Shown here piece after piece: positions 1 to 64,000 of a stretch of DNA of 64,000 nucleotides. The translations under genes and the position numbers were made by a program. The DNA is from Fragilariopsis cylindrus CCMP1102 (taxonomy: Eukaryota > Bacillariophyta > Bacillariophyceae > Bacillariales > Bacillariaceae): positions 1 to 64,000 of the forward strand of contig FMBT01000316.1 of the NCBI GenBank assembly GCA_900095095.1. Reading direction: 5' to 3'. Each line of letters starts with the position of its first letter. Positions within the stretch are counted from its first letter, which is position 1. The notes under the pieces are model-generated. The model was not told the origin of the DNA, did no database searches, and saw only the letters and a list, made by a program, of their open reading frames with translations.

Positions 1-730
1 GTTTTTCAAACAAAGGTACTATGTTGTGGTACCATGCAGGTTTAGAGTGTGTACGTACATACTAGTACGTAAGTACGTACGAAATCGGATTCAAAATTTA
101 AAAAGAAGCAAGCGAACACTGATTTAATAAGCCCTTCTTTTCTTTCTTGATGTAAATTTTTCGAAGTACTATTGTTAAAAAAAAATCCCAACAGATTGAA
201 CAAAATATAATAAAATCACCACAAGAGCACAAGACACCCGCCACCCGCGAAGAACAACAATGGCGAAATACTGTATCACAACAAATCACGTAAGTTCGCT
301 CTACAATAGAATTCAAGCGCCAACAAACATCATGTCGTGACAAAGAAGTACGACTGTATCGTGGCTGTAACGAGTAAAGCACACTCACAAGAAGAAGAAC
401 ATACGGTAGTCTCTCCCGAAGAATAAAAACAAATACAGTACGATATATCTCAGACAAACAACGCTCCTCGCCGCTCGCTCCTCCGCCACTCGACACCCGA
501 ATGCAAACCTACTGTACTGCTGATTTATTTGTTAAAAGTTCAAAGCGGAAGAGCACAAGAGTAGGATCAAAGCGTACTGTACACAAATAAACAAATTACA
601 GTACACCCACTAAAGCCAGTACTGTAGCCAAATAGTAGATATTTGAAGAGAAGAAGAATAGAAAAGGAGAGAGAGAGAGAGAGAGCTGCGTGCACTACTT
701 TCTGCCTCCGAAAGAAACTCTTCTTTAAAG
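1..730. other. intergenic, no gene seen
   Basis: AT-rich sequence with no convincing reading frame. It holds many GTAC/TAGTAC-type short palindromic words near 40-80 and a GA dinucleotide run at about 668-686. The 132-codon minus-strand frame over 98-496 has no recognisable domain and a composition like the surrounding DNA. Confidence 0.5.
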
Positions 731-1110
731 ATGCCATCACCGTCTGTTTCTCGCAGGAGGATTAGAAGAAATTCAATACCATCAAGAAGTGTTTCATTAT
801 TTCATTATCATCATCACCATCACCATCACCATCACCATCAAGAAGTAGTGTTGTGGATGTGGATCGACCACCAACATGTCCCGTACGAAAAGGTAGAAGT
901 GACAGAACAAGAAATTTTAAAGCTGTAGCAGCATCTTTTCCCTGCAGTAGGATTTGTAGAAATTCCATACCATCAAGAAGAGTTTCGTTATCATCATTAT
1001 CATCAAGAAGTAGTGTTGTGGATGTGGATCGACCACCAACATGTCCCGTACGAAGTGGTGGAAGGGACAGAACAGGAAACTTTAAAGCTGTTGCAGCATC
1101 TGTTGCTTAG
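731..1110 (+). CDS. possible small basic protein made of two tandem repeats
   Basis: An ATG at 731 opens a frame that runs into a CAT/CAC triplet tract (about 805-840). Beyond the tract a second frame continues to a stop at 1110. The DNA is a tandem duplication of about 190 bp (copies near 756-945 and 947-1110). Both copies encode the same module in the same frame: RNSIPSR, then SSRSSVVDVDRPPTCPVR, then DRT.NFKAVAAS. Substitutions between copies largely keep the protein reading. The triplet tract shifts the frame between the start and the first module, so either the tract length is wrong or the start lies elsewhere. No family recognised; it may equally be a non-coding duplication. Confidence 0.3.
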
Positions 1111-1653
1111 CTTAGCTTGGCTCATAATTTAAAAACAAGCACAAGCGAGTACTGTACAAATAATAAGAAAGAACCACATCTAACCACACCCAGCTTAGAT
1201 GTATACTATAGAATAAGAAGAAGAAAGCAAGCAAGCAAGAATAAACAGAACGAGAACAAATTCTATCACGATCACACAATTTTTGTATATAACTTATGCA
1301 TGCCTATGGAGAGAGAGAGAGAAAGAAAGAGAAAAAACTACACACAGCGAACATTGCAAATATATAATGGTAAGTTTGTCTTCGATACTTTGGGTCGATT
1401 CTCATCGTAAGAATTTTTTTTAAAGAGCATTCATTTCGTAGGAAAAATCAAATTTATTTATCTTATTACATATATACATATATTATTACTATTTTCTAAG
1501 AATACTACGATGCTTACGATCTAGATCCTCTGGGAGATATCTTGCCATATTGATGCACGGCATATCATAACTACTGTATGCCAGTAGTAGTCATCGGAAC
1601 GAAGCACATCGGTTACATTCTTCTGTAGCACTTTACTTTACTTTCCACACAAG
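1111..1653. other. intergenic, no gene seen
   Basis: Low-complexity AT-rich DNA with a GA run near 1309-1330. It is the 3' flank of the minus-strand gene that follows. Nothing else is recognisable. Confidence 0.5.
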
Positions 1654-3009
1654 TCACAACCAATACTTCAATAGCTTCTTCGCCTCCAATTTAGTATCAT
1701 GTTCGATGTTATCATTACTAGTGGAATCAATAATACGACCTAACGCTGTCATGAGATATGGTACTTCCGCCATTAATGACTTACCAATAACTTCGCCTGC
1801 ACTATAAAGAAAACCAAATGCCCCTTCTTTGAATGCTTCATTTGGTGCTATCTTCACATACTCAACATAAAAGGGGATGATTACTTCTACTAAATCGTCA
1901 TGGCCGTTTGTGGCAGTTGCAAAGAACAAACGGTTATAACAATTAATGAAGAAACGCGACACAACACTCCAAACTTGACTATTAAAATCTCCATATATGA
2001 TGGAATCCTTCATAATGGCATCAAAGCATGTTCGGAAAACATTTTTTCCGTTACAATCAGCTGCAACCAATGATGTACCTGGTGAGCACGATGATAGAAA
2101 TGCTAAAACACTAAATATTTTGATCAAGATACGAGGAACCCACGTTGCGTCAGTAGTTGTAGTATTCAGCAATCGTAGGGTTGCAATAGCATTATCAAAT
2201 ATACGTAGTGTTTGATCCTTCTCAATCTCATCTAGTACAGTCTTTCTAGAAATGACGTTCCCGAGTGATGCCCAAATAGAATCTAAGGCTTTCATTGTGC
2301 TAAGTTTACTTCCACCACGGTACACATTATGGTTTGCACGGAGCATGGTACTTATACCATCCCGTTCAATGAATTCCCTTGCAACTATCTCACCAACCAC
2401 CTCGTTACTATGGTTTCTGATGTTGTTTCCAATGAAGGTACAACTGGATATTATTGAACTAATAAGATAGATGTATTCAGTATCAAACATTCTTGCATTG
2501 CCTGTTGTTAGAAACTTCAAAAGGCGTGGAATTCCTCCTAATTCCGAAAGTTCTTTGAAAACGTCCCAACGATTATTGGAGCGTCCCCGCCTACGAAGAT
2601 CTTTCAAGACTTGTACAGTCTCATCCCTTGTATATTTCTGTTTCGTGTCACTAATAATGCATAGGACGGAATCGATGCCATCGATATTTTTATAGGAGGA
2701 AGTTCTTGTTGTTGACGAATCGTTCTTGAAAACACGATCATCATTAGAAACGAACTGGTTTTTGTTATTATTATTATCATTATCATTATCAATGCCATTA
2801 TCGATACTGCCTAGTGTACGTCGTGACGATGACACGACTGTCAATTTTGGACCAGAATGAGAGGCAGCTGTAGCGTCCTTACGACTACGAGGACTGTGAC
2901 TGCGACTGGTTCGCGACAAATGTTGTCGTTTGGAAATCGGGGGATTAGCCATGCCTACCGACCGACGCTGACCTCGTGTCCTTTTAGCGAGGTGTGTGAT
3001 ATTCTCCAT
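1654..3009 (-). CDS. hypothetical ARM/HEAT-like helical repeat protein
   Basis: Intact single-exon frame of 451 residues starting at the ATG at 3009. Residues 1-115 are basic, Ser/Asn-rich and probably disordered, with an Arg/Lys-rich start (KRTRGQRR) that could act as a nuclear signal. From about residue 118 to the end the protein is predominantly helical, with spaced segments such as GGIPRLLKFL, IISSCTFIGNNI and KTVLDEIEKD that look like degenerate armadillo units, where a short helix precedes a longer hydrophobic one. Similar proteins of unknown function are common in diatoms, probably acting as protein-binding scaffolds; this last point is inference. No catalytic motif or membrane segment is visible. 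Confidence 0.6.
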   Translation of the reverse strand: MENITHLAKRTRGQRRSVGMANPPISKRQHLSRTSRSHSPRSRKDATAASHSGPKLTVVSSSRRTLGSIDNGIDNDNDNNNNKNQFVSNDDRVFKNDSSTTRTSSYKNIDGIDSVLCIISDTKQKYTRDETVQVLKDLRRRGRSNNRWDVFKELSELGGIPRLLKFLTTGNARMFDTEYIYLISSIISSCTFIGNNIRNHSNEVVGEIVAREFIERDGISTMLRANHNVYRGGSKLSTMKALDSIWASLGNVISRKTVLDEIEKDQTLRIFDNAIATLRLLNTTTTDATWVPRILIKIFSVLAFLSSCSPGTSLVAADCNGKNVFRTCFDAIMKDSIIYGDFNSQVWSVVSRFFINCYNRLFFATATNGHDDLVEVIIPFYVEYVKIAPNEAFKEGAFGFLYSAGEVIGKSLMAEVPYLMTALGRIIDSTSNDNIEHDTKLEAKKLLKYWL

Positions 3010-4429
3010 CCTTGCATTCGTCAGACTGCATACATGTTATAAGAATCTTCAAGTCTTTGGTTGATCTATGTCTGATTGTGCGAGCAACTAACAGTATTTA
3101 AGTCTAATAAGTTCGTTGCATGTAGCGACAGAGATAAGGTATGCATTTTCGAATTTCAATATAATTAGTTGACACAAGCCGCCGCGCGCGGAAGATTCAT
3201 CTTTGTATCGATGTATGTGAATGTTATGTACTAGGCAGCTGTCAAGTACAAAAAATGAGATTTTGAAAGTTTTTGACTCACTCTCCACCCTTTTATAGCG
3301 TGAAAATTCCTCACCATAGCCCTCTGCGCGTTGTCCGTTGCACGGACGAAGTTGTACGTACCTCAAAGCCCTTCCAGATTCAAAAAACAGCAGCCTTACA
3401 CTTAAGTACAGCTTCAAACAGTAATGACATTAAAAAACGGTTAAAAACGGTTTTTACTTTTTTGATCGCCAAGTCGAGTGCTACCTTTTGATCTACTGTA
3501 CTAGTTATAAAATGTATTAGCAGTAGACTAAATCAAATAATGTATGCATGACACATACAACATGTTGCAAGTAAATGAAAAAGACAGAGATTCAGTACTG
3601 TGCATAATTACGTTAACAACATGTACACACACACACACACACACACAAGATCACATCCAAAGAAAACACACAATAATGATACCAAATTGCTGTATGTTGT
3701 ACATTCTTATGTTTTCCAATGAACTGTGAAGGCTCTCTTACTTAGTGCAATCTTTTGAGATACAGGAGAAAAAAGAATGGAGTGTGGGCTTGCCATTACA
3801 CTAAATCAGCATTAAAAAGGGTGTGTCATTTGATGTTTCATATTCCATGCGGAAAACTGGGTACCCAATTCCTACACCAAAAACTATCATGCGTGAACTT
3901 GGTTTTGCTTTTGGCTGAAGATAGATATCCAATCCGATGAGAGGGACCACTAATAAAAGCCACAATAACCCACACACATAGATATATACTATATTCCCTG
4001 TATACCCTATGCCTACCACTGCAAGGGCATGATTATCAGAGAAATAATTGAACACTTGATCTCATGTATTCATCCACTTCATACTGAGGAGGAACCTGGA
4101 ATAGTTCCTAGTATTTTTTGCACATAGGGTAGTTGTAATGTGCATGGGCAAGTATTCATACAAATAGATAGTTTGGCATTTACAATATGAGCTATGCTCT
4201 GCTATTCAATACGACACCAACTAAAGTTGTTGTCTATCAGATTGCAACATGATCAACAAGGGGGGGAAAAGATGGGAAAAGAGAGGGGAGGAATCAAGCT
4301 AAGAAAGAGGGTACACGTGCACTGTATCAAAAGAAAGTTCTATGGTGCGTGCACTTTGTAACAATTGGTAGCTCCGTCCAGCAATATGTAGAGGAACATA
4401 TTTTTGCAAAGCATTACCATTACGGCAGG
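3010..4429. other. intergenic, no gene seen
   Basis: No supported gene. Contains a CA dinucleotide run at about 3630-3651 and otherwise ordinary AT-rich DNA. The 109-codon minus frame at 3088-3417 is not supported by any motif. Confidence 0.5.
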
Positions 4430-5760
4430 CATGTGTAGACCGTAACAATGGAGAGGCAGTAGGACCAGCTATAGAAGTATTTTATGCAGAGTTGAAGGTG
4501 AAATCAATAAGGATACAAAAGAAGGTGGACAATAAGCTACCAAAATTTCATGTAGCAGCTATCCCATGGTGCCCTGCAGTCCAGAAATACCGCCGCTGAG
4601 TGGAATATTGGCATAGAATCCAAAGAACAAACCCTTGCATAATAACCAGTAGTAGGACAATAAAGCGGCCGTTGATAGAAATTATATAGGACACTATACG
4701 AGCACAGCCAAAGCTATAATTAAACTGGAAGAATCAGTAAACTCATACAAAGAAGCAAAGAAAGAAGTATTTAAAAGATGTGAGTTGGATTTAACGAAAC
4801 TCTGGTGCAAGCAGTAGCAAAAGACAAAGATACAGGTCCAAAGATGGTACAGAGAAGAATGAGCAGGAGAAATGGCAAAGGACCAGGGAAGTGACAAGAA
4901 CAGTATGTAAGAGGAATATCAAAGAACTGGTACTAAAAGGAGTGGCTCCGTGCCCAGAAACAGGACCAAAAATAAATATTGAACAATTGAAGATATGCCA
5001 GGTAACATTATCATCCTACCTGATGAAAACAGACAAGCTAATGTTGTATCACTTGGGAAGAAGTATATACAGCATATGAGTCATTAGGAGTTTGGATAGC
5101 CCTAGATGTAAGTCAAAAAAAAACAGAAGGAATTACTGACAGAATCTTCAAACATTTCCTCCAGCCAGGTCCGGTTGGTCAGCACAAGCAACAGTTTCAT
5201 GACATCAATGCAAAACCCAATGATAGCCGCACAATTTAATGAAAAATAGTGGAGCAAGATTACAAGACCAGCTCTACACGCAACCCTTGACAGTTCAGGT
5301 ACAGAAAAGATTCCTAAGGAAAGTGCTATATGGACCCAAACTGTACCAAGGAATGGTACCAAGGAATGGGTATGAAACACTCCTTCTTTTTGTAGGGAAT
5401 ATCGCATATTATGAATCATGTAGAAGAAGCAGTTAACTTATCATAAACATGACAGATGATAAGAATGAATGCAGAAAAGCGTGGATTGACATTGGAATTT
5501 GCTTTTCTTTGAACAAGACAAAAGATGACAATCAATGATATACCTTTTATACACTGCAGTGTTGGTATATAAAACTCTGTGGAAATTTGTATTGAGTGAT
5601 GGATTCAGAATAGAAATAGATGAAGACTACCAAGTTATTAGAAAACACTGGGGGGGGGGGGGGGGGTATAGGAAAGGATCTAACCAGCTTAAACTACGTT
5701 CAAAAGTATTTGAAGGCAGTCAGTCACCCCTATAGATATTATATCAATGTCAAACGGATA
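4430..5760 (+). mobile_element. decayed element-like block (possible retroelement fossil)
   Basis: The plus strand across this block is purine-rich with coding-like composition in short stretches that differ from neighbouring intergenic DNA, and peptides such as IPWCPAVQKYRR recall the linker upstream of the reverse transcriptase in diatom retroelements. No domain can be assigned with confidence and no terminal repeats were seen. It is heavily broken, with many interruptions, so an old copy. A long G homopolymer (about 5650-5666) sits inside. The alternative is a decayed host gene. Confidence 0.25.
5650..5666 (+). repeat. poly-G tract (~17 G)
   Basis: An uninterrupted run of about 17 guanines, rare in this AT-rich window. 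A second run of about 14 lies at 37229-37242. Such runs can form G-quadruplexes and are prone to length error. Confidence 0.9.
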
Positions 5761-6515
5761 ATTCATATCTTATAACGCTTTCAAAGCAAGGAAGGAAGGG
5801 CAACAGATTATAGTTGTACTAAATTTTATATGGGCAGGTTGGCTATTGTCTTACTAGTCTTACTAAGACGGCAAGGAGCAGCGCGGCAGCTTTTAAATAA
5901 CAAGTTATATATACTAGACTTTATAAGTCACTATTAAATTTCAAGTCGTACTAGTTAGTACTGTAGCTGCAGTACATCACTCACACTGTGGACCATCTTC
6001 CATTCATACATGATTTTTTACGAAAAGAATTAAAAAAAATCACAACCCCCCCTTCTTGATGAAACTTCCTCAGCTGGTAGCATGCATGAAGAAATAATGG
6101 AATGTATGGCGAAAAAAGAAGAAAAATAGAATTTAGAAGAAAACAAAATCGCCATTCCCCCGCACATACTAGCAGCATGTAAGCGAACGCCACACGTCAC
6201 GCGTGAATGAATTGAATGATCTTGACGATCTTTGCAACTTTTTAATGTCGAGCAGATAGATAATATTATTGAGAAATTCTTTTGTTCCGGAATGTGTGTA
6301 CTCTAGTACAGTCAAGAAATAAAGTAGGAAAGTACATCAATTATAAGTGGACAATCAAATGACATCTACTGTTAGTCATTCATCCAAGTTTAAGTGCAAC
6401 AAAGCAAAACGAAAAAGAAAGAAGCTGGTGCGCGAAAGTTAAGGGGGGAGAAATCGGGAGATTTCGGTTCTAGATTCTTCGATTTCGTGAGGCTGACAAA
6501 ATAATATAATATAAT
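5761..6515. other. intergenic, upstream of the Mg2+ channel gene
   Basis: AT-rich, no gene seen. The last 200 bp presumably hold the promoter and 5' leader of the plus-strand gene starting at 6516, but no core element can be named. Confidence 0.4.
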
Positions 6516-9083
6516 ATGATATTGACGAAATCGAAAGCTACGATGATGAAAGCGACAACGATAATGACGACTAGAATAAAAGGTACTGGTAGAAACAGTT
6601 TTCGACAACAGCGACAAATTTCCTCTTCTTCTTTTGGTGGTAGTGGTGATGATGGTGGGATTTATCGTGGTAATAGTCGACGACGATATTTTTCTGTATT
6701 GCCATCATCGCCATCGTCGCAATCATCATTATCAGCGCAGTCGCCAGTAGCGACTTCACCGGCATTGATAAGATTATTGGACAGCCGCAGCCGCAGCACC
6801 TGTTCCTACTCCCACTGTTACCGGTATTCCTCGTCATTCTCGACTTCGTCATCTTCGACATCATCTGCTCAACAAGCGTCGTTGTCATCGTCATCAGCTC
6901 AACAACCAAAATCGAAATCAAAGAATAAGAATAAATCCAAGAAATTGAGATCCAAAAAAAGAAAACCATACACAAATTCAAATGGTAATAATTCAAACCA
7001 TTCATTACCAAAATATAAAGTAGCCAAAATATCAGATAATGGTGAAAAGGTCCAATTTGAAATTATATCAATCATTGAATTATTAAAGAAGGTACATGCT
7101 CGTGATTTGTATAGTTTAGCATTAACAAGTATCCAAGAATATGAATTTAAAACAAAAAATAAAGGTCGTATCACCGGATCGACACGATCTTTAGTGGATG
7201 GACATACGAATACTAGACGGAATAAACGTTCGTCGAATACAGTTATTTCACCAAGAAAAGAAACTATCTTAATCAGTTTTGGTAGTATCCGGGCTGTCAT
7301 TGGATTAGGTGGTGAAGTATATATATTTGATGCACACAAGCCATCTATACAATTATTTGCACATTCGATTGCAAATACATTCCATTTATTATATAAAACA
7401 AAACAAAATGATATAAAAAATAATGATGCTTTCTATAATAATGATTATGAGGAGGAGGAGGATGAGGACGAGGAGGAGGAGGATGAGGACGAGGATGAGG
7501 ACATTGACATTGACGACGAGGACGAGGATAATACTGTCAATACTAGTAATAGTCACAGTCATAGTAAGCTTAGTATTGGTTGGGATACATCCTCTGAATA
7601 TTTCTATGATGATGATGATCAAAGGTATAATAGTAATAATCAAAAAGAACAACAACAAGAATATTATCATAATCGATTTCAACGTTTAACAGGTCTTTCT
7701 TCACCATCATCATCATTATTATCATCACAAAACAATCACCGTAATGATACGAATACAAATAGTGATAATATGATGATACAATCCCAATTGCAATCAAGTT
7801 ATATACAACAAGAATCACCATTACCATTATTGACGAAACCAGCTTGGTGGTCAACATTGGATAATAATGGAAATGGAGACAGTAATTATAACACTAGTAC
7901 TACTACTATTGCTGATGAAAAAACAACACAAAAAGGAACAGAGGTAGTCTTTACTGAAAACAATTATAACAATGAGGAAAATGAAAACAACTCATCACCA
8001 TTATTTGAATATGAAAAATTTGAATTAATTTTTTTAGAAGAAATATTAAAAGATGTATGTTTAACATATAATCGACGATTAAAATTATATGAACCATTTG
8101 TTGATATGATATCCATACAGGTATCGAATGATTTTAATGCTGTATCTGGTGTGCATCGACTTGTACCGATCAAAAATTCATTACATGAATTTGAATTAAA
8201 TATTCAATCAGCATTAGATGGTATAACTAATTTATTAAATGATGATGATGATATGATTGGTTTATTATTAACAGAACGTTATGAAGCAAACCAAAGAAAT
8301 GAAATATTAGATATAAATCGTCATGAATCAGTCGAACTATTACTTGAAGAGTATTCAAGACAATTATCAAATATATTAGCCGAAACAATCTATTTATTAA
8401 AAAAGGTACAAAATAAACAAGAATTAGTGGCAATATCATTAGATTCGTATCGAAATCGTATAATAAGAATGAATTTATATTTAAGTATTGCTGGTATATC
8501 AATTGCGTATATGACAACCATTGCAGGATTTTATGGTATGAATATTGTGAATGGTTATGAAACATCAATTAATCCATATATGTTTACCTATATTGTGAGT
8601 GGTACAACACTATCCGGATTTTTATTAGGTATAGGATGTTATACCTATATTGGTGGTAATAATGGTGCATCACATACAAGATATAAAGAACGATTGCATG
8701 AAATTGAAATTATTGATGGTGCATTAAATAAAATGGGTGCATTAGACTATACGATGAAATATTTAGCAACAATGGAAGATAACAACGATAACAGTAACAG
8801 TAACAACAGTACTAGTGATACGTCATCTGATACGTCATCTGATACGCCATCACAAATGACAAGAGATGAATTTAAACGAAAACTATATGAAAGCCAAGGA
8901 TTATTATTTGACATTGATAATTATAATGATATGGGCGATGATATGAATACAGATAATACAGAATTTATTAATGATAAAGAAGTTGATCTATTATTTAATT
9001 CATTAGATGTAACAAATGATGGATATTTAAATTCAAATGATTTTAGTAATAATTCGAATTCTCATACACAACATTTTCGATAA
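6516..9083 (+). CDS. MRS2: MRS2/CorA-type Mg2+ channel with C-terminal EF-hand
   Basis: Intact frame of 855 residues. The N-terminus is rich in Arg, Lys, Ser and Thr with no acids for about 40 residues, consistent with a mitochondrial presequence. An MRS2-type N-terminal alpha/beta domain starts near residue 170 and includes a segment ETILISFGSIRAVIG. A large acidic insert (about 310-340, Glu/Asp-rich) and Asn/Gln-rich linkers follow. The long helix then leads to TM1 (about 655-673), the signature G674-M675-N676 and TM2 (about 688-710). The GMN motif defines the CorA/MRS2 pore, which carries Mg2+ into the mitochondrial matrix in yeast and plants. The odd part is an EF-hand-like loop at 831-842 (DVTNDGYLNSND, Asp rather than Glu at position 12) in the tail after TM2. 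Only the start of a partner helix is visible. Confidence 0.88.
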   Translation: MILTKSKATMMKATTIMTTRIKGTGRNSFRQQRQISSSSFGGSGDDGGIYRGNSRRRYFSVLPSSPSSQSSLSAQSPVATSPALIRLLDSRSRSTCSYSHCYRYSSSFSTSSSSTSSAQQASLSSSSAQQPKSKSKNKNKSKKLRSKKRKPYTNSNGNNSNHSLPKYKVAKISDNGEKVQFEIISIIELLKKVHARDLYSLALTSIQEYEFKTKNKGRITGSTRSLVDGHTNTRRNKRSSNTVISPRKETILISFGSIRAVIGLGGEVYIFDAHKPSIQLFAHSIANTFHLLYKTKQNDIKNNDAFYNNDYEEEEDEDEEEEDEDEDEDIDIDDEDEDNTVNTSNSHSHSKLSIGWDTSSEYFYDDDDQRYNSNNQKEQQQEYYHNRFQRLTGLSSPSSSLLSSQNNHRNDTNTNSDNMMIQSQLQSSYIQQESPLPLLTKPAWWSTLDNNGNGDSNYNTSTTTIADEKTTQKGTEVVFTENNYNNEENENNSSPLFEYEKFELIFLEEILKDVCLTYNRRLKLYEPFVDMISIQVSNDFNAVSGVHRLVPIKNSLHEFELNIQSALDGITNLLNDDDDMIGLLLTERYEANQRNEILDINRHESVELLLEEYSRQLSNILAETIYLLKKVQNKQELVAISLDSYRNRIIRMNLYLSIAGISIAYMTTIAGFYGMNIVNGYETSINPYMFTYIVSGTTLSGFLLGIGCYTYIGGNNGASHTRYKERLHEIEIIDGALNKMGALDYTMKYLATMEDNNDNSNSNNSTSDTSSDTSSDTPSQMTRDEFKRKLYESQGLLFDIDNYNDMGDDMNTDNTEFINDKEVDLLFNSLDVTNDGYLNSNDFSNNSNSHTQHFR

Positions 9084-9319
9084 TAGTAATGATATAATAT
9101 AAAGAAAGAATGTTAAAAAAGAAAGAATATGCTGCAGATTATTTTTTATAGTCAATAGACAATGGTCATGGCGTACAGTAGGTTAGTAACGGTGAAGGTG
9201 TCAACTAATGTCGCTTTACAAACTGTCATGCTATTAATGATTACAGTACTCTGAAAGTTGGTGATCGATGAGGGTTTTTGAAGGAGTTACTAAGCAAGTC
9301 CCTTTACAAAATGTTTATG
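9084..9319. other. convergent 3' spacer
   Basis: Short AT-rich spacer between the convergent MRS2 and ankyrin-like genes, presumably their 3' untranslated regions. Confidence 0.4.
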
Positions 9320-10599
9320 TTAATCGCTGTCGAGGTCTAGGTCTAAGTCGTTGTAGTTGATGTTGATGCTACGTTTTCTCTTTTTTGAAGAGTTACGACT
9401 TTTGTTGTCGTCGTCATTGTCATTAGGAGAACCAGACGCCGACACCGATGACGACGATGACGACGACGATAACGATGGTAATAATTGTGGTAGTAGTTTC
9501 AGTAACAAATCAGGTTCTCTCCGTAACAGAAAATATACACAATCTAAATGGACTTTTTCATCAATAGCTGCTGATAATAATGCTTCTGGAACATTAACTG
9601 GTGTGTCTGAATAACGTGCAAGAGTATCTTCTACGACTTTCATTACTTTCTCGTAGCCAAAATTTCTACAAGCATGTTGGAAATCTGTACAGTCATACTC
9701 CGGTTTGTGGAACAGGAGACTAATTCCTTTCTTTTTGGGAAAATAACGAATTCCATATTCAAATACGAATTGGATCCCTTGGATGGTAGCTATATTGAAT
9801 GGTAGTACTCCATGTCTATCAGTTTGTGTTAATGCATTTGGATCCCATTCAACCAACATTTGATATCGCTTTTCTGTAAAAATATAATTACAATGACTCA
9901 ATTTGTGCAATAGTTCATATCTCTTAATGTCTTCTTTTTTTAGAAGATCCAATTGTCTCAATTTTATCAAAACTTGTAAGAATTTATCATCAGCTTCATG
10001 CTGTTGTTCTCGATTGTCACCATCGATGATCTGGTCAGTAAGCATGAGGCGATGTAAAACATTATCGCCTTCTCTATCTAGACATAATAATCCTCCTCTC
10101 TCGTCTTCCTCAAATAAGCCGAACTCAATTGCTAGTCTAGCTACGATAGGAATGAACGATACAGACTTCACGTTGCATTGCCAGTCGCCGAAGTCTTCAT
10201 CGCATGCGAATGCGACTTCTTGAATTGGATAGTGAAAATCTCCATCGAATACGGCTTTTCTTCTCGTCAAAACTTCTGGGAAGAACCGTATAGCAGTCTC
10301 TACTTCTTCTTCTGTATCACGATCACTATCTAAACCAGTATAAGTATCAGCTTCAGCAGCATGTTTATTGTCACAAAGCATATCATGGATATCATCCCCT
10401 AATTTTTCCAGGAATTCCTTAATCAATACATCAATTTTATTTCTGTTCTGTAAAGGAAATGTTCCTTTCTTTTCAAGGACTGAATCTATCTTCAGATGTC
10501 TTTGCTTAGTTGCGGCGGCAATAATGAGTTGCTGTTGTTCTTGTTCTGTTGAGCTGCGGCTACTTCATGCTGATCCAATTCGTTATTGGCTTCCATCAT
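9320..10599 (-). CDS. diatom ankyrin-like / leucine-rich repeat family protein
   Basis: Best start is the double ATG at 10599. The frame beginning MMEANNELDQH shifts by one base near 10545, within a CAACAGAACAAGAAC repeat, into the long frame that ends at 9320. The joined protein is about 425 residues. Segments FFPEVLTRRK, VSFIPIVARLAIEFGLF, ERGGLL, VLIKLRQL, VEWDPNAL, FEYGIRYFPKKKGISLL and LDCVYFLLRREPDLL match, from memory, a very large diatom family annotated as ankyrin-like. The C-terminus is Ser-rich, acidic, then a basic KKRKRS stretch resembling a nuclear signal. Function is unknown; a protein-binding role is inference. Confidence 0.72.
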
Positions 10600-11199
10600 G
10601 GCTATTATTACACGCTCTTTTCTTCTTCCGCGTAGTAGTACTACTGTTTGAAGAATCGGCGAGGATGTACGAATCGTGTTTTATTCTATGGATGGGGGAT
10701 GTCGTCTTGTCCTCCTACTGCCTTTGTTGTATTTTGATTGATAGATTCGATGAAGTGTTGTGATTCATTGATTCGGGGGGAGGATTTCATACATATAAAT
10801 TTTGTATCCACGTAAGCTACGTATGAATGGTAGAAAGAAAAAGCATTGTGTGCGCTTACGTCGCGCGATGCTTTTGAGATATCCATTCATTGGTATCTCT
10901 AATCCTCCCACGCGCATGCATGACACGACTACTGGAGAGCATGAATGTGAAGAAGAGAAGAAACGGTGGCCATGCAATACTAGTAGATTTTTTTTCTTTT
11001 TTTTCTTTCACAAAACACAAAGAAAAACAGAACATCGCGCACAAGAAACAGCAATCAAACAAGAATCAATCAATCAATCAATCGAAACAGCCAAGCAAAG
11101 ATCGGCTGTAGCATTGACAGAAAAAGGATCAAGTAAAGAATCTCTGTGACAATCCAGATACTGTACATAAAAAAAACCTTTGACGACAGACAAACTATA
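10600..11199. other. divergent promoter region
   Basis: Spacer between the minus-strand ankyrin-like gene and the plus-strand CobW gene, so both promoters should lie here. It holds a T-rich tract near 10987-11010 and AATCAATCAATC repeats near 11063-11085. No core promoter element can be identified. Confidence 0.4.
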
Positions 11200-13157
11200 A
11201 TGAAAGTAATTACGAAAAACGTGGTAATGATGGCAGCGTCTTTGTCATGTTTGACTGTTACATTTGTCACGAAGAATGTTTCATCCTTTGTCATACAAAA
11301 AGGGGTACCATCATCACGTCGTGTATTATCATTGTCGACAGCGTCGTCAAGATTGTTTTCTACAACAACTGAAGCCGCAGCAGAAGAAACGACTCATAAA
11401 GATAAACCTGGACTTGTTCCTGTAACATTATTAAGTGGATTTTTAGGGAGTGGTAAAACAACCACATTGCAACATTTATTAGAAAATACGGATGGATTAC
11501 GGATTGGTGTGATTGTCAATGATATGGCATCGGTGAATATTGATGCCAAATTAGTGAAAATTCGGATTCGATGACATCGAAATCATCATCATCCACACCC
11601 ACAAGTACTAGTAGCAGTAATGGTGTGGTGGAATTACAAAATGGATGTGCCTGTTGTTCCTTAGCAGATGAATTATTATCCACAGTGGAAAATTTAGTGG
11701 ATAGTCGTACTACTACAGAACCATTTGATGCCATTGTGGTAGAATTAAGTGGTGTGGCGGATCCAATTGCAATCCAATCCAATTGGGTCAATGCACAATT
11801 AAATAAACATAGTGTGACCACGAAAGCGGATATGAAACGTATTGTCACATTGATCGATTCTAGTACCTTTGGTACCGATTGGATGACATGGGATTCCGTG
11901 GGGGAACGTGAGGGATGGATAGAAAATACCTCGGGGACTGTGGGTGAAGAAGATGCCGATAGTTGTGCCTCTCAACGGAAGGTACCAGAATTATTAGCAG
12001 AACAAATTGAAGCAGCGGATATATTATTATTAAATAAAATTGATATTGCTGGACCAGAACAAGTGAAAATTGCATCAGTCCTTGCACGTCAAATTAATGA
12101 AAACGCTATTATAGAAGAAGTGGAATTTGGGAAAGTCACATCACCCAAACAAATTATTCGAGATGATATTATTAGTATTATTAAAGAAAATGAAAATGAA
12201 GATAAAGACGATGAAACAACAACAACAAAAAGTTCTTGTAATGATTCAGATTGTACTGATAGTTCACATTCACACTCACATGCTCATTCTCATGGACACA
12301 ATGATGATGATGAGTCGTCGTCGTCATCATCATCAGCAGCAGCAACCTGTACTGAACCGGACTGTGCCGATCCAGATTGTTCCGATCACAATCCAACGAA
12401 TGATGATTGTGCCGATCCGGGATGTACTGATGAAACTCATGATCATTCACATTCAAGTCATTCACATTCAAAATCCACATCGACTGATAATCTTGGTATT
12501 ATAAATTTTGTGTATAAAGCTGATCGGCCATTCGAGACACGTAATTTAATGTCATTATTAAATACATGGCCTGTACCAATTAAAGAAAATTTAAATGATT
12601 TATTACAATACGAACAAGATGGTATTGGTGAAGAGGCAGCAGATAAGGGAAATGATACACGTGAAAGTCCATTTTCTGGTGTCTTACGTAGTAAAGGATT
12701 TTGTTGGTTAGCACCCACAAAGTGGTCTAATAATGGTAATCAACCCGGTGGTAATGGTGGTGATCAATGGAGGCATGATACAGCAATGTATTGGAGTCAT
12801 GCTGGTCGACATTTTGGTATCAGTACTGCTGGGAAGTGGTGGGCAACATTACCAAATGAACAAATGAAAGAATACTTTGAAGATGATACGAATGAATATG
12901 ATCGTATCATGGAAGAAGATTTTCAAAAAGATAGTAAGTGGGGTGATCGACGACAGGAAATTGTCTTTATTGGTATTAATATTAATGAAGCCGAAATAAC
13001 AAAAGCATTAGATAATTGTTTAATAGGTGATGTGGGTATGGAAAAATATTCACAACAATTAAGTAATTATATGAATACGATTTTATCAGCACCGGTAAGT
13101 GATGGTGCTACCGGTGGCTTATTCGATGTTGGTAATACTGATCACGTTGACCAATAA
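11200..13157 (+). CDS. plastid-targeted CobW/ZNG1-type GTPase metallochaperone
   Basis: The ATG at 11200 is preferred over the upstream in-frame ATG at 11146 because it opens a signal peptide ([18 protein letters not shown]...) ending near VSSF, a diatom plastid-targeting junction. The Walker A motif GFLGSGKTT follows at about residues 80-88, then NDMASVN. A one-base shift near 11560, in a run of A, joins to the second frame, which carries the CxCC metal motif in [14 protein letters not shown] His-rich stretch (about 12260-12300 and 12430-12475) with Cys-Asp repeats suggests Zn storage or sensing. The CobW C-terminal domain follows ([11 protein letters not shown]). COG0523 proteins hydrolyse GTP to deliver Zn or other metals to client enzymes; here the expected site is the plastid stroma. 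Total about 652 residues. Confidence 0.87.
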
Positions 13158-13392
13158 TAGTGTCCCTGTATCTACTTTTATTTCTATTATTACTGTAATA
13201 GTTGAGAATAATGCACAGTTTTAATAAAAACATTCATCTATTAATTCATATCTATTGGTTTTAAATCAAAGCCAATTTTTTTAAATAGGCCACTGAATAG
13301 ATGAGTAGGTACTTTTGATGTACTACCCAACTTTATGCGCATAATATGAGTGTATAGTTGCTTGGTAAGAAGTTTTAGCTTCCTCGTCGATT
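13158..13392. other. 3' spacer
   Basis: AT-rich 3' flank of the CobW gene. Two AATAAA-like words occur near 13220 (aataaaaacattc). No gene seen. Confidence 0.4.
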
Positions 13393-13982
13393 TTACCGCA
13401 TGATGTTCCCTTGTTTGAGTTCCGTCTCATTTGACTTCCTCTGCTGCTGTCGCTCGTATCTGAGTTCTGCCTCATGTCGTCTCATCCTCTATTCCTTCTC
13501 TACTTTCCGCGTTCGTTGTACTTTTGATTATATTTAGCTGTGTCTTCGCTCAAAGCTGCTCTGTTGTTGCTATCATTTTTATTATCATTCGCGTTGACAC
13601 CAGGTGGTGATGACGACGAGTGTTCATTAGAGTCATTCTGTGGCGGTAATGGCGATGTATGTGCTAAGGACAACACCGAGATCGGTTTGTTGGTTGAAGG
13701 TGGTACAGTCATTTCTGATATGGATAGTTGAGCAAGTGCTACCAGTAACTTCAATTTTCTTCTGGATTAAGCATACGGCGAACAACAAGAAGATGTAGAC
13801 AACGGAAAACGTCATCGTTACATTTCATCTAGCTCTCCGTCCAGCTCCTTGTAGAACTCTTTCAATTCTACCTCAAGTGGCTGCTCTGATGGTACGGAAA
13901 TACCATATGCACACGCTATCAAGGAAAGTTGGGTCTGTGTTAGACATATCCACTGACGAAATTGAGTTAGGGCAAGAACCCT
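13393..13982 (-). pseudogene. broken candidate gene: helix, membrane segment, disordered acidic tail, coiled coil
   Basis: Four coding-like stretches follow each other on the minus strand without a common frame. At 13980-13818 an open stretch preceded by a plausible acceptor (tttgtag) reads SLIACAYGISVPSEQPLEVE and ends ELDGELDEM. At 13815 comes a hydrophobic segment, MTFSVVYIFLLFAVCLI. A one-base shift near 13765 leads to KLLVALAQLSISEMTVPP and a Pro/Ser/Asn tail to about 13505. A final stretch, RRHEAELRYERQQQRKSNE, ends at 13393. Together they could form one small membrane protein, which is inference. No family recognised; a pseudogene, consensus errors or chance are all possible. Confidence 0.35.
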
Positions 13983-14124
13983 ACAAACATAGCAAACAAA
14001 CGAAGTAAGACCACCTAATTATTTGTTAAGAATAGACGAGAACGAGATTATTAAATGTAGTTTATAGTATATACACATGCAACTATATAATGATTACAGA
14101 TGTTTGCCTCTTTAGAATTTCGAG

Positions 14125-14166
<42 letters not shown>
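13983..14166. repeat. TA dinucleotide tract in spacer
   Basis: A long TA microsatellite occupies about 14124-14164, just downstream of the stop of the minus-strand DUF2470 gene. Confidence 0.7.
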
Positions 14167-14167
<1 letters not shown>

Positions 14168-14955
14168 TACTCTCTGGGCATCCAGAATGTCATTCTTGAT
14201 TTCAGCATTTCTTTTGTAGTAGCACTTCTGGAGAGGTTGTTGTTACTACTGTTGTTGTCGCTTCCTTTCTTGTTATTAACGCCAGGTCCTAAATAAAAAT
14301 AACCAACAGCTGCTACGGCAGCAGTAAGTCCAACCACCAGAACTACGGTTTTTTTATTCTTTTTGAGACTCTTGTAGCTTAACACTGTGACCATCGTGGC
14401 GACCTGACGATAGTATCCATTCTTTGTTTTGTACCATATTCCTAATTTGTCATATGCGGAACGATGCATCCTGATAGCAATTTGATGTAGATCCTTTGCT
14501 TTTGTAATCGGACGATCGTATGGAACACGTATATTCGAAACTTTACTAGTACACAACGATGATGAAGGATCGTTGTTGTTTTCGCTACCAACTTCTACTG
14601 TTGAAATCTCCAACAAGAATCCAGTACTATCAATGTCAGTTAATTGGGCGGAAATAATAGTACGTCCACCATCCAAGACTTGTTGCAATTGTGCCGCTTC
14701 TTTGTGACTATTACTGTGCATATTTTCAATATGACCTTCGACGCCTGTCGCAAAGGCTAGTACGTACGCAATTAAACTATCTTCATGGTCGTCGTTCATG
14801 TGTTTCATGACCCGAGGCGCATTCTTTCGAATATCCTTTTCGAGTTTAGCCTTCTTGTCGACATCAGTATGCTCCTCCATGGTTGTTTCTGAAAATCTTT
14901 CCAATGATTGTTTATTCTTTCGAATATCTTCTTTCGAATACTGTATCCTGTTCAT
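14167..14955 (-). CDS. DUF2470 (HugZ-C-like) protein with C-terminal membrane anchor
   Basis: Intact 262-residue frame from ATG 14955. Residues about 45-72 carry the DUF2470 signature (KHMNDDHEDSLIAYVLAFA), the small alpha/beta domain also found at the end of HugZ-type haem oxygenases and of several plastid proteins. The domain continues to about residue 180 (IRMHRSAYDKLGIWYKTK). A strongly hydrophobic segment follows near residues 200-226 (VVLVVGLTAAVAAVGYFYLG), then a short Asn/Ser-rich tail, giving a tail-anchored topology with the domain in the cytosol. No targeting peptide is visible at the N-terminus, which starts basic and polar. A haem-related role is only suggested by the family. Confidence 0.8.
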
Positions 14956-15774
14956 TCGAGTTTGATCTTAATGTCGCCAACGTCGACGTCAACTTTTGCA
15001 TCTTTCCTCCATTTTATTGTTTTTGAATTTTTTTGATTTTCGTTTACATTTGGTACGATCAATTTAGATCTTCGCCTAAAGATTTAGCGGAACGCTGTGC
15101 TGTCAATCAAGCAGCGCATGATGGGACAACTTGTACCACACGCACAAAACAGCGCATTTTCACATAATTTTAGACGTGAATGAAAAAATTGTGTCGCGAG
15201 TCACATTCAAAAATGGAAACTTCACGAAATTTCACGTTGAAAGTTTCGCTGTATTTAGCCGACTAGTGAAATTTCCAAACCCTAGTTGTAACGTACAAAC
15301 GAGTCCCACTTCTAATATAAGTACTGAGAAAGGCTTAAAGTACCGTTTGTAAATATGTGTAGTAAATGCAAAATTGCTTTTAAGATGAGTTCAGAAAAAA
15401 GGAATAAGTCCGGTTTCTGTTACAAGTAGATTTAGTACTAATATGAGCGAGACAGTCTCGTTCAGATCAGATTATCAGGTGAATGATTGGGTGGTGTTTT
15501 TGTAGTGTGCGTCTTTTCATAATTTTGTCGGTAGGTCGTACAAGTAGGGGTGATGGTGGTGTGATTGTCATTGTGATCGAATAAAATCTTTTTAGCTTCC
15601 TACTGTAGCTCCATAAGAACGATCGATAGCCGTTCGTTATCATTTCCTCTATATTTACTTTTATTAGTAGGTGCTGGTGTCGTGTTTTGTGTTAAGGTGG
15701 ATCGCGAACGTGAACGTGATCTTGCTGGTATTATAGAGACTTGCCTGAAGTAATACGATACGATTACACGACTT
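14956..15774. other. intergenic, no gene seen
   Basis: Spacer between two minus-strand genes. It contains the promoter side of the DUF2470 gene and the 3' side of the SDR gene. Frames seen are short and unsupported. Confidence 0.45.
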
Positions 15775-17228
15775 TTACTTTTGTTTTTCATCTAATTCTT
15801 TTACCTTTTCTTGTACAAACTTTATAACTTCTGTGGATGTTTTAATTGTCCAATCAATTGCATCATTTATGCCTGTAGCTGGTTCTTGTTTCGCCATTTC
15901 ATTAATATCTTTTGCAGTATCTAAAATATTTACATTCCCACCACTATTACTTGTACTACCTCCTAATAATATACCATTCACACATGCATTAGCAACAGCA
16001 TTCACCGAAACAGGTGGACGTAATGCAACTTTAATCAGTCCTGGTGGTAATATATCAGCTACTTTCTCAATTAATATAAATGATAATAATTGATCAATAA
16101 TTGAACCATATACATCATTAACACGTGGTGGTATTAATCCAAATGAATCACCACCTTATATATTTTTGATACATTGTATAGTATTTGTATTTGTATTTGT
16201 ATTTGTATTAGATTGTTGTGTGAAACAATGAGATAGAGAGAATGAATAACGAACATTTATATTTAAGTAAGTTATCCGTACGATCGATGTAGAAACAAAA
16301 TCGACATAAATACAATACGATTCGATTCATTTGACAGTAAAATTCTGAAACAAAAATCACAAAAGCAGAAACACAAACGAACGAACAAGAAAAACTTACC
16401 ATAAATGAAGGTTGGTGAAACAATAGTAACATCTTGTTGACTTTTATTATCACCATCTTGTGCTGATTGTTCTGCCATATTTTTTGCTTTAAAATACGAT
16501 TCCATAAAATCTGGTAATTTCGGCCATCCATTCTCTTGACATGCTTTCACTTCACTGGATACACTCACATAGGCAATCGATTTTAATTTATTATTTACAC
16601 GACGTGCACTATCAAATCCTTTCATATTCACAATACCATTCCCATCAATTAACTTTTGTGGATCAGTACCAACAACACCAATACAACTTATAATCGCATC
16701 AGGTAAACCCATGGCTGTATCTAATTCTTCATCGGATACATTTAGAATATCTAATGATATCCAATTAATATCTGTACTTGTACTTGTAGTAGTACTAGTA
16801 GATTCGTCGTCGTCTTCAGTAGTAGTAGCAGTAGTAGTAGTGCTCTTCTTTGCTACTGATAACCATTTAGGAACAGTTCCTGATTTACTTATACTTCGAA
16901 CATTAATTCCTTTATCTGATAATATTTTACATACTCTTGATCCAACAAATCCAGTACCACCTAGTACAGTAACAGATTTTATGGCACTAGCACTAGTACT
17001 AGGATTATTATTATTATCGGTGTTGTCACTAGTAGGAGTAGTACTGTCACTGTCACTACTACTCATACTAAGTCGTCGTGATGATGATGACAACAACGCC
17101 AATGATGGTTGTTCGAGTTGGACGAAGGCATCGCAACAATGATTGAAGGCGCGATGCTGAGGAGTCAGTGATACTAATGCTATAACGGCTACTAGTAGTA
17201 GAGGTTGGGGAAATGATAGGAACATCAT
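15775..17228 (-). CDS. plastid-targeted atypical SDR / NAD-dependent epimerase (COQ11/YLR290C-like)
   Basis: Two exons: 17228-16400 and 16154-15775, with a 245-bp intron (donor GTAAGT, acceptor ATAAG). The joined protein has 402 residues. The double ATG at 17228 is chosen because it starts a hydrophobic signal (FLSFPQPLLLVAVIALVSL) followed near residue 33 by CDAFVQL, an ASAF-like plastid motif. The dinucleotide-binding motif is GGTGFVGSRV. Later features are SVSSEV, YFKAKNMAEQ (the active-site Tyr/Lys region) and, across the splice, FIYGGDSFGLIPPRV, with LRPPVSVNAVA near the end. This set matches the atypical SDR family that includes yeast Coq11 and plastid relatives. Substrate unknown. Confidence 0.82.
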
Positions 17229-17989
17229 GAAAATAATGATCTTGTAGACTCTTCTAACTACTATTTTGATTGATTCGGGTGCTTCTTGTAGGGAATGGTT
17301 TGCTTCGTTTACAGGTAGTAGTTGAATATGCACCGTATGTTGTGTACTGTACTTGAAACATAAAAGATCATTTTTTGATTGATTGATTCGATTGTTCATT
17401 CACAAGTTTAAAAAACAAAATAAAAGATACGCCTAACTTACCGCAATACGAGTGTAATGACGTGTTTTTCAAATCAATCGGAAGATCAATCATCAAGCAA
17501 GCAAGCAATCCAGTAAAAATAATGTGAAGGGAACTCGATCGGATTCCCGTAGACTCCTTTTGAAATCCGAAATATGTCTTTTTGAAAGCGCGCGTATCGT
17601 AAAATGCCAGATAATGCCACAAAAATCAAGTCATAAATACTAAAATCAAATCACGTCACGACCACATATAACAAAACAATTCAAAACAAAATCATCACAT
17701 CACGACATCTTCGCTCTCTTTATATTATTTACAGTATTATTTCTTCATCCATCTTTTTCTCGACAAAAAAGTCTCACACAGCACAACAACACAACACACA
17801 CCACGTTGGCCTTGATCTTCTTTTCTCTGTTGACAACAAAAGAGCTCTTATCGGTTGTTCCATATAATATCTCCCAACGACGCAGTCAAGTCAAGTCCTG
17901 TTCAAATAATATATCTCGAAGAAAGAAAGGAAGGAAGAAAATACAAAAAGGATTATAAATTAGTAGGAAAAAAACGACGGCATACGATC
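17229..17989. other. divergent promoter region
   Basis: Spacer between the minus-strand SDR gene and the plus-strand Cys-rich gene. No gene seen. Confidence 0.4.
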
Positions 17990-18949
17990 ATGGTATCATC
18001 ATCGTCATTCTCAATCATTAATACCGGTCGTTGTAGTAGAGTTCAGGTTCTATTATTATTATTGGTACTTCTTTTACAATTTCCTGATGGTACATTTGGT
18101 CAAACGATCCCACCGTCCTGTCAAAAATTAACACAAGAGGAACAGTTTTATTTTCCAAATGATTGTGTCTCAAAATGTGGTGCTCAAGGTGATACTTTTG
18201 ATATGAAAAGATCACGAAATGTCAATGGTAATATTAAATGTTTTTGTCTTAATTCTGATATACCAATATGTACCGATGATCCAATGTGTGCTGATTTATC
18301 GATATTCCCAGGTACTGTCTATGAGAGTTGTATCAATAATGTTTGTTCTTCAAGTGATAAGGGTAATAATTTTATGGTGATAGATGAAATTGAATATAAT
18401 TTTGAAGATAATGCCGCAAATAAAAATCAAACACATTATAAAGTGTCGTGTAGTTGTGATGGTGGTGTCACCACCGAATGTGGTATCGATTATATCTTAT
18501 TTAGTGATTTAACATATTTACCATCCTGTACAAAAATTAATGACAAGACTGCAGGTAAAATTAATAACTTAGATATTAATTCCAAACAAGACTGTACCGA
18601 CTATTGTCAAACAGCACATAATAGTAATGGTGCGTTTGCTGTTGACGACAGTGAATGGTTTATTTATAATGAGGGTTCCTCATTACCACCCGGTCAACAA
18701 GATTATTATCATTCCTGTGGTTGTCTGGACAAAAATCGGAATGGTAATATTGCGATAGCCTGTGATGATACTACAGCAAATTATAATGATGGGAGTGGTT
18801 TGGGGACCAAAAATTGTTATGAATCAGTGGGTGTCAACACCGTGGATTGTAGTACACCAGACGATGAATCTTCTGCTACTACGATGATGATGATGACAAC
18901 GACTATTATTATGACTACTATGATTGGAGGAATGTGGTTAGTATTCTAG
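17990..18949 (+). CDS. secreted Cys-rich protein, probably surface-anchored
   Basis: The ATG at 17990 is favoured over the upstream in-frame one at 17855 because it gives a textbook signal peptide, with a Leu-rich core (VLLLLLVLLLQF) and a cut near TFGQ. The mature part is about 285 residues with more than 20 cysteines. They lie in repeated blocks of about 80-100 residues of the type C..CG...C.C...C (ending C-F-C, C-S-C-D-G and C-G-C). The last 20 residues are Met/Thr/Ile-rich and hydrophobic (IIMTTMIGGMWLVF), as in a GPI signal or a terminal membrane anchor. Family not recognised. It is probably disulfide-rich and extracellular or cell-surface. Confidence 0.65.
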   Translation: MVSSSSFSIINTGRCSRVQVLLLLLVLLLQFPDGTFGQTIPPSCQKLTQEEQFYFPNDCVSKCGAQGDTFDMKRSRNVNGNIKCFCLNSDIPICTDDPMCADLSIFPGTVYESCINNVCSSSDKGNNFMVIDEIEYNFEDNAANKNQTHYKVSCSCDGGVTTECGIDYILFSDLTYLPSCTKINDKTAGKINNLDINSKQDCTDYCQTAHNSNGAFAVDDSEWFIYNEGSSLPPGQQDYYHSCGCLDKNRNGNIAIACDDTTANYNDGSGLGTKNCYESVGVNTVDCSTPDDESSATTMMMMTTTIIMTTMIGGMWLVF

Positions 18950-19282
18950 AGAAAGAAAATTGCAGACCAAAAACAAATTCGATTCCGATTCCGATTCCGA
19001 TCTGATCTATCAAACATAAACAAAAGAAAAAGAAAAAATAATTTTCTCGATCAGATATCGTTCTACCTAGTTACCCATAGCATAATTTGATATCATAAAA
19101 ATGATAATAATGATATAAATATCTAATCTAAAAAAATAGAGAGGAGAAGTATTAACCGAATAATAGAGTAAGAAGAGCTAAACGAATAGTATTAGAGCAT
19201 AGTCTATAGAAATATCATATTGAGTAGGGTGGAAGTTGGTTTTATTATTAGAGCCTTGAAAGGGGCCCAACTTGTTACTTCA
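18950..19282. other. convergent 3' spacer
   Basis: AT-rich spacer with a GATTCC hexamer repeat near 18978-19000. No gene seen. Confidence 0.4.
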
Positions 19283-21250
19283 TCAATTAATTTGTAAAGA
19301 ATAGATTTCATCTAACCATAATGTTAATACATCAGTTGTTTCCTTATAACCATGTACAATATCAGGTGTATCCGTTGGATTTGGATATATACCGTGCTGC
19401 AATTCACTATGATGTGCACCATTTGGAAAATTAATGATATGTATATTATCATATTCTTTATTTGCCAATGTTACATTTGTAATTGAGGATGTGGACCAAC
19501 CATCTCTCATACCATTTGCAAAAATAATTTTCGATGTTTTCGTTAAATCATCAAATCCCCATTCATTGGACATACGGTATGGATCCACTTGTATACCAGG
19601 AAAACGTTCCTCACAATGTTGCTTATGCCACTTGTAGGAAAAATGACGTGGTAGGAACATACTTTTATCTTCGGAATATCCAGCACGTATAATTAAATCT
19701 TTACAACATTGAAATTCCCATATTTCACCTTCATGACCACCCCCTGTGCCAGAATTATCTGAACCGCGAATTTTACTATTTGCTCCATCTGGTAATTCTT
19801 GTGATAAATCAAAACAATCCACTGACGTTTCACCATTTTGATCTGTACCATATTCAATTTCACCACGTAATTCAAAAAATTGATTTAACCGTTGTAATGG
19901 ATTAGCCGTGTCATTCGATTGTTGAAATATTTGACAGGCTCTTTCTAATGCCGTGGTTGGTCCTGGTGGATAATAGGCCATATTAAAATCAGCAAATATT
20001 GCTGGTACTAAATAGGTGATTGTTTCACTAATAAATTCCTCGATATTTTGTATATACGTTGGAAATGTCTTTGTACAAAATCCGGATGCACCAGCTGCAG
20101 CTAAGACATCATTATTAGCACTGTATGTTGAATATAATTCATCACGGACATCAAATAATGTTGTTTTCACAGCATCAGCACAACCCATCGATGAAATTTC
20201 AGCTACTTCTGTTACTTTATTGTAGTAGGCATCGGAATTCACTTTTTGAGAATATAATTCTAATGGTGCAGATGATGCATACGAAATATCAATGATATCC
20301 GGATAACGAAACCGTAACATTGCTGATAAAAATCCGGGATAACTACCACCAAACTAAACAAATTTAAAAAATACAAATATAAATAAAGTAGAAAGAAGAG
20401 TGAGTAAAGATAACGGACGACGGAGAGAGAGAGAGAGTATACTCCATACAACACACATACAACACAACATACAAAAATATATATAACTTACAGTAATAAT
20501 AGGACAATAATTAGTATTCGTTTTATCGGGATTACAACCAATTTCATTCCGTATATAGGTAATTAATTGGATTGCATCTTCTAATGCTTGATCTGGACTT
20601 AAATAATCACTCATTTCTTGTACGGTTGGATATCCACTTTCTACTGGTTGTGACTTGCCATAAAAACGATGTTCGGGACTAATGACGAATGCACCAAATT
20701 CATTAGCTAATCCATCATGTACAAATGGATATAACATAGGTAAGGTCAATTCTGCTTCACCACCCATTATCACAAGTATGGGATGTCCTGGTCCTTTCCA
20801 ATAGTTTGATAATTTATAATACCGTTGTGAATATACTCGTCCATCATCGACATGTAAATGATCCACTTGTTGATCCTTATAATATAATGCTGTTGCATCA
20901 TATTGTTCATCTACTAAAAATGATTCAACACCTTGATTGTCTTGATCTTGTACTTGATTTCCTTGTTGAACTTGAACTTGAATCAATTCCAATTCCAAGT
21001 CTGATGAAGTAGAAGGAGAGGATGAAGAGAAACGGATGTAATCCTTTTGAAGGAGTAGAACGTAAAGGGCAGTAACTGCAACTAAAAATGATGTTACTAC
21101 ACCAACACGACAACGTGATGATGAACGACGTGTTGGAGTCTCATCTTCACTAGAAACGTTCATTGTTGTTGTTGTTGTTATAACAGGAATACTACCGTAA
21201 GCAGCAACGACAGCACCATTCTTGTTGCTGGTATCAGAAGAAGAAACCAT
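19283..21250 (-). CDS. S28 serine peptidase (Pro-X carboxypeptidase / DPP7-like), type II membrane protein
   Basis: Two exons: 21250-20492 and 20353-19283, intron 138 bp (donor GTAAGT, acceptor TTTAG, phase 0). The protein has 609 residues. The nucleophile Ser lies at the splice junction: PIIT joins FGGSYPG, the G-G-S-Y-P-G elbow of family S28. Other hallmarks are ISPEHRFYGKS, the Asp region ANGMRDGWS and the His region NGAHHSEL. A single hydrophobic segment near residues 47-66 (VGVVTSFLVAVTALYVLLL) after a basic start indicates a signal anchor, so the catalytic domain faces a lumen or the outside. S28 enzymes cleave after Pro at acidic pH, typically in lysosomes or vacuoles. Intact. Confidence 0.9.
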
Positions 21251-23030
21251 GATTGCGATGCGATGATGGATTGTTCTATTGTTTTTCTTCAAGATTATTA
21301 ATTTTATGAGGTTATTGTAGTTGTCCTAATTTTTATTTTTCTAATTCATGAAAACTGATCATCACAGATCTACAATATTTTTTGTTCTTGCATTATTATT
21401 TGAACTATTATCCTACTTTCTCGTTGGATTCAAACAGATTCATTCATGTTCGATTTGATTCCAGAAGATCTTCACACATTCATCGACATCACATAGATGA
21501 TAGACTACAATCCAACTCCGACAAATGATTACGACGACGACGATGACGAACGACCAGCAAGCAAAAGCAAGAGAAGTGGCAACCAACTCCTCTTTTCCAT
21601 CAATCCGATCACTTCTTGACTTTTGTTCTGTGGTTGTGAAGGTCTGTCGCTAATTTTGAATTGAGCACGACTGGACTGACGATGGATGATGTGGCGCGCT
21701 CAAGCCTGCTGTTTTTGCTTCTACAGTAGTTACTAGCAGAACTTACTGGCACGTGCCGTAAACAGTGAAAATCTCGTGTTCCAGTATATCTTGCTTCTTC
21801 CACGTGTAAGATTGGATCGATTTGAAGAAGAAAAAAAAATCGAAAATCAGGTTTTGTTTTCTTGCTTTTTACGAAAAAAATATAAATTAATTTGAAGCAA
21901 GAAGGAATAATGGAGAATTAGGGTCCAGGACACAAATCCTGTTTATTTCTTTGGGAAAAACTCCAAACATAGTACCCATTGCTGTTTAGTGATAATGATA
22001 GTGATAAAGAACATAACAAAGAAGGAAAGAAAAAGTGAATGAAGTCGAGGATTACCCACTTGGATCGAAGACATAACCAACACGACCATATTTACCACAC
22101 ACATCTCGTCGAGTGGCACGATATGTCATGTCATCCTCGGTCCTGTCACGTACACGGCTGCTGTGCTGGGAATGTTCGGGAATATTAAAGCGTTCACACG
22201 GATATACATTGGTTCCCAATTGTATATTAATCATCCACCAAAAAAAAAAGAAATACGGACACACACCTTGTTTTGTCCCCCCGCCACGATCTTTCTTTTT
22301 CTTTGTTTTTTCGGGTCAATCGCGTCCCAAAATCGTGGCGACGCACCGCACGGCACCACGGCGGATCCTACAAATTCCTACCAATACCACCTAGCTATAG
22401 CATACTAGGAAATTGAAGGATGAAAAGTGCATCGACGGGAATATGCATCGTTGCAACCAACCCGGTCGTCGATAAACCATACAACAAATTGGGCAAAAAA
22501 AAAACATCAGTACTTACACATTGCATACACGCGAACTAGCGAGTAGTTAGGCACATACAAAAAAAAGGGAATAACATCGACATGGATCGGTGAAGGAATA
22601 TGCTGTTGGTGCCCTGTTCCAGTCGTCACCGTAATACTCTACCGTCACACCGGTCGCCTACACGGTGTCTGCGGTGTTTTTTTTTGGGAATAAGCACGAC
22701 CATCGCAACGACTATGATCTGCCTTCCCAAGAACTTCGTGTATCATCACCAGCCAAGGGTTGTTAACTCCAAAACTATAGAGTGTACACAACGTACGATG
22801 TAGCAGCATGGTGCACAAAGAACGAACGTCTGCCTCCACTTATTATTATGTGTTATGGTTTTAAACCATGATTAAAAAAATTGTAAAAAAATAAACTATA
22901 ACAGAATAGGGAATGTATTAAAGTTCATTTTAAATTATTTTGTTAGTATTTCTTTGAGTCAGTTTCTTTTCTTTTTTTCTCTCGAAATTTACTTTTTAAA
23001 CAGATATAAAAGCTGATGGGTAGTAGTATT
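21251..23030. other. intergenic, one possible short coding remnant
   Basis: No firm gene. On the minus strand at about 22052-22190 a short open stretch reads like a protein C-terminus (DDMTYRATRRDVCGKYGRVG, then a stop at 22052), with higher GC than its surroundings, but no upstream exon could be linked. It may be a relic. A TATTTT-rich region at 22870-23030 is probably the 3' flank of the FAS1 gene. Confidence 0.35.
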
Positions 23031-24903
23031 TTAAATGATAATGATACTATCGTGTTCTTCCGCCGTCATCTTGTAGTTTTGAAGGTGTTGAAGCGCTACC
23101 GATTGTCTTTTACGTGTTGCTGATTTGGTACCGGTTCGTCGTTGACGGGGAAGGCGTCAGGTCGTCATCATCCGATTTTGTGGACAAAGAAGCTGCAGCA
23201 GCAGCAGCAGCCAAATCTACTACTTCTTTAGCATTTCTGGCCTCCTTTTCTTGATGTTCTTCCATCGCCGTCGTCAATCTTCCCTCTGCTTCCTTTTCTG
23301 CTTCGAGTCTTTTCGTTTCTGCCTTCTCCAACTTCTTTTGCAAGATCTGATTTGATTTTCAATTGGCCTCTTCTTTCTTTTCTTCCGCCGTCATCTTGTA
23401 GTTTTGAAGGTGTCGTCCTTCATCACGCGGTACCGGTCGTGTTTTACGTGGTGATTTAGTACCCGGTTCGCCGTCAACGTCATCGTCATCGTCATCCACA
23501 ACCGGCATATCGGTGGATGGTTCCACCGGCATATCGGTTTCTGGACCATCATCGTCATCATCGTCATCGTCATCATCTCCATCAGGAGTTAGTGGTCCAT
23601 CATCATCGTCATCGTCATCGTCATCGTCATCATCGTCATCGTCATCGCCATCAGCGGATGGTGGTCCATCATCGTCGTCGTCGTCATCGTCGTCGTCGCC
23701 ATCAGGGGATGGTGGTCCATCATCGTCATCATCGTCATCGTCATCATCGTCGTCGTCGTCGTCGTCTGTGAGTTAAAGCGAAGTGTGTAGGAGTAGAGTT
23801 GTGTAGTATGAGTTGCAGTAGGGATTATAATTGCCGAAAATATGGACATCATGTAGCAAATACTGCTTGTATGAACTTACCACCATCGTCGTCGTCGTCA
23901 TCATCGTCGTCGTCATCATCATCATCATCGTCGTCATCCTGTAACAATTCCAATTATAGAACAACAGCAGCATGTATAGATGTTGTGTTAATTAATGAAC
24001 GACAACAGATAAATTTCACGAATAAGGAGCAAAGACAAATTGTATCGCAAAATACTTACATCATCATCATCGTCATCATCGTCATCATCGTCATCATCAT
24101 CATCATCATCGTCGTCGTCGTCGTCACCGACAACTGTATCATCATCGGGTTGGAGTTCAATACCTTTATATTCTTTCAGGAACACGGGGAACATAATATG
24201 ATTAATACTATGAATAATACCATTACAGGCCAATACATCTTTGGTGACAATTTTTGGCATACTTCCGTGTTTGGTATTCCCGTTGCCGTTTTGATATTTG
24301 ACGATGGTCACATCATCTGTGCCATCAGTCCCATCCAACGTATCGCATTTCGTCCGGGAGGTATCATTGCCACTCATCGAGAGTAATTTTTCGCTACATG
24401 CTAATTCATCATACGTCAAATACATATTTTCATAAAAATGAAATTCCAACATCCGGTTCGCGTCCTTCTCGGTGATATTGACGGAACTGGCATCACCAAA
24501 AATAGCAAACGCTTGATCATCGGGAGCAAAGACGGTATAATTCGTGTTGGGATCCAAACCCGACGAAAACGGTCCGTCCGTTAGATCTTTTACGAATGCA
24601 CAAAATCGGGTCGTATCGGGCATAGCACAAATAGCCTCGACTGATGATGATACATGATACATACAAAGATTGGTACAAAAAAAATGCAAGGAAGGAGAAG
24701 CGAATGATGTGAGTTACAACTGCTCTCCGTTTACTTATTTGCTGAAATCATGTGTCGGAAAACTTACCAATGGACATATCGGTACATGCCGTATCATCAT
24801 CATCATCAGCATCATCATCATCAACAACAATAACAGGATCAACATTAGAAAGAAAAACGATTGACTCGACGAATTCAACAAGGGCAGCATCATCATCATC
24901 ATC

Positions 24904-24938
<35 letters not shown>

Positions 24939-25055
24939 ATCTCCATCAGGAGAGGGTGGTCCATCATCATCGGCATCGTCATCGTCTTTACTGTCAGGAG
25001 ATGGTGGTCCATCATCATCGTCATCGTCATCGTCTTTACTGTCAGGAGATGGTGG

Positions 25056-25086
<31 letters not shown>

Positions 25087-25229
25087 CCAGGAGGAGATGG
25101 TGGCTCATCGAGTTGACGACGGCCTCGTAAACGAGTTGCTTCCGCAGCAGTACCGATAGTACGGGCAGTAGAAGCCGCAGCGGTAGCAGCAACGATCGTC
25201 ACTAAAAACAACAACAACGAAAACTTCAT
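23031..25229 (-). CDS. secreted FAS1 (fasciclin) protein with poly-Asp/PPSPDG repeats and coiled-coil tail
   Basis: Four exons inferred: 25229-24768, 24640-24060, 23938-23881 and 23765-23031, all with GTAAGT donors. The signal peptide MKFSLLLFLVTIVAATAAAS leads to repeats of GPPSPDSK plus Asp runs. A one-base shift near 24925, inside the Asp-codon tract, joins to AALVEFVESIVFLSNVDPV and across the intron to MSIVEAICAMPD. The FAS1 domain (DPNTNYTVFAPDDQAFAIF; CNGIIHSINHIMFP) fills exon 2. Exons 3 and 4 add more Asp runs with GPPSPDG units, then a basic EPGTKSPRKTR module and KMTAEEKKEEAN. The frame then meets one TGA (23361-23359) but stays coiled-coil-like beyond it (LEKAETKRLEAEKEAEGRL). A second copy of the basic module follows after another shift. 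FAS1 domains mediate adhesion; an acidic Ca2+- or mineral-binding matrix role is inference. Confidence 0.75.
23055..23500 (-). repeat. direct duplication of the C-terminal module of the FAS1 gene
   Basis: About 110 bp near 23055-23165 recurs near 23384-23500, about 330 bp away. Both encode EPGTKS, then a basic patch and LQNYKMTAEE. The duplication lies inside the last exon. Confidence 0.75.
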
Positions 25230-25988
25230 CGTAAACAATCGAATACAGTAGTAGTATACTGATTTGTGACAAACTACAGTATTTTTCTTCTTCTTCTTCT
25301 TCTTCTTCTTCTTCTTCTTCTTCACTTCTACGATGTGATGCACTACTTTGTGAGATTAAAGAGATCTTGGTACAGGTTAGATATTGTACTGTCACACCCA
25401 TACACATTTTAATAAGATCCCATAATGCATATTATATGCCATTACTTGATGGTGTATAAATATGATAGTGATGTATCAGACCAGTCGATGCTGTAGGAGC
25501 TTTCTTCTTGGTCCCGAATTGAACATTGAGGTCATAAGGACAGAATAATTTCCGTTCAGCAGTTGTTACTATCACTTTCACAACGACGAACGAAACGAAT
25601 AATGAGGTGGAAAAGATCCAAATTTCCAAAAACACCGTTGTATGTGTTTTGGTACTCTGAGGTTCGCTTTTTTTGTGATACAACAAAACAATAACTTAGA
25701 CGGGAGCAGTTCGTGGTAAACTTGCATCCGACCGTGCAGGATTGTTGTCAAAAAAAAAAAGCGAAGCGTCAACGCGTGCACGTGGATCATTCTACTTGAA
25801 GTATTTTTGGTTTTAGCAATTTTAAATGCAAGAAAGCGCGCTAAAATCTCAGGCTGAGAGCGCATCAAATCCAACGACAATAACACTTTGAAGAAGCATA
25901 CATACCTATTATTCTGAATGAGAAGAGAGACCAAGTAGACTAGTCTAATAAGCAGACAGGATAAAAAGAAGAAGCAAGAAGCAGCAAG
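25230..25988. other. divergent promoter region with CTT tract
   Basis: Spacer between the minus-strand FAS1 gene and the plus-strand SDR gene. It holds a CTT trinucleotide tract at about 25285-25323. A minus frame at 25432-25686 contains a hydrophobic segment but no ATG, so it is not called. Confidence 0.45.
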
Positions 25989-27439
25989 ATGTTGATGAAT
26001 ATTCCAATTCTATTCTATTCATCACTATCATTATTATTCTATTTTATAGTAATACTTTTTATTATTGACTATGACAATAATGGCGACGATGACGAAGCAG
26101 CAGTTTTACCGAAATTGGTATTACTATTCGATTTTATCCAATCTTATTGTAACAGTAATCCAATTATGTTGAAATTCATAACAATTTTGCTATTTTTAAT
26201 ATTAATATTCCCTATTATAACGACAATCATTGCATATATAAGTGATTTACCACGTCGTCGTCGATGTCGATCGACCTCAACTGCATCATCAACTAATTCA
26301 ACAACTCTACCATTATTACCGTTTTTACCAGATTCAGAACATGTATCAAAAGAAGAATATGATTCTGTATATAAAGTTTTAACAGCAAACACAATGAAAA
26401 TGAAACAACAACAACAACAACAACAACAAGTAGAAGAAGAAGAAGAAACAGACAGTAATAACTGGGCAATTATTACTGGTGCATCAAAAGGTATTGGACG
26501 TGCAATAGTTATATCATTAGCACGTCGTTGTAGTGGAAACGATATTGATGGTATTATATTAGTGGCAAGAAATAAAGAAAAATTAGATTTATTATCCAAT
26601 GAAATTACAAATTGTTATTATGGGATACAAACATTAGTGGTACAATGTGATATAACTTCTGATCATGATATATCGGATATGATTAAGATGATAAAAAGTA
26701 AGAATTTAATATAACTATTTTAATTGCTAATGCTGGTGTTGGGGATCGTGCTGATTTTTTAAATATGACACAACTAAAATGGAATTAATATTAAATACGA
26801 ATATTATTGGTACCACAAAATTAATACATCAAGTTGCTACACAACTAATGATTACAAAAACAAGAAAAGTAATAAACCGAAAACGAAAACCGAATGATTG
26901 TATTAATGTCAAGTATTACTGGTAGTGTACCAGGTGTACCATCCTCTGCTGTATATGCTGCAAGTAAAGCATATCAACGTTCCTTTTGTTCAAGTTTAAG
27001 TAGAGAATTAGAATCACTTGATGAAGAAGATGATGATGATAATGATGGTAGTGCAATAAAAGTCCAATGTATTATGCCGGTGCAGTCAAGGAAACAAATT
27101 TTAGTAACATAGCTAATATGAATAATACACCATTCTTTTATCAACAAAAGTAAGAATGATGATATAGCCACAAAAATTGGTTTGACATTAACACCCGAAT
27201 ATGTTGCCGAATGTACTGTCAAAGAAATGTTGAATGGAAAAGCAAAACAAGAAGTATATGTTGGTTGGATATATGTTTTTATAGGGAGAATCGCTGGTGA
27301 CTTACTACCAAGACGATTACAAATATTGGCCTGTGAATTAACATTTAGTGATACACTCCTACCATCTATATTATCCTATTTCAGATCGTCATCATCAGAA
27401 TCATCAGAATCAGAATCTCAACATGAAAAAGAAGAATGA
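25989..27439 (+). pseudogene. membrane-anchored short-chain dehydrogenase, broken by several shifts
   Basis: Start at ATG 25989. The N-terminal 80 residues hold two hydrophobic segments (about 5-27 and 60-82), then a Gln/Glu-rich linker. The SDR core is clear: TGASKGIGRAIV (cofactor loop), CDITSDHDI, NAGVGDRADFLNMT, IIGTTKLIHQVA, MSSITGSVPGVPS and the catalytic YAASK. The tail LTPEYVAECTVKEMLNGKA and the spacing of motifs resemble 3-ketoacyl-CoA / 3-ketosphinganine reductases of the ER, which is a family-level guess. At least four single-base shifts lie near 26707, 26780, 26890 and 27077, mostly in A or G runs, so no single frame covers the core. Either a recent pseudogene or a stretch of poor consensus. 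Confidence 0.7.
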
Positions 27440-28084
27440 TGACATGCGAACACCAAATCACAAAACAAAAAACATGTAAACAAAACAACAAACAAAAGAG
27501 AATGAATGAATATACGAATGACAATGAAACAGAGAAGAAGAATGACACACACACACACACACACAATGACAATAAAACAGAATTGGCACGAATCGTTTAA
27601 AAAACTAATCAGCTTTACTGCACCGCACTGCACTGTACGGAAAGAACAGAACAGAACAAAAAATATAATATAATGTTACTAATAACTACACTTTATTATA
27701 AATCATTTATTATAAATATATATTAAATTCTCATTCTTTACTATTTATTAAATGTATATACTGTACAGTAGGTCTTTGTTTGTTTCTTTATTATACCCCA
27801 CAGAGGAAGGGATTGTTTCTCTAAGATTATCAATTAATTAGATAATCATTTCGTTGCCGTCGTCGTCGTTGTGAATGACACACCTTTACGGTAGGTGTAC
27901 TCGTACTTTATACATCATATTACATCCCATCCTGTTCGTTCGCTTTTTAGGTTTAGATTAAGATCCCGATTCGATTCTACTTTTTATTGTATTGTATCGT
28001 ATGCATGTCGTTCTTCCACACGCCTTGCCTTAACTGTCTGCACTGGAACGAATATAACGCAACTCCCCTTACTTTTCTGCTATT
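27440..28084. other. convergent 3' spacer
   Basis: Spacer between the SDR gene and the SURF4 gene, with a CA run near 27547-27566. No gene seen. Confidence 0.45.
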
Positions 28085-29196
28085 TTAGTCTTGCGCTCTT
28101 GCCACAACAGGAAGAAGAATTTCGTCCTCCTGAATCGCAGTCTCACCTGGACCGAACTGTGCCAGCAGCAATAGCGCTCCTGAGGTGGAAAGACCCAAAA
28201 AGAAGTAATACCGGTGGAGGTTGTAGATCTGCAAAGGATCAAATACAACGTCACTTGGAGAGATGTCAGTTGGCAGTGCAACGCCTGGCATTGACATATT
28301 GTCCTCATCGTACTTCCATTCACCATCTTCGCGCCAGATGTAACGAAAGAAGGGGTGCTGGTAGAAAACAAAGCCAATATTGACGAGCGCAAGCAAGAAA
28401 GCAACAAGGCGTGACTTGAGGCCGGTTGCGATGAGAGTGGAGCAAATCACGAGGCCAAGGAGCATCGCAGCGTTGACCATGAACATCGATAGCGACGAAA
28501 CGTACACGACAAGGTCGCTCGTTTCATCGAGGGTAGATGCCGAGAAGAAGAAAGACCTGCGTAGTACAGGTACATCGTAGGAAGGAGTAGCCGACCAAGC
28601 AACTGTGTATGTTTGCCACAGCCGTGGTTCGTCTGCTTGAAGACAAGGTGCGCACGTAACATGAGCAACCCGCCAATGACTGAGAGCGACTCAGCAACAA
28701 ACTCGAAATTGGAGAGCTGACCATACAGCACTGGTTGAGTAATCATCCAGCAGATGAGCGCAATTGTTGCGTAGTCAGACTGGAAGCGCATGAGGAGGCA
28801 TATCACACCAAAAAACTGAGCTAGCAGACCGATGCCTAGCGCAATTGGTGCGACGACGCCAACGAGCTTGATTTGTTTGGTGTGTTCGGAGAAGTGTGCC
28901 ACCGTATGTAAGGAGTCATCGAGGAAGGTTGCTACGAGCATCAGTCGTACAACAAACTCGAGGCGTGGTCCCCACATTCGCATCAGCACCTTGACATTCG
29001 AGCGTTCATCGATCCGTAGTAATAGGCGCTGTACGAGGCCCTCCTCCGATTTCTTTTTTGCACCGGATTTTTGTTTCAAATCGTCATTGTCGGCTATAAG
29101 AAGGTGCATCTCGATGTCGTCGTCTTCGATATCCGTACACGCAACATTGCCTACCGCTGCAATGGCAGAATGATTCTTCGGTACAGTAATGGACAT
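28085..29196 (-). CDS. SURF4: SURF4-family ER cargo receptor
   Basis: The ATG at 29196 is the first in the frame. Residues 1-60 are acidic/polar, then the SURF4 membrane domain starts with RMWGPRLEFVVRLMLVATFL and DDSLHTVAHFSEH, the charged region typical of the family. Several membrane segments follow. A one-base shift near 28547, in a TCTTCTTCTTC tract, separates the front from the second half (VYVSSLSMFMVNAAMLLGL, LALVNIGFVFYQHPFFRYIW, LHRYYFFLGLSTSGALLLLA). The C-terminus GPGETAIQEDEILLPVVARAQD lacks the di-lysine retrieval signal usual for SURF4. Family role: export of soluble cargo from the ER. Codons are GC-richer here (many CTG, GCG, GTC) than in neighbouring genes. Confidence 0.85.
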
Positions 29197-29958
29197 TTTT
29201 GGATTCGGTAAAGAAGAGTAAGTTGTAGATATTGGCACGTTCTTCTTCGTTGCGGGTGTTGTTGTTGTCGTACAGTATGTATGGTGGTTATTGTTTTCGT
29301 TGCTGGTTTCGTTGCAATACTTTTACTACCAAACGGCTTTGTTCTTTCAGCTACCTTGATTTGAGATGACGTTCATAATAATTTCTTCGGGCTGATGTGC
29401 ATTGTTGTTCATGATTTTGATGTGATGTTTCTTTACTCTCCAACGCGTGATATCCAGTCGCCGAAAAACAGATGATCAAAAGTAAAAATGGATCCAAATG
29501 CGCACTGTGCAGTGTAACTTACTCGTACTGTAGTACAGACTGTAGAAGATAGAAAAAACAACACATAACAACAATTTGAAATTATAAACGCGACCTCCAC
29601 GCGTTTCACACGCAACAAAGATTTGCTAAACGAAATTCATCGAATTCGCACCACAAAATAAGCACGTCTCAGATTTCTTCGTTTCAAGTATTGAAGTACG
29701 ATTAGATCACTTACATTTACCAACAATTTGAAATTATACACGCTATTTCCAGGCTTTTCACACACATAAAGATATAAGATATTTGCGAACGAAATTCATT
29801 GAATTCACACAACCAAGAAACTAATACACGTGACGATACTACTTCTTCCGTTGGCATTGGAAAGATCATGAATACTCCTCGTCCCCCCTCTTGATGAAGT
29901 CGCAGAGGAATGATAATGCTCTATATTATTATATTGACAAAGTTATAGAATCTTAATC
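29197..29958. repeat. intergenic with direct duplication
   Basis: About 100 bp near 29568-29667 recurs diverged near 29720-29830, sharing caacaatttgaaattata, cgaaattcat and gaattc words in order, spacing about 152 bp. Otherwise a divergent promoter spacer for the SURF4 and Lys-rich genes. Confidence 0.65.
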
Positions 29959-30685
29959 ATGATGTTCGCTGCTAAACTCGCACTCCTTTTCGTTGTCACC
30001 GTCGTTGTTTCTGTGCATGGATTCGCTCCACCTGCCATGAAGGCACGTGTTGCTTATAATACCGAACTCAATGGTGCATTCGACATGCTCACAAAAAAAC
30101 CATCGAAGGCAGCGGCGGTAGTAGAAAAAGCACCTGTCAAAGTAGTAAAAGTAAAGAAGAATCCATTTGCAAAGAAAGTAAAGGAAGCAGCAGCACCTGT
30201 CATGAAAGAAGCCAAAGTAGTAAAGAAGAATCCATTTGCAAAGAAAGAAAAGGAAGCAGCACCTGTCAAGAAAGAATCACCTGCCAAGAAAATCCATTCG
30301 CCAAGAAGGAAGCACCTGCCAAGAAGGTCGCTCCAGTTAAGAAAGTTGTTGCTGCCAAGAAGGTGCTGTTGTCGCTAAGAAGGCCGCCCCAGTTAAGAAG
30401 GTTGTTGCTAAGAAGGCTGCCCTAGTTAAGAAAAAGGTTGTTGTTGACAAGAAGGTTGCTGCTGCCAAGAAGGCCTTCCTAGTTAAGAAGGTTGTTGCCA
30501 AGAAAAAGTTCCCAGTTAAGAAGGTTGTTGCCAAGAAGAAGGTCGCCCCAGTTAAGAAGAAGGTTGTTGCTGCTAAGAAACGGGTGTCAGGAAAGAAGTT
30601 CACTCCTAAACTAAAGTTACCAAAGAAAAAAATCTCACTATCTATGAACGTACATGTCACATCAATTAATTTCCTTCACGAGTAA
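29959..30685 (+). CDS. plastid-targeted Lys-rich repeat protein (H1/Hc-like composition)
   Basis: Starts with MMFAAKLALLFVVTVVVSVHG, a signal peptide, followed at once by FAPPAMKAR, a classic diatom plastid junction with Phe at the cut. From about residue 45 the protein is a chain of degenerate Lys-rich units: KKNPFAKK (three or four copies), VKKVVAKK, PVKKVVAAKK and similar. Two one-base shifts (near 30290 and 30361, in A or G runs) interrupt the frame, but the VVAKK pattern resumes in phase up to the stop at 30683-30685, giving about 240 residues. No family recognised. The composition recalls histone H1 tails and bacterial Hc1/Hc2 DNA-binding proteins, suggesting plastid nucleoid packing. 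A silica-type polycation is the alternative, less likely given the plastid signal. Confidence 0.68.
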
Positions 30686-31397
30686 TAGAATATAATGTGC
30701 TACCTTAGATTTTGTTTTAACTATTTAAGAAAATGTAATTATACGAGTATGTAATGAATAGTACTACTACTTATAAGAATAGAATGTATAACCAGTACTG
30801 TACTACTACTTCTACTAATAAGAATACATAACGAATATGAGGAACGAATGTATTGAGAAAGATTGCAATACTGAACTACTACCATACACCATAGTAATAG
30901 TATGTACGTAACGAATAAGAATACGTAACAATAGCTACTACTGTGTGTACGTAACGAATAAGAGAAACGAACGAATCGAATTGACATTATAGAATAATTC
31001 GAATCGAATTGAACTGATAGAAGGAAGAAATCGAATTGATGGAAATAATGATTCGAGTCGAAATGATATAGAAGGAACGAATCTAATCGATACAGTAGAT
31101 AGAATCATTCGGATCGAACTGATTGAAGGAACGAATCGAATCAAATCAAATCAGTAGATGATGCAAATCGGGTAATAAGATATAAATAAGTAGGATAACA
31201 ATACGACTACTACTAAGATGTATGGATGGTAATAATATAAGTCTTAACATATAAACTTAGTTAAGATGTTCTGCCAAAACTAGTATGATTTTATTTTCTT
31301 CATATAGGAACTGTTACGCTTTGAATCGATATAGTATAGTAAATCAAATCGAATCAAATCAAATCGATAGATGGGATCATGTGTCCGTTCCTTCTTT
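30686..31397. repeat. intergenic with GAATCGAA / ACGAATAAGA motif repeats
   Basis: Many copies of gaatcgaa, aacgaa and gtacgtaacgaataag in a loosely tandem arrangement, especially 30890-31150. No gene is seen. Confidence 0.6.
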
Positions 31398-32146
31398 TTA
31401 GACAACGGTGAGTAGACCGTTCATACCTGCACCACGATGAGGTTCACAGTAGAAGTCGTAGCTACCTGGTTCGTCAAACTTCATGACGAAGGTATCACCC
31501 TCTTCGCCTAGTTGTTCGTCCATCGAAATCTTTTCTTGATCGACGCCCTTTGGAATAGCATCCTCGTCAAAGACGACATTATGTGGACCACCCTTGTTGT
31601 TGATCCATTTGACAGAGTCACCCTTGCAGACTGTAGTCTTTTCTGGAACGAATTTCAGACCACCAGAATCGGTACCCATCAAGACTTCCTTCGTTTCGGC
31701 AGCGTACGCTGGTTGCTCACGGCAGCAACGGATAGTCCAGCTGCTAGACCCGCAGCCTTGGCCATGGCGGAACGACGGGTACAGAAATTATCCGATACGA
31801 CGACGGTGTTCATGTTGTTGTTAAATTCTCCCCAATTCAAAGACATGGCAGTGGTGCCTTCAGGTTGTTCTTGAGGGAACCCATCATAGGTGTGATACCA
31901 GTGGGACTGTTTCGTACGCGACAGGTGTGCCAGTGGGCATTGTACGCCAGGAAGAAGCGGGAATAGTTCACGGCGACCCTCCACGAGTACCTCGAGGTCA
32001 TAATGTTCTACCTCTCCCAAAACTTCGTCTTGTGTAGTCATTTTTTTTTCATCTTCGGTAGCATCACGTCTGGTCATTTGCAGAGCCATATTCTCAGCCG
32101 AGACGACGGAAACTAGTCCGAGAAGAGCGATGGATTGAAACTTCAT
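31398..32146 (-). CDS. petE: plastocyanin precursor with unusually long leader
   Basis: ATG 32146 opens a signal peptide (MKFQSIALLGLVSVVSA). An atypical stretch of about 100 residues follows (GVQCPLAHLSRTKQSHWYHT lies within it), then a twin-Arg-like lumen signal, CTRRSAMAKAAGLAAGLSVA, ending AYA before AETKEV. A single-base shift near 31720 separates this leader from the mature domain; reading across it restores EQPAYAAETKEVLMGTDSGG. The mature domain is about 100 residues with all copper ligands: His in GGPHNVV, then Cys, His and Met in YCEPHRGAGM. It carries electrons from cytochrome b6f to photosystem I in the thylakoid lumen. Diatoms usually use iron cytochrome c6; plastocyanin is known in some oceanic species. 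Codon use is GC-richer than neighbours, as for a highly expressed gene. Confidence 0.9.
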
Positions 32147-32881
32147 GGTGGATGTTTTTTTTGTTGTTGATGTTAAAGTTAAATAATTGGTTTATGACAC
32201 TTAGCAGGTAGGTAACTACGAGAAGTGCTTGCTATTAGTAGGGAATCGAGTAACGCAGAGTGACGCACATCTGCTGAACAGAATGGTTGAGATTGCTGAT
32301 GTTTTGTTGTCAAGATCGCGATCTTAGCCTTTTTGACGGACGTAGTACGGACTGTAGAAAGATCGACAGCAAGATTGCAGCAGAATTGCAGATAATATGT
32401 CGGCACATAATCTGCGTCAGCTCGTGCCAACCACGCATCAAAAGCATTAATTAATCAATCACAGTTTCATTCGTATCTGCATTTTACAATTCGTGGAAGA
32501 ATCGTGGAAGACATTTTCTCAATGCAACATTCATGCATCAATCACCTGCCTTTTACTACTAGTGCAATAATATGTCATTACTGTACAAGATACATACGAC
32601 GTATATCATACGTTCTTCTATTAAATGACGACTGTTCGACAGAACGAGGCGGTGCATTATTACACGTAAAATTGTAAAAAGAAGAATTAATAGTTCTGTA
32701 AAAAAAAACGAGGACCAAGAAAACGTTGCAACATCTACTTGTATCTGTCCTTGACGAACGATCGTCTATTCGCCATGTACATTAGTACAAAATATGATAC
32801 AACAGTGTATATGGAACGAAATAGTAATAGTAAACAAATAATATAGATAGCACCAGTCCAATTACAAGACCAAAAACGATA
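32147..32881. other. divergent promoter region
   Basis: Spacer between minus-strand plastocyanin and the plus-strand ChaN-like gene. Both promoters should lie here. No gene or named element seen. Confidence 0.4.
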
Positions 32882-34550
32882 ATGCCTACATTAGTAAAGA
32901 GACTGTCCCCGTATTTGTGTTTGTGTTTTTCGTCGTGTCGTACATCACTATCAATCATGATGGCGAGAATATCATTGTCGTCGATGCGATGACGCTCACG
33001 ACAAACAAAATCAGACGCGACGTATTAAAAATTCCAGTGGCAGCAGCAGTAGTAGCTATAGGATCTGCTGTTGTGCTTGCAAAACCTGCAACGACAGTGA
33101 CTACGGCGACGACAACTGCGATAATTTCAGAGAAAGACAATAATACGAAACTTCCATTTCCTGGTAGTCAAAAGAATATTGGTGTCCTATGGAGAACTAT
33201 ACGTGGACAAGCAACACCAGCCACGCCCGGTACATTGAATACCCTTGTTCATTCCGAATTATTTGGTGGTGGGTCCGATAAAGATACATCCTGTAGTAAA
33301 GAAACTACAGGATTAGTTTGCGTATCCGAACGACACGATGACTTTGAACATCATCTAGTACAACTACATGTAATACAATCCATTCGAAAAGCATTAGATC
33401 AACGGCATCCTGTAAATAGTAGCCAAATCAAAATTCAATACTTTTACAAGAAGTGGATTTTTTAGTGCAGCACCGGGGGATACTGGTTCGAAAACAACAA
33501 CAACAACAGAAAACAATTACTCCTCCAAGACATTTGCAATTGGTATGGAATGTTTTCAACGCAAGGATCAACCTTTTTTAGACAAATTTGTTCATTCTGG
33601 TTCTACCAATCCATTGTCAATTGTAGATACAAATATACAATAAATGATTTGAAACGTGATGTGAACTGGGTACGTAGGGTAACATTATTTATATTTTGAG
33701 TTGGAATTGTTGATCTCCATCTCTCTCTCATTCTCTCTCATTCTGCTTTTGAATACATCGTTGTCGTTTTCTTTCCTTATCGCTTTTCATGCTGTACCCG
33801 TACGTAGGACACTAATTGGGGATATGATATTTTACATTATGCACCTATTTTAAATCAAGCACAAAAATATAGATTACGAATTTTAGGATTACATCCTAGT
33901 CAAGATTTAGTTGATAAAGTATCAAATTTTGGATTAGCTGGACTACCGAAAAACATCATTGCTGGTGCTAGTATAAATACAAAAACCAAAGACCATTGGG
34001 AACGATTCAAACAAACTACACAAGAAACCATGGAGGATATTATATCAGATAGTGGAATTGATGCGTATATTGAACGATTATATGAAGTCCAATGTTTCCG
34101 TGAAGAATATATGGCAGAAACAGTAGCATTACATATGGCAAAACAAGACCAGCAACATAAGAATCCTGGTTGGGTGGTGATATTAGCAGGAGAACGACAT
34201 ATATTAGGCCGGGATGGTATACCGAATCGTGCCTTACGTCGTATGGCTGCCTATGCTACTACTCGAGCGAAACAAAATGTCGCTAATAACACCAAGTGGA
34301 AGAACAGGTATGACAGCGTGTGTAATCGAGGTGTCTTTACTTTTGTTCCAAGAAGTGTATCCTCTATTCCTGTGATAATTGATATATCAAAGAAGCACCA
34401 GATCACAGATCAGCTGATTATGTATGGTTCACACAACGTGATCCGAATGCTACCTTTGATGCATCCGTAGTAAATGCAGCACCAACAAGGACGACGGAAC
34501 AACATCCTTACCATCACCATCACCCTAACCTTGTCATAATTCATAAATGA
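32882..34550 (+). CDS. ChaN/Tiki-fold (haem-binding-like) protein with thylakoid-type signal
   Basis: Likely start ATG 32882 (MPTLVKRLSP), joining after a shift in a C run to VFVFVFFVVSYITI. A twin-Arg segment, NKIRRDVLKIPVAAAVVAIG, suggests lumen targeting. Domain landmarks: VCVSERHDDFEHHLVQLHVI, IGMECFQRKDQPFLDKFV, one 138-bp intron (33670-33807, donor GTACGT), NWGYDILHYAPIL, VQCFREEYMAETVALHM and VVILAGERHILGRDGIPNR. These fit the ChaN-like (DUF399) branch of the Tiki superfamily; bacterial ChaN binds haem dimers. The end reads RSADYVWFTQRDPNA after a shift near 34395, with a stop at 34550. Other shifts lie near 33440 and 33640, so four in all, mostly in homopolymers. Confidence 0.8.
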
Positions 34551-35148
34551 TCATAGTAGTTATAGTAATAGTAGTATTGATACACGTATTGTTATAAATT
34601 TAAAGTCGTGATATTCTACTACTACTGTACTGCTAGCTTACTCCACACTAAGTACTGTAGTGAAGGGTGATCGGGATATTAGTATGTTTGCTCCATTTTT
34701 GTTTTCATTTTAGTCCCAAAAGATTCTTTTCTATTTTTTATTGCATCGCCACATTCTTCACATTACTTTACTCCACACTAAGAATACAGTACTGAAGGAT
34801 GATCGGGATATTAGATTTTTGGTTCCATTTTTATTTTCATTTTACCAGTCCCAGAAGATTTTTTTCTATTTTTTATTTGCATCGCCACATTCTTCACAAC
34901 ACATCATCCTCGTCATCCCCATCACCCCATCGCCCATCAACACCAATCAATATACTGTAGTACCATCATGTTGTGTGGTAGAAATATAAGACGACGCTAC
35001 TATAGCAAACATACATAGAAACCGTTGAATGGAGTGAATCTAATCGGCACATATTTCTATATATAGCTGAGAAGAAGAGGTAGTAGTGTCTCCATTGATA
35101 AATTGTATCTTACGGTATCCGCAGCCGCAGCAAGCTAGCCAGTAACAT
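34551..35148. repeat. tandem duplication of ~130 bp in spacer
   Basis: Two copies, about 34637-34766 and 34767-34901, share ctccacactaag, gatgatcgggatatta or ggtgatcgggatatta, and gcatcgccacattcttcac in the same order with a period of 130 bp. Located between the ChaN-like and FKBP genes. Confidence 0.8.
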
Positions 35149-36469
35149 ATGATGATTCAAGTTGTTATGATAAAAAAATACCGACAAGATCGACAACAGC
35201 GACGACAAAAAAAGTCCTCCTCTCGCCTAGTAGTAGTAGCACCACTATTCCTATTCGCACTGCTGCGATTGCTGCTAAAGCTACTGCTGCTAGTAGCATG
35301 CTGTCACGGGTTCACCACCTTATCAACATCCTCTTCTTCTATTAGTATTCATCGACAACAGTGTCAGCACACAAACGACATCATTATCATCATACCAGCA
35401 AATAATGACGATGACGTCGATGCACGTAATAGTAATGCTGCAATAATAGCAGATGCAATAATACTATCAAAGAAAGGAGAAGAAGGAGAAGGAGGATGAC
35501 AACCAAAAACAGCAACATCTGATGAAACATCATCAACAACAGAAACGAAGAGATTTCGTTGGTCGTTTTTTAATACACCACGATGATGATATCAGCAATA
35601 GCAATATCATCATCATCGATTTTAAGACCAGCAACTGCTATCGCTGCCACTGTCAACGAAAGTAATGATCTTGCTGCTGCTGCAGTTGGGAGGTAGCCCC
35701 CCTCCTCCCCTCCTCCCATCGGTAGAGGTAGAGATAGAAGAATGTTCGATTATCTTCTGGTTTACAATTTAGTGATGCACGTATTGGATCTGGTCCATTT
35801 GTACAGAAGAAAAAACAACCACAACAAAACAAAAATCTTCTAATATAATGATAACAATGCAATAATAATGATGATATTGTATTAATGCATTTAAAGGCAT
35901 TACGAAGAGATGATAGTATATTATTTGATACACGTGAAGAGGGACAACCAATATTATACCAATTAGGATCAATACAAGAAGAATTATATTACTTTAATAC
36001 AAATACTATATCCAAAGGTAGAATAACATTAGGTGTACAGGATGCGATATTAGCACCAGGTATAGCATCCTGGGAAGGTGGATATGGTTCTACTGGAACG
36101 TCAATGAAATTAGGTGGTATCCGTAATGTTGTTGTTCCATCTGAATTAGCCTATGGTAGTAATGGTGTATCACGTTATGAGGCATATAAATTAAAATTAA
36201 AACAACCAGTGGCAAAAAATGAAATATTACGGTATGAAATTGAATTATTTCGTTGTAATGATAATTATAAGATTACTGGCAATGCTAAAAACAGTGATAA
36301 CAGCAGCAGCAGCTCCGCGGGTGATGGTAATGGTGATGGTGATGATGATGATAGTACTACTACTCCTTCATTTACGCTCGTGCGTGTTGTCCCGAAGAGT
36401 TGTATCCTTGTCAAACACCTTCATCGTCATCGTCATGATGATGATTATGATTATGATAGTGATCACTAG
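35149..36469 (+). CDS. plastid (probably lumenal) FKBP-type peptidyl-prolyl isomerase
   Basis: From ATG 35149 a long basic start leads to a Leu-rich signal (LFLFALLRLLLKLLLLVACC) and CHGFTTLS, a plastid junction. A second signal-like stretch in another frame near 35583 (SILRPATAIAATVNE) fits a lumen transfer signal. Then LSSGLQFSDARIGSGPFV, and from 35885 the FKBP core: HLKALRRDDSILFDTREEG, ITLGVQDAILAPGIASWEGG, MKLGGIRNVVVPSELAYG and NEILRYEIELFRCN. The tail is Ser/Gly/Asp-rich. At least three shifts separate these parts between 35500 and 35880. FKBPs isomerise Xaa-Pro bonds; lumenal members assist thylakoid complexes. The core lacks several aromatic residues of the drug-binding pocket, which is common in lumenal FKBPs. 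Confidence 0.75.
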
Positions 36470-37566
36470 AATACTCATAATAAAATTTAAATACTTTATC
36501 AAGCTAAATTCAATGAATCTGTTTGGGTTCTTCTTTAACATCATTTTTTACTGTATCTATCTTCGTTTATTCTGCACTTTTTTCTAGCTTTACTAGCTAG
36601 TTGTTACACCAAACTTGATCAATATGTCACCTCACATTGGACATAGTTTTTTATTCCGTGATCACTCACTCCTTGCCAATCACCTCATGCATAGGCATGA
36701 TGTTTTAACTGCCATTAAATAGCTGGAGCTTGACCAAGACTTAACTTCCAACAAGACTATTACTGGGACGGGGATGTTATCACTGCAATGATGTACAACT
36801 GTTTTGGTAGACACAATAAGGAAGAATGCAGCGATACAGCAAACAGCATTAGTGCCAGAAGTAGATTCTAAAAGGCACCTCATCTCTGACAATATACTGC
36901 TGAGTGAGAATTTGGTGTACTCTTTGTTGTAAGCTTTCACATACATGTGCAAGCAATACAACCATATATGACATAACAACAACAACAACAACAACATCAG
37001 CTGCTGCTAAAAACTGTGTGAGAATTTTTTTTCCTCTTTGTCCACTTTCTGGCATTCTAACCCATCCTAGCATGTATAAAGTCCCAATCAGATGGTATAA
37101 TCTGAGCTTAATATGCATAGGGTGGATACCTGGACCGGACTTTGTGGGGCTAGGTATGTTTTCTTCACACTTGAAGGTGGTAAAGGGTGCAATGCAGCCT
37201 AGGACATGGGAAATGGCCCATTTCCCGAGGGGGGGGGGGGGGTTGTGACCTAGTACGCACTCAAAGGATGAATTATCCCATAGTAAGCACATGGGGCTGA
37301 CCATATACACCAAAGGCATATAAACTTGGCAAGCTATGGGCAGGACCATGCTGATGTGGACGCTAAAGGGGGAACCTGTTTTTGGGTTTGGGCCTAAATG
37401 ACCCTTTTGGGGGCTTAGCACACCCTGACACCACCACACCTTCCTAAGGCGTGTTCCAGCTCGATGCTGCGGTTTGAGGGACACTCGCGACTAAAATTTT
37501 TGATTCAAAAATACTGCGCGATACCTCGCGACAAAGAAAATTCTTTAAAATATTAAGAGTTGAAAT
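36470..37566. other. gene-poor block with one unassigned minus-strand ORF and poly-G tract
   Basis: A minus-strand open frame covers 36849-37484 (GTG or internal ATG start) with segments such as GPNPKTGSPFSVHISMV and PSPTKSGPGIHPMHIKLRLY. It is Pro/Cys-rich and unlike host genes here in composition. No family was recognised; it may belong to an old element. A run of about 14 G lies at 37229-37242. Confidence 0.35.
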
Positions 37567-38137
37567 GGAAAATCATCACATCAACATGAAAATGGGAATG
37601 TATTGAATAGAACCTCCACGAATATTGCTCTATTTAACATACGCTTATAAGACGAAATATAGATATTGGCACTGTTAAGAGAGGAAAAAAGTTTGGGTAT
37701 GATTTGGTCATCTGGGGAAAATTCTATGTGGATTTATATGGGTGGCAGGCGAATTTCGAATTGCCAGGAAGAGGTGCATAAGAGAGGAAAATTAAAAAAT
37801 AAATAATGGTCTAATAGATAAACTGATATTACAGATGTCTCTATTACTGTTATATTAGTCAATGCGATAATTTTTAATGTTATTAGTACATTAAGAGAGG
37901 ACCCATTATCAACGGGTATGTAGGACGTGTTTTTTTCGAAAATACAAAGATCATGTGTCTTTACTAAGAGAGAGTTTTAAGTAGTTAAAACAGGACCAAA
38001 TTAAACCGCACCTCTTCGTCCTTGTTAAGAGTACAGACATCTATATTTCGTCTGATAAGCTTTTGTTAGATAGATCGATACCCATGGAGGTTCGATTCAA
38101 TACATTCCCATTTTCATGTGATAATAATGAATTTTCC
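37567..38137. mobile_element. inverted-repeat element (MITE-like), ~570 bp
   Basis: Arms at about 37567-37712 and 37991-38137 are inverted copies, each about 145 bp. The outer part contains a 25-nt perfect match (acatgaaaatgggaatgtat is its first 20 nt), and an inner 14-nt match is gacgaaatatagat. The match weakens inward (gatttggtc on both arms). The 280-bp centre holds no ORF. Long arms without a gene fit a non-autonomous DNA transposon of the MITE or foldback kind. No clear target-site duplication was found, and arm divergence (roughly 25-30 percent by eye) suggests it is not recent. Confidence 0.7.
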
Positions 38138-39239
38138 TTCTATTTACTGCATTGGTGCGCGTTAATTATTATTTTCAACTTTGACGACGTGTAGTACCCA
38201 ATATGGGCGAAATTCTCCTTGGATAAGTACCAGGTCATTGACTACAGTACCTAGACCTGTCGACAATATGGAATGTGTAGAATTGACAGGGATGGGTACT
38301 GGAGAAGGTTTGAGGAGCTACCATACAGTTAAAAATTCGCCCAATTGTTAGTACTTTACTGCATAGCGCGTGTTAACCAATCCCGTGTGGTAGGCGTCTG
38401 TCCGCAGATTGTCCTTTATTGCACAAATCAGCGCAGGGTTGAGCCGGAACGCGCCCTAACCTCCCTACAGCCCTAAGCAATAATTGTACCTTGTACCCAT
38501 AGGTATATTGTTGAGCTCAATAAAATCTTTCAAGGTTATTAGGTATGTATTGATGGTGCATCACGGCCTTGATTACACGTGCACTTGACACTTAGAGAAA
38601 TTGTGTGTTTTAATAGTGGTAGGTTTTGACCAGTGACACCCAAAACATATGTATGGCTACCTAAAGCAATGATAGAATCCAGAACCTTTATATAAGCTAG
38701 GTTGATGCTTAGCTATTTTATTTGGGACTCAGCATACCTGGTATGGGCGCGGTAGCATCTCAAATATATTTGCAATGTGTGCATTTTGGGCTATTTTATG
38801 TCTATTCTATTGTTCCCCACCCCATCCCACACCACCAATATGGCAAATGTTCCAAGTATTGTTGGTATATTTTGACCATACTCATATATGGAAGGTATCT
38901 GGGTGTTCAAACCATGGTCCAACTACTTTTTTGATTTTGTGGTAGCCTAATGATACTTTTGGGCATGGAAATGTGACATGTTGGCCAAAATGCAATATGT
39001 TTGTGTTCTGGAGGCAAGAATAAGGTAAGTAAGTATGAGGGATCATGACCCTTGGTTTATCCCCTATGGGTAGGAGATGGATAACTGGGTGGTATTGTTG
39101 GTGCACCATGCTGGTTCTAGAACCTAAGGAGAAGTTATTCATCCTATTATTCAAAGTTGTTTAATATTCCAATAACCAAACTCCATGAGATAAAGATTAC
39201 TCTAATTTGAATTACTTTAGTCAAGTGATGATAAACCAC
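38138..39239. other. gene-poor block, nothing assigned
   Basis: No supported gene. Composition is less AT-rich than the coding flanks, and short frames such as 38882-39154 minus have no recognisable motif. Probably old repeat-derived DNA. Confidence 0.4.
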
Positions 39240-40500
39240 CAGGAATGGTAGGAGGCAAACACAATGTTCTAGTACACTATGTGGATTCTAGTGCACCCGG
39301 CCCATCTGGTATTGTTGTCTGCAATCCTTTCATATGAAATAATTTGTGGATCATTTCTGATCCAAAACCCTAAATTATTTCTGTGTGCCTGCCAGAAAAG
39401 CAAACCGAATTTTATTCCTCACTCAGAAAGTAAATATGAAGAGAGGAATTTTTATTATATGGATTGATGGAACACACACAGACACACACACACACACACA
39501 CTCTCTCTCTCTCTCTTTCTCCCATCTGTATCTTATATTCTCCTTCTTCCATGTAGAGAAGTAGTAAAGATGCTTTGATTTTGGTAGTACATCCACTGCC
39601 AGATAGACAATCCTCCTCCAACATAATATCTAGTAGTCTAGAGGAAAGGGACATCACATACATAACTAGCAAGCAGCAAGGAGAACATCAGAGTGTATAA
39701 TTCCTCAACCACAGGAACAGAAAAGTTGTAGGATGCAAACACAATGCTCTAGTACACTATGTGGATGTTAGTGCAGACCCATCTGTTGTTGTTGTCTGCA
39801 AATTCTATTCCTCAACCACAGGAACAGAAAAGTTGTAGGAGGCAAACACAATGCTCTAGTACCTATGTGGATGTTAGTGCAGACCCACTGTTGTTGTTGT
39901 CTGCAACCCTTTCATATGAGATATTTTGTGGTTCATTTCTGACCCAAAACCCTGTTTTTTTGTGTGTGCCTGCCACAAAAGCAAACTGAATTTTATTCCT
40001 CAACCACAGGAAAAGAAAAGATGTAGGAGGCAAACACAATGCCCTAGTACACTATGTGGATGTTAGTGCACCTGACCCATCTATTATTGTTGTCTGCAAC
40101 CCTTCCATATGAGATATTTTGTGGATCATTTCTGATCCAAAACCCTGTTTTTTTTGTGTGTGTCTGCCACAAAAGCAAACTGAATTTTATTCCTCAACCA
40201 CAGGAAAAGAAAAGATGTAGGAGGCAAACACAATGCCCTAGTACACTATGTGGATGTTAGTGCACCTGACCCATCTATTATTGTTGTCTGCAACCCTTCC
40301 ATATGAGATATTTTGTGGATCATTTCTGATCCAAAACCCTGTTTTTTTGTGTGTGTCTGCCACAAAAGCAAACTGAATTTTATTCCTCAACCACAGGAAA
40401 AGAAAAGATTCAGGATGCCCACACAATGCTCTAGTATACTATGTGTATGTTAGTGCACCAGACCTATTTGATGTTGTCCTCTGCAACCCTTTCAAATAGT
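39240..40500 (+). repeat. ~193-bp tandem repeat (satellite-like)
   Basis: The landmark agtacactatgtgg occurs at 39271, 39751, 39858 (altered), 40046, 40240 and 40433 (altered). Spacing of the last four is 188, 194 and 193 bp, so four near-tandem units, the third and fourth almost identical. Each unit also carries gaattttattcctcaaccac and cctgttttttttgtgtg. The first unit (39241-39430) is more diverged and separated from the others by about 260 bp containing a CA/CT microsatellite (39472-39517). The frame SATLPYEIFCGSFLIQNPV is open in several units but shows no sign of being a protein. Confidence 0.88.
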
Positions 40501-41460
40501 ACTAGTGTAGTACGTAAACAATATTTTTGTGTGAAGTATTTTTTCCCCAATACATTGTTGTATCCCCAAATACATTTTATTTTTCAGGGTCCCCTCTATC
40601 CTAATTGGTGGGATTATTAATTATAACCAGTTTCACTTTTAGGGACTAAAAAAATAGTTAATTAAAACACTACAGTATTTCTCAGGAAAACCCCCAAATA
40701 GAAAAGTTAACGTATGTTGCCTGTACAATAATATATAAGGTATGTGTTGTCTTCAATAGAATGTTACTCGTCTTATTACAGTCTTTGTAAATTCTAATGA
40801 CACAGTCACAACAGGTTCAATCCTGGTGTGTTCCGCACCAAACCACAGAATTGTAGACGTGCGGCTTCCTCAATATGTTATTTGCACGGAAATACTGTTG
40901 CTCAAAAAATGATGTGAAGTTAGAGCATTGCCAAAAATTCAGTAATTTCATTAACAAGTAGGTTGTCTCTGTCTGCCTTAAAGGCACTAATGTTTGACAT
41001 CTTAAACATGTTATCAGAGTCGAAAGCAATTGAGTCTAGATTTCTTCTGATATATTAAACATTTCATGTACAACCTGAGCGATCTAAGTCGTATTACAGC
41101 AAGGGATGGATGTATTCGAAACACCTCTCATCATATTTTTACAGCTGGCGCGCACTAACAGCTTTTCATGCAAAAAAATAGGTCCTTTTTTCAAGGGGGA
41201 GTTTCTCCCTCAATCCCCAAAGCAATCGACAACGCGACCAAGAATATGATAAATAAATAAAAAGAAGTATAAAAATAAATAACAATTCAGACAATTAGAG
41301 TTATATTGTGTGTGTGTCGTCCTGACTATTTTTATTTTTTTCTTTATTATTGAAAAAAGCATACTCAACAACAGTATCAAGTCTCGGCAAATCAGCCAAT
41401 TCAAGCAATCATCGACCTCATCTATTAAGTAAGTTGATTTGATATTATCACTCGCCCTGC
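40501..41460. other. intergenic, no gene seen
   Basis: AT-rich DNA following the tandem repeat. No supported frame or repeat. Confidence 0.45.
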
Positions 41461-41762
41461 CCTGCATGAAGTCTGTTGGTTCTTGTTCGCATTACTGCAC
41501 CTCCTTTACTTTCTCACAAAAATTCAAGTATTTAATTATTTGGCATACGACATCTTTCATAAATAATAATATAACCTCGTTTCGATCGTCAACTGCACTG
41601 CACTCCAACCCGAGTAAGTTAGCCTGAAGTCTGGTTGGGTTCTGTTCGCATTACCTCCCTTCACTTTCTCACAAAATTCAAGTATTTAATTATTTGGCAT
41701 CTATCATAAATAATAATACAACCTCGATCGTCAACTGCACTCAACCCGAGTAAGTTAGCCTT
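41461..41762. repeat. tandem duplication of ~150 bp
   Basis: Copy 1 (about 41461-41626) and copy 2 (about 41627-41762) share tttctcacaaa, attcaagtatttaattattt, cgatcgtcaactgcac and aacccgagtaagttagcct in order. Copy 2 lacks some 20 bp. Confidence 0.85.
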
Positions 41763-41809
41763 TCCTTCGTTCTTCCTTTCAAATCAAGCTTTTTCAATAA
41801 GCATCATTA

Positions 41810-41935
41810 CGTTACGTTACGTTACGTTCTTCGCCACTGTACCGTTTGCTTGCTTGCTTACTCTATTCCATTCCATTCCATTTCATTTCATTTCACTCAA
41901 CTCCACTCCACTCCACTCCACTCCACTCCATTCTA
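41810..41935. repeat. GTTAC and CATTC/CACTC pentamer arrays
   Basis: gttac pentamers (about 41811-41829) and then a run of ccatt, catttcatt and ccact pentamers (about 41862-41935), just upstream of the CRAL-TRIO gene. Possibly in its promoter or leader. Confidence 0.8.
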
Positions 41936-42152
41936 TCGCCTTCCTTTCTTCAAGATATAAAAGCAAAGCAAAGCAAAGCAACAAGCAGCAGCAGCATTTG
42001 GGAGTAATAAGAACTACTACCGTGATATCGAAACGAAATCGAAGCGCATCAAAGCGAAACGAAACAAATCGACCCGACCTAGACGCAAACGAAGCAAATT
42101 ATTTCTTTAACGACGTTTACTCGTCTACAGTACAGGTTAAGTTAAGTTAGTT

Positions 42153-44616
42153 ATGATGAGCATCAGCATTTCAAGCGGTGAAGGAAATGGAAATGGAAGC
42201 GAAGAATTCCAACAAGAACAGAAACACGAGGATGATATATATGAATTAGACAATAACAGATCAATACCATCAGCGACAGTAGCGACAGTAGCAACAGCAA
42301 CAGCTACATCATCATCCGAACCATTATTGTTAGATCATTTTAATCCTGATATAGTGGATGCAATGTTAGCAAAAGAAATTGATGATTTACCATTCCAAGA
42401 AAGGAATGATATATATGAAGAAATACATGGTGTATCGAATATGGCAATGGATGAAACACCACAATTAATAAAAGAAAGTCTGAAACGATTATCAGAAGAA
42501 CTGGATAATATTGATAATAATAATAATAATGATAGTAATAATAATGATAATAGTCATGATACGAGTGTCATAGAATCAAAAAAATATTATGATTATGCAC
42601 AATCATGTGCGGCAAAACAGCAACAAGAACAGCAACAAGAACAAGAACAAGAACAAGAACCAACATGTAAGAATCATGATTTTCGTTTACGATTTTTACG
42701 ATGTGAATTATTTAATCCAAAATTAGCAGCCAAAAGGATCTGTCATTTTTATAATCTACTATATATATTATATGGTTATAAGGGTATCAAAACATTTGTT
42801 TCATTGACGACAATCACCAATACAAATACAACAACAAATACAGATACAGATATAAATACAAAGAATTCTTCAAATACAAAGAATTCAAATAAGGATTCAA
42901 AAAGTGGAGAGAATGATAGTAATAACAAACTAACTACAACAACAACAATAACACCACCACCAACAACAACATTAATGGATTTCTTTTTTGGTGATAATAA
43001 AAATGATATGATGTTATTTAAATCAGGTTATATTCAATGCTTACCTTTCAGAGATCGAAGTGGACGTAAAATTATTGTTTTAAATTTAGATTCAATAGCA
43101 AATTTAAAATCTACAATACGAGTAAGTAACTGTACAGTAACTTACTTCTAAGTATAGTTTTGTGTTGTGTTGTGTTGTTTTAACATGCATCAGTTTTTTT
43201 ACTGCATAACAAATGCAATCATGCGAGGAGTGAGTCGAGCGAACGAACAAACTGAGAAATCGAGAAATTTTGCTCTGTTCTATTCTCAACACGGCAAAAA
43301 TCCAACCACGCCGGGCGATCAGATCGAACAATCGAATGCGATGGAATGAATCGAATCGAATCATATCTCGTTATTTGCCTATTGTCTTCTACCTCATTCC
43401 ACTTTCCGGTATTATATATGCTCTCTCTCTCTCTCTCTCTCTCACACACCCATCCTTTGTTTTTGTATTTTTCTTCCATTCACTCTTCCGTCTACTATAG
43501 CTTAAAATATGGATATATATGATATTTGTTGCATCAGAAGATATAGAAACACAACGGAATGGTGTTGTTGTTATATTCTGGCCAGGAATGGACAATGTTG
43601 AAGGGCATTTACCAGATTCACGTCATAGATTACTAGTAAAACAATCCTTTATGGGTATACCAACAAGATTTGCATCCGTTCATTTATGTTGCCCCAATAC
43701 CTATTTTTTTACTATATTACGTAGTGTACTTACATTGGTCTTATCACCCCTGAAACGAGTGCGGGTGAAAATACATACAGGTGAAAGAATGGAAATGCAA
43801 TATGAATTAATGGGATATGGTATACCAATTAGTTTAATACCAACTACAGAAACTGGACGATTAAAAACAAAAAATTGTTTGCAATGGATTAAAGCACGTA
43901 AATTATTAGAACAATATAATAATAACAATAGTAACAATAACAATAATACAGTGAATAATAAAGTTACTCGTACTAACTCTAGGCAAGGATATAATAATAA
44001 TGATGATGATGATTTCTTATTTGAAGGAGAAATACAAACATCATCAGCGTTAAAAAATGATGATGATGATGATGATGATGATGACGGAATAGTACGTATA
44101 GAATGTCCCGGTGTGAATGATGTTATATTTCGTTCTGCTGGTAAGTCATGTATGAATAATCCAGGGAATGTTGTATTTCGTGGTATATTTGAAAATTATC
44201 ATGATGAGCATGTTGCAGCGAATCAAACCAACAAAAAAAATATCATTTGGTCAATTGTGGAAGAAATTGAAAATTCCAATGGTAAATTTTTAAAGTGGGA
44301 CAAACGTGGATGGTGGATACCAATCCATGATCGGAATGAGATACGATCCAAGATTGCTATATCATTCCGTGACTATAATAAACGACGTCGTGCAGATTTA
44401 AATCAACAACTTATCAAGAGTAGTACATATGCATTCAAACGACAAGATGGCAAACGTCGTATGGGTTTCATACAGACAGGGAATAAGAATAGTGATAGTC
44501 GTACTAGAAGTAATTGTTGTGGCGAAGACGAAGAAGGTGGTATATCATCTGATGGTGGTTCCTCGTCATCTTGTGGTCCATCCAATTGTATGAAAAGGAG
44601 TTTTGTTGTAGTATGA
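42153..44616 (+). CDS. CRAL-TRIO-like protein fused to a DUF6824-like domain
   Basis: Two exons, 42153-43121 and 43501-44616, intron 379 bp (donor GTAAGT, phase 0); 694 residues, intact. The N-terminus is Glu/Asn/Gln-rich. A helical part, RLRFLRCELFNPKLAAKRI, marks the start of the CRAL-TRIO N-domain. The lipid-binding core continues with YIQCLPFRDRSGRKIIVLN, then across the splice LKIWIYMIFVASEDIETQ and GVVVIFWPG, and ends with MQYELMGYGIPISLIPTTE. The C-terminal part has NDVIFRSAGKSCMNNPGN, FRGIFENYHDEH, KFLKWDKRGWW, as in DUF6824, a domain I know mainly from diatoms. Sec14-type domains carry lipids or inositol phosphates; the DUF6824 function is unknown. Its first motif normally reads D(V/I)L.GRG; here it is DVIFRSAG. 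Confidence 0.82.
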
Positions 44617-46003
44617 ATGAACCAAAGAGTCAAAACCGAAACAAAAAGATGGCTACATTATGACAACGTAGTACAACAAAAAAACTAAACAAACAACACC
44701 AGTGTGTGTATGTGTATTTGTATGTGTAGGTACACCATTTATGGATGGAAACGAGAAGGAAACCGGATCGTTCCTTGCTTCCCTATTTTTCACTAATACT
44801 TTATATTTAAATCGAGTTTTTTAGGTTCCTTTCCTCTATCTCTTTCTATGTGTGTCTCTATCTCACATCTGGAATATAAAATAAGGAAGGATGAAGTTTT
44901 GCATTCCATCCTCTAGCAAGCTATCTTGTTAAACTAGTATTCTTGTTGCTGTTGCTGTTACTGTTATTTATTATAATTTTTACTTGGGTTAGGTTTGAAA
45001 TTCTCTGATATTGTGGGTCGACGCTGTTACAGCTTGTACTCAAGACATATTGGTACGGTACCCGTTTACCATACTTTATGTATATAATGTTGCTACTCGT
45101 TGTTGCTCCTCTAGGCCGCGCTACCATACATAATACGCGGACAATTTCAAACGTTCGAGCTTCATTTATGATTGATTCTTCGATTCGATTCATTCGGCGC
45201 AAGTATATAGATATAAGGAACGAAACGAACAACCACAGTACGACGTACTGAGTCCAAACAAAACAACGACGAAAACATTGAAATAAAAACGCGGCTCATG
45301 GAATTAAAACCAATGTAAATACAATAATTAAAATTTGGTTGAGATCTTGACAAGCATGCAGCTGTCGTTGATTACCATGCAATGATGACGAAATTGATGT
45401 AAAAGTTTTGCTCACTCCTATAAGCACGATGGTCATTCTAAATGACTTCGCTTCATATTTGTCCATTCATCTATAAAATGGTACAGCACCATTATTATTC
45501 ACCAGCACACATTTTGAACAGAAAGACAACGCACGGTCAGAAGTTATGGGATTACTTCATATGCTAATATTGAACAGTACGTACATAGAGGAATCGAATC
45601 GACCGCGAGGATTCTAGAGGATTATATCAGTAGTCATTCCAAGACAATAGACAATAAGCAATAAAGTAACGACTAGCTACGATCAATAGTAGGCTGGATA
45701 GCAGTTGAACAGTAAATATACAATCCAGAGAGATAATAATCTACAAGGTGATAGTCGAAAGAAAGAACGAAGATGACGACGACAAAACAAGGATGCAGTA
45801 GATCCAAGACAGATACCAATAAACAGATTTTTTTATCACTGACGAACATATACTGAACTAACTTAATATTGGGTGTAAGGCTTTTGTTGGTCCTGCGGCT
45901 TGGCCCTAGTGCCGGCTTCTCGACGCAAGCATTGTAAATTTGATATTATATTTTACTCTATTTTGTTTTATACTATACATTACGTTGTGATCGTTCATTA
46001 ACA
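44617..46003. other. intergenic, no gene seen
   Basis: Spacer between the CRAL-TRIO gene and the next features. Only AT-rich DNA and GAATCGA words (45578-45606). No supported gene. Confidence 0.45.
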
Positions 46004-46281
46004 TCAACATAACAGAGCTGCTTCTGCTTCTACTACTTCTAGTGTTACTGTTACTGTTGTTGCGGTTGTACATGCATTGTCGGTGAAAAGGCAGAAAGAC
46101 TGTTGTTGCGGTTGTACATGCATTGTCGGTGAAAAGTCAGAAAGAGAAATTTCATCGTCGACATTGCCATTGTCATTGTTGTAACCGTAACCGCCACTTG
46201 TGATGAACCCCAGCACAGTAATGTCCACATTTGACTTACTACTTTTGTTTTTTTTACGGTTTTACAGAATGAATGAATCAA
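46004..46281 (-). repeat. 44-bp tandem duplication in a possible short ORF
   Basis: The stretch tgttgttgcggttgtacatg with its 3' extension occurs near 46056-46098 and 46100-46142. It lies in a minus-strand open frame without ATG (46228-46004) that reads DITVLGFITSGGYGYNNDNG. Coding status uncertain. Confidence 0.4.
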
Positions 46282-46563
46282 CTCTTCTACACTTTACTAT
46301 TGCTACACAAGGTGATTACATTTTTCTATAAATGGTGGGTTAATTTTTTTTTGTAATTATTAGTTAATACTATATCTACTATTTCGGCCGTATGTTTCTT
46401 TTCCATTTGGTACAATTTTTTTTTAAATAATAGTGTCTGTGTTTGCACTCATTCTTGTCTCCTTACTCTTGTTTGTATATACTGTATAGTTTTATAGTTA
46501 TATAGTACATATATATTTAACTTCACATTTATTTGTTTGTATACGATAATCATTGTTTTATAT
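46282..46563. other. 3' flank of the minus-strand gene at 46564
   Basis: T-rich DNA, no gene seen. Confidence 0.4.
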
Positions 46564-47430
46564 TCATGCAGCATTCTCTAATGCGGTAACAAGATTTTGA
46601 ATATTGTCTTCTGTAATCTGAAAACTAAGACTATCACGGTTCTGTCCAATTTGGAATGTATAACTTTTAGCATCAACTATGAATTGGCCATCGCCATCCG
46701 TACCGTCAAAAACATTTTCATTAAAATCATTCAAATTAATTACCATTGAACTATCACTGTTAACTATAGATTTTACACCGAGTACAATTGAAAAGTCGCC
46801 GTTAATATTATTACTAACTCCACCCACTGAGGTAGCTGACTGACCATTTACTTGATTATTAACACCACCAAACGCGACTGCTGCACCATCAAATACTGCG
46901 TTGAAATCACCGCCAGTTGCCACACCATACTCAATGGAGCAGCTATTATTTTCACCACCGGAAATTGTACACCCTGTTCTAGAATCAGTTAAATTAAAAT
47001 CAAATTCACCAAACAAGTCCACTCTGTTTGCTTGTCCGCCAGTAATAACAGAGGAGGGAAAACTAGGGCTAATACCGTTATTACCACCACCAGATATTGT
47101 ACTATGTTTACGTATTCCAATCCCGATCGAGTTTAATGTTCCACCTGAAATAGTTGAAAATGCAGAACCAGCAGCATTTGTAAAGCCACCACCACTAACA
47201 GCATAATTCCTGCCTAAGAAACCAAGACCAGCTCGATTATCTTTACCACCATTGACATTACAAAATCTACCTGTTGCGACATTATCTTGTCCTAAAATAA
47301 CAACACTAAATTCCCCCGTTTCGGTTGGAGGCACAAATTGCAGGCTACGCATACTTGCATCCCTATGAGCCACTACCACACCCCATAAGTATGTGATTGA
47401 TAGGATGGCGTAATAATAAAATTTCATCAT
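46564..47430 (-). CDS. secreted YadA-head-like repeat protein (beta-roll)
   Basis: Intact 288-residue frame from ATG 47430. A signal peptide (MMKFYYYAILSITYLWGVVVA) precedes a repeat body with the consensus x-I-S-G-G-x-x-N-x-x-x-G: AVSGGGFTNAAGSAFSTISG, STISGGGNNGIS, SVITGGQANRV, CTISGGENNSC, GVATGGDFNAV, AVAFGGVNNQVNG, TSVGGVSNNING. Such S/T-x-S-G-G-x-x-N units build the left-handed beta-roll of YadA-type trimeric autotransporter heads and occur in many bacterial surface proteins. The last 60 residues (FIVDAKSYTFQIGQ...) are non-repetitive. In a eukaryote it is probably extracellular. A bacterial origin by transfer is inference. Confidence 0.72.
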   Translation of the reverse strand: MMKFYYYAILSITYLWGVVVAHRDASMRSLQFVPPTETGEFSVVILGQDNVATGRFCNVNGGKDNRAGLGFLGRNYAVSGGGFTNAAGSAFSTISGGTLNSIGIGIRKHSTISGGGNNGISPSFPSSVITGGQANRVDLFGEFDFNLTDSRTGCTISGGENNSCSIEYGVATGGDFNAVFDGAAVAFGGVNNQVNGQSATSVGGVSNNINGDFSIVLGVKSIVNSDSSMVINLNDFNENVFDGTDGDGQFIVDAKSYTFQIGQNRDSLSFQITEDNIQNLVTALENAA

Positions 47431-48326
47431 GATTGTTGTTGTTTAGTCTACTGTATTCCTGTTTTTTACAGTTTTTTAACCTTTGATTTCGGCTTGTTAT
47501 GATGAAATTTTAAACAATAGTGAAGAGAACGGTAATATCAAAGGCTTGGCAAAGGTATTTGATTTGGAAGATTATTATCAAACATTATTATTTACATTCG
47601 TTGCATGTGATGAACTACGGTATTGAACTACTACTAACTTTTACAGCCTCCTAATGTGTTGTTTTTCAAATGAAAAAATAGGTAAAGAGTGCGCAATCGT
47701 ACCCAATGCGCGATATTGAATAGTAACAAATATGCTTCGAGTACTAGAAGGTTTCAATTTAGCTATATTATATTATTTTCTAACTGAGTCGCATCGTGAT
47801 CGAAATTTCATGACCTTAAATGAGTCGCGGGAATCTAATTAGGGTAAAGGCCCAATAAATACACAACTTACTTTAATATAATTTTTTTATTCTTTATGAA
47901 GTTTTTCCTATTGACTTGATAGTAATTAAAAAGATTTTAACGCGTTTTGGAAATTTTACGAATAAGAGTGTTTTTTTTTAGGCCCAAGATCATCGCTGTG
48001 TAGCAAGCAATGAAAGAATGTTTTGTGTCAAAAGATTGGCCGAGGCAATAAATCGAGTCGAATAATTCGAGTCGAGTGAGTCAAGTGAGTCGAGTGAGTC
48101 GAGTCACTCAAATCAAATCAAATCAAATCAAATCGGAGAAGTAAGAGGACGAAGAGAGAAAAAGATTTAAAAATAGACAACACAAGAACACAACACAACA
48201 ATAACTTTATTGTTGTTAACGTAAGTTACTGGAGAAGAAAAAGAAGAAGAAGAAGAAGAAGAAGTGGTAGATTCCACAGCAATAGTAGTAGTATTAGCAT
48301 TAGTATTAGCAGTAATAGTTGTTGCG
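47431..48326. other. divergent promoter region with short repeats
   Basis: Contains GAGTCGAGT/CAAAT repeats (about 48050-48135) and an AAG run (about 48238-48262) ahead of the phosphatase-kinase gene. No gene seen. Confidence 0.45.
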
Positions 48327-51300
48327 ATGGAGGAAAAAGACACAGTAATGACTACGTCAGCTACTACTACTACAGCTACTACTGCAGCAGCAGCAGCAGC
48401 AGCAACAACAGAGAGTAATAAAGTGAACGGACAGCAGGATGACTACATGAACAATAAAGCAGATCCGAACAATAACAACAACGTGAATAATAACAATTAT
48501 GATTATGATAATGCTGCAGTAGTGAATGTGAATGTGAATATGAATGAAAGTAGTAAGAAACCTCGTCTACTACCACCACTACCACTACCACCACCACCAC
48601 ACAAACTACCACTACCACCACTACTAGACGAAGAGGAACGTTTAACTACAATTCAAAAATGGATTGCACAACCAATTGATAAATTACGTGATGTAACAAC
48701 GGGTATATTTCAGGATCCATATCCAGCATCCATTATAATTGAAAATAATACGAATAGAAATGACAATAATATAGACGATAATAATGAGGATGATGATTAC
48801 GATAATACTGGTATCTTAATTGGTAATAAATATCATGCCTCCGATATACAACATTTATTACAATTAGGTGTCACAGCTGTATTAAATTGTGCCTCAGGTG
48901 GTATTGCACAATTACCGGTCGAGGAATTAAAACAAAATGGTATTATATATGGTTTTACAAATGTACGACAAGGTACGTTGTACGTTGATGTTGACGTTGA
49001 GTCTAGTTGAACGTCGACGTTGACGTTGACGTTGAGTTCAGTTTAGTCGAATCCAGTCCAGTCCACTCCACGCCACTCAGTGCGAGATGTGTTTGTACGC
49101 TTACTTACTTACTTGCTTACTAACCTTTCACCTACTTTAATGCGTTACGTTACCGTACATCCCCCCCTGCATTCTCAATTCAATTCCAACGTAACAGATG
49201 ATTTGAAATATCCAATTTTACACGAATTAGTATTGCTACCGCCATCATCGAATAAAGAAGGAGAAGCAGAAGACGACAACAAAGCTGGAACTACTACTAC
49301 TGCTACTAGTACTCCATTAAATAATTTAATTGCCAGTCAACATCTAAAAGTGGCAAAAACAATGTATATCGAAGAAGTCTTAAAAAAAAAAGGTAAAATA
49401 TTATTTTTTTGTGTCGCTGGACAAAATAGATCCGCAACATTAGCATTATCGGTATTATTATTACATGGTAAATACGACTTAAATATCTTATGTCAAAGTT
49501 GTTATTTGACAAGATCCTTTATATTAGAAAATTTAGGATTCCAAAAACAATTAATACAATTAGAATATTATTTATTATGTCAAAAAGCAAAAGCAAAAAA
49601 AGATGGTATGAATAATAAAAAAAGTGTTAGAAAACGATATGGGAATGGTAAAGGTATGACAATGTATTCACATGGTGACTATACAGATGATGATGCTGTA
49701 TTGGCAGCTAATAAAGGCAATATGATCTTGACGAGAACAATGAGTTATGATGACAGTATAGCGTCATCGTCCTGTCAAAGTTCCATGCCAAGATCAACTT
49801 CACAACAATCTTTTACAAGAATCGCACCCACAACACCAAACGGATTACTTATTACTACTACAGGTGAAGCTACTACTACAGATGCTACTCGTACTACTAC
49901 TAATGATACACGTAAATATGTTGAAATTGAATTATTAATACCAGGATTATGTACAATGGAAGCCTATATACCTGTACCATCGACAATCATCGAAGTGAAA
50001 AAAATATTAGTGGATTATGCGAATACTTATTTATTAAAAAGTGAACAACGTACAGTGGCTAAATCATGGATTGTCTTAGCCACATTTGGTCATAATCCCA
50101 TGTATGATTTACCATTAGAAGATGAAGCCATTGAAAAATCGATACAATTATATCGATTAGAAAATATGTTTCATTTAAAGACTGCGGCTGCTGAAATAAC
50201 TAAACCAACAACTGCAACAACTGCAACTGAAACAACTGAAACAACAACAACAACAGTACAAGTACCGGTAGTTGTAGGAGCCACAAAAAATGCAAATAAC
50301 AATGATACATCAACCAAGAATGTAGGTGCTGATACTGCTACACCATCATCGTCACAAGTTGTTGATAATAATGATCGAATTGTATTTTGGACATCCAAAT
50401 GCAGATTTGCTTTAGTAATATTTTCTGTATACACTGGCAGTAGTAGTAGTGGGGAAGATGAGGATACTAACAACGATGATGATGCAACAAATAAATGTAC
50501 TACTACTAGCAGAAGGTACCAAGAACCATGGACGTTCCAGCATCAAGAACGTCCTGGTGCACCAGCCACACTACTTGCGAATACATTAATATCAACACAC
50601 TTACGTGGATGGGATTTCTGTGATGGACAAGCATACGCATCAAAGGAACCAATTGTATTTAGTTTTTCACCAGAAGGTGCTTCTGATAAAAGACAATTTA
50701 TGAAAATATCCACATGTTCCCAAGAATCACAACAATTTGAAGCACCAGGTGAAGGTGGTATATTAGGTACGTCGTTACGTTGATAGTCTGATGAGAATAT
50801 GAATAGTATAGTGTTTGAGGAGCAATAATACAATGCAACTCGTGGGATGATGTTCGTGGTTTATCACTATATTTCCATATCTAATCACATCTTTTTTGTT
50901 TCTTCCTTTCATCGTGTTTGTGCTTGTATTATTATAGGTATGGGTGCCAATGCTATTGTCCATCGTGTTGAATTACAATCAACATCCCCTAAATCATTTG
51001 CAAGTACTACTACTAGAATTGATACAACTACTAATACTGAAGAACGGAAAGAAAAGGAAGAAGAACAAGAACTCTTCTGGGATGCGGCAGTGAAACGTCC
51101 GTTCTCATTGAGTAAAATGTTATCATCATTAAAATCAAGTAGTGAGGCTGGATTAGCAAAGCGATTACGTTTATTAGCACATTCATCATTATTAAATAGT
51201 GATGGACGCGTTCTATACTTTTATGGATTAGGTGTTGCATTGTCCTCCAATGCGTACCAACCAACAGAATATAAATTTGAAGCATGCATACTTGCACGGT

Positions 51301-52215
51301 ATGAAGAAGAATTTTCAACATATACTATGAAAAAATTTATGATTGACTACACATCTACAATAACAACACCGCCGCCAATAACACCATTATTGCCATCGTC
51401 CGCTACTGCTACTGATAACGACTGGAGGAAGGACTTCTCATTGATTAGTGTTAAAGTACTATTGGTTAGTTTATTAAATGCATTCCGTGACTTAACATTA
51501 ATGGGTGTCCAAGCATTTGATTTTAATCATTTAGGGAATGTCTTGGTCAGTCGTGACCATCAAAGTGTTAAATTATTAGATATTGATGGTGATTCACGTG
51601 GTAGCATCCAATTGTCTGAATATATGATAAATAATAATAGTAGTGATAATGGAGGCGGTAACGGGGGTGAACACAGCAGCAACAAAACAACAGTGTCTAG
51701 ACGTCCAAGTATTCTGCTACATAAACCTAGTTTAGATATAGATTTGAATGCTGTATTACCAACGGTCGTCCAACAATTGTTATTAGGAAAAGGTCGTGGT
51801 ACAGGATTTGTTGTGGATACCAAATCAATGATATGGAGATTACCTCCAATAGAAGCAAAAGAATTGATTGGAAAAACTGTTAATGAAAATTTTGGTCCAC
51901 TTACTGATAGTCATATGGCAAAAGTTGTTGAATGGTTCTATGCAATGTTAAAGAAACAACCACCGGTAAGTGTTGTCCTAGTGACTTGTTACTAAATTAT
52001 AAATCACTCACGCGTAGATATACGCGAACGTGTGTGAAAGCTTGTTCTGTTATTTGTAATCATATGTGCAGATATACATGCACGTGTGTGAAAGCTTGTC
52101 CTGTTGTTTGCATATTTCTAATCCTTTTCGTATTCTATAATGTGCATAGTGGGGAAATTGGACGCATGATATCTACGATGCTATGAGATGCATCGATCAT
52201 CTACCCATAAGATAA
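48327..52215 (+). CDS. dual-specificity phosphatase-like domain fused to a kinase-like domain
   Basis: Four exons: 48327-48972, 49198-50766, 50938-51965 and 52150-52215; introns 225, 171 and 184 bp. The joined reading is intact at 1102 residues. After a low-complexity start (poly-Ala, Asn-rich, Pro-rich) come DKLRDVTTGIF and VTAVLNCASGG, typical of a DSP front. The loop is FFC287-VAGQN-R293-S, a C-x5-R signature, but Phe replaces the usual His before Cys. A beta-grasp-looking segment follows (VEIELLIPGLCTMEAYIPVP). The third part has a Gly loop (GILGMGANAIVHRV, about 736-749), a candidate Lys (VKRP, K791), a D933-F-N-H-L-G-N-V catalytic-loop-like motif and LLD953-IDGDS as a DFG equivalent. 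The last exon gives WGNWTHDIYDAM. Activities of both halves are untested inference. Confidence 0.75.
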
Positions 52216-52974
52216 AAAAATGAAATTATATACAATAAGCAATGGATGACAAGTGCGGAATCATCATAGAAATACAGTCTACTGTATAACAGAATTTTTG
52301 AAATTTTACATTCGTTTTTTTTGTATGTTATATGTGGTCCAAAAAGGATAGGTAACTACAGTAGTAATGTTCAGTTGAAAAAAATGCGCAAATATTTGTA
52401 CGACGACTTTAACGCGACGCGCGGATCGTTGCGCACCCCGTACATACAATTATTGCCCCTGATCTCAAGCCAGAAGCGCTTTAAAATCCGAGTTTCTCCG
52501 TCGAGCATAGCAGTGTTGTACGTATTATATCAATGAAGCCAAACATTTAAACAATAACAACCAAAAGAAAATTCTTTTGGCATTTAACGCCATGATAATA
52601 TCAAAAAATGTCAAGGAATGAAGTTTACATAACTACAAGAACAAAGAAATATTCTGACGCATTTACATCTTCTCTCTCCTCCGTCCTCTCTCCTCTCTCT
52701 CTAGCTAGAGCTAGCTATGCGGTAGAGATTACAAGAGAAGAAGCGGAGAACAAGTACCCCTGATAATATTATTCAGTGATTTCTTCCGATCCAGTTTTCA
52801 GAGGTTCGCAAAAAAAAAAGAAAAAAAAGCACACAAAGATTATCAAAACCACCATTGATAACGCATAGATTTGTCTACCATTAAAACGTGTTCTAACTTT
52901 GTACGGTATCACCGAGTGAGTGGTTCGATAGAAAGGTCAGGAAGTATATAATTTAACTAAAAAAAAGGGTAGAA
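52216..52974. other. intergenic, no gene seen
   Basis: AT-rich DNA with a CT run near 52672-52705. It carries the 3' end of the phosphatase-kinase and the promoter of the following gene. No gene is supported. Confidence 0.45.
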
Positions 52975-54051
52975 ATGACACTAGTAGAAGACGAGGGACG
53001 ATTAGCCGTTGATTTTTCACTGAAATTAGAACAAGAAAAAAGCTTAGATTTGGAGAAAGGAATCCATGACGACAATGATAACAATCATAAGGAAGAAGAA
53101 GATGATGTAGGAGTAGAATTTGACTCAAGTATGGTCAATAAAAGTACTATGAAATCAACAATAAGACAATCTTTCTTCTATCTTTCACCTAAAAGTTGTG
53201 TTGTTACGCAAAACCAACAAGAAAAGGAAACGTTTCCACTTAAAAATAGTGTTTACAGTTTAATTATTATCACACCAATTTTTTCATTAGCATTTTTGGT
53301 ATCAATGTATTGGATACTTTTGAAGTATCTATTATTTGCTATGCTACTTCCAAATACGAACGAAGAAGGAACGTTTAAGGTTCCACATAACAGACCATTG
53401 CTTATTGCGAAATTCTTATTAATACCGGTAAGTTTTCATACGTACATATTGTATTGTATTGTACCGTTTCTTTTTCTTCTTCCGTTTTTGCTATGCTGTC
53501 AAAAAAGCGCCCATACACATGTATTTATCGATCAATCATACTTAATATAGGTTAATATTGGTATGCAAACAGATTTGATTCATGCAGTATCAGCTATCGG
53601 TCGTATCAAATATGATCCGGCAATGTCACGGATTGCAAAGAATGCAACCCATTTTAAATATAACCTATCACTTGCATTGCAATTAATTGATGGGATTTTA
53701 AGTTTAGCTGTTAATGTTGCTGTCATGATGCGTACGGATGAATTATTAAGTATATTTTTAAACTTTGCCAGTTTACATTTCCTACAGGAAATTGATATAT
53801 GTGGATATGAACTTATCGAGAAAGGTTTTTTTGGTCGAACAATGGAAATTTGGTGTGATATTGTAAGACAAATCGAATTGCCGCGTCGGCAAAGTGATAA
53901 GTGGTTGCATAAAATTACTACTTCACTTTTCTTTGGTACAGCTCTTGTGCTTCTCATCACTTATGGAGTAATCGTATATTCAATTTATGGTCCATCTAAA
54001 AGTGACTGTGTCTTTCATACTTGTTACGTTGATGATGACGCGCTATGGTGA
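52975..54051 (+). CDS. diatom multi-pass membrane protein of unknown function
   Basis: Two exons, 52975-53427 and 53551-54051, intron 123 bp (GTAAGT, phase 0); 317 residues. An acidic N-terminal 70 residues is followed by a hydrophobic segment (about 98-125, LIIITPIFSLAFLVSMYWIL). After the splice: QTDLIHAVSAIGRIKYDP, ILSLAVNVAVMMRTDELLSI, FLNFASLHFLQEIDICGYEL, EKGFFGRTMEIWCDIVRQIE and a second segment near residue 280 (FFGTALVLLITYGVIVYSI). I recognise the core from a large diatom family without a known function, where full members have a longer C-terminal region. Here the gene stops soon after the last membrane segment, so it may be truncated. Confidence 0.68.
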
Positions 54052-54344
54052 CCGAATAGTATCTATTTGTCTTTGTTTACTATGTGATAAAGAGACTCGG
54101 AGTAGTCCAGCAAAAGATATGCACAACGCCACGTTTGCCTAATAATATCAGTTCTACAGATATATACTTATAATCTATCTATACTTGTCTGGTACTTTTT
54201 CAGGGTTTTATGGATTATTTTTGATGAATCACGTTAGGATGAAGCAAATGAATCAAATTAAATACTGGATGAATGAATCATTCTTTCAATCGTACCTTTT
54301 CCGTTCGAGTAGTTTGCATGTTTACCTTATTGTGATAGCCAATA

Positions 54345-54637
54345 ATGATAACGCGTAATTCCTTCCTACTGATGCATCACTTCCACCCCCCATACCCTGC
54401 AATCATTGTTGGAGGAACTGGAGGGTACGTTTACCACAGTATGCTATGCTAGTTTATGTTACGTTGAGAATAATACCGAAACGTCATCATAGTCATGACA
54501 TGCATTTCATTAAAATATAATGTATTTCTTTTCCTACTTTTCTTATCTTAAGTTTTGAAGGTATTGAAGGAGCAGTATACATTGCAACCATCTTTTGGCA
54601 CTACCGTCCAATCATCAATGCGACTTTTAAGGTGTAA
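54345..54637 (+). CDS. dirigent/allene-oxide-cyclase-barrel fragment
   Basis: Two short exons, 54345-54424 and 54553-54637, join cleanly (donor GTACGT, acceptor TTAAG, G-G-T codon across the splice). The product is about 54 residues: it starts MITRNSFLLMHHFHPPYPA and continues IIVGGTGGFEGIEGAVYIAT, ending in a stop at 54635-54637. The element GGTG.FEG.EG.V matches the end of the eight-stranded barrel of dirigent and allene oxide cyclase proteins. A whole barrel needs about 150 more residues upstream, none of which was found before 54345. So this is either a 3' remnant or the last exons of a gene whose front is missing. Confidence 0.45.
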
Positions 54638-55658
54638 GCTTCGAATTGTTAGGGTGGTGCGCCTAAGTTGAAGTTTTCCTAGAGAAATTGAATCTTGATA
54701 GGCACTACGTAGCTCGTGAAGAGGAGCAACTTAGTCACTATCTTTTGTTCCAACTCAAATGACTACACAGTATTTCTACTATGCTGATTCTGCACTTGTC
54801 ATCCATTAGCTGGCTGTATTTCAAACAGGGTTAGAATATTTATCAGGATATATTATATTCATTTTATCTAGACATGATTTAATTTTTCCGCGTTATTTTG
54901 ACATGATTTAGTTCTTCCGCGTAATTTCGTATCAAAACACACACTTTAAGAGCATATATTTCCCCTTATTTGGTTGCATTTGTACATGGCTAGTTAGTAC
55001 TTCGAAGTAGTAGATTGTACCATACAGTACTCTACCAAGTACAGTACAAGAAGAACATGCTGTGCGTACTACACTACCTGGTAGGACTACTGTACTTTAC
55101 TTCATACGGTAGTAAGTAGAAATATAATTGAATCACGAACGATTTTACTTCATGCAGTACTGTAGTAGATAATTAAATCACGAACTAATAAATTTTCATT
55201 CGTGATCGATCACCTCTCAAACGTGGATTAATTGAGTGGTGTCAAAGAACAAAGGAGGAGATCCCCTCCAAACAAGAAATGCACGACTGTTGACACGACG
55301 CGTCGATTTTGATATTTAAATGTATTTATTTTGTGATTGGCATGATGTGATTTTTTTATTCTTGACGCCAACAAACATTCTTGCATTCTTGCATTTTATT
55401 GCGTGAGCCATTTCGAAGTTCGCTCTTTCTTTCTCACGCCTTGCTTCTTGTACAGTATGAGAGAGCGACTGTCGAAGGATTGATTGGGTTCTTCTTATCT
55501 TTTCTTTCCATAAAAGAAAGAAAATCCAATAACAAAGAACAAGCAACGAGAAATATCAAAATCAAGAACAAAGAAATTATTGTAAAAAGGAAAGCAGAGT
55601 AAGAGGAAGAAACAGAGTGAGAAAGTAGAATTACACTATACGTGTACTAATTTGAATC
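54638..55658. other. intergenic, no gene seen
   Basis: AT-rich DNA with several TAGTAC/GTACTA words (about 54995-55110). Promoter side of the flavoenzyme gene. Confidence 0.45.
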
Positions 55659-58600
55659 ATGTTACGTTTACTTACTGCGAGAAGTCCTGTTCAAACGATA
55701 TCGACAACATTGTCGACTTCTCGTCGTCGTATTCCTACCAGTAGTAGTATTATGACTGCTGCTTCCATGAGTACAAATGCATCGACAGCAGCAGCAGCAG
55801 CAACAACGGTTATTGTAGATGACAGTCAACGTGTGGTCGTACAACAGGAACAACAGCAAGACAATCAATTAGATCTAAAATTAGATTTACATCCAATCTA
55901 TCCAAAATTATTTACACCGTATGATTTAGGTCCAGAATTAGGTGTATTACCAAATCGTATAATAATGGGTTCCATGCATACCGGATTAGAAGGACATTCT
56001 ATGCCAGGGATAATGGAATCATTTTTAAATAATGTGATAGATAAAGAAGATAATGATAGTCCACAGTCACACAGTCATAATTTAGATCGAATGGCAATGT
56101 ATTTTCAAAGAAGAGCATTAGGTGGTATAGGGTTAATGGTGACGGGTGGTATTGCACCAAATTATGAAGGATGGGTAGGTCCATTTGCAGCACAATTAAC
56201 CACGGAACAAGAAATGGAACGTCATAAAGTTGTGACAAGTGCCGTTCATGATGTACAGATACCAATCTATGGTTCTGAAAGTAGTTCACAAAGTAATATA
56301 AAATCAAAAATTATCTTACAAATATTACATACCGGACGATATGGATATCATCCATTTGTGGTTTCTGCCGAAACAAAGAAAAGTCCGATATCACCATTTG
56401 CACCAAAAGCATTAACCACCAATGGTATACAAAAAACTATCAATGATTTTGTTCATACTGCAAGTTTAGCACGTCAAGCTGGATATGATGGTGTAGAAAT
56501 TATGGGTTCCGAAGGGTATTTAATTAGTCAATTTTTAAGTCCCAGAACCAATAGTAAACAACGTATGGATGGATATGGTGGTGAAAGTTTTGAAAACAGA
56601 TCACGATTTCCATTAGAACTAGTCCGTGCAGTACGAAAACATTTGGGGAAGGATTTTATCATTATATTTCGTATCAGTTTATGGGAACTGGTGGAGAATG
56701 GTATGTCCTGGACGGAAACAATGATGTTAGCAACTGCCTTAAAAGAAGAAGGTGTGAATATCCTGAACACAGGTATTGGATGGCATGAAGCACGTATACC
56801 AACAATATCCACGAATGTACCACGTGGTGCCTTTACTCATCCAACGAAACAATTAAAATTAGAATTGGAACAAACATCTGAATCTGAATCTTCCAATCAA
56901 GAAGATAATAATAATAAGATACCAGCAATTGTATCAACAAATAGAATTAATGCACCCGATACCGCCGAAGATATATTACAAAATAATGTCTCGGATTTAA
57001 TTAGTATGGCACGTCCATTACTAGCGGATCCTGATTTTATGAAAAAAGCTTTCGACTCTAAACCAGAAACTATAAATACCTGTATCGGGTGTAATCAAGC
57101 ATGTTTAGATCATGCATTTATTGGTAAAACAGCATCGTGTTTAGTGAATCCAGCAGCATGTCATGAGACTGAATTAGATTTAAGTATGATTCATAGTAAT
57201 AGTGGTGTCAGGGGAAATAACAACAACAAGAACTTTACATTACCTATAAAGGATCGTTTAAATATAGGGTACGTATGATATACATTATATCAACAGTAGT
57301 GTGAAGTACATTGTGATGTGCATCCTTTTCACCTACTGTTTCTTTCTTTAATTTGTTTTTTTGTTTTGTTTTGTGCCATACGATTGCAATATAAATATAA
57401 TTTCTTTTGCTTTCTCTCTCTCACGTCAATCATTTCGCTTTTTAAAACCTTCCATCCATCCGTTCCTCCTCGTTTGCCCAATCGACCTTGATCTTACGAT
57501 CGATAACATACCGATTCGATTCAATTCGATTCAACACCCAAATATTTGTTATAACAAAACAAAACAAAAACAAAAATAACAAACCAATAATATTATAGTG
57601 TTATTGGTGCAGGACCAGCAGGTATTGCATTTGCATGTTCTGCAGCAGAAATTGGTCATAATATTACATTATATGAAAGAACAAATAAAATTGGTGGTCA
57701 ATTCCATATGGCAAAACGTGTACCTGGTAAAGAAGAATTTTATGAAGCAATACGATATTGGGAAAATCGTATTAAATGTATTAATGAAGATGCTAGTAGT
57801 AGTGGTACTAGTAATGGTAATGGTAATGGTGGCAAAGTTCAAGTAGAATTACTTACTGATATGACAGTTGAAGATATGACAAATCTTACTACTACAGGTG
57901 ATTATGAGGATGGTAGTACAATTACTAATATTGATAAATGGGTTGTATCAACAGGTGTTCTACCACGTGATATACACATTCCTGGATCAGATCAATTTCC
58001 AGATCGTGTATTAAGTTATGTAGATGTATTACGGCATAACAAACCAGTTGGGAAACGTGTTGCTGTTATTGGTGCAGGTGGTATAGGTTTTGATGTATCA
58101 GAATTTCTATTATATGGCAAACAAATTGATACTGATACTATTGCCACTACGGATACTGATACCTGTCCGGCAGCAGAAGTATCAATAGAAGATTTTTGGA
58201 AAGAATGGGGTGTTGATCCAACACAAGAACATCGTGGTGGACTTGCAAAAGATGGACCAACATTACCACATGGTAAACCAGATCGGTCTATATATCTAAT
58301 GCAACGTAAGAAAGGTAAAGTTGGTGGTGGACTTGGTAAGACAACAGGATGGATTCATCGTGCATCCCTTAATAATTCTAGTCAAGTTACGAACATACCT
58401 GGTGTCCAGTCATATGATAAAATCGATGAAAATGGTAATCTGGTTTATACTGATAGTAAAACTGGTAAACAATGTATATTAGAAGTTGATACGATCGTGT
58501 TATGTGCAGGCCAATTAGAGGAACGTACATTAGAAAATGGTTCAAAATCTATATCAAAATTACATGACAAAGTATATCCAATTGGTGGTGCATATCAAGC

Positions 58601-58751
58601 AGGTGAATTAGATGCAAAACGTGCAATTGATATGGGTACAAGACTTGCACATAAGATACACTTGAATGATGTTACACCTGGTAATCATGTATTCCATTCT
58701 TCGGTTGGTACAGAAGAAAAATTATTTCGCTTTTTAAAGAAATGGATGTAA
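55659..58751 (+). CDS. 2,4-dienoyl-CoA reductase-like NADH:flavin oxidoreductase (FadH/OYE-Fe-S), mitochondrial
   Basis: Two exons, 55659-57268 and 57599-58751, intron 330 bp (donor GTACGT), giving 920 residues; intact. The N-terminus (MLRLLTARSPVQTISTTLSTSRRR) is a mitochondrial-type presequence. The TIM-barrel FMN domain has PNRIIMGSMHTGLEG, QILHTGRYGYHP, FLSPRTNSKQRMDGYGG and ENRSRFPLELVRA. The iron-sulfur site is CIGCNQAC, then a further Cys at CLVNPAACHE. Across the splice comes the first dinucleotide motif VIGAGPAGIA with GGQFHMAKRVPG, and later VIGAGGIGFDV and LCAGQLEE. This order matches the DCR1/FadH family, which reduces 2,4-dienoyl-CoA during breakdown of polyunsaturated fats, abundant in diatoms. 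It is about 250 residues longer than bacterial FadH, through the presequence and Asn/Ser/Thr-rich inserts. Confidence 0.92.
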
Positions 58752-59185
58752 CAAGCAAGCATGCATACATAATAATAATACTAATAATAATACTGAAATT
58801 AGCCTACTAGCAAACATACTACATGTAGCTTATAGTAGGATTTAAATCGAAACAAACAATGAATGCATCCTTAAGGGGGGTGTAGTACAGTCGCATAGGT
58901 CATAGAATTATTTGTGCATCAATTGTTGTATGAGCTTATATTCTTGGAGACATCAAGAGACGCAGCGAACCTGCTCATTTCTGTGCTGACTGAAAATAAT
59001 GTATGGGGGAAAAAAATATCTGCGATTTGGGGTGCGAGGTAAATCCCTATATTTCAGTCAAAATTTATTTTTAGCGCGTGCATTCAACTCACGCGATGAA
59101 GGGGATTCGATTATTTAATTATTTTTGTAGAAACTTTTCAAATGATAATGCCGTGCTACTTTTTGCGTTGTGAGCATTTTGCACT
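58752..59185. other. intergenic, no gene seen
   Basis: 3' flank of the flavoenzyme gene; no gene seen. Confidence 0.4.
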
Positions 59186-59440
59186 CTACCGTATCTGTGC
59201 GTGTTGGTAAGTACAGCTTCTAGAGCTTTCCTTAGAAGCCTTTTTATCCGCCTTATATTCAGCTGCTTCCTCTCTTTCGGTTTCCCTAGCAGCCTTTTCA
59301 TCCAGTTTACGTTGAGCTACAGCCTCACTTTCCGCTTGTTTGGCTATTTCAGCTGCAGCCTTTTCGTCGGCAGCCGAAGAGGAAGAACTCTCATCAGTTA
59401 TAGGTGCATGTACTTCTTCTTCTTCTTCACCGCCCTTGAT
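59186..59440 (-). pseudogene. coiled-coil exon remnant
   Basis: An 85-codon open stretch preceded by an acceptor-like ttgttag and ended by a TAG. It lacks an ATG. It reads GGEEEEEVHAPITDE, then Ala/Glu/Lys-rich KAAAEIAKQAESEAVAQRKL and EAAEYKADKKASKE. Clearly biased like an alpha-helical coiled coil, and similar in flavour to the FAS1-gene tail at 23110-23343. It lies just past the stop of the CLC gene on the same strand. It could be a last exon of a different transcript or a relic. Confidence 0.4.
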
Positions 59441-59527
59441 CTAACAAGTGTTTTTTCTTCTTAATTAGGTTGGGTTTCGTCGGCCAAAACACTAAACACA
59501 CACACGGATCAAATTAAATTACATTGT

Positions 59528-62500
59528 TTATCTGTCTTTAAATGCATTCACATCGACTCCAGTGTATTCCTTTATGTGTGCATCAAGGAATGATTCTCTT
59601 GTTAACATACCAACGACGGTACAACCATCCGTTCCGCCAACCACAACAATCCACCTTAACCCAAGCAACGTAAATAGGTTGTATGCCTTTGAAAGTGGAA
59701 AATCTTCTGGTACGAAATACGTTCCACGATTCATAACAGATTCCAAATCAACGACGTCATCTTTGTATACTGGATTTAACCACTTAATAATAACCACATT
59801 ATTTTTTCGATCAAGACCGACTCGTGCAAATCCTTTAGGTGCCTCTTTGACTATGCTGCTTGTTAGTAGCAATGAACTATCACTTTGAGTAGTTTCATCG
59901 TCTGAATTCTTCTTGTAATAACTAACTTTACTAACATCTTCTTCATCGTCGCTATCAATATCCTCTCCACCACCATCGATCCCATCATCAACATCGTCAA
60001 AGAAGTCGTGGGAAGAATATACATTAGCATAATCAACGGTAGGCATAGTGATATCTCCACCTAAAAGTCCTTGAATGGCTTTTTTACGTGCAGATTCTTT
60101 ACGTGTATGTTTTTTATATTTACCCCATAGAGCTTTACCAGACCGGTTTGAGGGACCTACTTCTTCCATCGATGGCGTGAACGATAATGATGACGAACAT
60201 GTATCCATGTCCCTCGTTGTCTTCTTCGGTTTCTCATCATCAGCTTCTTCTTCATCATCATCATCATCCTCTTCGCCATCTTCCTCCCCATGGACGTCAT
60301 TGTATCGATCGTCCTTGATATGAAATGCATAGTGCATCAGTCCTTGTAGTCCACCCATTCCGCTTCTGGTAGAAGTTGCGCCTACACTACTAGTATTGAT
60401 ACTACCGGAACTCGATTTGATACTCATTGTAATAGCATCATCACCTGGACCCACCTGTTCAAAAATCCCGCACTCCATTAAGGCCACAATCTGTTTTCTC
60501 CGAACAAGACCCTTGAATCGACCACGGTCATCAACGACAGGGAAACTGTGTGCGTGTGCGTATGTTTGTGTGAGTGAGTAAGTGAGGGAGGTGACGCTAT
60601 CACGAATAAACAAACGTAACAATAAAAGCGGCAGTAGAAACAATACTGTACAAAGTAACTTACCCATTATGCGTTGTTGATTTCAATATTTTTACCAATT
60701 TACTAGCACGTTCTTTCTCGCGAACGACCACAGGTGGTGTACTCATTACTTCACTGACGGTAAATACATCATACAAATCATCTTTACCGTGCTCCAAGTA
60801 AGGATATCCCTTGAGTTTTATAAGGACTTCGTATATGCCATCCTATAATGTGATATAATATAATTAAGTTTAAAAAAGGAAAATGAATTAATCAGAGTCA
60901 CATAATTTTTTCTAGGACCTCAATCACATGATAACCAAATCCAAATTCAAAACAACGTTACTGATACTATTGACCTACCTCGTGAACTAGATATGCAACA
61001 TAATTAGAAACAACCACAACAATCATTACTGGTAATAATACCTTCATTTGTCCAGTTCCTTCTACTAATATAACACATGTACTAACCGTTGATCGTTGTA
61101 TCCCTGCCATCATAGCTCCGACACCTAATAATGCGAATGACGATGGATCAACATTCTCATCAACATATTGTTTCAATAATAGTCCATACGAGCCACCCAA
61201 TGCTGCACCAGATATAACGATCGGTGTGAACAATCCACTTGGTATAGATGTTGTATTCGTGTATAGCATTAATACATAAAATACGATACCAACAATAAGT
61301 AATGTTAATGGATAAAATTGTCCAGGATTACTTAATATACGTACAATTGCTTTACCACGTGAACCGAAAAATATTGTTGCCATTTCATTTGTTTGTCCTT
61401 CGTCGCAAAAAAATTGTTGCTCCGCTGATGCTGCAGTTGTTGTTGTTGAGTTGTTACCATATACGTCAACATTATCATGACATACCCAACTCATTGATGG
61501 CAATAGGAACATAACAATAGAATTAATTAAACTTATATATGTAATACGTAATAATTTTAAGCCCTTTGTATTAAATTGTTTCCCTGTTGATTTTTTAATT
61601 GCTCCAAATGCTTTACAAAATCCACCACCTAATATACCAAATAGAACCCCCAATACAATCCACCATGGTATTTCTAAAAATCGATCACTGATATTATTAT
61701 CCTCACTCCCCGTATAGGAACCAAATTGTATTGCACCATAATAACTTAAATCACCTCTATATAATGCTAAACAGAATGTACCCACCGAATTTGCAACTAA
61801 TATACGTAAAAACATATCTTGATCAAAAAATGTTGATATATCATCTAATATAAATAACATACCACCGACTATTAGAATAGAAGTAGTACAGTAGTAGAGA
61901 GAAACAACGAAATCGAGAACAATTTGGACGAAAAATTGAAAAAGCAAAGAGAGCATAGAAAGGACCACGGAGAGTGTGTGCGTGTGTGTGTATGTGTGAG
62001 TGAATTGAAGTTGAATTGAGTTTGATGCCAAAAAAAACAACATCAATTAAAAAACAAACAAACATATCAATACAATGCAATGCAAAGAACTAGAACAATA
62101 ACTTACTTGGTGCACCAAAACTTGCTGCAAAACCACAGGCAGCACCAATAGTAATTAATTTTCGACGTTCGGCATCATTTGCAAAATAGGATAAATCAGA
62201 TGTGGACCATATCCATATGGAATGTAATAGTGGTGATGAATTGGAATCAATATCAAAATCATCTAAGAATTGTTCACTTATATCACTTCCACGATTATTT
62301 GAACTTGATCCATTATTATTATTCTTATTCTTATCTTTCTTATTATTACTAAATAAGAATCCTAAACAACCAGTAATACAACCATTATTACCACACTGTT
62401 GTTGACAACGATGTTTCAAATGGATTATTTTTAATATAATGGAACTTAATGTGGTACCACAATGGGCAAGTGTTGCCCCTGCATAGGCACCAATCATCAC

Positions 62501-63375
62501 TAATGGACCTTCCATACCCACTGCCATGGACGATCCGACACTTAATACCGAACCAATCATTTTCACTATCAACAGTGTCGAATTATTAAATTTTTTAACT
62601 CGTATACCATTTAAATAAGATTTTACTTCTGGTATACCAGAACCAATTGCTTCGGTGATACCAGGATAATATAAACATAAAATGGATGCCGTGTCTGCTA
62701 AAAGGAGTGAAATCAAACAATACCATCCAAATACAATCCAATATTGATGATTGGAATCGATATTATTTGTTAATGATTTTGCTAGAAATTCTGTCCGCCA
62801 TGTTACTAATTTTTCGGTACAGGATACAATAATAATAGTGGTTAAACCACTAATAAGTGCACAACAGATTGTTAATACCCATCTTGTTGTATTTTTTGAT
62901 ATAAAAGACGAATGTTTTTGTTTTTGTTGAGATGATAATCGTTCCTTTTTGGCTATCGAGTATATTTGATTTGTTTTGTTTTGTTGATTAGAACAAAAGA
63001 AGGAATGACGAAGAAGCATAGGCGAAAGGATAGGGGAAAAAAGTTTCATATATGAGATGCATGATGGAAGAAAATTTAAAACGCAGAAGTACAGTGCATT
63101 GCATTGCATTGCAATGCAGTGCAGTGCACTGCAGTTCTATTTATGTGTGGCGTGATGCGAAGTACAAAGTAAGTTGTACTTTACTTTAGTTTACTTTATT
63201 TTACTTTACCTTGAATAGAATATCCATTAACTATGCGTTCGAAGTCTAGTGAACCATCTGAATTTTTTCGTCGTTGTTTATGATGTTTATTATGATTCTT
63301 ATTATTAATATTATTTTCTTCTTTAAACAAGGGAGTTGTTTCATCGTTGTTACTATTATTATTATTGCGTTGCAT
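59528..63375 (-). CDS. CLC-type chloride channel/transporter with CBS domains
   Basis: Five exons: 63375-63210, 62952-62107, 61868-60979, 60842-60664 and 60545-59528, introns 115-257 bp; 1032 residues, intact. Start at ATG 63375. The filter motifs are GSGIPEVKSYLNG, GMEGPLVMIGAYAGA (GKEGP motif, gating Glu present, Lys replaced by Met), AASFGAP joined to IGGML by splicing, and SGLFTPIVISGAALGG. An Asn/Lys/Ser-rich insert sits between helices in exon 2. Exon 4 gives the first CBS half (DVFTVSEVMSTPPVV) and exon 5 the rest (FPVVDDRGRFKGLVRRKQIV), then a long acidic insert and the second CBS motif. The gating Glu is compatible with a Cl-/H+ exchanger or channel, location unknown. Confidence 0.93.
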
Positions 63376-63598
63376 ATTATTTATTATTACAAAGATCGAT
63401 TCGATTCGATTCGTCACCGGTGGAAGAAGAAGGAAAGCCTAGCTAGATATAATGTAGTCAGTCAAACGATATACTATTTGTCTCGATCACTGCAAGCAAA
63501 TCGAATCGAATCGAATCGAATCGAATCTTTTTTTACGTTGGTTGAATTATGTCCTCGCTTTGTCTGTCTGTGTCTGTCTGTCTGTCTGTCTCTGTCTG

Positions 63599-63662
<64 letters not shown>

Positions 63663-64000
63663 TTGCTTACTTACATACTTCGTTACTTTCTTTTCCTTCG
63701 GATCGAGGAGCAGAAGAAGTTAGAAAAGTTCGTGATGTGCACTGGCACAATTTTTTCCTAAATTAAGTGATGATTGATTGATGTTAATTACTTCGCTTCT
63801 TGCATAATGAACAAGTGAGTGTTGAACGTCAAAATAAGAATTGGCAAAATGATAAGATTTCGAATTGTACTTATTTAGTTCTTATTCAAATATAAAAACT
63901 AAATCATGCTATATAATAACAACTTTAGCATCAAATATATACACCTAAAAGGTCACTTTTTTGGAGAATTAAGATATGGAATATACAATTGACCTATGGA
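63376..64000. repeat. promoter flank with CT microsatellite
   Basis: GAATC words (63494-63524) and a CT dinucleotide tract (about 63595-63660), upstream of the minus-strand CLC gene. Frames here are low-complexity only. Confidence 0.7.

Follow-up and report, generated by a model that had tools for sequence, protein, structure and literature searches.

A predicted diatom protein joining a dual-specificity phosphatase domain to a divergent kinase-like part

Background

Can one diatom gene encode both a phosphatase-like and a kinase-like domain, and what would such a protein do? The question is raised by a locus in the first 64,000 nucleotides of contig FMBT01000316.1 of Fragilariopsis cylindrus CCMP1102 (assembly GCA_900095095.1), a stretch referred to here as the window. 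As we picture it, the product would run from a low-complexity N-terminus through a dual-specificity phosphatase (DSP) domain and a middle region, perhaps an interaction fold, to a divergent kinase-like domain at the C-terminus. We examine the gene model, each of these parts, and known proteins with similar domains below.

A four-exon gene model

The predicted gene has the following parts.

48327–52215, + strand: whole gene, four exons, 1102-aa open frame
48327–48972, + strand: exon 1, low-complexity N-terminus and first DSP half (about residues 162–215), GT donor, open frame
48973–49197, + strand: intron 1, 225 bp, GT-AG
49198–50766, + strand: exon 2, second DSP half, linker, candidate beta-grasp region and the stretch before the kinase-like part
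50767–50937, + strand: intron 2, 171 bp, GT-AG
50938–51965, + strand: exon 3, kinase-like part, residues 739–1081, 342 open codons
51966–52149, + strand: intron 3, 184 bp, GT-AG
52150–52215, + strand: exon 4, final 21 residues plus stop

In-frame joining of the four predicted exons gives 1103 codons with the stop counted, and all 521 full codons of exon 2 are open. The original prediction of one open four-exon gene holds in its coordinates and motifs, with GT-AG introns and host-like codons in exons 1–3. Codon usage was scored as log-odds after training on 9303 codons from host kinase matches and nine other frames of the window. The mean in-frame score is +0.17 in exon 1, +0.15 in exon 2 and +0.16 in exon 3, and both other forward frames and all three reverse frames of these exons are negative. 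Within exon 2, the sub-stretch 608–737 has one positive reverse frame (+0.08 versus +0.14 in frame). Exon 4, whose 21 codons are too short for a useful test, scores 0.00 in frame and is equalled by one reverse frame (+0.02). Coding signal is absent from the introns and flanks by the same measure, all three forward frames of each being negative.

Cys287 of the DSP and everything from there to residue 738 are encoded in exon 2 in one frame, so intron 2 is the sole separator between the DSP and the third part of the protein. The locus might instead yield two products, one a DSP protein from exons 1 and 2 and the other translated from an in-frame ATG of its own at 50940, at the opening of exon 3. 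This ATG lies inside the Gly-rich loop of the kinase-like part, and a separate protein would therefore lose the start of the loop. Positions 50763–50766, in exon 2, hold Leu738 and the initial base of the codon for Gly739, the first Gly of the loop; this codon is split by intron 2, and the predicted in-frame splice restores LGMGANAIVHRV. The GT-AG boundaries of the intron join the frames exactly, and in-frame coding signal is found on both sides of it and not within it. Two products are thus an improbable reading. We consider it very likely, from these features of the DNA, that the DSP and the kinase-like part belong to one single protein, with exons 2 and 3 joined as predicted.

We searched the host genome (68 Mb in 818 contigs) with the C-terminal 650 residues, and a second genomic place was not found at E 0.001. 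There are eight weaker matches (E 0.004 to 5). Three of them were inspected as possible paralogues (L016, L017 and L021) and were set aside, since they seem unrelated and are partly low-complexity. Many Pkinase matches in this genome are paired, with identical scores on two contigs, as if both haplotypes had been assembled; the C-terminal part of the DSP/kinase-like protein, unlike these, has one genomic place only. Matches to the silicon-transporter family number 27 in this genome, with 1.1e-226 for the best of them, and make it very likely that the host is a diatom.

Other features of the window

Several other open frames in the window were also recorded. At 46567–47442 (- strand) a frame of 292 aa opens with a signal-like stretch and contains SGG..N repeats, with no Pfam match at E 0.01; it may encode a secreted repeat protein. 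Two adjacent frames at 23988–25355 (- strand) were seen by eye to contain long stretches of Asp; PPSPD repeats occur in one of the two, and both are possibly secreted acidic proteins. A DUF6824 match (2e-14) at 43501–44613 (+ strand) lies behind a CRAL/TRIO match that is below its cut-off. At 55656–58748 (+ strand), Oxidored_FMN is followed by a pyridine-nucleotide reductase part, perhaps in one intron-split gene, which we take to be perhaps of the dienoyl-CoA reductase kind. Finally, the region 59531–63136 (- strand) contains a Voltage_CLC match in 60970–62046 and a CBS domain in 59531–60682, and together with the next frame (62090–63136) is perhaps one intron-split chloride-channel gene.

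The phosphatase domain

The DSP domain spans about residues 162–342 and includes these features.

49335–49586, + strand: DSP catalytic half, residues 262–345, with PF00782 and PDB DSP matches
49407–49433, + strand: phosphate-binding loop, Phe286 followed by CVAGQNRS (Cys287, Arg293, Ser294)
49239–49250, + strand: PPSS (residues 230–233), near the expected position of the general-acid Asp in a by-eye comparison

PF00782 matches residues 263–338 at 1.4e-11, with 44.8 bits against a curated cut-off of 33.5, and the match covers profile positions 57–131 of 133, which is the second half of the domain. DSPc is the only Pfam family above cut-off in the whole protein, and the single further row, zf-PHD-like, falls below its own. 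When the DSP region alone was used as query, the best solved DSP was DUSP13 (8.4e-8). Alignments to solved DSPs made with phmmer run in the same order through both exons, strongly in exon 2 and weakly in exon 1, where the segment (about residues 162–191) by itself reaches E 0.38–2.1 in the five alignments shown. That the first domain is a DSP, as originally proposed, is borne out by the PF00782 and solved-DSP matches, and we are sure of this identity at the level of sequence, the P-loop half being far beyond chance.

The CX5R loop is present as C287VAGQNR293. The residue before Cys287 is Phe286 (FFCVAGQNRS), at a place where His is usual in DSPs, and this replacement weighs on activity more than on family membership. 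In the enzymology of protein tyrosine phosphatases the His lowers the pKa of the Cys, and an Asp is the general acid. The host genome has at least 11 DSP matches, this protein among them, and all ten of the others found have His before the Cys; the Phe-for-His change that had been pointed out is supported in silico. Two pairs among the ten (L004/L006 and L011/L012) look like copies of one gene each, leaving eight distinct DSPs.

The general acid also appears to be altered. Residues 218–240, the region in which it is expected, contain no Asp (LKYPILHELVLLPPSSNKEGEAE), and Asp216/217 or Asp241/242 are possible as substitutes. By eye, the host DSPs L002, L003 and L008 were matched as having an Asp ahead of the P-loop helix, in IPIYDSS, LYLPTIDH and CHLPHQDT, respectively. 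MAFFT and HH-suite place this stretch differently in a comparison with three of the ten host DSPs, and the alignment is unstable because of a long low-complexity insert in this protein. We consider it likely from the residues present that the general acid has been lost. The missing Asp at 218–240 makes DSP activity doubtful, and loss of both the His and the general acid should slow turnover while phosphate binding remains.

The middle region

Between the two named domains lies the following candidate.

49914–50186, + strand: candidate beta-grasp region, residues 455–545

No Pfam family matches residues 455–545, and a comparison with PDB sequences returned FliW only (E 0.98). An AlphaFold single-sequence model of residues 455–737 has a pLDDT of 34.2, and residues 455–545 start in it with strand, strand and helix at very low confidence. 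This resembles the beginning of a beta-grasp, an unproven candidate fold, and the middle region may serve as an interaction fold. A likeness of residues 455–545 to the PI3-kinase adaptor-binding domain was considered and dropped, being without Pfam or PDB support.

The kinase-like part

The third part of the protein, residues 738–1102, carries four motifs that recall protein kinases.

50938–50960, + strand: the part that lies in exon 3 of the Gly-rich loop LGMGANAIV (residues 738–746)
51093–51095, + strand: Lys791 in AAVKRP, candidate ATP-binding lysine
51519–51539, + strand: catalytic-loop-like DFNHLGN, starting at residue 933 (Asp933, Asn939)
51579–51590, + strand: DFG-like DIDG (Asp953), with Asp955 replacing Gly

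The residues follow each other in the kinase order (G739/G741, K791, D933, N939, D953), in the strings LG.G....V, A.K (with Lys791), DFNHLGNVLV and VKLLDIDG. The spacing from Asp933 to Asn939 is six residues, and that of the 27 listed host kinase motifs is five. A composite motif pattern, written post hoc after the sequence had been seen, matches 8 of 20000 shuffled versions of residues 729–1102, none of 160 null ORFs and 11 of 21 true host kinases. For the catalytic block taken by itself, the pattern occurs in the same number of host kinases (11/21), in 0/20000 shuffles and in 0/160 null ORFs. The motif set thus appears to be moderately beyond chance, and it lends weak support to a kinase relationship.

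For comparison with a profile, we built a host Pkinase alignment from 21 of 30 loci, leaving out six duplicates, two empty extractions and one locus with three stops. It aligns Asp933 with the catalytic Asp and Asp953 with the Asp of DFG. The catalytic block scores 2.0 bits against this profile, a value reached by 6/1000 shuffles and 33/2000 null-ORF windows, and the Gly loop scores 0.1 bits (2/1000 and 34/2000, respectively). The N-lobe alone is barely above chance, its score being reached by 43 of 1000 shuffles. The whole 374-residue part scores -0.3 bits, a value that 33 of 1000 shuffles reach, and is likewise barely above chance. In a first trial with a HMMER host kinase profile, one of 20 shuffles scored above the kinase-like part. 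HH-suite gave the kinase-like part a probability of 0.8 percent, with one of 20 shuffles better and only the Gly loop aligned.

Searches of Pfam, NCBIfam, PHROGs and PDB sequences gave no kinase match for the third part, and no kinase family was returned at E 10 within the HMMER filters. Antibody chains head the PDB sequence rows, with E values from 0.23 upwards. Of the kinase-like module originally proposed, the motifs DFNHLGN (933) and DIDG (953) thus stand in the right order, and a match in the profile libraries does not accompany them.

Structure prediction, which had been suggested as a check, gave a model of the kinase-like part that is uninformative on a kinase fold. The AlphaFold single-sequence model of exon 3 (residues 740–1081) has a pLDDT of 37.9. 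This low-confidence model contains a long helix (905–926) and then two strands (937–942 and 948–956), an order that would fit the one expected around a catalytic loop. A Foldseek comparison with the PDB returned 274 matches at E up to 10, none of them at E <= 0.001. Among the best 50 of the 274, ROCK1 (E 2.5, rank 37) is the sole nameable kinase-domain entry; the top rows, Pur-alpha and phage coats, were counted as noise. This structure test is a weak one owing to the low-complexity inserts and to the ends in exons 2 and 4, which the model lacks.

These results bear on the possibility that the third part has no kinase fold and that its motifs arose by chance or come from another enzyme. Such a reading is in keeping with the absence of kinase hits from the profile libraries that we tried, with the uninformative model and with whole-part profile scores near those of shuffles. 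It sits less well with an ordered set of kinase motifs that the post hoc pattern finds in so few shuffles and in no null ORF, and with a catalytic block and a Gly loop that are each slightly above chance on the host kinase profile. On balance we judge it unlikely. From the motifs, the third part is plausibly a divergent kinase or pseudokinase; it probably has a kinase fold, and the chances that it is an active kinase appear evenly divided.

Relation to known kinase-phosphatase proteins

The combination had originally been thought not to have been described. As to kind this was too strong, since proteins with kinase and DSP domains in one chain are on record as PHS1, as kinatases and in Dictyostelium. 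In PHS1 of plants and green algae, one chain carries both a kinase and a phosphatase of the DSP type, and the phosphatase is reported to silence the tubulin kinase to which it is attached until osmotic stress sets in (PMC8783414, PMC6255987). The two proteins are alike in joining an atypical kinase or kinase-like domain to a DSP-type (MAPK-phosphatase-like) phosphatase. However, the order described for PHS1 is kinase then phosphatase, whereas here the DSP (about 162–342) precedes the kinase-like part (738–1102). The PHS1 kinase is also described as being of the actin-fragmin-kinase type, and the present protein has no PF09192 match in Pfam. A search of the host genome for PF09192 gave no match; the control of the same search was also without one.

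The kinatases of kinetoplastids combine DSP and kinase-like domains, the latter reportedly with little likelihood of being active (PMC2175518). They resemble the present protein in this pairing and in the degraded motifs of the kinase-like domains. They are described as having two pseudokinase domains and leucine-rich repeats, in contrast to the single kinase-like part here, which is accompanied by no Pfam repeat family. In Dictyostelium, a protein counted among the recognised kinome and called 'a novel kinase' is mentioned in one sentence as having a dual-specificity phosphatase domain (PMC1420674); by this description it has the same domain pair in one chain. In another stramenopile, Phytophthora sojae, there are PPM phosphatases that also carry STKc kinase domains (PMC10925823). 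These too unite kinase and phosphatase in one chain, although the phosphatase is of the PPM type and the kinase domain is classic. PHS1 goes unmentioned in the portion examined of a review of bifunctional kinases (PMC9138534).

The DSP-first order and the altered DSP make the protein a variant of the recorded kinase and DSP proteins. What sets it apart, as read from the predicted protein, is that order, a kinase-like part that is non-actin-fragmin by Pfam, and the altered DSP site. Literature queries with diatom terms, covering titles and the starts of abstracts with most subscription journals outside their reach, found no diatom DSP-kinase protein and no account of this particular one; diatom orthologues may well be annotated elsewhere. 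In viral contigs we found no relatives of the kinase part, exon 2, the DSP or three degenerate motifs. Seventeen stretches from this search look like chance (best tblastn E 0.80), and six further ones, with no tblastn match at E 1, were likewise rejected. Exon 3 has no relatives in the genome contigs searched. The two collections hold viruses and prokaryotes and are thus uninformative on other diatoms.

A possible built-in brake

Our best explanation, to which we assign a probability of about one half, is that one diatom gene encodes a 1102-aa signalling protein in which a DSP brakes a divergent kinase-like domain. The kinase-like part would bind ATP and probably phosphorylate a substrate or itself. 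The DSP would keep the phosphate pocket of Cys287 and Arg293, although the His before the Cys is gone and the usual general acid probably is as well. It may bind, and slowly remove, the phosphate that the attached kinase-like part puts on itself or on a shared substrate, and its pocket would thereby hold the kinase low, in the manner reported for the phosphatase part of PHS1. It is by analogy with PHS1, whose phosphatase keeps the kinase inactive, that this coupling is proposed. A weakened DSP site would be of less use to a fast phosphatase than to a brake or to a clamp that binds phosphate. The sequence itself shows the gene model in silico, the homology of the DSP and the presence of the named residues; we infer the kinase fold, the kinase activity, the substrate and the coupling of DSP to kinase.

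The main rival, which overlaps in part with this explanation and which we hold to be possible although clearly less probable, is a pseudoenzyme-pair scaffold, in which both domains bind a phosphoprotein or a nucleotide and neither catalyses. The pseudokinase domains of kinatases are a precedent for it, and each half of the protein has changes of the appropriate kind: Phe for His and no Asp at 218–240 in the DSP, and DIDG for DFG and one extra residue in the catalytic loop of the kinase-like part. However, Cys287, Arg293, Lys791, Asp933, Asn939 and Asp953 are all there, a fuller set than an inactive enzyme would require. We are doubtful of a further proposal, a self-regulating switch in which a substrate-trap-like DSP with neither His nor general acid is linked by way of an interaction fold to a protein kinase whose family has yet to be described, and its pocket captures the phosphorylated segment or product of that kinase and so sets its activity.

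If both halves are real, diatoms would have a kinase-phosphatase chain whose domain order and kinase type are unlike those of PHS1 and the kinatases, and whose phosphatase site differs from the usual one at one, perhaps two, positions relevant to catalysis. Such a protein would offer a compact test of a weakened phosphatase pocket as a built-in kinase brake.
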